64,000 nucleotides of DNA. It comes from Prostheceraeus crozeri. Its lineage: Eukaryota; Platyhelminthes; Polycladida; Euryleptidae. Positions 1 to 64,000 of the stretch are shown here, piece by piece. Under the pieces are notes generated by a model. It was not told the DNA's origin. It saw only the letters and a list, made by a program, of their open reading frames with translations, and made no database searches. The stretch is taken from the NCBI GenBank assembly GCA_907163375.1, contig CAJQUW010005234.1, forward strand, positions 346,501 to 410,500. The letters are read 5' to 3'. The stretch's first letter is position 1, and every line of letters begins with the position of its first letter. Made by a program: the position numbers and the translations under genes.

Positions 1-878
1 ACGTTGTCTGCGTAGAGACCTTCGTGTTGCATGCGAAGACAATATTGTCCATGCTGCAGCCACCATAGCTAAATGTTGATTCAATACAGAATGAATAACG
101 ATTAATGTTGGACTATCCACGACGACCTTTAGATTACTCGTAGAACTACGATTGATTTTCACAGAAATCTACGATGTCGATTAATTGTTAAAGTTGATTC
201 TACGGTCACCTTAACCAACGATTAATCGTATAGATTTCACGATGGATCAATCGATTCTACGATTGAATTTTGCGATAACTATTAATCGTTGAGCTTCTTT
301 CTACATCGCCCTGATCTATACTAAAATAATGCATGATTTTGCAAGGCTTTCTATGTTCACAGGTTAATAAGTTCCACGAAGCAGGTAATTATTTTCCTGG
401 TTGGAAATTATTAACCTGGTGCAGACTTCTATGAAAAACGTCATGCATTATAACAGATAATGCATAGATTTCTTCGGTCATCATTTGTCATAATAACCTC
501 GAGCCTTCGGCTCTCGGTAATTATAGCAGTAATAACCTCAAATCTATGCATTATCTATTACGTATGACAAGATCAGTCACAATTGGCATAGATCTTGCAT
601 AGATTGTGCTCCTTCCAGTGCACTGGAGTACATGCAAATACCTATTATCTCCCGCACGGGCAATCTGCTTTGCATGTCAAATATAGCGATTGGATATCTA
701 ATAATCTACATTACATGCACGGCGATAAAGAAACACGTTCAAATTGAGTTTTTGACTGCATCTTGAATTCGAAGAAACAATACCTTCGACATGATTTGCA
801 TATAAAGTATCTATGCATTTTCATATCAGTGATCGTTTTTGGCACATTTCAGCCGAAGGTTTGTGTCACCGTATTTCA
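1..878. other. Non-coding AT-rich flank
   Basis: I see no gene here. The first 300 bases are rich in copies of the motif CGATTAATCGT and its variants on both strands. A perfect 16-bp inverted repeat (456-471 with 540-555) encloses a small hairpin at 501-513 and looks like part of an old foldback repeat. Confidence 0.5.
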
Positions 879-1333
879 CTGAAAAGAATAGGTAAACTCA
901 ACCTGACACCATGTGCCATTTTCAACTGTTCTTTCCATTTTTTTGCCTTACAACTGCGATTTTTATCTATGTTTCGTTTCTATCTGCATCAAAAAAGATG
1001 ACCAATGCAAAAATCTCTTAAAATTTTAATTTGTTTAAGATGCATCACAATGATTTATCTCTTCTATCAGAAAATACTAAAAATTTAAATTATTACTTTA
1101 TAACAATTTAGTTAGTAGCATGTCAGCTCTAATATTAAGCGGAGTAGTATTAAATTCAATAACTGCGTGCTTTGGTAAGACCTCTTCATTTGCGGACATC
1201 TGATTGATTGACCTCACGTCATTTCATGATGTGAATAAAATTCATCAATTTTGTGATTCAAATTGGCTTTTTAGTTCCTAGCATCTCTAATAAGTTGATC
1301 TTAAAACCAAGATGGATTGATAGTGATTTGACT
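879..1333 (+). repeat. First copy of a ~455-bp direct repeat (other copy 37517-37971)
   Basis: This sequence recurs almost unchanged, in the same orientation, at 37517-37971. The second copy continues without a break into the sequence that follows the right end of the large GGAGCC-flanked element. The locus therefore seems to have been tandemly duplicated before the element inserted into the first copy, and the right-hand copy shows the uninterrupted target. Confidence 0.8.
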
Positions 1334-1449
1334 CAGGGCTGTGGAGCCGGAGCCGAGCCGGAGCCTTAAGGAGCCTTAAGGAGCCGATGGTTTTGGTCGG
1401 AGCCGGAGCCGGAGCCGATTTATCACAAAGGCTCCGGCTCCGATAGTTT

Positions 1450-2760
1450 GAGCTTTGATATAAATCTAGAATTTTGAAAGTTATTAATTGGCATCATAAA
1501 AAAATTAAATCATTTGAAATCTAAAGATATGTCTTTTAAGTATGCCAATGATCTGTCCTCGACGATATCTTTCTTTGCAGTTGCCGCCTTCTTTTGTATT
1601 ATATTTATTATATATTTACACACATGTGTAATATTTTTTTATTGCATATGCTTCGTAAGACTAATTTCCATATTGACAACGTATTCTCCAAAATCCATTA
1701 ATTTGAAGACTTGTTATATACATGCTAACTAGATGATTGTAGATTCCTAGAGACAAGTCGCCAGTCATTTATGTACACATTTCCAGTTCAGTCAGCAAAG
1801 ATAATATAGCTACATTTCTTGCGCAATGTCTTAAATCTAATACGGTTACTATGTAGGCTATCATCTATCGGTATGGCTACTGGCAGAAGCTACTGGCATC
1901 TGTGACAATGCCAATTTCCTTAGATTGTATTGTAGGCTCTTGTGCAGTCCCCCCACCTACATTTTTCAAAACAATCGATTATTCAATTTGATCAATTTTG
2001 ATTGGAAGGATAACTCTTCACACTCACACGAATGACCTGACTACAAGTCCTCACATGGCTATAGCAATAAGCGACCCAGCCACTTCTAGTAGCGCCCTAT
2101 TATTTTAAAGGTATCTCATTCACAATGAATTTCCTTTGACTTCAAAATTCAAAGGGTATATTTCAATGCGAAAAACCCGAAGGCAAATTACAATGTTGAC
2201 TTGCTGACGAAGTTTGCGACCATGACATCGCAATTACCCACGTAGATTTTTACAACAGCACGGAATGCTTCACTCAAACCGGTGATGCTGAAACGGACAT
2301 CCAATGGTGCTGCATCTTTTGACCAGAGAAAAAATGGGGGAGGACTGCACAAGAGCCGTATCGTGTAATAATATTTCCCCAAATGTCATAAACCTGTGGA
2401 TTTCAAGAATTTTCATTATTATTTTTTCCGTCTGTCAACACTATATGCTGATATCATGCTGACTTATATGTAAACAATAAAAAAAGACTGAGACGCTCTC
2501 AATAAAGGCGCCTTTTGACCTCCCTTTTCTATTGTCTGTGACATTAAACCGCACGCGCATTCGAAAGCTAGCAAAGTAGATAGGATTTCTGCTCGGTGCT
2601 CGCAGTCAAATTTTTATTATGCATAGCACCCTGCAACATACGGTGTGATACTCCGAGTTCAGTTTCATCAGCCTAACCATCATCAGAGGAATAGTGGTAA
2701 TGTGTTATACATCAATTGAATATAATAATATACATGAATCATTGATGAATTATTTAGTGC
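1450..2760. other. Interior of the outer transposon, no gene recognised
   Basis: AT-rich sequence with only short open frames (for example 1514-1732 plus, 2188-2382 minus) that resemble no family known to me. It probably represents non-coding filler of a non-autonomous element. Confidence 0.4.
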
Positions 2761-3903
2761 AACTTTACGCCCAGAGGCGTCGCGACCGGGGGGTGTGGGG
2801 GACCGTAACACCTCCCCAATATGAAATTAATAAAAAGATTCAGGTAAAATGAGAAATTTCAGGCAAACCGCCGGTTTGCCGGCGATTCAGCTCCAATATT
2901 CACTGACTTTGTTCTTAGCCACAAAAACACGTCTTGTCACGAAAACACATCGTAATGTCGGGAAATTCTCACCCTTTCTAGACACCAGAAAGTATATGGT
3001 TAGTTGCCGTTGATGATATTGATTTGTCACGCGAAAGCGGTCAAACATAGCGCGCTGAAAACGACCTCTACCCGGGATGACTGTACATGTATATGCGAGC
3101 AGGAGGAACAGTCGCCTCTCATTTTCTTGAAAATTGGAACATAAGGCGATGTGAGTTAGCTCTGCTAAATTTAAAATATCTAAGTGGAATTGAAATGTAA
3201 TTCCAGTACCTTACCTATAATGTGGCCAGTGAATATTGGCACTGAATAACCTAACGCTGAAACGCCTGCAACTCATTCTGCCTAGCTGGGTAGTGTATAT
3301 TTAACCGTTGATTGATATACGTGTAAGCTCTGGCTATTGCGTTGTCCCTTGAGGAGATGACGTCATCGTTACGGTGGATTTCATCAAACCTTCCTCATAC
3401 CGAGTCATTCACACGCGCACCGCGGAAAGCGCACGGTATGAATAAGGCACACCGTCTTCTCTGTGCGTAGAAGTTTATTGTCAACAGCGTGTTAACTTTC
3501 TCGATGCAAACACCGTCGAAAATTTCCTTAACAGTCGATACTACGGGATCCAATTGCGCACAAATTAACTTAACGTCATCGGCATTTCATTGGCCACTTA
3601 AATAACCACCAATTAAATTATTTTTCATTTACAGGCGTCATTTCCGACCGATTAGATGATTAGGTAGGTACCTAGTGTTGGATTTGAGCATGATAGCAGT
3701 AGGGCAGTGGTTCTCACCGATTTTTTTAGCCGACCCCATTTCCGCCATAGCTCATCTAATCGCGACCCCATGGGCTTTAAAAGAACTATATTTCAAAAAC
3801 AGTCAATTATCGCTATACATGTTATATTACTGAAACAGACTTGAATTAAGTCGGACTCAAATGATAATTACAACAAATAACTGTTAACTAGTAACAAAAA
3901 ACA

Positions 3904-5788
3904 TTATTTCGATAAACGCACGATGTGCTCGTAGCGAGGTTCATAAGTTGTTAGAGAACAAACCAAACAGTCAAAAAGATGGGCATCAGTAATGCGTGAT
4001 CGGTACTTAGTCTTTGCTTGCATCATATGTGAGAAACCTGCCTCGCACACGTAGGTGGTACCAAACCGAACAAGAGTTCTGCGGGCTTCATCAATGAGTT
4101 TCGGATACTTCTCGTCATCAAGCGTGAACTAAACTGTGACGGTATCACTAGTCTTGAACATTATTTTAGCAACATTGTCCTCTTGAAGTTCTGCAATTTC
4201 CAGCGCTATTCTGCCATCGAATTTCGTCGCATCAACCTGGAACGGTGACTTGATATGGTAATATTCGGCCTGCATGTCTGGAAATCTCTCTACAAAATTG
4301 TGTTGTAACTTTCCGATGTATGTCAGAAGTTCAGTGATTTGATTCGGAAAATCGTCAAATTCGCACGCTGTTACTGCGATATATTACTCGACAAACATAG
4401 GAAAATTGGAGAAATCCTGTCGCTTTATTTTCTCTTGCAGGACATCAAGTTTTCTCATAAAGGTTCTCAGTGAAGAATGAAGGTCAAAGATCGGTTTTCC
4501 GCGTCCCTGTAGTTCTGTGTTCACTGAGTTGACGTGATGAAGTATATCGACCAATAGTGCTAATTCGGACAAGAATTGTTGATCACCAAATTTGTCTGCA
4601 TGTTGATGGCCTTTCTCAGACAAAAACTCGTGGATCTCTTCACGCAGAATAAAGACTCTTTCCGACGCTTTGCCACGCGATAGCCAACGTACTGTGTTGT
4701 AGAGTAGTAGAGCGGAATGGTCTGCAGCACTCTCAACACAAAGTTGGCGGAACATGCGACAATTAAGCTCACGAGCTTTGATGAAATTTATTATCGTAAC
4801 ACAGACATTCATAATCTCGCCAAATTTAGCGGAAAGATCCTTAGATGCCAGCGCCTGCCGGTGTATAATGCAGTGATTGATGCTTACATGCGGGTGATGT
4901 CTCGACAGTAGGCCGTTGAATCCATTCAGACGCCCCATCATGGCTGGAGCTCCATCAACATTAGCCTCAACAATTTTGTCCCATGACAGGCCATGATCAG
5001 TGAAAAACTTGTTCACGATATTGTAAATATCTTCGCCTTTCGTAGTAACTGCTAGGGTCAACAACGCGAGCACTTCCTCCTTCATCATGCTACCGGTTTC
5101 GTATTTTCCATACAAGATATTTATATATATTATATATTTTCCATACCGCCCAGGAGGATCTTCGAAAGTCGTTTAGTATTTGTTCCTTTAAGTCTGACGC
5201 TACCTTTTCGACCCGGCGAGTAATTGTGTCGTTGCTCAGTGGAATGTCATTTATGGTCTGAACCAACTTATTCCCAAAATTTTCATCTTTGAAAATGTCC
5301 GCAAAGTGCAGTAGTGATGGTTTGATAATCGTTTCACCCTCCGTATATGGACGATGAGTTCGGGTACTTAGGAAAGCTGTCTTGTAGGTAAAAATATCTA
5401 TTTTCTGCTGCTTTGTAAGGGCTCTTGCCATGCAATTCCTGGATTTCTGAAGTTCATCTTTCCGTTTGACGAAGACACGTTGGCGGGCATCTACTCCAAG
5501 AATAGAGACCGTCGGGTGATTTTATAAATGTCGCTGCAACTTGTTCGGCTTCAATGATTCCTCCGCTATTTGTTTATGGCATATCACGCACACAGGGATT
5601 CCGTCGACGTCCGCAATTCCATATTGGGCAAGAAAATCGGGATTTATGCTCCTTGACCTCTTCCTTGTAGTTGAGTCTGCGTTCGTCTCTTTCACTGCTC
5701 TTTTCGTTGCTCCTTTCCTGCTGGGGGTCGTAATTGAAGATGATTGTGGTTCACAATCCGTACTCTTTCGTATCAGAAAGCGATCCAT
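3904..5788 (-). pseudogene. Broken hAT transposase (BED finger, ZBED5/Buster-like)
   Basis: Transposase of the surrounding hAT element, which would cut and paste it through an RNase H-like DDE core. The N-terminal part (5788-5522) carries a BED-type zinc finger with CxxC and a KLQRHL helix. The middle (5115-4384) has VDGAPAMMG, an HC..HR block and a VRWLSRGKASERV block, as in ZBED5/Buster transposases. The last part, to 3904, has the hAT dimerisation block with FGTTY.CE and a following FS.M. It is dead: there are in-frame stops at 5522-5524, 4384-4386 and 4129-4131. At about 5108-5150 AT-rich DNA replaces the section that should carry the first catalytic Asp. Confidence 0.85.
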
Positions 5789-5962
5789 TATTTAAAATTA
5801 TTTCACGATAATCCGAAACTGTAATCATGTACTAGAACCACCAGTTTGCAGTCGCGCAATAACTAAGTGATACAATGAGGCATCATGAGTCAATCATGCT
5901 GCAGGAAATATTGCAAGTGCGCCTTCCGACCAATTGGCGCTGCTTACCCTGCTTACTCACAC

Positions 5963-6517
5963 CATGAACCACTAGAAGGAGAAGGACGCTTCACCTCTGT
6001 CAGCTGTGACAAACAGTAGGCACATGCAAACGCATTATATGAACGGGAGAAAATGAAAGTATTTGTACATGAATGGCTCTATCTTTTGAACCACCTGCCC
6101 GATTGATTTCATATTTGAAATACTGATGATTCAGGGTGAGAGCATCATTTCTTCTATTCATGCCACCTTAAGGTTCTCAAAACTAAAAAAGTTAGTCAGC
6201 GCGCGAAAATTAGCAACTCGATAAAAATTGAGAAAATACCTTGATTTTTATCGAGTTACTAATTTTCGCGCGCTGACTAACTTTTTTAGTTTTGAGAACC
6301 TTAAGGTGGCATGAATAGAAGAAATGATGCTCTCACCCTGAATCATCAGTATTTCAAATATGAAATCAATCGGGCAGGTGGTTCAAAAGATAGAGCCATT
6401 CATGTACAAATACTTTCATTTTCTCCCGTTCATATAATGCGTTTGCATGTGCCTAGTGCCTACTGTTGGTCACAGCTGACAGAGGTGAAGCGTCCTTCTC
6501 CTTCTAAGTGGTTCATG
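5963..6517. mobile_element. 555-bp foldback (palindromic) insertion
   Basis: The two ~270-bp arms are near-perfect reverse complements that meet around 6231-6241, so a single strand would fold into one long hairpin. Both outer ends carry the 7-bp direct repeat CTCACAC (5956-5962 and 6518-6524), as expected for a target-site duplication. There is no coding capacity beyond short chance frames. It inserted into the hAT element downstream of its transposase. Confidence 0.8.
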
Positions 6518-7240
6518 CTCACACACATATAACGAAGGTCACTGGAAAGATTGAACCCCTAATGTGTCACGGAAGACTTAAGGAAATATTCGATGATCAG
6601 AGACCGGTTGCAGAATGCGATAGTTTAAATTTAAAAAGTCTCGCTGAGTTAGCGCAAATAGCAACCAACAGCGTCACACGTACGACCAAAGTTATGAATA
6701 TACCACATCAGCTGATTTACTTATAGGCCTACATTGTTCGTGTGAGTGAGTAAACTGGTGTCTATGCGGTGATATTTTGGAAGAAATCAACTGGATTGGA
6801 GATGCTCGCATAGACACACCATTTGAAGCAGTGCTGCCACACCAGAACTGATAATAATATCAGCTCTTAATTTCATGAGAACGGATCCTCATGCAGCATC
6901 GGCCGGGCCTGCAAAGATTATATCATTAGCTACAGAAATTGACCCCGAGACCCCCAGCGACCCCAAGCGTATCTCGCGACCCCACGAATTGGTCACTGCG
7001 ACCCCACTTGCGGTCGCGACCCCGAATTTGAGAACCACTGCAGTAGGGGGAAGCGTGTGTGCAATAATCGGGCAAATTTTGGCTCTTAGTTGTAAATCAG
7101 GTAAAATTTAGCAAACACCCCCCCAATGATGTTTCCTTAGCGACGCCTCTGTTTACGCCCTAATGAAAAATACGAAATGAATATAATGCAAGTTAGGCCT
7201 TAACTTATTAAGTATGCTGCATAGAATTACAAAACTTGTC

Positions 7241-8054
7241 AGTAGTAATAAAACGGCGAACACCCGACCGGCGCGCCCCCCTCTGGAACGTGACAGGTTG
7301 CGGTCTGTCGTGGTGTGCCGGCCAGGCTGGCGTGGTGTGCCGGCCAGGCTGGCGTGGTGTGCCGGTCAGGCTGGCGTGGTGTGCCGGCCAGGTTGGCCGC
7401 TCCCATCGTTGACAGCAATCGGAGAGAAAGAATGGTCGCTGACGTCCCCCCTCCCTCGAAAACGACAGAGTGTGAGACTCGGGTGAGTTGGCCTCGGGTG
7501 AGTTGACGTGGGCGACCGTCTAGGTTGTCGTGGTGGAATGGTGAAACGGACTTTAGATTCGTGATCAGCGTAAAATTCTGCATCGGTATGGTGAATTTGA
7601 AAGCAATCGGCGAGAAAAAATTTTTCTTCAAAATTTTGACAGAGTTAAAATTTTGGACGTTTTGGGCTGTAGCTTCAAAACGAAGCATCGGAGAGCAAAA
7701 CTGGTTGTAGATTTGGAATCAGCGTAACATTCTGCATCCGTATGGTGAATTTGAAAGCAATCGGAGACAAAAATTTTCTTACACCCCCCCGGCACCGATC
7801 TTCCAATTTTGCTTCTAGTGATCGTAGAAAGTCGTGCAATAGCTCGTTTGAAAGCTAAGAGTGAGACAAATTCAGTGAAAGAAACGGCTTGTTCATATCT
7901 GTCTTCGTTTAGATGTGAGACGCCATTTAAGATTTTGGGAGATTGGAGAAAAACGACAGAGTTAGAATTTTGGACGTTTTGGGCTGTAGCGCCAAAACGA
8001 AGCATCGGATGGGAAAACGGATTTCAGATTTGGAATCAGCGCCATTTATTCACC
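7241..8054 (+). repeat. Left terminal inverted repeat of the Polinton
   Basis: This ~814-bp arm matches the reverse complement of 35165-36601. It contains four tandem copies of a 22-bp GC-rich unit (about 7310-7397), where the right arm has two. It lacks several hundred bases present in the right arm. Frames that look open in it are repeat sequence on both strands and are not proposed as genes. Confidence 0.9.
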
Positions 8055-8108
8055 CTAGGAAGAGTGTGTCCATCATGATTTGAGGAAAAATTTTTTCAAT
8101 TTTTTTCA

Positions 8109-8480
8109 AAATGACGAATTTTTTGCATTTTTGGCTATTTTTTGCCGAAAAACTAGATCGATTCAAGGCTTCGGACCTATTTCAGTGGACAGACCGCACT
8201 GAGATGTGCTAGATCTGAAATTTTGAGACTGATTGGAGTCAGACTTTTTGATTTGGAGTTCATTGAAAACACCACTTCAGATATTAAATTGCACATTATT
8301 TGAAATGATGAATTTTTCGCTTTTTTGGCTATTTTTGCCGAAAAACTAGATCGATTCAAGGCTTCGGACCTATTTCAGTGGACAGACCGCACTGAGATGT
8401 ACTATATCCGATATTTTGAGACGGATGGGAGTCAGGGTTGTGAGTTGAGATGCCATTGAAAACCGTAAAAAGGCCAATTT
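8109..8480 (+). repeat. Two ~194-bp tandem repeats inside the left end
   Basis: Two diverged copies start near 8109 and 8303. The most conserved part is the block around 8150-8220 and 8338-8402, which includes GACAGACCGCACTGAGATGT. They lie between the terminal repeat and the first promoter, and I see no gene in them. Confidence 0.75.
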
Positions 8481-8528
8481 TCCCATTTTCTAACTTAGGA
8501 ATTTTTTAGGATTTGACAATTGGCCGAC

Positions 8529-8536
8529 TATAAAAG
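8529..8536 (+). promoter_or_regulatory. TATA box of the leftmost Polinton gene
   Basis: TATAAAAG points into the element just inside the left end. The first coding ATG is at 9214, directly after a good splice acceptor (polypyrimidine tract then CAG at 9209-9211). A leader intron is therefore likely; a possible donor is GTAAGC near 8735. Confidence 0.55.
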
Positions 8537-9213
8537 CACGGAGCATCAACTGAGAAATCACATTTACTAATAACTTGCTAGAGTTACGTGAACAGATCCG
8601 AGCTCCGGCTCCAAGTCGCGTTTTCCTTTGGATAACGGGTTAGATTTTTCGATTGCTGATATCAGCTAAGGTGTCAGACTTATAGGTTAGCCAGTATATG
8701 ACTGGTGATCACTTTGATCGAATAGGCCAGAAACTTGTAAGCGGTGTATCTTCGGTTCTAGTACACCGATTGACTTGATTCAAGTTGCATGTGATAGCTC
8801 TTGATCAAAGCTATATTTATAGACTACTTATAAAATCTCATAAGTAGTGCAAAAATGCTGAAAAATTTAACTTTGTTATTTTTTATGATTTTTCGGGGTT
8901 TTCGACCCTGTTGAATTCAACTAAGGCATTTATGATGTTGTACGAGGCGAGATTCAGCTCGAGACTTGTTTTCTGATGTAAATAACTCCACCGATTTTCA
9001 TGTCAAAATCGGGGTCCGAATACCAACACAGTGATATGACGCACGCTCTGTCCGTCGGAGGTTGGATTTGTGGGCCGAGGCCTTGGAGTTGGGATAAGAT
9101 CCCCTCTGAGTAATGCCTGTAACGGATTCATCAGCTTAACTTGTCTATCCTCAAGTATTGATAACATGATGATTTGAATTTAAAATCATTGTTTTCCGTT
9201 TTTCGCTTCAGAA

Positions 9214-10388
9214 ATGCCGAAATACAATAATGTGAAGACCAGTTTCAAACTGTGTCAATGCCGGAAGGTATTCCGAGCTGACGCCTTCAAGAAACGCGCT
9301 TGCGCTAGCAAGAAACAGATAGGGGTCGCTCGCTACTATTGCGGAGCCCACAAAGTCAGTCGCTTAAGTGAGCGGCTGGAGGATTGGCACTCACAACACA
9401 GCGAGTGTCAAACAGGCGAAGTAGGCGAAGAAGAACGGAGTTCACTCTTCGCCACTGAGCTCCGTTCTTTGGAGCTACAATCCGCCAACGAACAAGAACG
9501 GAGTTCACTCTTCGTCACTGAGGCCACTGAGCTACAATCCCCATTGAAGCGATTGCCGCTGTATCCTCGCTTAGTAGCGAGAGCTCACTGTCCAGCAGCG
9601 ATAGTGAGGAGGAGGAGGAGGGAGAGCTACAGCCGCAACCTATCGAGGACGTCGTCCTCGATCGCGAGACCCCTGCAGCCGTGACTGCGAGCGGAATTGC
9701 AACGCAATGTCGCAATTTTGTCAAGCGCCCGCCGGTGATCGCCGAACGGGAGAAACTAAAGTAAGAGGTGGAGAAGTTAAAGGAGGAGGCCTTCTCATAC
9801 AAGGCAAAGTATGAGGACCTAAAGAACGTGGCCGGAGTGATAAAGAAGGTGAAGGAGAGATTAATCGAGCGGGATGGCGAGTTGGAGCAGGAGAGGCTCG
9901 AGACTCTCGAGGGGAAAGCCAGAGAAGAGGCTTTGCTAGCAGAGAGGGAAAGTAGGGAGAAGGAGATACGAAGGTTGAAGGAAGAAGTGGAGAGACTCCG
10001 TGTGCAGATGGCTAAGGTGGTCGAGACGAACCACGAGCTGCACCGTTCGGCGCAGCTGATGGATCGCGATCGAAGGGTGCGTTCCAGCCGTCTGCACATC
10101 CCTATTAGAAAGGGGAGAGTAGCAGAAACTCCTCTCTTGTACGAGCGTGGAAGAGGGGAGAAATGTTACTCTCGGGTGAAGAAAGGGGTGGAGTGTCTAC
10201 ACTTCACCTTCGATCATCGTGATCCGATCTCGAATTTCCTTTATGAGGAAGCGCCCGAGAAGATCTGTAAGTAAAAATGACTAAATTAAAATGTAAGATG
10301 ATAACTCACTACTTCTTTCTTTACAGACATCCAAGAGAAGAGACCACCCGCCCCGTTGCCGGAGCCGCAGTCGAAACGGCAAGCCTGA
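9214..10388 (+). pseudogene. Polinton coiled-coil protein of unknown function, interrupted
   Basis: I do not recognise the family. The N-terminal part has paired Cys (CQC, then YYCGAH), suggesting a small metal-binding fold. An acidic Ser/Glu stretch and a long Lys/Glu coiled coil (about 9750-10050) follow. The frame is broken twice: a shift within the short repeated segment around 9430-9545, and an in-frame TAA at 9762-9764 in the coiled coil. A 60-bp intron is evident at 10267-10326 (GTAAGT...TTTACAG), and the second exon continues in phase to a TGA at 10386-10388. It follows the TATA box at 8529, the position of an early-type gene. Confidence 0.6.
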
Positions 10389-10439
10389 GTCGCTATCCCA
10401 CACCCCGAGAACGCCTCAAACGGTCCTTATGGGACCACC

Positions 10440-10565
10440 ATGGGGCAAGACATGATAGAACCTCCTCGCGGTTTGCCCTGGGCAGTCTTTAGACTGGCGA
10501 CCGTCTTTAGTCTGGCGAGTACTATCATTAAGTTGAATCTGCTATCAGTCAACTTGAACGTTGCG
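10440..10565 (+). repeat. ~125-bp repeat flanking the 10619 gene, copy 1
   Basis: The block starting ATGGGGCAAGACATGATAGA recurs at 10931-11037 with a few changes. Copy 1 ends just before the TATA box of the small gene at 10619 and copy 2 follows that gene. The duplication may therefore have copied a promoter-proximal regulatory segment. Confidence 0.8.
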
Positions 10566-10579
10566 TCGCGTTAGAGGGG

Positions 10580-10587
10580 TATATAAA
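10580..10587 (+). promoter_or_regulatory. TATA box TATATAAA
   Basis: A consensus TATATAAA lies 31 bases upstream of the ATG at 10619. Transcription would start only a few bases before the start codon, giving a very short leader. The same octamer occurs on the other strand near the right end of the element (35123-35130). Confidence 0.6.
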
Positions 10588-10618
10588 CCACTACCTCTCA
10601 TTTCATTTCATTTCAATC

Positions 10619-10885
10619 ATGGAGACACCAAACGCTGCAGTCAGCTCTCCTCGCGGACCGCAGTTGAGACCGCGAAATTTATGTAATGAATTTGCTAGAA
10701 TAGAGGAGCAAAACAGAGTCCACAACAATCTTGCTCGGATTGGCAATGCGATGACAGCAAGTGTTACAAATCCAATGGAATGGCGCTACATTCCACTCTA
10801 CACTCACATGCCAACTAGCATGGAAGTCGACACTGCTGAGGTTGAACGGTTTCGACTCTCTCTCAGCAGAATCGGTATGAAGTGA
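10619..10885 (+). CDS. Small Polinton protein, 88 aa, unknown
   Basis: Unrecognised protein, hydrophilic and without a membrane segment or Cys cluster. The start is supported by the TATA box 31 bases upstream. The gene is bracketed by the two copies of a ~125-bp repeat. Position and size suggest an accessory or regulatory gene, but no function can be read from it. Confidence 0.5.
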   Translation: METPNAAVSSPRGPQLRPRNLCNEFARIEEQNRVHNNLARIGNAMTASVTNPMEWRYIPLYTHMPTSMEVDTAEVERFRLSLSRIGMK

Positions 10886-10930
10886 GATGACGGTCACGAG
10901 AACGAACCACCGGCCCTGATAAGGGCCACT

Positions 10931-11037
10931 ATGGGGCAAGATTTGATAGAACCTCCTCGCTGTTTGCACTGGGCAGTCTTCAGACTGGCGAATACTATCA
11001 TTAAGTTTAATCTGCTATCAGTTAACTTGAACGTTGC
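10931..11037 (+). repeat. ~125-bp repeat, copy 2
   Basis: Second copy of the block at 10440-10565; see there. No clear TATA box follows this copy, unlike copy 1. Confidence 0.8.
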
Positions 11038-11039
11038 AA

Positions 11040-11620
11040 ATGAAGTTCGGTGTAATACTTCCTTTCGACGGGCGTTCCTGTAAAGGGCGGCGGTGAAACC
11101 CGTAGCTATGTATATCGCAAGGGACACTCGGCAATGGTCAATCTTGTTAAACCTCTCTGCGTCATGTTTCCAAGTGATTGCCTCTGTTTCAACGTAGTAT
11201 GCATTCACGCCAGGGTGACATTTAGCCAACTGTCGAAGGTTGCCTTATAAACTTTCCATTGTATACGTTATGAGAACCACGAGTTCTGCTTGTCTCTATC
11301 AATAAGACGAATTGATGCAATGGAATGAAATGAGAGGACACGCGACAAAACGCGACAAAATACACTTCTCTCTTCCGTAGTCTAACAAGCTCTTTACACA
11401 TGGATCGCAGTCGATTGCTATCCCAGAATCATGTAAGCTATCTTAATTTTATTGAACACTATTTCAACTACCATTATCACCCATATGAAATGTTATAAGA
11501 TTTGCAAGTTAAACTAAGTGTGCTACTATTTCCAAATGAAAAAGTATACATGGTTAAATCATCCACTTAAACCCCATTCAAGTAAGTCAGTATGAAAGCA
11601 AAGATAATACGAAATAAAAA
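11040..11620. other. Intergenic region with a possible short 5' exon
   Basis: No full gene is seen. At 11401-11433 an ATG opens 11 codons that run straight into a GTAAGC donor (11434). This is in the phase that would join the polymerase acceptor at 12433, so it could be an alternative first exon. An AATAAA at 11613 on the plus strand and TTTATT at 11620-11625 mark transcript ends. Confidence 0.3.
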
Positions 11621-11624
11621 TTTA

Positions 11625-12071
11625 TTATGGCATGTATTTCAAAAGGTCTTCATCGTCAATATCGTCCCAGAGTCTGGCTTCACATAGATAACAAAAACAG
11701 TTCACTTGCTTCAATCGTTCTTCTACCGCGAGCCTCACTTTGTCGATGTACTCCCACTCCGCCATAGTTCGTGGCTGGGAGTTAGGGGTGTACCATTCCC
11801 ATAATTGATGGAGGAATTTGGTGCTGGTGATCTCCATCACATCATCAGTATCGTACTGCAGATACTTCCACCTCACGGCTGTTAAATCGGGACACTCCTT
11901 CTCACATACACTCTCTTCGTCGTCCGCTGGTAATGTCAACTTTCTAATGTTGTCGAGTCGGTACACCTTCTCTACCTTCCCCTTCGTTGGAGCGTTTGGT
12001 GCAACGAGCGCCTTTGGTGATGAGCATGGAGAAGAGAATTTTGTGTTCGGTGTTGTCGGAGGGCTTGTCAT
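11625..12071 (-). CDS. Polinton protein of unknown function, 148 aa
   Basis: I do not recognise it. The first 35 residues are rich in Ser, Pro and Thr. The rest is acidic with a CFCYLCEARLW segment near the C-terminus that might bind metal. The reading frame is intact. It is divergent from the polymerase gene and shares the TATA-containing intergenic region at 12072-12363. A poly(A) signal for it overlaps the stop (TTTATT on the plus strand, 11620-11625). Confidence 0.55.
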   Translation of the reverse strand: MTSPPTTPNTKFSSPCSSPKALVAPNAPTKGKVEKVYRLDNIRKLTLPADDEESVCEKECPDLTAVRWKYLQYDTDDVMEITSTKFLHQLWEWYTPNSQPRTMAEWEYIDKVRLAVEERLKQVNCFCYLCEARLWDDIDDEDLLKYMP

Positions 12072-12168
12072 GTTGACTGTGAATAATGACTTTGAAATGT
12101 TTCCTAATTCTTAAGTATAAACAAGCAACCAATCAAAATCAACAGCCAATGAATGATGAGCATGAAAG

Positions 12169-12175
12169 TATATAT
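12169..12175. promoter_or_regulatory. Bidirectional TATA-like element between the 11625 gene and PolB
   Basis: TATATAT reads as a TATA box on both strands and sits between two divergent genes. It is about 100 bases from the minus-strand ATG at 12071 and 190 bases from the PolB ATG at 12364. A short inverted repeat GACAC..GTGTC (12182-12193) lies just downstream on the PolB side, followed by two imperfect ~45-base direct repeats (about 12210-12290). Confidence 0.45.
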
Positions 12176-12363
12176 GTAAAGTGACACTCGTGTCATTTCA
12201 CTCTGTTTTTGAGACGTATAAGTGAAGTGTTCTCTAGCGAATTCTGTTATTATCTGAGGCGTACAAGTGAACTGCTCTCTCGTGAATTCCAAATTTTAGA
12301 CGTATTATTTGAGTGAAGTCTCTATCTTGTTGAAGTATCAACCTTAAACTTGATTTCGTTGAA

Positions 12364-15300
12364 ATGGTAAGTTGAAAATTTCCTCACTCATCTCCCTCAA
12401 ACGTGTGGTTAATAGCATCTTCATCAATTTCAGGCATCAACTTCATCACCAACGCCCTCCCTTCTCGAGGAAAGTTTAGAGTTGTTGAGTCAAGGTAGGT
12501 TGTAACAATACACTGAGACTTTAACAGAGATGAAAGAATGATTTCTCTTTCAGGTGATACCAGCCCCATCTCGAGCGAGTCGGACAACAACAGCGACTCC
12601 ATGTCAACATTGTCGCGGGAATGCAACGATCGGGAATGTGCTGACTGTGGACACATCTTCACGAGGAAGCGTGATCTCGCCCGACACATCAAGCGAGGTG
12701 TTTGTAGACCTAAGTCAGCATCAATCTCCGAAGGTGGGGATAATTCTGTTAACGATGTCTCCTTTTCTTGCGATTTATGCATCACATAAATGCATATCTT
12801 TTGAGTCACATTTTGAACTATCTTCACATAGACTTCGACATACACACAGTGACGATAGTTATACTAACAGCACCTCCTATATCCGACTCTCTGAAGTGTC
12901 GATAAATAATTTAGTGAGGAACTACCAGATGGAATCCTCAGAAACCATTACTGACTTTGAAGAATGGTTTGATCAAAATTCATCTTTGATTGGTGCGCTC
13001 TTCAACAATTTAGTCAATTTTAGAATGAAGGCGCTCATCTATCTCAAAATAAAATATGCAAAAATCGATCACCATACTGGTCAAATAGTAGAGAGGTTGG
13101 AGTTTCACATACCCTTCTCTCCTGCAACCGAAGTTGTAGACTGCGAGTCTTGGATAAATTTTCATATCCAAGGGTTAAAATTAAACATAGATAAATTTAA
13201 CGAGCGTGATAGTGGTCTCGTTTTTGATGGTATTGAGACCGCCATGATTAAAATCACTGTATTGGAGAACTACTCTGGACGAGGCTCCTTTAAACTTCCG
13301 AAAAATTTAAAAATTAAGCAGCAGTCATTTCTGTAGATTGCAAATCGCAATGTTTTAAGTATGCCGTCCTCTCCATTCTCCACTATAATGATGTACAATA
13401 TAGCCGATACCGTAAGAGTAAGTATCAACAGTGGGAGAATGAATTAAAGTTTGATGACTGCAATAGTGAAGATATGAAAATTAAAGATATAGAAAAATTT
13501 GAAAAATTGAACACCATCAAAATAGTTCTCCATGTTTGGGAAAAGGGATTGAAGGGTGTCCGCTACAACTCGCGTTCGAGTTGTTATGATCACGTTGTCA
13601 ACCTTTTATTAGCAAGACAGGATGATAGTGAGGAATGGCACTACTGCGGTATTCCCAAAATTTCTCGCTTATACCACCACTTAAGAAATTCTAGCTCATC
13701 AGAGGCATTCGCAACTTTAGGAGTAAAAATAGATTTGAAACTCATTACGAATGGTGTAAGCGAGGTAAACTACAAATGGAGCGCATGCCCAAAGATAAGG
13801 AGTTTTCATATAGAGAGAATGGCGATGAGATAAGTCCTCTTCGTGTCATCTATGCTGACATCGAATGCTATATCGATGATAACACCCATCGAGCAGCAGC
13901 CATTTCCTGCTATGAAGTATGGCATGACCATTTCCAAAATAGAAAAATAAAATGCACGTCTGGCAAGGTGTGGATTGTATTTACCAATTCCTACAATTCC
14001 TCGAACAGGCTGTAAAATTTCAACAAAAGTATGATGGTGAACTCTATCGCAGATCATTGCATATGACAGCAGATGATCAAGCAAAATTTGATAGTTGCAA
14101 CGTTTGCCTCAAATGTAGGAAAACATTTGATGATGATAAGATTAAGAATGCGCGCGACCATGATCACATCACTGGTAAATTTAGAAACGCACTATGTTCA
14201 AAATGCAATTTTTCACTTAGGATGAAACGGCGTACATTACCCGTCATTTTCCATAATTTCAAGGGCTACGACAGCCATATGATAACAAAGGGAGGTTTAG
14301 GTCAAATGAAAGAGTGGAAGCTTGATGTAATAGCACAAACGAGAGAGAAGTTTATGACCATGACAGCAAAAGTGCCTGTTGATAAAACTAAAGAAAATAA
14401 GACGGTCTATTTTGATATAAAATTTTTAGATTCCTACCAATTTATGACTGCATCACTGGCCTCTCTCGTACAAAATCTAAAGTCTCTTCCACTAACACAA
14501 AATCTTAAGAAAAAATATCCAAATCTAACCGATGAAGTCATCACACGGAAAGGAGTCTTTCCATATGCATATTTTGATGCGATTAATAAACTCGGCGAGA
14601 CTTCTCTTCCGCCCATAGATAAATTTAAAAATGATTTGACCGGCGCAGAATGTAAGACCGAAGACTATGATCATGCACAAGATGCATGGATAAAATTTGA
14701 CTGCCATACATTTGGCGAATATACGATTGCCTATCTCAAGTTAGATGTATTTTTGCTGGCTGATGTATTTCAGGAGTTTCGACGAGTGGCATTAGAAGAA
14801 GATAAGTTAGATCCCGTCCACTTTGTCAGTCTGCCAGCCATGTCATTTAAGTCTGTTTTTAAAATGACTGGTGAGACCATTCATCTCTTACAAGATCCAT
14901 AGATGTATAATTCATTTGAGCCAGGAATTCGCGGTGGTCTCACATTTGTAAATAAACATAGGTTAAAATCAAAATTAGTAGGCAATGATCAGACTCATCT
15001 TAAGTATTATGACCAAAATAATTTATATGGTAGTTCACTATCCAAACCACTCCCTCACTCTGAGTTTAGCTGGTTAGATGATAGTGAAATTCAGCACCTC
15101 TCCAACCCTTCTAACATGCTAGCAATTCCAGATGAAGGTGATTGGGTATATTATTTTGAGATAGATCTAATCTATCCAAATAATATTAAACATAAAACCG
15201 TAGATTTTCCACTCGCACCCGAATCAGGTGAAGTGACCAAAGATATGTTTTCCGACTTTATGAACCAATTTCATAAAGATTTAGAATCATGCAGTCAACC

Positions 15301-16360
15301 CGACTATAAGCCTTCCCGCAAACTTTTACTCACCCAATATGATAAGGAAAACTATCTAGTTCACTTTAGCATCTTAAAATTTTATTTAGAAATGGGTACG
15401 ATTTTAAAAAGAGTTCACCGCATTATTAAATTCAGACAGAAAGCCTTCCTCAAACCATATATTGATAGCAACAGCCAGAAACGTGCACTAGCCCAAAATA
15501 ATTTTGAAAAGGATTTTTATAAGTATAAGAATAATAGTCTATTTGGTATGACGATGGAGGATGTTAGAAAACGTGTAAACTATAAACTAGTCAATGATGT
15601 TACAAAATTTAAAAAATTGGTCTCATCACCTCTATTCATCGATAGAGACATTATCGATGAGGACCTTGTAGGTGTTAAAATGATAAAATCTGAAGTTGAG
15701 TTGTGCAAGCCCATCTATATTGGCCAAGCTGTACTAGATTACTCTAAGATTGAAATGTACCAACTCTTTTATAAAATACTAAAACCATGTCCTCTCGTAA
15801 AAGAGGTTCGTTTGTTGGGTGGTGATACAGATAGTTTCTTCTTAGGTATTACCACTCAAAAAGATTTAAATTTCAATGAAGTAGGAAAATCTTTAGAAAG
15901 ATATTTTGATACATCAAATTATCCTACTGATCACCCACTCTACTCCATCAAAAATAAGGCAAAACTTGGCTGCTTTAAGGATGAGACAGCAGGGAAGGAA
16001 ATAGATGAAATGATTCTCCTCCGCCCAAAAATGTACAGTATGAAATTAAAGGATAGCGACGATAGTATTAAGCGTGCTAAAGGCATATCAAGATCATTGG
16101 TCTCTAACATGAAACATAAAAATTTCAGGGAAGCCTATAGAAATAAAAATATAACGTTTGTCAATATGACAATCTTAAAATCTAAGTCGCATGAGATCAA
16201 AACTCATACTTTTAGGAAACGGGCGCTTTCAGCATGGGAGGATAAGAAGTGCTGGTTAGAAAATAACATATCTCTTCCACATGGACATCCTGACACAAAC
16301 ATACCACCACCCAAAAGAATTAAACTCACACTACCACATTCAGGAGACGTCTTAGCATAA
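12364..16360 (+). pseudogene. POLB: Protein-primed DNA polymerase B of the Polinton, broken
   Basis: Replicative polymerase that would copy the element from its ends with a terminal protein primer. The start codon is followed at once by an intron (12367-12433) and then a second one (12495-12553); both have GT/AG ends and keep phase. Next come two C2H2-like zinc fingers (12640-12850). The exonuclease motifs are YADIEC (13851-13868), NFKGYD (14254-14272) and YLKLD (14732-14746). The polymerase motifs are D..NLYG (15011-15031), NNSLFGMT and GDTDS (15821-15835); motif B has Met where Lys is usual. Breaks: frameshifts near 12785, 13335, 13720 and 13945, and an in-frame TAG at 14900-14902. AATAAA follows at 16516-16521. 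Confidence 0.92.
12367..12433 (+). other. Intron directly after the PolB start codon
   Basis: GTAAGT follows the ATG without any other coding base. The acceptor is a pyrimidine-rich CAATTTCAG, and the next exon opens GCATCAACT. The second intron, 12495-12553, is similar in size (59 bp). Confidence 0.65.
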
Positions 16361-16663
16361 TCATCCTTAACTTAGTATTTTCATGTTGATTTCTGTAGAT
16401 AAACATTGCTGTTTTATGTATCGCATGAGATCGTTTCTTCCTTGTGAATATATGCCTACAGTCAGCCCATTCCCCCTATATCTGTGAAAAGACTTTTTCA
16501 TATACATATTTTTATTTCAATAAACATATCACAATGACTTCACTTTGTTTTATAAATATCACTTTGTTTTCCGAAACACTAAAGTTACGAGGGATTTAGT
16601 ATCTTTCACATGGATGCACTCATGTAGACCATTTGTAATTTTGATAGAAATAGAGGGTATAGT

Positions 16664-18110
16664 TTATTTGATAACAGGATGGTAGAAAATAGGTTGAAAC
16701 ATCTTCTCGACTATTCCATATAAAGCATCCTTATAATGAATGAAATCACGTAAAATGTGTTCTTTTTCCTCGCCAACCGAAATAGGTAGAATCAAATCAC
16801 TTTGAATGTAAAGGTGTTGTTCATGTTTATCAAGTGTCATTGGTGTTTCTATACCAATCGTATGCGCAGCAGTAAACATATTTTGTAGCATTGAAAAACC
16901 AAAGAGTTTTTTTCAAATTTTTACTCAATTGACATTGAATGTCATCACCCAGTTTCAGAACAACGCGTTGATTTTCAATTGAAAACGAAATGCGGTGTGT
17001 CTTTACATCATATTTACTTTTCATCACATGCTTCAACTTCTGTTGTATATAAGGATTTACTACATGAATGAAGCTTTCAACTGTATGATATAGACGCGGC
17101 ATTATATTGATAGCAACTTTAGATTCTTGATAAGACTGGTAAATTTTCTTGATGCGATCACCATAGATGTCCACCCACCATTCATCATTAACTGAATCAG
17201 CTTTAGTGTGATATTCATGAGAAGCATACACCAGACCGCTTCCAATAATAGGTGTATAATGTCTTACAAAATGACGCAAGGTTGGAGAGAAATAAACTGT
17301 AAGTTTGTCATTATATTTCTGAATAACCAACTTATTTTTGTCCGCCATAATTTTCTCTCCATACTTCTTACCCACAGTCTCATTCCATCGTTTTACTAAC
17401 TCAATAAGTGATAAAGGTTGAACACCACGCTTTTTCAAAATGATGCGTTCTTCGCATTCTACAACATCTTCATTAAATATTTTAAATTTATAATGAAATT
17501 TGTTGATTCGATTTGAATAAACTTTTTTAACATTTGCAGTAGCAATTGACGTTAGATGTAGTCCATGGCCAAAACCGAGATGTGGATAGAATTCATTATC
17601 CAACCTCAGTGTAAGACCTTTAGTAAAAGAATGAAAGCGAAGGAACCGTCTCCCACTCCAATGATAGATAGTAAACTCATAAACTTTCTGATCCTTATTC
17701 TTCATGTTGGAAGTATTACCACTGTTGAATGCCTTAATAATTTTCTCATTCCCAAATGGACCATAATAATCTGATTTTATCTGAATCCATTCATAGTTCC
17801 ACTTTCCATCTGACGTTAAATTGTATGGGAACTGGAATGCATTATTCATCGTTATTCCATCATGGGTGCGAGGAGTCAATATCATTTCTTCCAAATCATT
17901 CACATTCTGAATATTGCTATCATAGCAAATACTAGAAACGCCAACCTCCCATTCACCTTCTAAATGTAGTGGACGATTTAATTCTACTCGATAGTCTGAT
18001 GATTTATTTTTGGGAAATTTATCCATAGAAGCATTACTGGGTAAGTGGATTAGAAACGAGTCCTTATTTTCACTTTCCATATTATTCACATTGGAAAAAT
18101 ATATTAGCAT
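16664..18110 (-). pseudogene. Large Polinton protein A, frameshifted (paralog of 18120-19517)
   Basis: Probably a virion-associated protein of the Polinton, but its role is not established from sequence. The N-terminal block (about residues 18-62) reads FLIHLPSNAS...F..N then LEGEWEVGV. The same pattern opens the next gene upstream, so the two are paralogs. The 426-codon frame (18110-16830) runs off into another frame at a run of seven A on the coding strand (16908-16914). The frame that ends at 16664 continues the protein by about 80 residues. A single-base homopolymer change, real or a sequencing error, explains this. An alternative start is the ATG at 18080. It is convergent with PolB. Confidence 0.7.
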
Positions 18111-18119
18111 ACTTTTGCA

Positions 18120-19517
18120 TTAACTCTTCATTCGGAAATGGAGTGTGATACTTGTCACAGCATCTTTATGAAAAGGAATCAACGCACCAGCATCGTCATA
18201 AATTGCAATATCAATTTGTGGGATGTAGTTTGATTTCAGCTTTGTATAATGCACTTTCTTGAAAGTATGCTCAGATAAAATACTGCAGCATTTTGGCTGG
18301 TATGGTATCATTGCTAGCAATGGAGCTTCAACATCTCCCACATGTACATCTTCACCAATATTGGAATATATCTGAAAATAGTTAATACGACGTGATAGCG
18401 ACATGTCTGCGCTAGCTTTGGTTACAGTACCACTTTTAAAGATATTTTGATCAAAACCCAAAATGACCATTAGAGTTTTATCCATAATTAGTTCAATACC
18501 TTTTCCACTTATAGTGAGAGACAAAATACCTTCTTTTTCAGATAATGAAATTTGTTGCTCATTAATCACTTCATTTAAATAATCTACAACCAATTTAACT
18601 GAAGTAATAATGCGAGGCATCAACACTCTTGTTTCATGTAAGATACCACCTAAAGGCTTTACAAACTTTCTGTATAAAGATACGGTCCATTCTGTATCAA
18701 ATTGATTTGACCTTTCACATGGTAAATGTTGCATATCAAATTTTCCATGAACAGCTGCAGAACGATGTCGAAAGAACTGATGAAAATCTTTTGAACAAAC
18801 TAATACTAGATCATCATCATTTAATTTACTTATTGCAATATGATTAGATGATTTGATATAAGTCAATGTTGCCACTTGTTTACCATCAACTCGAAGGAGA
18901 TAATTAAATTTCTTCAATAATGTTTCAGGAGTCATGTTTGTCTTTCTTGGCTTAATCACAATCTTCTTCACCAACGTCTTCTCATTTCTTGGAATAAGAT
19001 CTACGTAATAAGCTTCCTCTCGATATATTAACTGTTTATGACCCTTTGGGTGGTAATTAACGTTATAATTATCATAGCTTGTTAAGGCGCTAGCGAGGTA
19101 ACCTAAATCATTTCTTAAACTTGGACTTAAACCAACAATCCAATCTTTCTCAACTACATGATGTACATAATTATGATCATCATTGTGCGGAATAAATTGG
19201 ACAATATGTTTACACGCTTTATTCAGGAAATCAGATATAAACTTTTTACATGATAAGAGATCTTTCTTTGGCCACTGTGGAATGTATACTCGGCAGCCCT
19301 TTTCACATTGGTAAGCAGCTGTGCGTCTCATATTAATAGTCATCACCTCATGATCAAAAGTATAGACACAGTTGCTATGAACAAGTTGAGTGACACCCAC
19401 TTCCCACTTTCCATTTAGCTGTTGTGTATGATCAATGGGAGTAGAAAAGAGTGCGGCTCGATTACTAGCAAATCTATTTGCGGCCGCATTGCTAAGCAAA
19501 ATATGATAAAACGACAT
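18120..19517 (-). CDS. Large Polinton protein B, 465 aa
   Basis: Intact frame. The N-terminus (SFYHILLSNAA...LNGKWEVGV) matches the pattern of the neighbouring paralog. The C-terminus has a block (IDIAIYDDAGALIPFHKDA, then TLHFRMKS) that I associate with conserved large Polinton proteins of PY type, possibly minor capsid or penton components. This is inference from pattern, not a demonstrated role. Its stop is nine bases from the ATG of the downstream paralog, suggesting co-transcription. Its ATG is only 35 bases from the ATG of the divergent gene at 19553. Confidence 0.7.
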   Translation of the reverse strand: MSFYHILLSNAAANRFASNRAALFSTPIDHTQQLNGKWEVGVTQLVHSNCVYTFDHEVMTINMRRTAAYQCEKGCRVYIPQWPKKDLLSCKKFISDFLNKACKHIVQFIPHNDDHNYVHHVVEKDWIVGLSPSLRNDLGYLASALTSYDNYNVNYHPKGHKQLIYREEAYYVDLIPRNEKTLVKKIVIKPRKTNMTPETLLKKFNYLLRVDGKQVATLTYIKSSNHIAISKLNDDDLVLVCSKDFHQFFRHRSAAVHGKFDMQHLPCERSNQFDTEWTVSLYRKFVKPLGGILHETRVLMPRIITSVKLVVDYLNEVINEQQISLSEKEGILSLTISGKGIELIMDKTLMVILGFDQNIFKSGTVTKASADMSLSRRINYFQIYSNIGEDVHVGDVEAPLLAMIPYQPKCCSILSEHTFKKVHYTKLKSNYIPQIDIAIYDDAGALIPFHKDAVTSITLHFRMKS

Positions 19518-19552
19518 TTTGATATTGCTGATCTCCGGCTTTGCATAACATC

Positions 19553-19909
19553 ATGAAGACTTGGATTTTGGACTCTCTACAATATATCAGAGTTGATCGT
19601 AATGGAAACGTACATTTCAAAAATTCTCATGGTCATACATCAAGAGGTATTACATTAACATGGCGACAATTTGTCAACCTCAATGATATCATGAGGGATT
19701 TGGAATATTTTGAAACATTAAGATTCATCTCCTTGGGTGATCAAGTTTGGCTTCAACATTACAGAAATGAAATTCAAATCTGCCATTCTCATTCCGCAAG
19801 CTGTTTCTCATTTCGCAAATACAATTGGGAGAAGTATAGAAGATACATACATCGCTCCATCATGACATTTATTCGTCGTGAGTTCATCGCCCTACTATGC
19901 AAATCTTAA
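19553..19909 (+). CDS. PC4-like Polinton protein, 118 aa
   Basis: Paralog of the N-terminal part of the next gene. Shared pattern: a LDSLQ.I opening, a strand turn NGNVHFK.S.G, then RGITLTWRQF..LN.IM.DL, then SLGD.VWL, and WEKYRR near the end. The GITLT...F..LN segment resembles the GISL..EQW..L region of the transcription coactivator PC4/p15, an ssDNA-binding protein. The resemblance is short and I hold it as a hypothesis. I chose the ATG at 19553. It stands alone without the TBP-like half found next door and probably arose by tandem duplication. There are 22 bases to the next ATG. Confidence 0.6.
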   Translation: MKTWILDSLQYIRVDRNGNVHFKNSHGHTSRGITLTWRQFVNLNDIMRDLEYFETLRFISLGDQVWLQHYRNEIQICHSHSASCFSFRKYNWEKYRRYIHRSIMTFIRREFIALLCKS

Positions 19910-19931
19910 TCAGACATGACTGCCACGCACC

Positions 19932-20798
19932 ATGAGTTGGAAATTAGATTCCCTACAACGTATTGAAACGGATCATGATCGAAACGTCTATTTCAAAGAT
20001 TCAACTGGAAATGTGAGAAGAGAGTTTGCTTTATCTTATCGTCATTTTCAATCTCTAAATCATATCATGAAGGATTTGAAATACTTCTATATGAAAAGAC
20101 ATTCACGTATTGGAAATCGCATCTGGTTGCGCGTCAACAAACGGCGAATTCAACTCTATCATTCCCAACTCCATATTAACTTCACATTTCATCAAGGTAG
20201 TTGGGAAAAGTATAAAAGGAAGGTACCCGCTCAATTTACTCATTTTTTCATCATGAAGCGCCATCGCTACACCATTGTCAACATTCTCCGTCGCTTCAGA
20301 CTCTACACCAAAATCGATCTCACAACATTACACCAACACCTTCCAAACAGCAAGTATTACCCGGGCCGACCTCAAATGTTAATGGTGAAGATGAACAATT
20401 CACGGAATCTTCAACTCTTCCCAAATGGGACTGTACAGATTCTCGGCACCCTTTCTCATTCATTGGCGCAGTCAATGCGCTTAGAGCTACAGAGACTACT
20501 ACGTCGGATATGGAAGAGGGAGAGGTGTGTGATGTCGAATCTGACTGTGGACAATATGGTGATCTCTACTCAATTGAGTGAAAGTGTATCATTTTTGAAG
20601 ATTCGTACCAGCAGTTACAATTTGTGTTTTGAACCCGAACATTTTCCTGCAGCTCTCATTAGTTGTTGGTTACCTGTGCATGTTGCAATCTTTCATAATA
20701 GTAAAGTGATCATTACTGGACTAAAATCTCATGTACAAGCAAATGTGATCCTAGACTATCTCATCGAGTATGTACGTACCCAGCGGATTGTAAAATAA
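19932..20798 (+). CDS. TBP-like protein with PC4-like N-terminus, 288 aa
   Basis: Likely promoter-recognition factor. Residues 1-100 repeat the PC4-like pattern of the preceding gene. Residues 113-193 and 203-282 are two related halves, as in the saddle of the TATA-binding protein. Half 1 has VNI, then KIDLTTL...N..YYPGR, then LQLFPNGTVQILG. Half 2 has DNMVIS, then FEPEHFPAALI, then VAIFHNSKVIITG. Known TBP features kept by my alignment: both DNA-contacting Asn (N117, N208; yeast N69, N159) and three of four DNA-kinking Phe (F163, F238, F254; yeast F116, F190, F207). The fourth (yeast F99) is P147. The frame is intact, and AATAAA overlaps its end at about 20794. I know of no earlier Polinton example. 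Confidence 0.82.
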   Translation: MSWKLDSLQRIETDHDRNVYFKDSTGNVRREFALSYRHFQSLNHIMKDLKYFYMKRHSRIGNRIWLRVNKRRIQLYHSQLHINFTFHQGSWEKYKRKVPAQFTHFFIMKRHRYTIVNILRRFRLYTKIDLTTLHQHLPNSKYYPGRPQMLMVKMNNSRNLQLFPNGTVQILGTLSHSLAQSMRLELQRLLRRIWKRERCVMSNLTVDNMVISTQLSESVSFLKIRTSSYNLCFEPEHFPAALISCWLPVHVAIFHNSKVIITGLKSHVQANVILDYLIEYVRTQRIVK

Positions 20799-20824
20799 AA
20801 AACAATTTTTCCAACATGATGTTT

Positions 20825-21286
20825 TTATTTCAAATCATGATAGAACTTACAAATCATTTTTTCATTAGAGGATGGATTACATGAAAAGTTTTGAATAACA
20901 GATACAAATCGAGATACATGTAAACGTTTTAAGATGAAGTACAGTACAAAAGCACCACACGTTGATGAAAGTGGATGTTGTAGTATGCGTTCATTTCGCT
21001 GATATTGACGCGTATGTTTTCTCAACCACTGCTGTGTTGGTATGTTTGGAGGTTGAGCAAGAGAGTCAAATAGTTCACCACGTCGGTCTTCTCCAATAAA
21101 GATCGCTTTCCAATGCTCACTGCCTAAATTCTGCGAATGAGTGTTTAGCACAATAAAGATGGGATAGTGATTTACTGCAGGTGGTAAGGTATCGAGCGAA
21201 TAGACATTATCGAAAGCTTTCAACGTCGCTTCGTCTGCATTACGCTGTACTTTAGTTTTAATATCGTCAGCAGTCAACCAACTCAT
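20825..21286 (-). CDS. PRO: Adenain-type cysteine protease
   Basis: Maturation protease that cleaves virion precursors in Polintons and adenoviruses. The triad is visible: H58 in SEHWKA, D74 in GELFDS and C110 in SSTCGAF, with oxyanion Gln Q103. The length of 153 aa is short but usual for Polinton copies. Its ATG overlaps the stop of the capsid gene by one base (TAATG), so both likely come from one transcript. A reverse-strand poly(A) signal lies at the stop (about 20822-20828), overlapping that of the convergent TBP-like gene. Confidence 0.9.
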   Translation of the reverse strand: MSWLTADDIKTKVQRNADEATLKAFDNVYSLDTLPPAVNHYPIFIVLNTHSQNLGSEHWKAIFIGEDRRGELFDSLAQPPNIPTQQWLRKHTRQYQRNERILQHPLSSTCGAFVLYFILKRLHVSRFVSVIQNFSCNPSSNEKMICKFYHDLK

Positions 21287-22563
21287 TAACGATTATACTG
21301 AAGAATCACGTCACGATACTTTGTAATTTCAATATTTGAATCGAAGACTGCATAAATTAATACATTGATCGTCTCAGGTAGTGTTCTTTTGAACGTCAAA
21401 TCCAAACGAATATTATGAGGCACGTTCGCTTGACGATAGGGTGCACTAATATCGCTGTCAGCAGTCAAATCAAATGCATAAATAGTATATCCACTCTTAA
21501 ACTCTTTCACAGTGAGTCCGTTGGTGTCATCCGTATTGTAAAAGCCAAAGACATCCATAAAATCAACATAACTGCGCATAAATTGATCCGCAGCAAAATC
21601 TGGTTTGTAGGGTGGACCATGATGACTCACACCATTTACGCGTAAAGCAATTTCACTTAACTGATTGTGTTTAAAGTTGAAAGGATTCTTCTTTATATTA
21701 CCATTAAATGCATCATTTTCAACCATTGCCACCATGAGGAGCTTCGGTGCTTCCGATGGAAAGAGGCCATCTTTCATGAAACTCTTTTGATCTTTCGGAA
21801 TTGTAAAGGTGAGAAGCTTTGTATGCTGAACGGGGTAAATGGCATTTTGGCGGTTAAGACCTTCAGCATGCCCTCTAATGACACTTGGATTCGGTACTAC
21901 TCGACGAATGTAAAGTGCAATATCTTCCACATGAATTCTAAAATTGTCAACTTTAGCAAATGCATTCAGCGCAAATTCAGGCTTATTCAATGTCAGCTTG
22001 AGTCGCATGCTGGTATTACAGAGTAAAAACTTTGACTGTCTAAAGAAGTCTAAATTCAGCGGACCATATAGCTGACATACTTTACTATCTTTAATCATAG
22101 CAGATCGCTTTACAAAGCCACTGTTTGTTTCAGCATCAAATTTTCCTGCTTCATCTCTGTACCATCCCATGGCTTCCATATGACTTTTTTGTGCTGCTGG
22201 ATGAAACTGTGATACATGATTGAAATATGATTTATAGGGATAATCGCTTTGACCACCTTCCACCTGCTGCTCTCCTATCGTTAGAGAAACATCGCGAAGT
22301 AATGTAGTCAATGGTAAATTGTTCAGTCCAACTTTATGTGTATCGTCAATAGCAGTTCCATCTGCTTGCTTAATTCTAAACCTCAAATCAACCATCGCAT
22401 AACTCAAATCTATGTAGTCATCACTACCACCAGGAATAACAAATTCAATGGGGCCAGCATTCTCAGCTGTTCGAGGATGATAATCTACAATACTTGAACT
22501 AAGAATATCTGTCTGTATGGCTTGTTGATCAAACAAACAAAAACCGGAAGTTTTACACTCCAT
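21286..22563 (-). CDS. MCP: Major capsid protein (double jelly-roll type)
   Basis: An intact 425-aa frame in the position and company expected of the Polinton capsid protein, just upstream of the protease. The family forms the trimeric hexon-like shell unit through two jelly-roll domains. The order is a beta-rich N-terminal region with FVIPGGSDDYIDLSYAMV, then a YKSYF.H segment, then a second beta-rich half ending in LDLTFKRTLPETINVLIYA. The identification rests on these patterns and the neighbours; no structure was computed. The ATG overlaps the end of the basic-protein gene by 11 bases. Confidence 0.87.
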   Translation of the reverse strand: MECKTSGFCLFDQQAIQTDILSSSIVDYHPRTAENAGPIEFVIPGGSDDYIDLSYAMVDLRFRIKQADGTAIDDTHKVGLNNLPLTTLLRDVSLTIGEQQVEGGQSDYPYKSYFNHVSQFHPAAQKSHMEAMGWYRDEAGKFDAETNSGFVKRSAMIKDSKVCQLYGPLNLDFFRQSKFLLCNTSMRLKLTLNKPEFALNAFAKVDNFRIHVEDIALYIRRVVPNPSVIRGHAEGLNRQNAIYPVQHTKLLTFTIPKDQKSFMKDGLFPSEAPKLLMVAMVENDAFNGNIKKNPFNFKHNQLSEIALRVNGVSHHGPPYKPDFAADQFMRSYVDFMDVFGFYNTDDTNGLTVKEFKSGYTIYAFDLTADSDISAPYRQANVPHNIRLDLTFKRTLPETINVLIYAVFDSNIEITKYRDVILQYNR

Positions 22564-23020
22564 GATTAGAAGTTATGGCAGCGTCGTCGTTATCGCCTGA
22601 TGAATGATTGGAGCCTCTGCGACGTTTGCGTGAATGCCTTTTGACTGAAGATCGCACCTTACCAGCTCCGCGATGTTTCCTTCTTCCTTTATTCATTCGT
22701 TTAGGCGATTTCTTTCCTTGAGTAACACCAGCAAAGGTCTGCTTCAATGTTTTTAAACCGCGTTCCTTCCCACGATTCAACAAACTGCTCTTAAAACTTC
22801 TACCTCTGGAAAGATCACTAGCAACATCACCAGCAAAGCCAACGGCATTACTTAAAACATTTCGTTTTAAAGATCTTCCGACATTGGATATGAGAGGTGC
22901 TACAACAGATTTCAGTGCACCAAGTATGCTACCTCCACGTTGGCGGCGAGCGCCGCTGTAAATTTGTCCTCCACTACTTACATAGGAGGGTCGTGAATAA
23001 AATGAGGCAGTTGGATTCAT
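22553..23020 (-). CDS. Basic virion core-like protein, 155 aa
   Basis: Small, strongly basic protein. Residues 26-50 form a hydrophobic amphipathic segment beginning RQRGGSILGALKSVVAPLI. The C-terminal third is packed with Lys, Arg and His. This is the make-up of minor core or membrane-active proteins in adenovirus-related elements; the role is inferred from composition and from its place directly upstream of the capsid gene. The gypsy retrotransposon inserted only 24-27 bases upstream of its ATG, cutting its leader from the integrase gene that stood about 41 bases away. Confidence 0.7.
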   Translation of the reverse strand: MNPTASFYSRPSYVSSGGQIYSGARRQRGGSILGALKSVVAPLISNVGRSLKRNVLSNAVGFAGDVASDLSRGRSFKSSLLNRGKERGLKTLKQTFAGVTQGKKSPKRMNKGRRKHRGAGKVRSSVKRHSRKRRRGSNHSSGDNDDAAITSNHGV

Positions 23021-23047
23021 AGCTCAAACCCTAAACATTGTTAGTTA

Positions 23048-23569
23048 TGTTATGACTTATACTTTTATTGAAGGACAAAAACATACGTTCCCCGATGACA
23101 GGGTCCAGTGGTACAAGCAATAACACAAAGCAGCCCTTAAAAGGGCAAGTTAGGCGTTCACAGTTCGTAATGCAGCGACAGTTCGGTACTTGACAGCAGC
23201 AGGCTTGACTGAGACAACGGGAGAGAGAATGAGAGCGCGCCGGTCCTCCAGGGCCAGTTTGTGCGCTGGGCGTGTTGGTGCGTCTTGGCTTGTCGGCGTT
23301 GCCGCTCAATCAGCCACGCTAAGAGAAATACGCCGGTTCTCGTCTCACGATACGCTAGATTTTGGGCGTCGAGCGCTCTTGGCCGGCGTTTTTAAAGTCA
23401 GTTGAGAGGGCAACAATCAATGTCATCACAGTGTCTTTCGTTGCGGCATGGGCAAGGCTCCGCGCGCGGGAGTATGGAGAGGAAACTTCACTTGTCCTTC
23501 GTTGCGGTAGGTAAAAGTGATGACGCAGCAGATAATTGAAAGGAGAGAGAGAAATGAGAATGCGTCACA
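23048..23569 (-). repeat. 3' LTR of the gypsy element
   Basis: 522 bp, TG...CA ends, apparently identical by eye to 29125-29646. On the minus strand it holds a TTTAAAA box and, near its end, AATAAA. A short purine run (GGAGG) precedes it on the element's coding strand, as a polypurine tract. Confidence 0.95.
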
Positions 23570-23811
23570 CCTCCAACGCTCTAAATGAATAAAAATTCAG
23601 CGTGAATTTTTATTCAGAGTCAAATCAGTGATCAGTCACAAAACTTCACTGCAGCAACGGCTCGTAGAGGCTGGGTTTCGAACTTGAGGGTATCGGATTG
23701 CTTGAAGGGATAGCAGATTTGGAATTGATTGGTAGGACATCGAAGGGCTTGAAGGGATCGTAGGTTGTTTGTAGGTTTCTAGGTAGCAGCAGCTTGAGTC
23801 CATGCCTGCCT

Positions 23812-26800
23812 TTAAAGACATGCGCGAGAAAGGCAGTCGGCAACCACATTGTCTCGTCCTCGTATGTGCTTGATGTCGAGGTCAAAGTCTTGAATACTGA
23901 GACTCCATCTTAGGATCCGCATATTCCTATCCTTCATTTTGTCCATAAACACAATTGGGTTATGATCGGTAAGAACGACAGTCCGAAACGCAGCAGTACT
24001 CAAGTATACAGAAAAGTGTTTTAGCGCTGAGATCAAGCCATATGCTTCCTTTTCTATAGTTGAATAACGTTTTTGGTGCCTATCAAATTTTTTTGAAAAG
24101 TAGGACACTGGGTGATCAACCTCGTTATAATTCTGTGATAAGATGGCTCCAACTCCTAAATCACTTGCATCTACAGTAAGGATAAACGGTTTTTTCATAT
24201 CAGGAGACTTTAATACAGGAGGAGACGTTAATAACATCTTAATATTCTGGAATGATTTTTCGCATTCGTCAGTCCATAGAAATTCAACCTTAGCACTGGT
24301 TAGGTTAGTAAGTGGCGAAGCAACTTGAGAAAAATTTCTACAAAATCGTCTGTAGAATCCAGCCATGCCTAAGAAACACCTTAACTCTCGTTTAGTAGTA
24401 GGACGAGTGAAGTTACAGATTGACTCAACTTTTGATTCAATAGGTTTAACTGAACCATATCCTACTTCGTGACCGAGGTATTGAACTAATGCTTTTCCAA
24501 ACTCACACTTTTTCAAGTTGATAGTAAGGTTGGCGGAATTTAGTCTAATCATCAAATTTTCGATTTGATTAACATGATTGTCCCATGAGGAACTGAAAAT
24601 GACTAAATCATCAAGGTAAGCAGCACAACCTTCTAAGCCGTTAATAATTTGGCTAACAAGACGTTGGAAAGTAGCAGCTGAATTTCGCATTCCAAAGGCC
24701 ATTACTCGGTATTGCCAAAGACCATCAGGAGTGGCAAAGGCTGAACAACGCTTGGCTCTATCGGTTAACGGTACTTGCCAAAAACCTTTCATTAAATCAA
24801 GTTTTGAAATATATTGAGCATTACCGATCATGTCAATACAGTCGTCTATTCTAGCCATAGGGAAGTTATCAGGTACAGTCAGAGCATTTAGTTTACGGTA
24901 GTCGGTACAGTAGCGACTCGAACCATCACTCTTGGGCACAAGTATACAGGGTGAAGACCACTCACTTGTACTCGGCTCAATGATATCGTTTTCAATCATA
25001 TACTGGATCTCTTGTTTCATTAATTTCATTTTCTCGAAATTTACTCTGTAAGGATGCTGTCGTATAGGTTTCGCGTTGTTAGTCTCGACATCATGCATTA
25101 TCAGATTCGTGACTTTAGGGCTGTTACTAAATAAGTCTTTGTATTTTTCTATCAATGAAATGATATCACATTTTTTATTATCTTCAAGATGGGAGAGATA
25201 ATTATCTAAGTCGCTCAGAATGATAGAATTATCTAATTTCAGTGGAGGAATTATGTCAGTAAAATCCTCTTTGTCATATTGAGGTATATCAGTTATCTCG
25301 CTTTTGGCAAGGACTTGTACTGGTTTTGGTTCACTTTCCAAATCTCTTTCGTGATACTTTTTTAACATATTGATGTGACAGACACGAGATTTCTTTTTGC
25401 GATCGGGAGTTTCTACGACGTAATCGAGATTGCTCAATTTCTGTTTTATAAGGCAAGGGCCATAATATCGCGCTTGTAATGGGTCTCCTTGAATTGGCAA
25501 ATAAACCAATACTTTGTCTCCCGGAGAAAAACGTCTTTCGGAAGAACTTTTGTCGTATCTGAATTTCATTTTCTTTTGTGATTCAGCAAGATTTTTACGC
25601 GCTAAGTCTCGGACTTCGTGAAGTCGTTTCCTAAAATCGGAAACGTATTCAAGTAAACTGCTTGATTCAGCATAGTCAGTTTTTAGCCATGTTTCTTTAA
25701 GCATTTTCAATGGACCACGAACTTCGTGACCAAATACTAAATCAAAAGGACTGAATCCTAAAGATTCCTGGACAGTCTCTCGAGCAGCAAAAAGCACTAA
25801 AGGAACACCCTGACTCCAATTTCGGTCATTTTCATGGCAATATGTTCTTAGCATATTCTTTAGGGTTTGGTGAAATCGTTCGAGAGCTCCTTGAGACTGA
25901 GGGTGATACGCACTAGAAACAGAATGAGTTATATTAAGCTCATATAAGACTTGCTTAAAGACTTTCGAAGTAAAATTACTTCCTTGATCGCTTTGTACGG
26001 TTCTTGGTAAACCAAATAATGAGAAAAATTTGATCAAAGCGTCTATCACTGTCCTAGCAGTAATGTTTCTCAGTGGAATAGCTTCTGAGAAGCGTGTCGC
26101 AGAGCACATAATAGTGAGCAAGTATTGAAAACCGCGTTTACATTTTGGCAGAGGCCCTACACAGTCAATAATAACGCGACTAAACGGCTCATCAAAGGCC
26201 GGAATGGGTTGGAGAGGTGCTTTATCGGGTTTTGCGTTTGGTTTGCCAACAATTTGACAGGTATCGCAACTTTTGCAATAATTAGAAACGTCTGACATAA
26301 TCCCTGGCCAAAAGAAGTGTTTCATTATTCGAAATCTTGTTTTTCTGACACCTAAATGTCCAGCCATGGGATGATCATGTGCCAAACTGATAATTTCTTT
26401 GCGATATGGAGTAGGTACGACAATTTGATTAATTACTTTCCAGTCCTCATCAGCAGGTGCATCAATAGGACGCCACTTGCGCACCAAAACGTCATCTTTT
26501 AGATAATAACTTGGAACTTTCTCTGTGTCTGCAGTTTCAGCTAGATTGAATAACTTCTGTAAACTGTTATCGGACTTTTGATCCTTGACTAGAGTCTCGC
26601 GATCTAGTTTTAGGTTTACGGAATCATTTTCAAGAACTGGACACCTTTTAGTTCCTTTGACATCGGTGTCAAATAAAAACGTTTCACTGAGATCAATTTG
26701 GTCATTATTGTTTACCATTTCTTTTGCCTTAGATCTAGTGACAGCGCAAGCTGGGAATAAATTATCGTCATTTACTGTAACATCTACAGGTCTGTCTGTC

Positions 26801-27046
26801 ATAATTGGCGTAAACACACTAGCTCCCATGAGATCATTACCGAGTAACAAATGAATTCCCTGAATAGGTAACTCATTGATAACACCGACTTTTATCGGTC
26901 CATTGATAAGATCAGATTTCACGTGCAGTTTGTGCAGAGGCACTGAAACGCGCCCCGTAACACCTTTTATGGGAACTGTTGACTGAAGGAAAGTATTATC
27001 GGACACAGGAACAACTCCTTCAACAAGTAATGACTGATAGCAGGCT
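23812..27046 (-). CDS. pol: gypsy pol: protease, integrase, RT, RNase H
   Basis: Residues here are numbered from the GTG at 27006, but the frame is open upstream and contains the retropepsin-like WRDSACYQSLL motif just before. The domains run as follows. Rest of the protease (LPIQGIHLLLGNDLMG, 46-61). Integrase (about 205-550) with an HHCC-type finger (H212/H217, C247/C250), D281, D340 and E376, then a GPY/F-like tail. Reverse transcriptase (about 640-815) with AYLDDLV (YLDD 797-800). RNase H to the end, with LTVDASDLG, STIEKEA and LTDHN. The frame has no stops over 1,064 codons. Integrase placed before RT is the notable feature. The start is uncertain because a LINE fragment interrupts the gag-protease junction. 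Confidence 0.93.
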
Positions 27047-27059
27047 GAGTCTCGCCATA

Positions 27060-27814
27060 TCTTTATGGGAATTGCTGTAATTATATATAATTCTATATTT
27101 CAGTAAGAGTGTCAGTAAAGGTACAGTAAGTAATACATGCAAATCATCAGTAGTATAAGACACGTGTTAAAGACCATTACGAAAAGTCAATTAAGAGTCA
27201 AAAATATTTAGAACACCTAACAATCAATTTTTCTAAAGTCGGCTTCCCGACAGACAAATTCGATATCAACATTTTGTGAATCGTCGTTGAAATAGAGTGA
27301 CCTAGATCCACGTAAGCATAAAAGACAAGAACGTAACAGATGAAAGGACAGTCTAGTCCTCACCCAGCTGATGGTCTTGCTGTACTCGACATTCCTTTTT
27401 TCAGATAATTTTTCGGATAGTCTTTTGTAGAATGCGCGACATTCTTTTGCCATACCACCGGTACATGAAAAGACCAACGGAGTAAAAGAGCCTTGATCTA
27501 CTAAGCATATTCTTTCGTTGTATGATCGCTTCTTTGATTCTTCATGCTGCCGATGAGCAGAGGAAAGTTCGAAATCAAGGTTAGTCTTGGCTAGCGGGTT
27601 GAACACCCTTACGTCGAAATATGCCATTTGCCCCTCGATCCAGACACCCCTGGCTGCTATGTCAACACGAGCTTCATCGGTAATAACAGTGCTTTTCGGG
27701 AATGATTCTCCTGATAGTGGAGTTAAGCAAGGCTCTACCCTGGAGCACTTGTAGCATTCACTTAACAACCCAGCAGTGAAGTCCCTGATCTCATTATGTC
27801 TCTTTATGGGAATT
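27060..27814 (-). mobile_element. LINE 3' fragment inserted in the gypsy protease region
   Basis: A 727-bp insertion (27074-27800) is bounded by a perfect 14-bp repeat TCTTTATGGGAATT (27060-27073 and 27801-27814). A duplication of that length fits target-primed LINE insertion. It holds a minus-strand frame (27768-27217) opening at RHNEIRDF just upstream and running through VDIAARGVW.EGQ.AYFDVRVF and SFTPLVFS..GG to LSFHLLRSCLLCLRGSRS. I recognise this as the C-terminal, PD-(D/E)XK-like region found at the end of many non-LTR polyproteins. It separates gag from protease, so this retrotransposon copy should not make a normal gag-pol. Confidence 0.75.
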
Positions 27815-27826
27815 TGACTATTTGTG

Positions 27827-28915
27827 TCAATACCTATGGAACCAAACTTGTTTACTGGAAGATCTTTCTTCCTTACGTTTGAGAACCCAACAGTCAGTCA
27901 CACGGTGACCTCTCTTTTTGCAATATTTGCATTCTATTGCCTTTCCTGTCAGTTTCTTTATATCACTCACAACAGGTGGTGATGTAATAATTTCGTGTTC
28001 CCCTTTATTGAAAATTTTCTGGGGCTTCTGGTCTGCCAATTTGTGAGTCAAATCATACTGATCTGCCGCTCTTGCGGCATCTTGCAGACTAGTTAAATTT
28101 CTCTCATTGAGATACGCTCTGATGTTGGTTCCAGTACAATTTTTGAACTGCTCTATAAGGATAATCTGTCTTAAAGAATCAAATGTTTGAACATTTGCTG
28201 AAGAGCACCATTTATCAAAAAGAATTTCTTGCTCTTTTGCGAAATCGAGATAACTACTTCCTACATCTTTTCTTTTGTTTCTGAATTTTTGACGATAGGC
28301 TTCAGGAACCTTTTCGTAAGCTTGTAGTATCTCTAATTTTACGACATCATAATCCTTAGCGCTGAAATCTGACAACGCAACGTAGACTTTTTGAGCCTTT
28401 CCAGTGAGAGCTGTCTGTAGCAATAAGGGCCATTTTTCTTTTGGCCATTTTGAAGCAATAGCTACACGTTCAAAATTTTGGAAAAATATTTCAACGTCAT
28501 TTTCGTTAAATTTAGGAACCAATCGAATTTGGGTAGCCAAATCTACATCAGAATTTTTAGAAGCGTATGCGTGTTCGAGTCTCAGTTTTTCCAATGTTAA
28601 TTGCTGCTGCATTTTCATTTCCTCAAGTTTCAATTTAAACTCTTGCTCAATACGAATTTTTTCAAGTTCAAGAATATGCCTTTCATTTTTGCTTTGATCG
28701 GAATCGTTAGTAGTGCTACTGTTTTCTGAATTTGTTTCGCCAAGATTGAAATGAGTCATTAAAGCGTTAATAATCATGTCTTTGCGCATCGATAAGGTTA
28801 CTTCAATGTCAAAATGTTTACTAACTTCAATTAATCGAGCCTTAGTACAAGACCTAATCTGATCGACAGTAGGATTTTCTTGAATTTGTTTGATTAACTC
28901 TTCAACAGAATCCAT
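27827..28915 (-). CDS. gag: gypsy gag, 362 aa
   Basis: Structural protein of the retrotransposon. It has an N-terminal helical region, a Lys/Glu coiled coil (about residues 75-115), a capsid-like region with a SCAN-like helix set (about 205-290), and one CCHC zinc knuckle CKYCKKRGHRVTDC near the C-terminus. The frame is intact. The start is the first ATG after the 5' LTR and primer-binding site. Confidence 0.9.
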   Translation of the reverse strand: MDSVEELIKQIQENPTVDQIRSCTKARLIEVSKHFDIEVTLSMRKDMIINALMTHFNLGETNSENSSTTNDSDQSKNERHILELEKIRIEQEFKLKLEEMKMQQQLTLEKLRLEHAYASKNSDVDLATQIRLVPKFNENDVEIFFQNFERVAIASKWPKEKWPLLLQTALTGKAQKVYVALSDFSAKDYDVVKLEILQAYEKVPEAYRQKFRNKRKDVGSSYLDFAKEQEILFDKWCSSANVQTFDSLRQIILIEQFKNCTGTNIRAYLNERNLTSLQDAARAADQYDLTHKLADQKPQKIFNKGEHEIITSPPVVSDIKKLTGKAIECKYCKKRGHRVTDCWVLKRKEERSSSKQVWFHRY

Positions 28916-29102
28916 TTTTAAGGATGTTAGTAAAAATACACTTAGAAGCGAGAGTAATTTCTTAAGTTACAAACTTGACGCAACTGACGAATGATATAAA
29001 CTTAAAATACTAATAGTATTTAATAATAACTCTAACTCAGAAACAATATGACTGAAAACTTGCGCTTACTCAAACACTACCACGCTCAGGACTATCGATC
29101 CT

Positions 29103-29122
29103 ATCCCGGCTGAGCCCCCAAT
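29103..29122 (-). promoter_or_regulatory. Primer-binding site of the gypsy element
   Basis: On the minus strand, four bases after the 5' LTR, the sequence is TGGGGGCTCAGCCGGGAT. It is close to the tRNA-Pro-type primer site of murine retroviruses, differing at two central bases, so tRNA-Pro is the best guess. Confidence 0.6.
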
Positions 29123-29124
29123 TA

Positions 29125-29646
29125 TGTTATGACTTATACTTTTATTGAAGGACAAAAACATACGTTCCCCGATGACAGGGTCCAGTGGTACAAGCAATAA
29201 CACAAAGCAGCCCTTAAAAGGGCAAGTTAGGCGTTCACAGTTCGTAATGCAGCGACAGTTCGGTACTTGACAGCAGCAGGCTTGACTGAGACAACGGGAG
29301 AGAGAATGAGAGCGCGCCGGTCCTCCAGGGCCAGTTTGTGCGCTGGGCGTGTTGGTGCGTCTTGGCTTGTCGGCGTTGCCGCTCAATCAGCCACGCTAAG
29401 AGAAATACGCCGGTTCTCGTCTCACGATACGCTAGATTTTGGGCGTCGAGCGCTCTTGGCCGGCGTTTTTAAAGTCAGTTGAGAGGGCAACAATCAATGT
29501 CATCACAGTGTCTTTCGTTGCGGCATGGGCAAGGCTCCGCGCGCGGGAGTATGGAGAGGAAACTTCACTTGTCCTTCGTTGCGGTAGGTAAAAGTGATGA
29601 CGCAGCAGATAATTGAAAGGAGAGAGAGAAATGAGAATGCGTCACA
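29125..29646 (-). repeat. 5' LTR of the gypsy element
   Basis: 522 bp, TG...CA, matching 23048-23569 along its length. Frames inside it on either strand are duplicated along with the LTR and are not genes. Confidence 0.95.
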
Positions 29647-29664
29647 GTTACAACTTTGCATGAA

Positions 29665-30885
29665 TCACTGTCGATCACTTAGATGAAAGATGTCAGCACG
29701 ACGCATCCAAGAGTTCATACTTGAAGGATAACCAGTCCATTTAACAAGACACCATTCTTCACCTTGTCGTTTTTTACATCGAATGATTTTCTCTACCAAA
29801 TATGTTTCACTTTCAGTGACTACCTCAATCTCATCGCGGTAAAAGCTACCCTCAATTTCTTCATTATCGTAATCTTTCAACTTGTAGGTGGTGGGAGAGT
29901 CTTTTTGATCAATCCTTGATACTGTAAATACCTCCTCTGTCCAATTCGGAAGGTTCCCTTTAGCAAAAACACTCTTCACTTTTGAGATACGAACTTTATC
30001 ACCAATTTTCACATCACTTTTCACATGAGTGCGTTTACGTTGGAATGATTCGCGCACTTTATCTACATTGTCAGCATTTACATCTACTGGTCTGAGTCCA
30101 ATAGAACGATGGATAGAGTGATTGTAGGCATGGAGTGTATCTTGTAGAACCTTTGTCCAATTTTGTGTCAAGTTGGCAGTAAAATGTCGCCACAAGCAAT
30201 TTTTTAATGTTCGATTAAAACGTTCAACGAGTGCAGCTTTATAAGCACTCTTTACACTAAACAACTCAATGTCATGCCTCTCAAATAATCTTCTCACATG
30301 CTGATTTTCAAACTCTTTTCCTTGATCACTCTGAATTCTTTTTGGAATGCGACCTTCTCGAAAAATTGTTTGGAATGCTTTTGCTACTCCTTTCCCTTCT
30401 TTAGTTTTTAAAGGTTCAGCCCACGCATAACACGAGAAAATATCAATGACGGTTAAAATAAAATTATTGCCCGAGTTATGTTTTGAAATGGAGGCAACAT
30501 CACACAAATCTGCTTGCCACTGTTCATCGATGTCATGAACAATATAATGGCGGGTGCGGTACTTCTTTTTCGCTTGTTTGTGGAGTGTATAGGTAGCCTG
30601 ACCCCTTAACCATCGTTTCACTTGTGATTGTGGAAGACCACTCGCTTTTGATAATTTCTTCATAGATGCAAATCCTGCCAGATGTTTTACATCATAATAG
30701 ATTGACTTCAAACGTTCAGTCGATGACGACTGACTCTTTTTCCTCCTTCTCATCTTTTTGTTTTCTTGCCTTTCTACATTTACAACAACTGCAGCATTTA
30801 GCTTTAGCGGTTTTGCGATCGTGTTCACATTGCTTAGGGGTTTCATTGTGAGAGCTGGCGCAGCAAGTGGAAGTGACAACGACAT
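29665..30885 (-). CDS. INT: Polinton integrase with C-terminal chromodomain
   Basis: Retroviral-type integrase that inserts the element. The 406-aa frame is intact. The N-terminal region has WLRGQATYTLHK, typical of Polinton integrases, before the core. Catalytic residues are D126 (WQADLCDV), D187 (QSDQGKEF) and E221 (VERFNRTLK). An SH3-like region follows (KIGDKVRISK), then a chromodomain (about 362-400: YLVEKIIRC, VKWTGYPSSMNSW) that may steer insertion to modified histones. The true start may be M45 (30753), because the first 44 residues overlap another frame. No HHCC finger is visible. The downstream neighbour was the core protein until the gypsy insertion. Confidence 0.95.
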   Translation of the reverse strand: MSLSLPLAAPALTMKPLSNVNTIAKPLKLNAAVVVNVERQENKKMRRRKKSQSSSTERLKSIYYDVKHLAGFASMKKLSKASGLPQSQVKRWLRGQATYTLHKQAKKKYRTRHYIVHDIDEQWQADLCDVASISKHNSGNNFILTVIDIFSCYAWAEPLKTKEGKGVAKAFQTIFREGRIPKRIQSDQGKEFENQHVRRLFERHDIELFSVKSAYKAALVERFNRTLKNCLWRHFTANLTQNWTKVLQDTLHAYNHSIHRSIGLRPVDVNADNVDKVRESFQRKRTHVKSDVKIGDKVRISKVKSVFAKGNLPNWTEEVFTVSRIDQKDSPTTYKLKDYDNEEIEGSFYRDEIEVVTESETYLVEKIIRCKKRQGEEWCLVKWTGYPSSMNSWMRRADIFHLSDRQ

Positions 30886-30985
30886 TCACCTCTGGCGGCT
30901 CATTACATGGCAAGCAACACATCTGCTTCATAGTAATAGTCTGAGAACATTTATTTCTTCGGAGGAGCTGTTTTACGTTTTCCAT
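30716..30985 (-). CDS. Cys-rich 89-aa frame overlapping the integrase start
   Basis: Twelve Cys in 89 residues, with CC pairs at 23-24, 41-42, 64-65 and 67-68, and a Lys/Glu-rich tail. It overlaps the integrase frame by up to 170 bases in another frame, with an ATG upstream of the integrase ATG and on the same transcript. The dense, paired Cys suggest a small metal-binding or disulfide-rich protein. It may be a real gene with the integrase starting internally, or a chance frame. Confidence 0.45.
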   Translation of the reverse strand: MENVKQLLRRNKCSQTITMKQMCCLPCNEPPEVNVVVTSTCCASSHNETPKQCEHDRKTAKAKCCSCCKCRKARKQKDEKEEKESVVID

Positions 30986-31038
30986 TTACTGGTTTTAGTG
31001 GTGGCGTAGATCTACGTCCAGTTCTTCCTCTTGTTTGC

Positions 31039-31626
31039 TTAGTGAGTGTGGGAGGGGGATGTAGCAGGTGACGTCTTAAACCAATTTGTTGGCATTTTCA
31101 TCGTCTGAAGCATTAGAGCAGTAGCCACTGTTGAATCAAGTTCTTTCAATGTCTCATTATTCAAAGCAATTTTTGGCACATTATGCTTTTTCAATAGTTT
31201 AAGAAAGTATGTCCAACCAGGTGGAACATAGCCCTGACGGCGCTTTCTACGTGTCGCATACTGAATCAAGTCTTCATAACGTGAAGCATCAATCACTTTA
31301 TTTTCATCTGTAATGATTTCTTCTCTATCATTTACATTGAGATGGGGTTCAATACTGTTGAAAAGAGATATGGCATGTGCGCGAGATGCTAAAGGTGTAG
31401 CAGTCGATACAGAGTCACGCATCTTATTCTTCAAATTTTTCAATTGCTCAACAGTTTCCGATTGTAATAATACAGCACGATGTGGATCTTTGTTGTGAAC
31501 ATTTTGCTGATAATCTATTTCTTTCCTATACATTTGATTTGGAAGAGGTTGCTTTACTTGCTGCATGGCAGTCAATTGTACATATTCATCCTGAGGAATA
31601 ACAATCATGCGAGAATAAGAACTCAT
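31039..31626 (-). CDS. Polinton protein of unknown function, 195 aa
   Basis: Intact frame heading the minus-strand group that continues with the Cys-rich frame, integrase, core, capsid and protease. Visible features are an N-terminal VIPQDEYVQL segment, charged helices, RRKRRQG and PPGWTYFLKLLKKHNVP. The last resembles a block I associate with Polintons, without known function. Its ATG is only 15 bases from the ATG of the divergent gene at 31642, so neither can have an ordinary upstream promoter between them. Confidence 0.6.
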   Translation of the reverse strand: MSSYSRMIVIPQDEYVQLTAMQQVKQPLPNQMYRKEIDYQQNVHNKDPHRAVLLQSETVEQLKNLKNKMRDSVSTATPLASRAHAISLFNSIEPHLNVNDREEIITDENKVIDASRYEDLIQYATRRKRRQGYVPPGWTYFLKLLKKHNVPKIALNNETLKELDSTVATALMLQTMKMPTNWFKTSPATSPSHTH

Positions 31627-31641
31627 AGTTTGTAGATAATC

Positions 31642-32337
31642 ATGGGAGTTTTCAAAATATCACTTCGAAATCTAAATTCTTCCGGACACTCTTGCGTAAA
31701 GTCAATGAATCGTTTTCACTTTCAGGCATCTACTCCATCTGCTGCACTAGTAGGACAAAATGGCGGTCAAACGTTACAAGGTTCGCTACGATCAGATCAT
31801 ATACAACTGAGGCCAGTGGAAGAAACAACCAAGGTACATAATCCTACACCGCTACAGCGTAAATTTAAACAAGTCTTGCGTTATGACGATCATAGCGTAG
31901 TACTCCAAACGGGAAAGCTTCCTTCCACGGATGTCAAGATAATGCGCAATCAGTATGGGGACTACATACTGATCCCCGTGAGTCCGTACATTCGCCGCCA
32001 ACTTGATATCATTGAGGAGTACGTGACATTAAATATGGACATTCCTACTCCTCTTGCTCAAGAGTGGAAGGCAAGAGATGACAAGGATACTCCCTATAGA
32101 AAGATTTGGGATGGTAATCACATTTGCCTACCGGTATCACATTGGTGTACTTACTATAAGAAGGAGGGAGATCATTCAACATCCATCACATGCGACGAGC
32201 TCGGAGAAGGTACTTGGGATATCCTTTTCAAAGTGAATGGGCTAAATTATGGTCGACACAAGGATAATAAAATAGCCTCTCCATGCATATGGAATCCATC
32301 CTATATATTCCAAAACCACCCAACGTGGATGACATAA
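31642..32337 (+). CDS. Polinton protein of unknown function, 231 aa
   Basis: Unrecognised; the central part (about residues 45-210) is a mixed, probably folded domain. A splice acceptor (TTTCACTTTCAG, then GCATCTACT) lies at about 31725, 28 codons into the frame. It is almost the same as the PolB acceptor. The original start may have been an ATG followed by an intron whose donor has changed (ATG then GGAGTT). At the other end, a second frame (32283-32426) gives a basic, nuclear-signal-like tail, which may be its true C-terminus after a frameshift. Confidence 0.5.
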   Translation: MGVFKISLRNLNSSGHSCVKSMNRFHFQASTPSAALVGQNGGQTLQGSLRSDHIQLRPVEETTKVHNPTPLQRKFKQVLRYDDHSVVLQTGKLPSTDVKIMRNQYGDYILIPVSPYIRRQLDIIEEYVTLNMDIPTPLAQEWKARDDKDTPYRKIWDGNHICLPVSHWCTYYKKEGDHSTSITCDELGEGTWDILFKVNGLNYGRHKDNKIASPCIWNPSYIFQNHPTWMT

Positions 32338-32385
32338 TTGATCAAATCCTTAACAGCAGTGGTACGAAGCGCAAGTCGGAGAAGA

Positions 32386-32586
32386 ATGCTGCCTCAAAAC
32401 GCAAATCAAAGAAGGAGAATTACTAGTCCTTTCCTAACTCTACCCTATGACAATTCGCTTATGTGCTTTGAGTGTCGTAGACGTGGTCTTATTAGATACA
32501 TTTTACTTCTTCGTTGCCATCATATCATTTGTGTATTTTGTCGTGAAAAGCATCGATGTAATTCTTCATTTTGTAATATGTTATAG
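32386..32586 (+). CDS. Small RING-like protein, 66 aa
   Basis: Zinc ligands C27, C30, C44, H45/H46, C49, C52, C58 and C63 give a compact RING-like spacing (CxxC, 13 residues, CHH..C..C). RING domains usually act as ubiquitin ligases; here activity is only inferred. The start is the first ATG in frame. It is similar in plan to the second RING frame at 33670. Confidence 0.5.
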   Translation: MLPQNANQRRRITSPFLTLPYDNSLMCFECRRRGLIRYILLLRCHHIICVFCREKHRCNSSFCNML

Positions 32587-32638
32587 AACGTTTCCTTAGA
32601 TGTGTAAATTTCCGTTTTAGGCTTCTATCATCATTTTT

Positions 32639-33169
32639 ATGGATTGTGAGGGTGAACCTGTACAGGAGCTCAGTGCTATTGCAATGAACAATTGGACATA
32701 TCAGATTGTTAGTGTCTATCATCAACATGCCAACTGCGATCCCAATGTTGATCAATGGGCGAGAAAACACATTCATGGACTTAATCTGAAATATTTGCAA
32801 GACTATGGCTTTTCTTGTGACAGTGCTCTTCTTATTGACTTTAAACGATGGTTAGCTGCTTTCAATGTTATACGCATCTTTTGTAGTAATCCTGGTAAGG
32901 AGAGGAAAGTATTTCCCAATCTAATCATTGATGATATTTTGCTCCCGCCTTGGGATAGTAGAGTGAATCAACATTATCATGAAGTCACGAAACGTTTTAA
33001 GGATTTGTCTGTTCCTATTTTGTCTGTTCGTTGTAGTAGCTACGTTCATAACCAATGCTTCTTTCCTCCTTACCTCAACACTGCCAAAGTCCTGTATGGC
33101 TATCATTACTCGCTGTATGATAGTTACCAGCTGTATCTATTTTATCTCTTTCAAACCATTGATTTATAA
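32639..33169 (+). CDS. Possible DEDDh-type exonuclease, 176 aa
   Basis: The opening MDCEGEPVQELS sits on a hydrophobic strand encoded just upstream (SIIIF from 32621), giving the D-x-E first motif of DEDD exonucleases. The C-terminal YHYSLYDSY supplies the H....D third motif (H156, D161). HIHGLN and IIDDILLPPW lie between. The true start is probably upstream, at or before an AG acceptor (32619-32620) that precedes GCTTCTATC, as in PolB. A poly(A) signal AATAAA at 33191-33196 follows. The nuclease call rests on motif spacing only. Confidence 0.5.
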   Translation: MDCEGEPVQELSAIAMNNWTYQIVSVYHQHANCDPNVDQWARKHIHGLNLKYLQDYGFSCDSALLIDFKRWLAAFNVIRIFCSNPGKERKVFPNLIIDDILLPPWDSRVNQHYHEVTKRFKDLSVPILSVRCSSYVHNQCFFPPYLNTAKVLYGYHYSLYDSYQLYLFYLFQTIDL

Positions 33170-33256
33170 TGCATGCTTGTTACAGTTATTCAATAAATGT
33201 TACTATGAGAAGAGTTGTTGTTTTCATGCAATGGATGGGTTAGATAAAGGGCGATC

Positions 33257-33667
33257 ATGTCCTTCTCAAACGACTGCGGAACATTACATTTTCATAGGCA
33301 AAGTTTAAAAGGAGCTGTTCAAGATTATGTGATAAATTTTCATAAAGATGAGACCGACATCGAAGCAGTGGTCGATGATGCTAGCACTCCATTTCTAGAG
33401 CTAATGAATACATTCTCTGATAGCATTGTCATGGCGCGATTAGTTGCGAAAATTAAGTTTAGTCATTTTGGAAAGGAAGAGGTGGAAAGTCGCTCTTTCC
33501 ATTTTGCTTCTTATTCAATGGAAGTGGTAGATTACCCCGAAGAATTTTTTAAAAGACATATGATAAAAACTGCTGAACGTTTTAACGCATTTAACCATCA
33601 TGGCAGCAGTCTAGTGATTGAAGCGATTTCAGATATTCACATTCAACTTTCTATAAAGAAAAATTGA
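33257..33667 (+). CDS. Polinton protein of unknown function, 136 aa
   Basis: Intact frame. The C-terminal block (EFFKRHMIKTAERFNAF..HGSSLVIEAISDI) looks like a conserved fold of a type often seen in Polintons, but I cannot name it. Its stop is two bases before the ATG of the next gene. Confidence 0.5.
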   Translation: MSFSNDCGTLHFHRQSLKGAVQDYVINFHKDETDIEAVVDDASTPFLELMNTFSDSIVMARLVAKIKFSHFGKEEVESRSFHFASYSMEVVDYPEEFFKRHMIKTAERFNAFNHHGSSLVIEAISDIHIQLSIKKN

Positions 33668-33669
33668 AA

Positions 33670-33987
33670 ATGCAGTGGTACTTGATTGTAGCACAACTGA
33701 TTTTCGAGCTATGTCTGCTCACTCTCAAAGTATATTCCTTCTTTACATGCGTCTATTATTTAGAAAAGGCTAGCAAATTCATATCTTCAAAAATACTTGC
33801 TATAGACATCAGTAACGGTGAAACTATGTGTTGCGATGTGTGTAAGCGAAAGGATGGAAATGAAAAGCGCATCTTCAAGAGATGTAAGCATGCTTTTTGT
33901 CAACGCTGTTTCAATTGCATTCAACTTTGCAAATGTAACCACTGTGATATTGCTCATTTCGAGTGTCACTTATGTCGCAATGGTTAG
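33670..33987 (+). CDS. Membrane-anchored RING finger protein, 105 aa
   Basis: A hydrophobic N-terminal segment (about residues 2-31) suggests a membrane anchor. A RING finger of C3HC4 spacing follows: C55, C58, C72, H74, C77, C80, C99 and C102, with additional Cys between. The likely role is a membrane-bound ubiquitin ligase, by family analogy. The start is the ATG at 33670, two bases after the previous stop. Confidence 0.6.
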   Translation: MQWYLIVAQLIFELCLLTLKVYSFFTCVYYLEKASKFISSKILAIDISNGETMCCDVCKRKDGNEKRIFKRCKHAFCQRCFNCIQLCKCNHCDIAHFECHLCRNG

Positions 33988-34038
33988 TACCTATGCAAAT
34001 GTGGTAAAGACAGGTTTTAGCAAAGACTAACACGGAAA

Positions 34039-34404
34039 ATGGCGAAACGTAAAATGACAAAACGTAAAAGTCAAAAGTCTTCAAAGTTTTCTTCAGCCAT
34101 TCAAGCTCTCCGACGAATGAAAGCAAATCAGCGATGCAATGCTATACGACATGCTAACGATAAATTCATTCGTGAAAGTATTTCTCATGTGAGAAAGTTG
34201 AGGACGAAGAAATTAGCACCAAAACAACGAAAGTTACTTAAGCGATATGCTACGAAATTGCGTTTCATCTCCAATCCTAAAGTCACCCTTCAAAGAAAGA
34301 GGGAAATTCTAACACAAAAGGGCGGTTTCCTTCCAGCGTTACTACCGATGCTAGCTCCTATCGTGTGCAACGTATTGGGTAATATCTTTGGCTCTAGACG
34401 TTAA
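34039..34404 (+). CDS. Basic core-like protein with hydrophobic C-terminus, 121 aa
   Basis: Lys/Arg-rich over the first 90 residues. It ends in a hydrophobic segment starting GGFLPALLPMLAPIV followed by RR. This composition recalls the small DNA-condensing core protein (pX/mu type) of adenovirus-related elements. The role is inferred. The frame is intact and directly upstream of the packaging ATPase. Confidence 0.7.
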   Translation: MAKRKMTKRKSQKSSKFSSAIQALRRMKANQRCNAIRHANDKFIRESISHVRKLRTKKLAPKQRKLLKRYATKLRFISNPKVTLQRKREILTQKGGFLPALLPMLAPIVCNVLGNIFGSRR

Positions 34405-34435
34405 TTATGCAAATGTTGAATCTCAAAGTATTATA

Positions 34436-35023
34436 ATGGATTTCAGACTTCAATGTGATAAAGTTCTGACTGTATCAGGTCCATCTAATGCAGGTAAAAC
34501 TGTTTTCACGCTGAATTTATTGGATAAAAGAAGGGAGTTGTTTAAGGAACCTATCAATCGAGTGATTTGGTGTTATGGTATTTATCAACCGTCGCTGTTT
34601 CAGGAATTGCAAAGTCGCAACTTTATTCGACATGAAGGAATTATTCCAGTGGATAAACTTCAGTCTAATGATGTTGTTGTATTGGATGATTTATTAAAAG
34701 AAAGTAAGAATTCAAAAGATGTTACAGATATGTTCACTCGCGCAGCACATCATAAAAGGTGCTTTATGATCTATATCACACAAAATTTGTTTCCTGATGG
34801 AAAAGAAGCTCGTACACGAAACCTGAATACACACTATTATGCTATTTTCAAGAATCCGCGAGATAAAAGTCAATTTGAAATTTTAGCGCGACAAGTTGCA
34901 CCCAGAGGATCAAAAGCCTTAATTGAAATTTTTCAAGCAGCTACTGAAAAACCACACGGTTACATTGTATTAAGCTTACGTTCAAGGGAGGAGAGGGAGG
35001 GAAGTAGCGACTTACCATTTTAG
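34436..35023 (+). CDS. ATP: FtsK/A32-type genome-packaging ATPase
   Basis: The motor that would pump DNA into capsids. Walker A GPSNAGKT is at residues 15-22 and Walker B VVVLDDLL ends with D84-D85. YITQNLF, with downstream R and N residues, and FKNPRDKSQ follow as in Polinton ATPases. I used the ATG at 34436 (195 aa). The frame is open some way upstream without an ATG. It is intact and the last gene before the right terminal repeat. Confidence 0.93.
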   Translation: MDFRLQCDKVLTVSGPSNAGKTVFTLNLLDKRRELFKEPINRVIWCYGIYQPSLFQELQSRNFIRHEGIIPVDKLQSNDVVVLDDLLKESKNSKDVTDMFTRAAHHKRCFMIYITQNLFPDGKEARTRNLNTHYYAIFKNPRDKSQFEILARQVAPRGSKALIEIFQAATEKPHGYIVLSLRSREEREGSSDLPF

Positions 35024-35122
35024 TTGCATAATAGAATAGGGAAGTAGAGAGAGAGAGAAAATGTGCGTCCGTCACTCATGCGATTCAACGATGGAATGAT
35101 TCTCACTGTGGAAGGCTCGCTA

Positions 35123-35130
35123 TTTATATA
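35123..35130 (-). promoter_or_regulatory. Inward-facing TATA box beside the right terminal repeat
   Basis: TATATAAA on the minus strand, the same octamer as 10580-10587, placed between the ATPase gene and the right repeat. It points into the element, although the nearest minus-strand gene is 3.5 kb away at 31626. A long spliced leader is possible but unproven. Confidence 0.35.
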
Positions 35131-35164
35131 GAAATGCTTGATTCTCATTGGATGATGATCCTCA

Positions 35165-36601
35165 TTGGACAATAACATCAAGCTGATTCCAAATCTGAAA
35201 TCCGTTTTCCCATCCGATGCTTCGTTTTGGCGCTACAGCCCAAAACGTCCAAAATTCTAACTCTGTCTTTTTTCGCCAATCTCCCAAAATCTTAAATGGC
35301 GTCTCACATCTAAACGAAGACAGATATGAACAAGCCGTTTCTTTCACTGAATTTGTCTCACTCTTAGCTTTCAAACGAGCTATTGCACGACTTTCTACGA
35401 TCACTAGAAGCAAAATTGGAAGATCGGGCCGGGGGGGGGGACGTCAGCGAATATTAATTCCTCTCCGATGGAGCTGGAAATACACCATTTCCATGTAGAA
35501 TTGGACGCTGAATCCGAATCTGGCCTCCATTTTCTCATCCGATGCTTCGTTTTGGCTCTACAGCCCACAGCCATCGCAAAAATTCTAACTCTGTCGTTTT
35601 TCGGAAAAATGAAGAAAAATTTTTTCTCGTCGATTGACTTGAAACTCACCATGTTGATAGAGAATTTGACGCTGATTCCAAATCTGAAATCCGTTTTCCC
35701 ATCCGATGCTTCGTTTTGGCGCTACAGCCCAAAACGTCCAAAATTCTAACTCTGTCGTTTTTCGCCAATCGCCCAAAATCTTAAATGGCGTCTCACATCT
35801 AAACGAACACATATATGAACAAGCCGTTTCTTTCACTGAATTTGTCTCACTCTTAGCTTTCAAACGAGCTATTGCACGACTTTCTACGATCACTAGAAGC
35901 AAAATTGGAAGATCGGTGCCGGGGGGGTGTAAGAAAATTTTTGTCTCCGATTGCTTTCAAATTCACCATACAGATGCAGAATGTTACGCTGATTCCAAAT
36001 CTAAAACCGTTTTGCTCTCCGATGCTTCGTTTTGAAGCTACAGTCCAAAACGTCCAAAATTTTAACTCTGTCGTTTTTTCGCCAATTCACGAAATCTGGT
36101 AAATCTTGTTTCTGCTCTAACTTCTAAACGACTAAACCGATTGACAAGAAATTTCAACACTGAATTTGTCTCACTCTCAGCTTTCAAACGAGCTATCATA
36201 CGTCTCCATCCGTCCACTGGAAGCCAAGATCGAAGCTAGCTCTCCCGAGGGGGGGGGGTAAGAAACTTTTTGTCTCCGATTGCTTTCAAATTCACCATAC
36301 CGATGCAGAATTTTACGCTGATCACGAATCTAAAGTCCGTTTCACCATTCCACCACGACAACCTAGACGGTCGCCCACGTCAACCCACCCGAGGCCAACT
36401 CACCCGAGTCTCACACTCTGTCGTTTTCGAGGGAGGGGGGACGTCAGCGACCATTCTTTCTCTCCGATTGCTGTCAACGATGGGAGCGGCCAACCTGGCC
36501 GGCACATCACGCCAGCCTGGCCGGCACACCACGACAGACCGCAACCTCTCACGTTCCAGAGGGGGGCGCGCCGGTCGGGTGTTCGCCGTTTTATTACTAC
36601 T
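35165..36601 (-). repeat. Right terminal inverted repeat of the Polinton
   Basis: About 1.44 kb, the inverse of 7241-8054 with extra DNA. A module of about 250 bp (centres near 35300 and 35800, spacing 489 bp) occurs twice here and once on the left. Frames inside it that look open are repeat sequence on both strands. Confidence 0.9.
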
Positions 36602-36607
36602 CTTGTC

Positions 36608-37449
36608 CTAAATTAGATATTTTTAATTTTTTTAATTTTTTAAGTATAATTTTCAATTGTACTTTTCTAGCCTACACTGCAATGAGGCTATCTAAATTAC
36701 AATTTCTACAGATGATGAGTCGTGGGCTACCCACCGATCATATTATTCATGGACCAACAGACTATTGAATAAAGACAATAACAAATAACAATAACAACCT
36801 AAGCTAGCCTATATACACTTTAATATTCAATAAAGCAATGGATATCTTTATTGATACGGTATATTTGGCTATATAGCCGATACCCTTTCCATGTTCGAGT
36901 AGATACAGGCACTATAAGCTATTTAGAGGCATACGCTATCCAGTTTCACATTCAAGCTTTGTTAAAAAGCTTATACTACTATTCGGCCCCTGTGACGGCT
37001 AATTAGGTATATCATCATCACTCATGTGGTCTTATTTAATGTAGCCTCGTAGTAGACTGGTTGCAGGCTAGGCCAATTTATATTTAGCCAGTGCGGGAGA
37101 TCTTTATCTAATTTAACCAATCCTGGCTATAACTTTATTTTATCTTTCAGAGATAGTCAATTCATGCAAAAATATATGACAAGTATGTTATTTGTCATTA
37201 TATTAGGCTATTATCATTTTTATTTTTGACTTAAGTCGTTGCTTGTTAATGAAAACTAATTTGATGATTGTAGCAAGCCTCTAAAGGCCACACCGTTATC
37301 CAAAAAACCCGTTCAACGGATCCAGGATAACCAGCATAGATAGAACCTGAATTTGAAGTCGGAGCCGGAGCCGGAGCCGAGCCGGAGCCTTTCACATCAG
37401 TGTCGTGGAGCCGGAGCCGATGAGATAACGCATCGGCTCCACAGCCCTG
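36608..37449. other. Right remainder of the outer transposon
   Basis: AT-rich DNA without a recognisable gene, ending in the GGAGCC-rich inverted end (about 37355-37449). Confidence 0.6.
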
Positions 37450-37516
37450 ATGACTATAGAACACTGACTATATTGAAATTGCATCCTAAGCTTGCATTAA
37501 TAGGAATCCAAAGCAA

Positions 37517-37971
37517 CTGAAAAGAAGAGGTAAACTCAACCTGACACCATGTGCCATTTTCAACTGTTCTTTCCATTATTTTGCCTTACAACTGCGATTT
37601 TTATCTATGTTTCGTTTCTATCTGCATCAAAAAAGATGACCAATGCAAAAATCTCTTAAAATTTTAATTTGTTTAAGATGCGTCACAATGATTTATCTCT
37701 TCTATCAGAAAATACTAAAAATTTAAATTATTACTTTATAACAATTTAGTTAGTAGCATGTCAGCTCTAATATTAAGCGGAGTAGTATTAAATTCAATAA
37801 CTGCGTGCTTTGGTAAGACCTCTTCATTTGCGGACATTTGATTGATTGACCTCACGTCATTTCATGATGTAAATAAAATTCATCAATTTTGTGATTCAAA
37901 TTGGCTTTTTAGTTCCTAGCATCTCTAATAAGTTGATCTTAAAACCAAGATGGATTGATAGTGATTTGACT
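37517..37971 (+). repeat. Second copy of the ~455-bp direct repeat
   Basis: Matches 879-1333. A ~65-bp unit flanks it on both sides (about 37452-37516 and 37970-38034), showing a tandem duplication of about 520 bp at this locus. Confidence 0.8.
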
Positions 37972-38056
37972 ATAGAGCACTGACTATATTGAAATTGCAT
38001 CCTAAGCTTGCATTAATAGGAATCCAAAGCAATTTTTCCTCTTATGCTCCATTCAG

Positions 38057-38246
38057 CTCCATTACCTTGCCAAAGGACAAGACTACAGAATGGACAAAAA
38101 GACGTGCACTGCATGATTTCAAAACCCAATATTTCGGGAAAGAAGCAGGATTGCCAGTGAGAATGAAAATCCAATGGGAATTAAGTCCCATGAGAAATAG
38201 AATAGGATGGCGTGCTCAGATTCATTTTCGTATGGAATGTCCATAG
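38057..38246 (+). CDS. Possible last exon of an unknown host gene
   Basis: A strong acceptor (TTTTTCCTCTTATGCTCCAT then TCAG, ending 38056) precedes a 62-codon frame to a TAG. It has balanced composition and several Trp and Arg (TEWTKRR, GWRAQIHFRMECP). I recognise no family. Upstream exons would lie left of the transposon cluster or outside the window. Confidence 0.3.
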
Positions 38247-38249
38247 GAA

Positions 38250-39650
38250 AAATATCAAGAACTCAATTCCTCAATATTTCTGAGTATTTGCTGACATTCA
38301 GCTGGCAATCGAATTCGATCATGCTCACAAGCACTCATTTCTCTGAGTGGTTAGAACTAAAGGCGCATATTCTCGGGTTAACATGATGAACTTCTACTGA
38401 ACTTTGTGCTACTTGTGACACCACACTTTCTGCCATTCTGTCTCGAAGCTTGTGTGGGCCACTGTGGGTCACCTGTCTGTTTACACGTCTAGTTATCTGT
38501 GACCGTCCACGAGGAGACTATAGCAGCATGATTCATTCATACGATACATCTTTAAATAAAGATCTGTTAGCAGCGGCACGACAGACAGCAGGAATTACTA
38601 GATTAACCAAGAAAAACATAACCCCGATTACACGGTTCAATAAGTGACCAAGGCCTGTTGCATGAAAGATTGAGTACATGAAGTATGAGTACATAAGTAT
38701 TCGATTCTCTCATAAGGATTTGGTTGCATTTAGGTTTGAGAGATGATACATAAAACATTTTGTATGAGTGGAATTTCCGTGGATTTTCCTCCATTCTAGT
38801 TCTTCGCGGATGCTGGAAGCATGAATTTTAGACAGGTGCGATCTCTCACATCTAACACCCGATTCATATTCCTTGTCCGATATCTACAATTTTACTGAAT
38901 CAAGTTTAGTGGTTACAAGAGATTGGTTTGTCCGATCATTGCATCTAAACGGAAACTATGGATAGCGATAGCGATAGCGAAGACGAAGCAAAGAACCCGA
39001 ATGTTGACAGGAGAGTTGGAACCGGCCGGGTTTTTGGTTGCTGGCGTCATCAAAACTGGCCGGTCGGCGGTCGACGTATTAAAAACCGACCGGTCAGTTT
39101 GGTTGATTGAAGATAAGGTGCACTCTCATATTCACCATTGAATTCGGGTCGATTAATGATCAGAAAACGGAGTGTTGACTTTCAAAAGCATATCTGCTAT
39201 TGTTCGCTTTAGATTTAAGGCGGGTGATGCCTAAAATATTTTTTAAACTTGCGTAGTAGAATTTTAAAATGCACATGCTGCTTAAGCTTGTAGATGTACT
39301 TTGTCCCATAGTAAAAGCGATCATATCAATCTAACACGAAAATTTATTACAATTTGTAGCATTGCTTGGTAGTATAAGCACACGTATTACTGAGGGTTTG
39401 GAGAACGCGTTTTTAATGTCCTAAATGCATGACAAAACATTCTTGTTGTTTTCGTTCACCAGTTTTTGGGATCTCAATTAAGGTCTATTTTTTAAAAATT
39501 TAGTTAATTTAGATTTTTAAACATGCACTTAAAACCACGTTTAAAACACAGTTTTACATCCAGCTTCAAAAACACAATTTTTAAAAACGATGTGACAAAA
39601 CACATGTCCTCAAGCAAATAAGGGATTGAGCGCTACTTCTAAAAACCGAT
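38250..39650. other. No gene recognised
   Basis: AT-rich intergenic DNA with a short run of GATAGC repeats near 38960. Only short chance frames. Confidence 0.4.
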
Positions 39651-39654
39651 TCTA

Positions 39655-39927
39655 CACTGTAAACTGAACGGCACTAACTTAGGCACGAAGCCGAAATTTC
39701 GTGCCAGCTAGCACCTAGTTAGTGCCTCGAGGCATCAATAGGCGCCACTAGGCATTAATAGGCACCAAACCAAATATTTGTTTATCCAGTGAAATCAAAA
39801 GAAAAATCAATGGGCACGAACTCGACGCTATGAACTTCGTGCTTACTCCTGTCTTGTGTTGGTTTAAATTGATGCCTAAATTTCGTGCCCAATTCAAGCA
39901 AAATTTCGACCCCTTGAGTTTACAGTG
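39655..39927. mobile_element. 273-bp MITE with TA duplication
   Basis: The ends are CACTGTAAACT and AGTTTACAGTG, flanked by TA on both sides (39653-39654 and 39928-39929). The inside holds several copies of GCAC.../AAATTTCGTGCC in both orientations. A Tc1/mariner-type non-autonomous element is the likely source. Confidence 0.7.
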
Positions 39928-40150
39928 TAGAAACCGTTCAAATACACATGTGTAAACCTCGTTCATACAGGAAGCACGCTACTGATATTTCATGAACTTT
40001 GTCATCAAAACATTCAAAGCGCATCTTCTTACATTCAAAAATCATATTAAGAAACGATTTTTTAACATACCTAAAATACTGTTGATGCTTATACAACAAA
40101 AAACAATTTCATCTAGGTATGCATGCAAATTATGCACAAAATGTTATCAT

Positions 40151-42992
40151 TCACACAATAGCCTTTGACGGACCTGCAGCAGGTTTTGGCAGCTCTCGCC
40201 AGTCATAAATCTGTCGAAAATGACCCCACAAAGCACCAACTAAGTCATTTGTTACACATCCACCAACATTGACGTGCATCATTTGTATGACGAAAACGCC
40301 ATCATCCTGAAGAAAATTGTTCGTGAATACAATGACATCTTCATCTGAGTAATATGTTGGATCACTACCTCTTTCTCCTGCCAAAATGAGGCATTTACGG
40401 ATAAAGTTCTCTTTCTTTCTGCAGTTGAAGGAATTCATGACCCAAACACTGAAACTCAGTGCCATTATGAGAAATCCAAAGACATGCCAAAACCAAAGGA
40501 ATACAAATATTGCCTCGTTCAGCAGATTGACAGGTAGAGCACACTGTGCGACCATGTAACTCATGGAGTTATGCTTGATAGGAACATTGCAATAAGCTAC
40601 ACGTGGAAAAATGCGACTTTCATGCCACTTCTTTTGTCCTAATAAATTCACAAGCATTTGCCAACCAAAAAGATAATATTCATCACTCAGACCAAGGAAT
40701 GTGTGTATCGCAATTAGAGAACAAATGTGACCACCAAGATAACTCAACTTCACGAGAAAATAAGAAAAGCTCAGTCGAGAGCCAAATCTTTTGCTGCAGA
40801 ACCCATAATGTAGCCCCGCTCGGAGTTTCGTGCAGCAATTGGTTCGATATTCTCTGTGCTTCTGTAGTGAGTCCACGATGCAATTTGCAATTTTTTCAAT
40901 ACTCTTTGCTTTTTGTTCCCCTCCTTGTAAACGTGCAGCATTCGCGCAATCCATTATGTCCTGAAAATCTGTACCGACTTGCTTGTGATAGAATATCTTC
41001 CAAACTGTGCTTATCAAAAATGGAATGAAAACCAATGCACTGACGAATAATGGAACCAGAGGATAATAACCTGGAAAGAAAAGTAACAAGCTTATATTAC
41101 ATTGAGAAAATCCATTATAATGGGCCTAAGAATGATCATTTTTTAATAAGAAGATCAAGTAAAATCAAAATGAAATTGTAGGCTTTTAATCCGCAACGGA
41201 ATGTGTCTGCACTAATCAGCCATTTAATGTTTAAAAATCAATCAATTAGCTTCTATCAAGCATCACAAACAGCTTCAAAATGATCGTGATAACGTTGATC
41301 CATCATCCAGTTTGATCAAAATGTGCCCTTTTAATCAAATGCTCTATATCCCTGTAGGCGAGTATAGACATGGCCAGGCAACCAACATGTTAAGTAAATT
41401 TTCGGCGGGTTTTCATTAAATATTTATTTCAACACACTACGAGCATGTCGCATCAACTAGTGCGCCTGCAATCATGAATAAATTCTGCATTTTGTAAAGT
41501 CAGTAATAAAATGTTCAGCTGCATCTTCATTCAAGGATATTACTACATTATTTTATAACATGATTAGATGGCTTGCAAAAAGCAGAACTTATTAATTATT
41601 AATTATAAGCGCACTAACTTAGACTCAATTTCAGTAGTGTGTTGGAAGTAGCATGAATACCCGCCCAACCAAATTTTATTTGAAATATGCTAACTACACA
41701 TCTCACATTTGCCCGGATATGTCTGCAACCTCAAAATAGGGAGTTCTTTCGATGCTTAGAGATTGGAACCAGGCGTGCTGATGATTCCTGACGCCTGATG
41801 ACATTACAGCTATTCAAGTCTGTTCCAATTTTTCTACTGAGGATGTAGCTCAACATGTTTGATTATTCTATTTACAGTATGTCCAAGAGTTAACTTAGAG
41901 AATTTCCACTGTGCCTCCAGTGTCTCGGCGCACCACAGACTCTCTGCTTAGAATTTTGTGTCGATCAAATTGGTTATTCGTTATTCTGACGGTCCACTAG
42001 CAGACATCGTGCAGAGAATATATCCCTAATTAACTTATTTCCTTGGATTCATGGCGCATTTTATGCTATTTATTGGTACAATTATTTTGCTAATAGGTAG
42101 CACAATTTCAGCACGATTCAGTGGTGGAATGCGCTATAGACCTAGTTGGAGATCAATTTTACGGTATCATTTGCAGCGATTGGTCATCGCAATAGAAGGC
42201 ACACCATGTATGCATTCTGTAGCACTACCTATTTTTAGAGGGCAAATTGCAGTTTATAATATCTCCCACGATTCGATTTTACAGAAGAGAAATTTACTCA
42301 AGTAACTTTCATGCTTAAGTGTGAGGTTCAAACTAATTACAAAGAATGTCATTAAAGATTCATGCCACCTACTGATACTTCTGAATCAAATCTATATACC
42401 ACAAGCATTCCATTGCCATGCAATGATGGCTCACTTTCAGACATCTATGGCCTAGCGGATCACTTGTTTTATCAATAACACTGAATCGAGATGATGGCGC
42501 ACACACAAATGGACGCGTGTGATTGTGTGTGTCCATTTTGTGGTGACTTCGGTCACTTAGTAAACCCGTGTAGACGCGCCTTAATGCTCAGAAGAGTATT
42601 GTTGCCCCATAAGTTGCTATTAGTTGATACCCATGAAGACTGATGACAACTTTAAAGTAGAACTCACTTATCTTTCTTCTCTCTTCCATTTCTTTCCATT
42701 CTCTTTGATTGTGTGGAAAGTGACCTGTAACCTCTTCCTTGGTCAATGGAACTCCACCTTCCACAAGACAATATGAATTGATATAACTCTCAAAATCTGA
42801 TCCACTAGCAGTGATTGACGCATGACACACGATAGGATTCATCCCATGAACCATGACTGTGACAGCTGTGGCGCATATAACACTGACCATAATAGTCCAA
42901 AAAGAGCTGAAAGCGTCGGCATTGTCATGGAGGCCGAAATCTGTTTCTAATTTCCACTCTTTGATAAAGCTGCCAACATCAGTGATTCCCAT
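40151..42992 (-). CDS. Innexin gap-junction protein, two exons, 414 aa
   Basis: Four-pass membrane protein that forms gap-junction channels. Exon 1 is 42668-42992 (108 codons plus one base), the intron 41071-42667 (GTGAGT...TTTCCAG), exon 2 40151-41070. The join is in phase and rebuilds the family's YYxxVP motif at the end of the first cytoplasm-facing stretch, read here as YYPLVP. The first extracellular loop has its two Cys (C56 in PIVCH, C75 in SYCLV). The second has two (FPRVAYCNV and VAQCALPVN), followed by NEAIFVFLWFWHVF. A 414-aa length is normal for the family. No other coding break is seen. Confidence 0.92.
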
Positions 42993-43089
42993 GCTGACAG
43001 CTTACAGGCATGTCGTGTTACGCTGCATAAAATGCATGCAAAAGACAGTCAGAGAAGGTGAGGCGAAGCTCACGTGATGTATTGTTCTA

Positions 43090-44990
43090 CCTTTATTATG
43101 CAATGACGTCAGAAGATCCCTATTGTTGCCTATTACAAAGTCGTGAAAATAATAAATGCCTAATAGATGCGTGGTTCCTAATTCAGCTACCTGCGATCAA
43201 TGCGTTCATTTCCTGATATCATAGGATTCAGAGTGATCATTGTCTCTGTCTTCTGTCATTTCCATTTTACCAGGAAACCATTCACTATGAATAGAACAAT
43301 GATTTCACCTTATTTGCGGCGCACTCAGAATCACATGAAGCTGTGTGTATTAAAGCTAAGCCTGCTACAGTCATTTGATAGATTGCTCAAATGAAAAGAA
43401 GCGATGTACAATGTAGACTGTTGGAAAATACAGAATACATCATTCTTGTTTTCAATTTAAAGAAAACAAGGTTTTCAAAACCCCAACCTCGATTTAAGTT
43501 TTATAGTAAAGTTGATATTTTATTGCGATGAAACCAGTTTTATAAACATTTGATATTTGTGTTAAAAAAAGGCGAATACAAGTGTGTGCGGTTTGTCTTT
43601 TAATTCCACAAAAATCATCAGAATACGAAGTTGTGAGTACTTGCAAACCTATGAGTCAGCATTATTGCTCATGCCTTTCTCTTATGGTCATCAATGAGGG
43701 CTGGAACCGACCGCCAGTGGGCCTGACCGGTTTCAGCCAGCCCGGCCCTGGCTATAAAAATTGAAGACCGGCCGAGCGGATACTTGAACTAGGCCTATGT
43801 CGACATTTGACGGCATTCATTTTTGAATAAATCAATCAATAGAATTACAACATTGCAAGCGAACATACATGTAGCATGATCTAAGAACACCCATGCGCAT
43901 GAAATGTGACATAAATTTTTCATAAGGCTTCTTAAAGGTTGTACATGCTCAACCACTCACCTTGAACGGGCCTGGTTAAGCTTAAGCCGCCCGGATTAAG
44001 CTATAACGTCAATACTCTGCCACACCTGGGGCTTCGACGGTGCTGAAACAGTCAGAATTTTAACTAGAGCGTTGTGATCTTCCCACCGACTTCCAATGAC
44101 ACTTTCGAGTCTCGACCACTGGACCGAAAGATCGCTAGACCAAACACTCAACCACTGTGTCACTAAAACCCAGTTACGTGCTGTACATGTAGTTTCAAAT
44201 CACACCTTACCTCAAGTAAAGTTCCTATTCAGAATCCTATATCCTAGCCCCTACAATTATAAGAATTGTGCATTCCGTAGTCTATCTATCGTAAGATTAT
44301 TCCATATCTTGAATGATTCCATTACATGGGATGATGTATCCCATTTTTACCCACAGTCCTTTTTTAGGACGGTTCTAAAAAAAGGGATCATGCGACCGCT
44401 CATCATTTATTTTAACTTTTCATTTTGATTTGGTTGAATGATGCCCGCATTGAACATTGTCATCAGTTTGTTCATGTCATGTTCCTGTCATATAACAAAA
44501 AATTTCATTTAAATACATTTGATTTTCAAAGCTGAAAATAGCTGCATGTAAAAGAAAAAAGCGTTTGTGATCACAAGCGACAAGTTTTTTAAAACATTGT
44601 TAAAATAATATTCTTGTATCAACCTAAATAACTGATGAATGCATAGAGTTGGAATATATGTACTATCATATCAAAATTATTATAGAATGATTTCAATCTG
44701 TCCTTTTTCTAAAACGGTGGGCACTAGTTACCAATTTATCAGCAAATTCATCTCTTACATACTTCCAATATAAATGTGCATATTCTCGTTCTTCATTCTA
44801 GCAAGATGCTTTTCGATGACACTACACTATATTCGACATGGTGCCAAGTATATAGGATATTCATGGAAAGCAATTCCTATTTAAGTATTATGGTGTGGCG
44901 CACATCAATTCAAATAGGCTGCATGATTCAGTGCTATTCGAGCCATATTGAGATGCTATGAAGGGTAACACGATCCCCACTTGGTCGTTA
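43090..44990. other. No gene recognised
   Basis: Intergenic AT-rich DNA with short frames only. The GC-rich stretch near 43700-43770 (ACCGACCGCC..., GGCCCTGGC) stands out in composition but shows no repeat structure I can resolve. Confidence 0.4.
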
Positions 44991-45004
44991 GAGTATGAAT
45001 CGAT

Positions 45005-45835
45005 ATGTATGTAAAGTGGTTAAATAAATTATCTCAAAGTGGTACATTTGACAGTCTGATTCAGACACACGGCAACGTACAAAATCTGATCTCTTCTGTT
45101 GATTCTAAATTTCGGCGAAATTATAATTTCATACCTCCAATTCTCTGTTCAAGACGACTATCAATGGTCCCCACAATTCACTGTTGCCGACGTTGAACGA
45201 CAATTAGCAAGAATAAAGTCGGATAAATCCTCCGGGAGCGGCTCCATTCTAAATCGGCCTCTCAAGGTCATCTCCTTAATTGCTTGCTACCCTTTATGTG
45301 ACATTTTTCGAGCATCTATCCACATTGATCAGTTCCGGAAAGGTAGAAACTTGCTAATGTCGTGCCAGTGCCAAGGAAATGATCTCCGACTATTAAGGAC
45401 TTTCGCCCAATATCTTTATTGATAACTGTTTCCAAATTAAATTCAGTCCTACCTGATCTCACCAAGGTGTTCGGTCCCCTTCAACATGCTTTCCGAAGTC
45501 ATGGTTCTACTGATGCAGCACTTGCTCACTATAACATAACATCGCTCCTTGAATCTCCAGAGGTGAATGCAGTTCGACTTGCCTGTTTGGAGACCCATGT
45601 AAGGACTTGTCTAATTTGTATTGAGAAAATTCACGACGAACTACTGCTCGACCATCTCCTCAGAAACAATATTGAAAAGGATTTCATTCTACCGTTGAAG
45701 TGCTGTTTATCGGATCGCTACCAGCGCACTATGATAAACTGGTCCATTATTCCTGACGCCTTCGGGTGTGCCTTAATTGGCTCCGTTTAGGGCCCTTATT
45801 TGTTTATCTGTTTCGTTGGCAAGATAAAGAGGGGA
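45005..45835 (+). pseudogene. LINE reverse transcriptase fragment
   Basis: Piece of a non-LTR retrotransposon polyprotein spread over three frames. Recognisable blocks are FTVADVERQLARIKSDKSSG, then PLCDIFRASI, then FGPLQHAFRSHGSTDAAL, and finally GSV followed after a stop (45788-45790) by GPYLF. It lacks the YADD-type catalytic box in readable form. It is frameshifted and dead. Confidence 0.75.
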
Positions 45836-45839
45836 ATTG

Positions 45840-46870
45840 GATAACATAGAAGTTAGGAGTCGACTGCCAAGAATCGCAATTGTTTTTATCGGCTACATCT
45901 CACTTTCCGCCAAGAAAAAACCGAGAAGAGTAACATCAGCATGATAGAACAGTAATACGCGTTTTGTCAATTCTATTGATTTCTATAGTAAATTTAGTCA
46001 TCGACAACTTTTATTTCGAGACTCCTAATTCGAGAAAAATATTCAAACTGAATAATTTGCGCCTACTCTGCTGTATTATTTTTTCTAAACCGCGATCAGA
46101 ACTGCTTTTGTTTCACTTAAACAGTGCATACGTGTATGCGTGTAAGAACCCACTTGGAATTTATGCATTCGCTGAGCCTCACACCATGTAATTTGCATCG
46201 AAATAGTTCGATTTACTGACTTCTCTACAAGTAAACATAGATTAACTTTCAAGCCCAGCATGGGCCCGCCCTTCGATCATTATCTTTAAGAAAATTTATA
46301 TATTAAGCTATCTTAATATACTGCTTTAATAAATTCAATAGATCTTTATAGAATTCTGTAGCATTGTATTTCCAACATCTATAAAAATAGCAGTCATTAT
46401 TGTCAGTTAGATAGTCAGCACCCGGATTCTAGGAAAGCGTTATTTCATGCACACTTATGATCTTTCATCATGTCTGAATTATAATTATTGTATAAGGATG
46501 AATATGGAGATAGCATACATCTATAATTTTCCTCAATACTCAGGCAATTACAATTCGCCAGCTTATGTAATTTAAATTTTAGTGCGTTTCTCTCCTGAAG
46601 TTTGTCAACAACTTTGCTTGTATCGAATCTGAGAGTGTAATTAACGCGGCATAGTATCCAACACTACAAATGACTTTGCCTCCGTCTGTGTAAACCAATT
46701 CAGAGTTTTGCTCTCTCCATATTTGATTAATGAAGCGGAAATGGTGTGAATTTCGCAATTAAATATCAAAAATCCGTGCTTTCATTGTCTATAACCAAAC
46801 ATAAGCTCATTTTCAATGATGTTGCTTTAGTACAAGCTTTTAAAACATTGTTTATGATAATCAGATGATC
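45840..46870. other. No gene recognised
   Basis: AT-rich DNA upstream of the lectin gene. I cannot point to a certain promoter. Confidence 0.4.
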
Positions 46871-46991
46871 AAACATGATTCCATTTCCGTACATTAGAAT
46901 ATGTTGCTACTACCAGATATATTCTCAAACCACAGGAAAATTCACTACTCTAAATTCTTCTTTGCTTTGCGTTTACTGGTCTCATTTCAAG

Positions 46992-49900
46992 ATGCCCATC
47001 TTTTCATTGTCGATTCTGGTCGTTGCAACTTTGATTTCGGCACATAGCTCTCTGACTTATCACACAGTGACTGAATCCGCCTCGGGAGAGACGCACACTG
47101 AACCTTCTTTTCCTTCCCATGTATACACACCTCCTCATTCAGGTACTTCTCAGCCTACTCCTACTCCAAATACCAATCATCCGACAACTCTTCCCAATCC
47201 TCCTTGCAATAGGTCTCACTCCACTCCTCCTTCAGCTGTCACTCATTCCACACCTCGTTCGAATGTCTCGCACTCCACTACTCCTTACAATAGCTCTCAC
47301 TCCACTCCTCCTTCAGCTGTCACTCATTCCACACCTCGTTCGAATGTCTCGCACTCCACTCCTCCTTACAATAGCTCTCACTCCACTCCTCCTTTGAATG
47401 TTACTTACTCCACACCTTCGAACGTCACTCACTCCACTCCTCCTTCAAATGTCACTCACTCCACTCCTCCGTCTTATGTTACTCACTCCACTCCTCCTTA
47501 CAATAGCTCTCACTCCACTCATCCCAATTTTCATTCTTCTCCTCCCTCTCCTCATCCTTCATCTGCACCCATTGCTTTGAATATTTCTTCCTTTAATCTT
47601 TCAAATTCATATTCCGAGTCCACGATTTCTACCTCTTCTTCTACACTTCTTTCTTCGTCCTCACTTGCAAATCCACCTTCTTCTCTTCCAGCAGGACTGC
47701 CTGCATCTACTGAGTCCTGGAGATTGGTCGTTTCCTCATCCAGCGATCTATATGATGAATCGGCAGATCTCTGTGCGCAAATGGATGCTTACCCAATTGC
47801 GTTGACAACCTTTGATCACTTGCTTTGGTTTAGTTATGCCATCCAATCAAATACGTAAGTTTTTTTTTACTTTAATATTTCTAGCATTTGGTGTTATAAA
47901 GAAAAACTGTATCTGTTTCTGTTCACTGCTGTTATGAATAGTTCGGCTTGCTACTTAAATCCGAAAAATATTCTAGATTGCTTCATTTATTTGCACGATT
48001 GATTTTAAAAGTGCATTTCAGCAACATCAACTTTTTCTTCGTTCATGTCAAAGATATCTGATTTCCGGATATCTGTTATTTGTCCTTGCAAGCTGCTGAT
48101 GTTTGCTGGTAAATTATATATGAGCTGAACGATTGCAGTGTAATACGTCAAGAAATAATAAAACTATCATTCTGTGTATGAAATGCATCCAAGCATACTT
48201 TGAAAGTCTCATTTTCACGTCTCAAGATATTGATTTACTTTAAATTATCTACAATAGAATAGCATTATCTTTATTTCTCATACAAAAGTGGTATGAATAG
48301 GAGGATACTGCACTTGATCACAATCTTGTTGAAAAAAACATGTTAGGAAAAAACAGATTATTTTACAAAGGATTTGTTGAAGAGGGCAGATTTTCTCGGT
48401 AAAGGTAACAATATTCGCGTTCGCCTGATATCGCGTACCGAGTTGCGAACAATAAAAAATTGTCTACCCATATGAAACTTGACCCCCTCATGCTTCTGCT
48501 AGCATCAATATGTTCTCCTGATCAATAATAATTTGCAAGTAATCAGATTTCAAGTTATCGCAGACGTTCCATAGAAAATTGACAAAATGATCAATCTGTC
48601 CTATCTCACAGGATACATGCCCCAGAAAAGAGTTAATATAATTAATAAATTTTCATGAGTCTTTGGCAGTCAAACATCCGAAGACAGCCATCATATTCTA
48701 GTCAAGTCTCTGCTCTATTTGCTTAGTTTGGAGAGACCAAGATAGATGTACAACTTTTCACTTCCTTAGACAATTATTCAAATTTAGGCAAATCACAATA
48801 TGAAAATTAAATTTTACTGAGACTTAATTCAAAAATCACATACATGCATAGAAATTAACAATACCATAGAAAGTCTTAGAATGGAAATTGCATGAAAATC
48901 ATGGCACACGCCGGGGGAACTTAAATGGGGCAAAATGCAATTTGTGCGATCTGGCTTCCATGTTTTTTGATTGGCATTTATATTTATCAGGCCAATTCTT
49001 GATCTGAATTGTTGCCCCTTGTCCAAAGACCATGTACTCAAAAGCAATAGTGAATTTACAAAATGCTGCGCCGACAGGATGACAAAGAAGAAAATCCTTT
49101 TAGACGTTCTGTACGTTCATCATTTTGAAATATCGCTCTGATAATCTATCAATAGCATAATCAGACTCTTATGCAACTTGTAATGTCGATTTATAGAACA
49201 TGCATAGCTCCAGCTTGAAATCAGAGGCCAAGAAATCTTAGAGTATTCATTTTTCTTTAAAGGGTTCCCCTGTTCACTAAATTTGAATAATTTTCAAAAT
49301 CTCTACATGCATTCGAATATCAGCTTCCAAAATATCACATGTGTCATTTAATGATTAATTGAAAAGTTCCAGCGACATTTCATCTATTTGAGAAATGATT
49401 GTCGGTAAAGAAACTTTCTGTGTGTTTATTCCAGAAAAGCGCCACGATTCTTAGCCGCTTGAAGAAGAAATTATCCAATAATTAAACTTTCTATCTGTGA
49501 ATTCTTCAGATGTTCTTACAAACAGCACACCGACCACTTTTAATCATGACTTTGTGAACCAATTTTTAATTCGCATTTCAATATTGAAAAATTGGAAAAT
49601 TGTTGTCAGCGACTGCTACAAATAGACACACTATATTAATCCATGGAATTGTAGGCTATTTTACATGAAACAATGCCGCCATCTCACTTAAAATTCTCTT
49701 CATGAAAATCCTGTAACTAGGTGTCAACAACTTCCACAGCCAACTTGGCAAATAGTTTCACTATGATACAATGTTTTAGATCGAATCTGATCTAAAAACC
49801 ATAGATTTTTCCATGTGCCATCATTGTACATAGGCAAGATATCAAACTTCCATTCTAGTGTACTATTATCCACTTCTATGCCTTCTATGAATCTGTGATT

Positions 49901-52900
49901 CATATATACATGTATACATGTATGGGGGAGTGCCATAGACGGATAAACAATGGACTCCTAGATATCTAGACATCTGTTGCATATCTAGGAGTCCATGGAT
50001 AGGCACAATGATATCTCTATACAAGGGATGGAAATTATAGAGTTCGAAGGAAAGGAAGGAAGTGGACCTCTATGATTCCTGTGCTGTGTTGTCGATAAAA
50101 TCATGGAATAGAAGGAATAGAGGCCCACTTCCTTCCTTTCCTACGAATTTTATTATTTCCATCATTTGTAGAGATGTCATTATGTTTATCTATCTATGCT
50201 ACTCCTTATACATGAATTTTGAATTAAATCTCAGTAAAATCCTTCCTTCTGACGACGACCAAAAATTTGTCAGCAAAAGAAAGAAAAGATCAATGCACTT
50301 CTAATGGCACCTCTCCCGACTTCGTACGATCCCTAGAACGCCCGCAAATTGCAGTTAAAGAAAATTTTCATTTTTCAAAAAAAACTTTAATTTTGAAAAT
50401 AATTTATGCATGAAAGGACTGAAAACCTGACTTTAATAGCAGTTTCAAAAGAATGTTTCAAATAAGACATTGTGTTGATAGTGTTATTTTAGCTATGCGC
50501 TTTTGTGCACTGAAGAGAATTGGAATGTAAATTGTAATAAATGTACAATCAATAACTATCAGATCACTCAAAGCAACAAAAAGACACTTGGAAAATTTTA
50601 ATTCATTGTTCATGCCTACATTAAGTGTCATTCATTATTTATAAAAAAAGGACAAAATCCTGGTTTTAAAACACGCCAGGTTGTCAGCTCAGTTTTGCTT
50701 GATTAATTTACTTCTACAATTGCCGCAAAAGAATTATATGCCTCTTCAATTTCATGTCGAATTGATTACGATGGATTAAATATTAATAAATCAAAGAATC
50801 TGTCATGTGTTTACATGTGTGGCTACAAGAGTGTTTAGCTGTCTCATTCATTTTCTGATGATGGTCGCGAGCAGCGATTGAAAGATCTCGAATAGATCGA
50901 ATGCATTGAATTTCATCTGTCTCCACGTGCTTTCTCTCCTTCACGATGGGACAATATGATCGGAATCCGTTATCTTAAACATTAGCTTGCAGTGATGATT
51001 CCTTGCTCCATAATATCCGTCTAGTTAATTTTGTAAAATCAATACAATGTATTCAATCACACTCAAAGGATAGTAATCTTTCTTCAGATTAATGTTTCGT
51101 CTCCTATCTTACTAATTAGAAGTGGAAACTGACAAACCGACCGCTAAATCCACTTCCTTACTCGTTAACTCTACACAAATTTGATTCTATTGAGGTAGCT
51201 TTCAACCGCAGAAATCCGACTTTTCGATTTATCTAGAAGTTTTGTGGGACTAGAATGTATAACAGGTGCTTGTAGATGGGCGCTTCAGCTGCTTGTCTAT
51301 ATAGGTACCGATCTAAGAGGAATCAAATTTATCTGAAAAACGTCAGGTTTTTATAGTTGTAGATCAAAACAAAAAAAACAAAATTTTTTATCAAAATTTA
51401 AAGTGAAATGATAATAACATTGAATCTCAACAAAGCACTCTGATAAGACACCCATTGAAATCCGACACCCAATAATAGTTAAGAACTAGACCAGACAGGC
51501 ACATCAAAACCAATGCTACGTCGTGTACATTCGTTGTCCTGACAGTAGTGTCTAAAAGATGAATGATTAGGTACTTTCTCAGTGTATGCCTTCCAAAAAT
51601 TCACGGTTATTATCATTTGTCTTCAAATATAGAATACCGTGTTTTTCTAATATACGCCGCAGCATCTTTTTATAATCGCCTACTTGTAAGTGCGGCGTTT
51701 ATTACAGGGTGACGCTTAATAGAAGGCGGTGTTTATTATAATGTGCGATTTCCCATATTGAATAACAGTAATAATTACAGGCATATAACCTTTTCGGAAA
51801 ATGATCAATAGGATCTGAAAATCCATCTAGCAGGCTTCTTGCACATCACCGAGTTATTCATTGTCGACAAGGCCTGATATCGACGTTGATTGAACATAAC
51901 ATGGGAACAATTTCTTGATCCTCCCATGGTCACTTGAAGACAGGGCTCACACTCACACGAAGCTTGATCATGATGACTGATGAGTAGGGCAATTTTTTGA
52001 TGACCTAAAATGTTTTGAAATAAGACTTCAAACATACGAAAATATGCTCTTATATGACATACAGCATAATCCACAACAAAACAAAGAATCGCCATAATGA
52101 TATTACACGAAACATCGTGCAATAAAAGAATGACAATTTATTTCATCGAAAGAAATTTGACCCCCTACTTAAGTTATAAATAAACAAAAACACCAAATTC
52201 ATCAACGAGCGCTTATGTCCCTTTTATTTCACGTTGAACATGGAACTGAGTGACAAATATGCGACATGAAGGCGCTAGCACAAAATGTCAATCTAGTCAC
52301 CAAGGCAGACGTAAAATGAACAAGATATCTTCGTGAACACTAAGGTCGGGTGCAAACCGTTTAATATACTTAGTATACAATAACTCGTAGGTGGAAATTA
52401 GCTAAAAATTACGAGAACAGAAAGCAATCTTAAAGCGATCCAATGAGTCATCAATGATCATCATTACAAGCACATAATTGAAGATGACGAGTAATGGCCC
52501 TGGATGCTGGCCGATTAGATCGCGGTCGACAGCGGTTTGTGCTGTGAAGCCAAATAGGAACATGCTCACGATTTCTGTCACCAAGTACAATGTGGTAATG
52601 TTGCAAAACTAGTAATTCATATATGAAAATAGGAAAATTTGGAAATATGACTAAATATGACGCAACAGACATAATATGACAAAAATATGCAAAAATATGA
52701 CATGTTATAAAGAAATTGCCCTACTGATGAGTTATGCAATGACTCGATGCTCGACGGTACGACATAGCAATAGCCAGAGACAGGAGCCAGCGAGCCTCTA
52801 CACTGACAGCCACCATTCGGCAACAACTTGTAGGCAAGGCTGTTTTTTTAATAGGTTGAACACATAGAGTAAGTATACATAGGTGAAGTGTCGACTTGAA

Positions 52901-54600
52901 AAAGTATCTCTATACAGTGAAAATTTTTATATGAAAAGATTCAGTTTTTTGCGGAGATTACGCTCCCGTGGTCCAAAAAAATTATTTGAGCAGTTTTGAA
53001 AAAGTCAAAATTTTGCAAATTTATATACTACCGAGATGACGTTCTCTTTATAAGTAGTGTGAAACGAGTTGGATATCAAAAGGAATGAATATTTGCTAAT
53101 AAGCATCCTAGCTAAGCGGAAATTCAGTTGATTATCAAGGGAAGTTCATGATCCGCATTATAATGGAACTCATCAAGAAAAAGTCGCGATATTATTCGTG
53201 CTCTTTGGCTGAAAGTCTTTGATTCAATTTTCACCGCCATGATTTTATGATTCACTGAATTCATTTTTCATTTCTTGAATCTGAATATTGAGGTGGACCC
53301 ATTTACATCTTTCAAAGTTAATTGAAATCATTGTCTTTGATTATGTGATTTTGCTCTGCCAGTGACAGGTTGCCTGTGATATGATCACGCTTAAAAATAC
53401 TCTTGAGGCTGAGCATGGAAGCAATAGGAACCCATCGAATTGCTAATTTAGCAAACATTAAATCTCCAAAGCTGTCATGACACTGAGAATCTGTGAAATA
53501 CCATCATTCCCTCTCCAAGCAATCATAATCACTCAATTACGCAGCAATTTCTTCAAAACTGCAAAAATTTGCATATCTCACATTTGGAAACAATTACCAA
53601 TTATATTCCCCTCGAGTTCATTTAATAAAATCGAAAGTGTATACACATTGGGGATTTAATAAATGCGGAGTTGCTACTCTACCTAATATACCTACTCTGT
53701 GGTTGAGCATGATGTTTTTACTATGTGACTTATTCTATTATTATATAAACTGCAACACCAGGCAATATCATTATACAGTCCAGTGTCATTTGATAACTAA
53801 ATTTTTGTTTTTCTAGCTCAGTAGATGATATAATTATGTACTACAGCTGCAAGTCATCATTTTCTCGCTTTCCTGATGTTAGAGAACCTGATTTCGTTTA
53901 CCAGAAGAAATACGATACTTTTGATAAAATGACGTGCGTTTGCAAGTCTGTGGCGGGTTTCACTCATCAGATTCTTCCTCAGATCAGTGTCTGACCGAGC
54001 AACCATCAACAAACAGCTATTGTCTATTCTATTCCCACTGACTTAAGCAAGACGAAAATCGGATTTCTATGCTTTCAACTTTCTTTTCAGCGATATCAAT
54101 GATCTAAATGGATATTGGATGGGTTTACAGAAAAATGGCTCAATGTCTATTGTATATAACAGCGGAGGGGCACCCACATTTTTCAACTGGTGTGAAGTTC
54201 CTAATAACAACTATACAATGATCTCTCGACGCATGAAGTGGATTTCAGGAGCTCCCATGAATAGTGACCTGCTAGAATATTTTTTTAGCATGTTTCAAGT
54301 GCAGCTACGAGCGTGCGAAACTTTGTGCCTAGCCGTTACCAGTGATGGCGCTATAACAGAACAGAAATGCACCTCTCCACGGAGGACATTATGCATCGCT
54401 GTCAATGTCGGTAAGTAATGACGTATTTTTCATTTTATATTCTGTCGGTTTAACAGTGAGATTTGACCTTGTTTCGTTGTACAGAAAGAAAAACAGTGAA
54501 GCATAATGGGAGAAGGGGCAAAACAAGAGTAGGCCTACCACGCTGGTGCACACATTATCTCATGGAAGTTGTTGAGTGCGGTTCGGCCGCATTACTTTAG
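46992..54600 (+). CDS. Secreted mucin-like C-type lectin, three exons
   Basis: Exon 1 (46992-47854): signal peptide of about 18 residues (MPIFSLSILVVATLISAHS), then a Ser/Thr/Pro-rich region of nine-residue units (THSTPPSNV and relatives) with many N-glycosylation sites, then the start of a C-type lectin domain (SWRLV...LCAQM). Exon 2 (54091-54410) continues it in phase: GYWMGLQKNGSM, FFNWCEVPNNN, and the Cys of the second half (CETLC, QKC, LCIAV). EPN/QPD and WND motifs are not clear, so Ca-dependent sugar binding may be lost. Exon 3 (54485-54600) adds a basic 38-residue tail and is less certain. Introns are 6,236 and 74 bp with GT/AG ends. Likely an immune or mucus lectin. Confidence 0.8.
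47191..47530 (+). repeat. 27-bp / 81-bp coding tandem repeat
   Basis: The Ser/Thr/Pro region of the lectin is built from 27-base units, and three units form an 81-base higher repeat that occurs twice nearly unchanged (about 47210-47372). Such repeats often vary in number between individuals. Confidence 0.8.
47855..54090 (+). other. 6.2-kb intron of the lectin gene
   Basis: Donor GTAAGT at 47855, acceptor TTCTTTTCAG ending at 54090. It contains palindromes around 49950-50164 and no convincing gene. A short open exon-like frame (about 53819-53991) preceded by TTTTTCTAG is in phase with exon 1 but ends in a stop; it could be an alternative ending. Confidence 0.6.
49950..50164. repeat. Two adjacent inverted repeats (foldback) in the lectin intron
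   Basis: A perfect 16-bp palindrome (49950-49965 with 49981-49996) is followed by a ~57-bp imperfect inverted repeat (50027-50084 with 50105-50164) containing GGAAAGGAAGGAAGTGG. It is probably a small MITE. Confidence 0.65.
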
Positions 54601-55470
54601 AATAGAATTTGTCACAAAACTGTGATGGATGAGTTCGAAAATAGCATGTGGATTGTAATAGCAATATGCATAGCCTATATCGAGACACACTGCCTCAGAT
54701 GTCTCTGACGGAAAGACCCGACTTTTCCGTTGATTCTGCGGACTATATTTAGCTCAGTTGGTCTAGGTTGTGTCGAACACATTCATTACTTTGTCATGCA
54801 AATTCGCTATCGTGCAATCTATATAATTGGTACATGCAGATTTTCTCAGCCAAATTTACCTACTTTTTCATGCAATTTCCACGAACATAATGGAACTTAG
54901 ATAGAGTAGGAATTCACAGAGTAGGAACTCTAAAACTTATTTCTTGACAGACCAGCCGGCTAGCCATGTTGACGAGCAAACGATTCACCAACATCAGCAA
55001 CGAAGCTTATTCTTATTACTCAATGTGTCATGTGCATGTTTGAGTGGTTTTCGCGAGGTACAATAATGTTTTGCAACATCTGTTAGCATTAGGCTTTCCT
55101 TAACATCATCTTACGTCTAACATTGACGAAACTTCAAATTATCACAAAATTCAGAATAAAACAATTCTTCTGCTATCTATTATAACACTGCTGATGAGCA
55201 GTCATCACCAGCAGTGACTTATTTCAAATCGATGTAGATCAAATTGCAGCCCTCTAACCGCCACGTCCACGGTAGATTTGATGTTTTTGATGCTGTGACA
55301 AGCATTTAAGATCAGGAAATATTTATTTTAAGATGATAAACTCTTATCGATAGGAGAAGCCACTTTTTAGCATGAGCATTCAATTACCTCTTTTTTCAGG
55401 CTAATTCGAATATTTCGGAGACAAGTGTGACGGATAATATTCAATGTCTAAATAGTATTGTCCTATGTTC
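54601..55470. other. No gene recognised
   Basis: Region downstream of the lectin's putative last exon. I see no coding frame of note. It is possible that more lectin exons lie here if exon 3 is not the last. Confidence 0.35.
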
Positions 55471-55477
55471 TACCTAC

Positions 55478-56884
55478 AGGGTGATTCAAAAGTCTCCATA
55501 CATAGCAAAAGATACTTTTTAATCCAAATGCCCTATTTGACGAAAAAAGTGTACAGCAAGTAGCAATACAATTACATCACGTGTTATATGTGATCGCCCT
55601 CCATTAATGACACGTTCGGATGCGGTCCACCCAGTTACATCTGACTTTGGTCAATATGTCGGATGAATTGTTGGCACACGCATCACGAATGCGTTCCTTC
55701 ATACCTTCCAGACTTCTCAACTTTACGTTGTATACCATCGCCTTCATGTGTCCCCACAAGGAAAAGTCAAGTGGCGTGAGATCCGGCGACCTCGGCGGCC
55801 ACTCAACTGGTCCTCTGCGCCCAATCCAGTGTCCAGGCATCGACGAACATCGACAACATAATGTGGTGGGGCCCCATCTTATTGGAAGTAAGACGGAAAT
55901 TCTCCATCCTCCGTCATGAGGGACAGAGTGACATCTTCGGACAGCAAATTCAAATATTTCTCGGCATTCAAGTTGCCTTCGATGAAAAAAGGACCGATTA
56001 CTCTTGTGTTCCATTTTCCACACCACACCATCAACTTTTCAGGTCCTTGCATTCGCGACGGGTCCATCCAGTGTGGGTTGGCGTCACTCCAGTATCGCAT
56101 GTTTTGGCGGTTTACTTCGCCATTGATGTAAAAATTTGCCTCGTCAGTGAAAAGAATAGACGACAGAAAGTTCGGGTCCCTTTCTATCTGGTTAATGGAC
56201 CATTCGCAGAACCCCATACGCCGGTCAGGGTCGTCTTCGCTGAGATGTTGCAACAATTGGATTTGGCATGGGTGGCATTTGTTTTCTTATGTAATGCGGA
56301 TGATGCTGGCTTGACTGACTCCCATTTCTGCAGACAATCTTCAAGTGTTTTTCTTTGGACTTTTAGTCAAAACAGCTAGCACATTCGTAAATGTTTCTTC
56401 GTCTGTTGATGTTCGTGGCCGACCACTTCTTTGTTTATCTTCAACACTCCCAGTTTCCTTGAATTTCTAGAAGAGTTTCGCAACAGTATTATGAGTGATC
56501 TGTGTTCCACCCAGTGCCTTGCATTAAATTCGGCAGCAACTTTCCGACAGCTTCCAGAACCACTTAGAAGGATGATTTCAATGCGCTCTTCTAAAGATAA
56601 TGGGATTTTGTTAGACTTGTTGATCGCAGCAAAGCAGCAACGTGTTGGAATCAACATCAGAACAATTCCTTTAGACGGCTGGCAAGACCTGTCGTTACAG
56701 TGAGCATGTCTCCACGGCCGCCACAATGTTCAGTATTGATTGTTCGTGCCAAGATGACATCACACTACATTGTACAGTGGAAGCTCGAAAATCGCGATCA
56801 ACATGCAATTTCATGCATCAAAAATGGATTCCTGTTGGTTGTATAAAGCACGGATTTGCCTATGGAGACTTTTGAATCACCCTG
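55478..56884 (-). mobile_element. Tc1/mariner-superfamily transposon, decayed
   Basis: 1,407 bp with inverted ends CAGGGTGATTCAAAAGTCTC and its inverse, flanked by TA (55476-55477 and 56885-56886), the superfamily's target duplication. The transposase is on the minus strand in pieces (about 56726-56376, 56256-55879 and 56026-55604). Confidence 0.9.
55604..56660 (-). pseudogene. Broken mariner-like transposase
   Basis: The N-terminal part (56660-56380) has a helix-turn-helix region (LSLEERIEIILLSGSGSC). The catalytic core has FTDEANFYINGEVNRQNMRYW (first Asp), a second block DGAPPHY that follows a stop codon near 55890, and SPDLTPLDFSLWG with the third acidic residue, suggesting a DDD-type mariner relative. 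At least two frame changes and a stop interrupt it. Confidence 0.85.
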
Positions 56885-56899
56885 TACATCAACCGAGGC

Positions 56900-59770
56900 A
56901 AAGTATTTATGAAGATCGCGCATTACATTTATGGTAGTTGCTCTACCTTTTAATAAATCTACTTAAAATCTTCTGATCTTTTATAATTTCTCCCGCTATG
57001 GCATTATGAATTCGTACTTTCGTCCTTTTTCTTTTGGAAGAATGTTAAAATAGGTTTCATCGATCTACTTGTTTCAATTAGTAGGAATTCGTTGCCTTCT
57101 TATATTATCAAATCTATGTTCCTACTGGATTTCAAAATTTCTTGCATAAATTTCTGTACTGAACTAATATATAATCACTTGACAATGTAAGTTAGCATTA
57201 CTTTGATAGAAATTTAATTTGCCTTGGTGCTTTGTGAATTTAAGGGAGCAAAGATAACGACAATGATAATATAATTTATGATTAGTAATTTATAATCTTT
57301 TCATCGGTTTAAGCCATGCACCGGATGCAACTTTGCATTATTCAAGAGGGATTCTTTTATGTCTCACTGTAGGAGAAATATGTCTCGCTGTAGTATAATC
57401 CAGCAGGCTTGCAGTCCTCAATCTTGAGGAAGCGACACAGAAGGAAGCAATCAGATTCATGAGGCATTTTAGATAGAGATCGAGGCACGCACACTGATAG
57501 AGAATGTGCTGTCAGTATTCGCGAATCAGGCTGATGAGCTGGGTCCTTGAATAACCTTCATATTCAGGAGTTAGTGTGAATATTAATGCAACCGTATACA
57601 AATGTTTCTAGTATAAGAATTACTAAATGCAAAATTATTTTTGCTTTAAGTATGATAGCAATAACGCTCATGTGGCTGTGGTAGACTACACGCTTGTGTG
57701 TTGCTGATATCATATTCAACGTCTCATACGGCAGAACATGGAAGTTGCACTTGTTTACGTGTTATTCAACACCATATGTTTAACACGGACTGTGTGTTCC
57801 ATGAATAGCTAACTATGTGGTTGCAAGAGCGCTAAACACGCAAAGTGCACGAAAAATACACAGATAATATTCTCAGTGTAAGTATGGATAGATGAATTAC
57901 CTGTCCAATTTGTGGAAAGTACTGTAGTATGAGCATCTGTTGACAACTCGCAGAAAATGCAACTTAACTATCCCCACATCCCTACTTTCTCTACATTTGA
58001 TTCACCACTGCATGTGAATAATTATCGTTGATATTGAACCGGCTTCTCGGACTTGAAAAGTGAGTTATCATGCAAATTGCAAACAGAGGTAGATGTGGTA
58101 AGTACGAGATGTCTGCTTGCATGAGTTGAATTTTATAAATATATCAAGCTCATGCGTTGGATGTAATAACAAAATGTTTTGTAATTGAAATTATTAATAT
58201 CTGAAACTGCTTATTTGCAGAAGACAAGTGACGACGCAAAGGTGAAATCAATCGTCATCAAATTATTGACCTGTAAAATCGCTTCTTCTATCAAATAAAA
58301 ATTTCGCTTCTTTTTGACTTAAACTTGTGTGTTTTACATAACGCTATTCACTTGCAGTCACGATTTTTTATATTTTACACTTCGAGATTATATTCTTGTA
58401 TGCCATTACATTAACCTCTATATTTTATTGATAGACAACTTTAGGTGTGTAGCACTATCTGCATATTTCAAAATTTCATGGAATGAAGAGCTATGGAGCC
58501 TCAAGTGACAAGAGACTCGGCACTGATGCAGGGAACTTTGATGATAGCTACGTGCGATGGCTGAGAGGCTCATGTCCTGTGAAAGTAAAGATATCCATCA
58601 GCTCCAGATCTTTTCCTGTTATCAGATATATTTTCATTTGCGACCACAATTTTGGCCTTGAAATCAAGGTGAAGAATGTTCATTTGGAAAATTGAAATGA
58701 GACAGTGAAAATTGCAATTTGGAATGAATGCATCAGGATTCCGCTACAGGTTTTCTATTGGTTCTTGCTTACCCTGTAAATTTTTTTAGTTTAACAATAG
58801 ATACATTTATTATTATCAGCACTATCTATAGTACTCATAATAACTATGGTAATAAACAAAAGGCAAATATGTTTCAAAAATTTTTTCCTGTTTTGTAGTG
58901 GATTGATTATTCATGACAATATTAAAATGTTCACCGTGGCCTGAGAGTCATTGTGCTACCTTAACTGGTAGGAGAAAGAAGGACTCCTAGGTTAAAGTAA
59001 ACATGTAAATATAACCAAAATGTCGCAGATGAGAGGACTAAATTTTACACTTGAAATGACTAAGATGTTGCTTCTAAAAGACACAAGAGATGAAATACTA
59101 TATTTACAAATATTGTAGACATGTACCAAACGAAATGAAAATAAATGAAAAAAATGAAAGAGATGTTGAAAAAGGTAGGCAACAATGCATCTCGTAATGA
59201 TGATATCTGTATCTATGCATGTGAAAGATGTTTTAGAAGTCTCAGTTAGCGTACATCCACACGTGCATTCACATGTCACTGTGAATGCATTTCACTGTTC
59301 GCTTTTTGCTGCCCAGTCCATATCAATTACGCACAATATTATTAATATGGATTTTTAAGGTCAACAATCTCAGGTACTTGCGCGCCTTCAAATGTACTAC
59401 ATTCTTGCCCTCAAAATCCATGTTGATGTTTTGTTGATGAAAATGCGGCAATTTCTTTGCGGACACGAGTCATAATTTTGGTTTGAACAGCAAACATGCG
59501 TTTGAATATTTGCGAATATGAACACATGTATCAAAAAATGCACTTTGTCGATAGCTATGTATTTCATCTTATGTATTCTGAAAAAACGTGTCCTAATCTT
59601 GAACCGGAAAACTTCTCGAGAGAAATTATCCGGACCGGTCCCACTCTGGCTGGGTTCTCTGGAAATCTGTCAATATAAGAGTTTCGAATATCAAATGGAA
59701 TTTGAAAAATTGCTCTTGCTTTTAGAAAAACTCTTGAAATTGGGAAGGACCACTAAATTTCAAGAGGAAA
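56900..59770. other. No gene recognised
   Basis: AT-rich intergenic DNA with only short, unsupported frames (for example 58483-58695 plus). Confidence 0.4.
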
Positions 59771-59777
59771 TTTTCAT

Positions 59778-60118
59778 TTTCTTGCATTTTTGGCTATCTT
59801 ATGATCCACCTAACACTATGCGATCGCAAAACGAGAGAGTGGATCAGAGATCAGACGAACTTGAAGGACATTATATTAACCATCATGAAAAGTAAATGGC
59901 AATGGGCTGATCACATAATGCGCAGGACAGACGGAAGATGGACCCGGAGAATAACCGAGTGGCATCCCAGAATTGGTTCCAGACAACGTGGGAGACCTCC
60001 AAGACGGTGGGACCACGAATTGGTCCAATACTGCAATCAGCACTGGCGACAACACGCGATCGACCGCCAGAGGTGGACGACACTTGAGGAGGGGTTCATT
60101 CAACAATGGAGCGATTAA
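59778..60118 (+). pseudogene. LINE C-terminal fragment (RTE/Jockey-like tail)
   Basis: A 105-codon frame (59801-60118) carries a block seen at the C-terminus of many non-LTR polyproteins: KWQWADHIMRRTDGRWTRRI, GRPPRRWDHEL and DRQRW. It is 5'-truncated; no RT core is present. It ends naturally at a TAA. Confidence 0.75.
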
Positions 60119-60124
60119 AATCCC

Positions 60125-63100
60125 TTCAAGGTAATCAAGGTATGGTCCACATGTAATTCATGCACTTTTTGTATGAGGCTTTACAGTGCACTCATTGTTA
60201 CAGATCATTAATAATAATGACAGACAATCGGAAAATTTAGAAATTCGGCTATAATGAATTCGATCTGAAACGAATGTAAAGATGATGCATGATTAAAAAT
60301 ATCTAAGAAAACAAAAAGCTTCGAATTTTATCTTACCATTTTGCCCCCTTCCTTCGTATGTATTATCAAGTCAGAAGCATATACAAGTGAAATTTATTGA
60401 CAATTTGTGAGCTTTTTCAGTTTTGAATTTGATGGACCTCCATGAGGCTCTCCGCTTGCATTACAAGCAAGCTATCAAGCCTAAGAAATTGTTTTTCGCA
60501 ATATGTGCCCTAATATCATTTTCTAGAGATTTGAATAGTGACAAATATTGTTCAAGGAACACATCCTAACAGTGTAAACACATCCTTCCAGATACTTGCA
60601 ATTGTTCCATTCAATAACCACACCCGTATTTTGATCAGTTATTGATCATATGACATGCTGAGATTCAATAATTGTTCACACTATTCATTGTGTGCCAATG
60701 TGTGAGTTATTAGTTGCATGTGACCTTTGACACAGATATTTGACGATCTTTCATGTCATGCAGTGCAACCAAAACTATGAGACATCTGATTGCTTTTGAA
60801 ATGACATTTCTTCTGCCATAAGAACAAAATTTACACATGGAAAGGAGACTAATTCTCTTTACAGTGTTAATACCTGAGCAAGTCATCGACGTTTTGCATC
60901 AAGTGTTAATGCAAGATCGACACAATTATACTATATTAATGTCAACATGCACACTGAAAGTAATGCTACACCGCAGTCACACGTTGCTATGATACTAGGG
61001 ATCTGGAGAAGGAAGAATTTTGCCAACTCTGATCCATCTGAATCTTCCATCCACTGGTTAAAATAACTACAGAAATGATGTTTGACATCGGTCAACATTG
61101 TGGTCACGAACTAACTACATTAGCAAATACATCAAACTAGCCAGCCACACTTGTATATACTAACGTACAACATGTGGTTGTATCTTGCAGTTAGTAGCCA
61201 CACGGGTCTTAGGCTACATGGAGCAAACCATGACCAATTGACGAAATTGCTTTAATCATGTATTTCATTATATAATTTGCATTGAAGCTGCATTCCAAAA
61301 ATTCTAGTGGGTGTCACTTTATCACCTATTCATATGATGTTGTCTGATTATCAAAAGTTATTATTTAGAGATTATTATGATTATTTAAAGTCTCTGAATT
61401 CCTCCCTACCGGAGCTAAAAGTGTCACATATCTAATTCTCTTCGGATGAACCATAAATAATCATAATCAGTAATAAGATTCATGACTTCCATCCAGCATT
61501 CGCGAATCAGATGACAGAATTTCTTAAAATGATCACTATTGAAGCAAGGAAATAGCAGGACCCCAATCATTGACTTCTGAATATCGTATATGACGCTACT
61601 GTACTTTTTCCGACCAGTTCAAGGTCTCTCCGCCCAGCTTCAAGCCCTTTGCCACTCCACTCCGATTTGCCTCTTTCTCCAGATTCCTGTAAGATGCGAA
61701 ATAGAGCCTGTCTGAAGAATGGCATCCCCCTATGCTTTTGATTACAGTGCCTCTTGTTGTGACAGTTTTAGGTTTAAGCACTCGAACTAATAAATCGGAA
61801 ATGCATTTTGATATTGAAATTCAAGAATGACCATACTACCACAATTGAGTCACCAGAAGGAGAAGGCGACTGCGTAGAATTATCAATTCCAATAATTATT
61901 TCATGTCTGTCGGTTTATTTAAAATAAGTAATCGAAATACTCCTAGAAATTTAAAAATGTCTCAACTTAGTGAAAAAAACTAATACGAGTAATTAAGAGG
62001 CAAAGCAATTAAGCATCTAACAGTGGATATGTTCTGGAAACTCCTCGCTGGAGCGTCTTCTGTGCTGGAGCGCCTTTTCGCTCTAAGCGCATGTATGTGA
62101 CTTTACTTATTTTTGATGTAAATAATGATGTAATTTGATGTAAATTTGCTATAAATAATTATTTAATTAATTTCACGATATATCACAACACTGACTCTGT
62201 CACTTGTAACTTTCTAAGTCATCATCAAGTTTTACGCAACATGTACCCCTTTTCAATCACTGAACATTATGTAATTGACATGATCGCTGTTGGGTAGCTG
62301 ATATCCTCACCAAGCACGTGTCATAGTATTGGCATGTGATAGAATTAGGACTGTACAAAGTCTAAGGTCGGAATCCAATTATATGGGACATATAAAAAAA
62401 CATTTATGTCGGAGAAAATAAGAGATCGTCCATCTGTCAATGATCCCAGTGTGCGGAATGCCGTTGAAATGTCGGCAACAAATTATATTCGCACTGCATG
62501 AAAACACTTGATATATTTCCAAATATTCAGGAATTTGTACCAGTCCCTTCATTTCGAAATCGTCAACAGGTACTTCATATCTTCTGTTACATCAGACAAC
62601 AACCTATTTGTAGAATGATATTCTAATCGTACTTTCAGCCTAAGCATATACATCGCCATGAAAATGACGAACTTGGAGGTTTTGTGAACATCAGAAAATT
62701 AAAGCATGAATTCTCAGTCATCTATTTGATAAAGCATCAGAGTTCACTACTTGAAAAGATGTTTTTATCAAATCTCTAGACATGTAGCTAATGCGAGACA
62801 CACTGCGGCCTGGCGGATTTCATCAGTCGAGGACATGTTCGAACCAGCACCCGTTGGAGTTAGATGACATGCAGGCATGCTCTCTGGTCACAGGGCCACC
62901 GAAGCACGTGTTGAAGCGTAGATTTGCCAGTGAGGTATTGCTTTACGACAGGCACGTGGATGATGAATTGCAAATTTCAATCATTCAATGCCGCTTCCGA
63001 TTTTGATGCTCACTTAATTAAAGAGTACCCTGTTAATATTTCATGATAATTATCCATAAGCCAGGCTACATGTGAGTGAAAAGATGCCTTGGCTAGACAT

Positions 63101-64000
63101 ACAGTTTGCTTTTATTCTTTAACTATAGTTGAGAAAACGTTGCTATTGTTTTTGAATTTTGTTGGCTTATTACGATGTATTTAACTCTGTAACTAAGAGT
63201 GATTATTTAAATATTAATTTGCTGCATATTGAAGTTGGATGCATTATATAAGTCTAAAGATTGTCTTATCTATAAGGCTGAACATATCTTGAATAAATCA
63301 ACAAAATAGCAGAATGCTTGACTTTCCCAGCTGTATTTCAAAGCATCAAAATTTTTGCTTCCAGTTCTATCATAGTCTGGAAGAAGTGGCATGAACCATG
63401 TGCTGATAGCTTGGTTTCTGTTCGCAGACGAGGAAGAATTTAAACATGCCAGTTATGGCACATTTAATTGAATAGCACTGACTTGCATGTAATATTTCAA
63501 TTTTGAAGATTGAACTTCTTTTGCAAGATCTAAACTATTGTCGACATTAACAGACGGCGAGAAAGTTTCACAAGGGGGAATCGTGAATTTAGCCCTTTGT
63601 AACGGAATTGTCAAGTCATTTTTGAAAAAGAGTTGTAGGTTTGGATTGATATTATTAGAGTCTTACATAGAAAGTTGCTATATTGTTTCTCACTTATTCC
63701 CATATCTCACATGCATTATCTTTGAATTGTCATATTAGAAAAGTGCAACTCAAAATACACCCGAATCTGCGGGAGAACTCTAGGGAAGCTGTCAACATTG
63801 CCAACTCTTCGTTTTATCAACTCCATTTGACTGTCTTCAGATAATTGCATTTCGGTGTCCATTTACATACCTTCGTTATTGCTCTTTTTAATAACTTTTA
63901 ATTAGTTTGTATTGTAGAATCTGAAGATCTCGACAGATGGTCGGTTATGTCGGTGGTTTCAAAAATACGTGAGGCACACAGTTGCACACATGCTGCAGTC
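60125..64000. other. No gene recognised
   Basis: AT-rich intergenic DNA to the window edge. Short frames (for example 62791-63006 plus) show no family resemblance. A TTATTTAGAGATTATTATGA-type palindromic stretch near 61370 is simple AT-rich sequence. Confidence 0.4.

Follow-up and report, generated by a model that had tools for sequence, protein, structure and literature searches.

A divergent TATA-binding protein encoded within a probable overlapping gene pair of a Polinton from the flatworm Prostheceraeus crozeri

Introduction

Giant viruses, mirusviruses and herpesviruses are known to encode TATA-binding proteins (TBPs), and in the openly accessible literature we found none for Polintons. 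Polintons are commonly put close to the root of several groups of eukaryotic DNA viruses.

In the available part of PMC10132985 a TBP is reported for 59% of mirusvirus genomes, and the accessible portion of PMC10675990 describes TATA-binding proteins in elements tied to mirusviruses. According to excerpts of PMC7221094, viral TBPs often lose an acidic residue that contacts TFIIB (about 40% keep it at one position), many of these viruses encode a TFIIB, and the changes in viral TBPs are argued to allow escape from host regulators. The TBP mimic of beta- and gammaherpesviruses (the KSHV ORF24 group) is linked to TATT promoters and host RNA polymerase II and carries an extra domain at its N-terminus for binding the Pol II tail, as given in the available part of PMC7498053. 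Vertebrate Mavericks carry genes of unknown function termed pz, pw and pm (accessible part of PMC8097293). The original prediction for the locus studied here knew of no description of a TBP in Polintons. Our survey of openly accessible titles, abstracts and main texts agrees with this, as no earlier report was found and neither TATA nor TBP occurs in the main text of the papers on Polintons or their kin that were examined (PMC8097293, PMC4028283, PMC3671162, PMC4642659, PMC10120064, PMC10328495, PMC7805220, PMC11071308 and PMC11071296).

Here we describe a TBP gene in a Polinton located within a 64,000-nucleotide stretch of P. crozeri DNA (hereafter the window). The element shares with Polintons/Mavericks and adintoviruses a family-B DNA polymerase, an rve integrase with chromodomain, a probable C48-like protease and inverted repeats, and adds to their usual gene set a TBP and Pur-like gene pair. 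Its TBP resembles cellular TBP (PF00352) in having two repeats, a predicted saddle fold, both central Asn residues, three of the four DNA-kinking Phe residues and the acidic TFIIB loop, but identity is about 20–25% and the first repeat carries Pro, Gln and mostly Leu at contact sites. The gene differs from a cellular TBP gene in being intronless, in residing in a mobile element and in being overlapped by another gene. Like the TBPs of giant viruses and mirusviruses it is virus-encoded, with fold matches in BFVD. Unlike many viral TBPs, as far as the available text of PMC7221094 describes them, it retains both TFIIB-contact acids, one of which is presumably the position counted in that text. 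The extra domain of the herpesvirus mimic, as portrayed in the accessible part of PMC7498053, is contrasted by a bare 181-aa TBP core in the element.

Results and Discussion

The TBP gene has a constant place in a Polinton

The element is 29 kb long, including a Gypsy-like retroelement (Table 1). Its original designation as a Polinton is borne out by a type B polymerase (PF03175), an rve integrase (PF00665) and terminal inverted repeats. The polymerase frame is interrupted by an in-frame stop in the window copy. The first of its two pieces matches PF03175 (E=1.4e-9) and PF02945 (E=7.6e-8); the second piece has no Pfam match and was assigned by position. The terminal inverted repeats (7241-8044 and 35182-36601) are themselves composed of segments that recur in several registers. 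We take the product of 21286..22563 to be a probable major capsid protein, for which there was no Pfam match above cut-off and no PDB sequence match, and that of 18120..19517 to be a probable minor or structural protein, for which Pfam likewise gave nothing above cut-off. The weak match of the basic 121-aa protein hints at an adenovirus-like core or membrane-active protein.

Table 1. Positions of the genes and repeats of the element in the window.
Feature	Position	Strand	Basis or remark
Left terminal inverted repeat, patchy	7241..8044	.	Inverted repeat with 35182-36601
Family-B DNA polymerase with endonuclease VII domain	13952..16360	+	Two adjoining pieces, one frame
Probable minor or structural protein	18120..19517	-	Constant neighbour, other side of TBP
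Tandem paralogue of protein A N-terminal domain, 118 aa	19553..19909	+	Translation; without overlapping tail
Protein A N-terminal domain	19932..20227	+	Two beta-sheet-plus-helix repeats, Pur-alpha-like by model
Protein A tail	20228..20581	+	Other frame over about the first 109 TBP codons; ends SIE-stop
TBP gene, 181 aa, own ATG	20253..20798	+	Translation, Pfam TBP, AlphaFold, PDB matches
Probable cysteine protease (Ulp1/C48-like)	20825..21286	-	PF02902 E=0.0014, 18.9 bits versus cut-off 20.7
Probable major capsid protein	21286..22563	-	Constant neighbour of TBP
Gypsy-like retroelement inside Polinton	23812-28915	-	RT plus integrase polyprotein, gag-like ORF; labels by eye
rve integrase with chromodomain	29665..30885	-	PF00665 E=1.3e-10, PF00385 E=6.1e-7
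Basic 121-aa protein	34039-34404	+	Weak adenovirus protein X match, PF05829 E=0.0013, under cut-off
Packaging ATPase-like (A32-like, weak)	34436..35023	+	PF04665 E=0.04, under cut-off
Right terminal inverted repeat, patchy	35182..36601	.	Inverted repeat with 7241-8044

The TBP gene lies between a gene that we call protein A upstream and the protease gene downstream. Protease, probable capsid and probable minor genes flank the TBP in all 75 Polinton-type TBP loci fetched from this genome (L001-L060, of which L001 is that of the window, and L064-L078). A search for homologs beside the protease gene in other Polintons and adintoviruses had been suggested, and these 75 loci show this arrangement; among IMG/VR viral contigs no relatives were confirmed. 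Since none were confirmed there and the protein database carries no genomic context, the Polinton context is shown for this genome. Within it the TBP is more than a one-copy oddity, as a second Polinton lineage (L065) has a TBP in the same place.

The gene product is a TBP distinct from that of the host

The original prediction recognized two related TBP repeats in residues 113-282 of a longer frame, and Pfam confirms this with PF00352 matched in two stretches of the window protein (62.6 bits versus a cut-off of 22.9, E=3.2e-17). The relatives P0002, P0003 and P0004 also match PF00352. A phmmer search of PDB (E<=10) returned 35 sequences, 34 of which have TBP or TFIID in the molecule name, the remaining one being named ECU04_1440 protein. 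The structural check proposed at the outset gave the anticipated result: the AlphaFold model shows a saddle fold with a pLDDT of 94.8, and its 44 Foldseek matches at E<=0.001 are all TBP chains or TBP-containing complexes. A TBP-family profile search retrieved 183 proteins at E<=0.001 (query members counted in), a number that argues against a chance resemblance of the window protein. A start Met equivalent to that of the window TBP is found in P0002 and P0004, and P0003 is extended in frame. The window protein is a TBP by its sequence, its profile match and its predicted fold.

Capture of a host TBP, or of a TBP-like paralogue, in recent times would be one source of such a gene, and animals do possess TBP paralogues. 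The same genome contains a TBP-like locus (L062, G000:C3829:151570-151929) with 39% identity to yeast TBP and one stop, which is neither the host nor the Polinton TBP and is perhaps a TBP paralogue or pseudogene. The host TBP itself is a separate gene with 79–86% identity to yeast TBP. This is contrasted by about 25% for the element TBP, whose top PDB profile match is archaeal and whose private first repeat is common to all 33 sequences that we aligned. Given these differences, recent capture is extremely unlikely.

The first repeat is altered while the second is near conventional

We compared the residues that face DNA and TFIIB by aligning the window protein with yeast TBP, whose sequence was entered by hand, and with 32 proteins hand-picked from the best 120 of the 183 matches (33 rows in total). 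All six residue assignments of the original prediction (numbered in the 288-aa frame) are reproduced by the alignment to yeast TBP, namely N69=N117, N159=N208, F116=F163, F190=F238, F207=F254 and F99=P147. The F99 site is Pro in 33/33 sequences, window included, so that the full set of four intercalating Phe residues of a canonical TATA-kinking TBP is not present; the other three are Phe in every sequence. Further changes in the first repeat are Gln at the V122 site (33/33), Leu at the T124 site (30/33) and Met at the V71 site (25/33, with Leu in four and a gap in four), next to a retained Phe at the F116 site (33/33) and Asn at the N69 site (27/33, gap in the other six). In the second repeat the N159, V161, F190, F207 and T215 sites are unchanged in all 33, the L205 site is Ala in 32 and the V213 site Ile in 32.

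On the TFIIB-facing side we consider E186 and E188 of yeast TBP to be the contact acids. The E186 site is Glu in 31/33 and Asp in two, the E188 site is Glu throughout, and the neighbouring L189 site is Leu in 27/33 and His in the window. Judged from the alignment, the change is mostly one-sided, with a near conventional second repeat and a rebuilt DNA face on the first. The loss of the F99-site Phe together with two further changed first-repeat contacts means that TATA binding may be weak or gone, while the retained C-terminal half and acidic loop suggest binding of DNA and host TFIIB. The element TBP makes it testable how one TBP half changes DNA reading.

The 288-aa fused frame is a probable by-product of indels or assembly error

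The original prediction started from an open frame of 288 aa at 19932-20798 on the plus strand. This frame is present, but it did not stand as one gene in its normal form, since the TBP is a 181-aa frame and residues 1 to about 100 derive from protein A. In the window copy a frame-changing indel joins the start of protein A to the TBP in frame, and the tail of protein A is still open.

Alternatively, the Pur-like/TBP fusion, which is open in the window copy, could be a genuine functional protein of the element, as the original prediction assumed. The genome searches covered the best-scoring places, at most 150 for each query, and the counts are therefore lower bounds. With the fused protein as query, a choice that favours fused copies, at least 135 copies in the 2.05-Gb genome matched over full or nearly full length. 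Among 30 of them that were fetched (window included), the frame is joined by indels at several different places, which indicates that the fused frame arose repeatedly. When the unfused protein was used, a query favouring intact protein A, 150/150 best copies were intact over 216 aa, at least 52 of them at the top score. Protein A has 216 aa in all 30 copies fetched from this search, and the 181-aa TBP is open in 28 of them, one exception being cut by extraction. Yeast TBP and P0143 as queries cover the TBP only and do not select for fusion; with these, fused-length frames (>=287 codons) made up just 10 of the best 147 rows (three host rows dropped) and 9 of the best 150, respectively. In addition, P0002 and P0004 start at the TBP Met, and assembly indel errors in repeats would mimic a fusion. 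On the varied indels, intact copies and low fused fraction we reject the fusion as the normal functional gene, and we regard a functional fusion protein as highly improbable. The 288-aa form is thus a private side product that indels, or else errors of assembly, have generated more than once.

Twelve loci fetched from the P0143 search, a TBP-only query, show the state of both genes. Protein A is unbroken to its usual end in seven, broken before the TBP in three (the break is seen in L064) and shortened by an early stop in two, and the TBP is open over its length in ten, one of which is without an ATG. At L073 the TBP start codon is changed and both frames are open. Either gene is often found decayed, and there are copies in which both are intact.

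Protein A is Pur-like by model, and its N-terminal domain has a tandem paralogue

Protein A is predicted to consist of a folded part of about 114 residues followed by a tail encoded in the DNA of the TBP gene. Its relatives are 211–222 aa long in 18/18 cases. In a modelled relative, pLDDT is below 50 over residues 126–221 and the tail is predicted to be disordered. By its model, the folded part looks like two repeats of the Pur/whirly/PC4 type, which would make protein A a candidate nucleic-acid binder; in known proteins this fold binds single-stranded nucleic acid. PC4 and Whirly were rejected as the closest templates of the N-terminal domain, with Z-scores below that of Pur-alpha. Pfam PUR did not match P0005-P0007 or the 118-aa paralogue in a search from which matches of E>0.1 may be filtered, and Foldseek gave no match for the protein A model at E<=0.001. 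Likewise, no sequence match to Pur-alpha (repeats I-II), Whirly, MRP1/2 or PC4 is seen in protein A, which differs from all of these in having a tail read from another gene's DNA.

The 118-aa tandem paralogue of the N-terminal domain is 42% identical to P0006, and P0020, P0025, P0027 and P0028 are relatives of the same length.

The open tail frame of protein A overlaps the first TBP repeat

The TBP ATG lies inside protein A, and the protein A tail shares its DNA with the first TBP repeat in a different frame, so that about half of the TBP is overlapped and half is free. In the window the tail frame has no stops over about 108 codons, whereas the third frame has nine. Shuffles that preserve the TBP contain on average 6.7 stops with its own codons and 8.5 with the element codon usage, and stop-free outcomes occurred in 1/5000 and 0/5000, respectively (P 0.0002). 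The same holds for two other loci: the tail frame of L065 has no stops versus 5.6 expected from shuffles (P=0.0007) and that of L066, where the tail runs nine codons beyond the usual stop, is stop-free with P 0.0003. Across the window, L065 and L066 the other frame contains 9 to 13 stops in this stretch.

The relatives of protein A give a second line of evidence. We asked whether their tails fit the TBP family when read in the next frame, using a profile of 55 columns from 29 TBPs with the window and its three nearest relatives left out. For all 18 relatives, tested as protein sequences, the fit scored above each of three controls (300 shuffled versions, 18 shifted registers, reading in the other frame), with z 9.3 to 11.4, although they are not independent (P0021-P0024 are mutually close and P0005 represents copies in this genome). 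Where the TBP would start, the two residues concerned are compatible with an ATG in 18/18. At L065 both frames are present in the DNA itself: protein A has 199 aa, ends in SIE and is 23% identical to that of the window, and the TBP frame (1438-2010, equivalent Met at 1489) is 42% identical over 171 residues to the window TBP.

The tail might nonetheless be untranslated and open only through the constraints of the TBP and of base composition, a reading compatible with the TBP part of our explanation. It would agree with the predicted disorder of the tail and with the variation among the 30 fused copies, where the pN/pS of the tail frame (1.70) is not below that of the third frame (1.56) and no purifying selection on the tail is seen, protein A being disrupted in all 30. 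Lower synonymous variation in the overlap is the direction predicted by dual coding. Between the two lineages pS is 0.26 in the overlap and 0.33 outside, a difference that is not significant (P about 0.2). Among the fused copies it is 0.0315 and 0.0517, a weak contrast because the Pur-like part is as low (0.0312). An untranslated tail is opposed by the stops that TBP-preserving shuffles bring at all three loci, by those of the other frame in the same stretch, and by a tail frame that is continuous with the folded domain and of similar total length in every relative. We consider it quite unlikely and favour translation of both frames.

Two explanations would each account for the overlap: expression of both proteins from a single message, or extension of protein A into a pre-existing TBP gene once a stop had been lost. 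The overlap of an ancient fold with a second gene, seen between deeply diverged sequences, amounts to naturally occurring overprinting, for which the free half of the TBP provides an internal control.

A probable role at the promoters of the element

If the TBP serves the element's own genes, its promoters might share a motif. No TATA-like motif occurs at a constant place before the 17 element gene starts examined. The octamer-like TATGCAAA is found 30–47 nt before four of these 17 (at 19896, 19540 on the minus strand, 33992 and 34406). We rejected it as a promoter motif, as over the window as a whole it shows no clear enrichment (8 occurrences versus 5.45 expected, with 22 of 100 shuffles reaching 8) and was not seen upstream of the same genes in the second lineage. 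No promoter motif common to both lineages was found.

Taken together, the explanation that we consider probable is that one of two overlapping genes of the Polinton encodes a TBP, a divergent viral representative of this superfamily, whose job would be to mark the element's own promoters. The C-terminal repeat retains the acidic loop for TFIIB binding and the residues that contact a normal TATA half-site, and so could recruit host TFIIB and host RNA polymerase II; no TFIIB was seen among the element ORFs scanned. The N-terminal repeat, in which Phe is replaced by Pro, Val by Gln and Thr by Leu, may read a different half-site and may also evade those regulators that hold host TBP by its N-terminal lobe. 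By analogy, and as far as the available part of PMC7498053 describes them, the herpesvirus mimics would be the nearest functional parallel. With the TFIIB surface retained in a bare TBP, the means by which a small element would claim host Pol II for its own genes become open to test.

The N-terminal half is altered in all 33 aligned sequences, and this would also suit a TBP that interferes with host or competitor transcription, for which titration needs TFIIB binding only, or one that bends DNA at a replication origin, where a Pur-like neighbour would fit single-stranded DNA. The joint retention of the TFIIB loop and of the DNA-binding face in the C-terminal half, however, fits promoter use, and the herpesvirus mimic acts on viral promoters (accessible part of PMC7498053). 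We judge such other functions unlikely.

Protein A might assist where the promoter is melted, or in replication. We tentatively entertain a two-gene transcription module on one stretch of DNA in Polintons of this large family, as a possibility that falls somewhat short of being probable. It would comprise a TBP whose C-terminal half reads the host-type half-site and docks host TFIIB and whose rebuilt N-terminal half reads an element-specific one, and a Pur-like single-strand binder with a tail overprinted on the TBP gene. Were it true, protein A and TBP would be made together with neither free to change, and the small element could use host Pol II with promoter signals of its own, needing neither a polymerase nor a TFIIB of viral origin.

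The copies of protein A are also very similar to one another. At least 52 places share the top score against the 216-aa protein, with 100% identity, and the other 98 of the best 150 places are 99–100% identical. Such similarity suggests that transposition or infection took place in a very recent burst.
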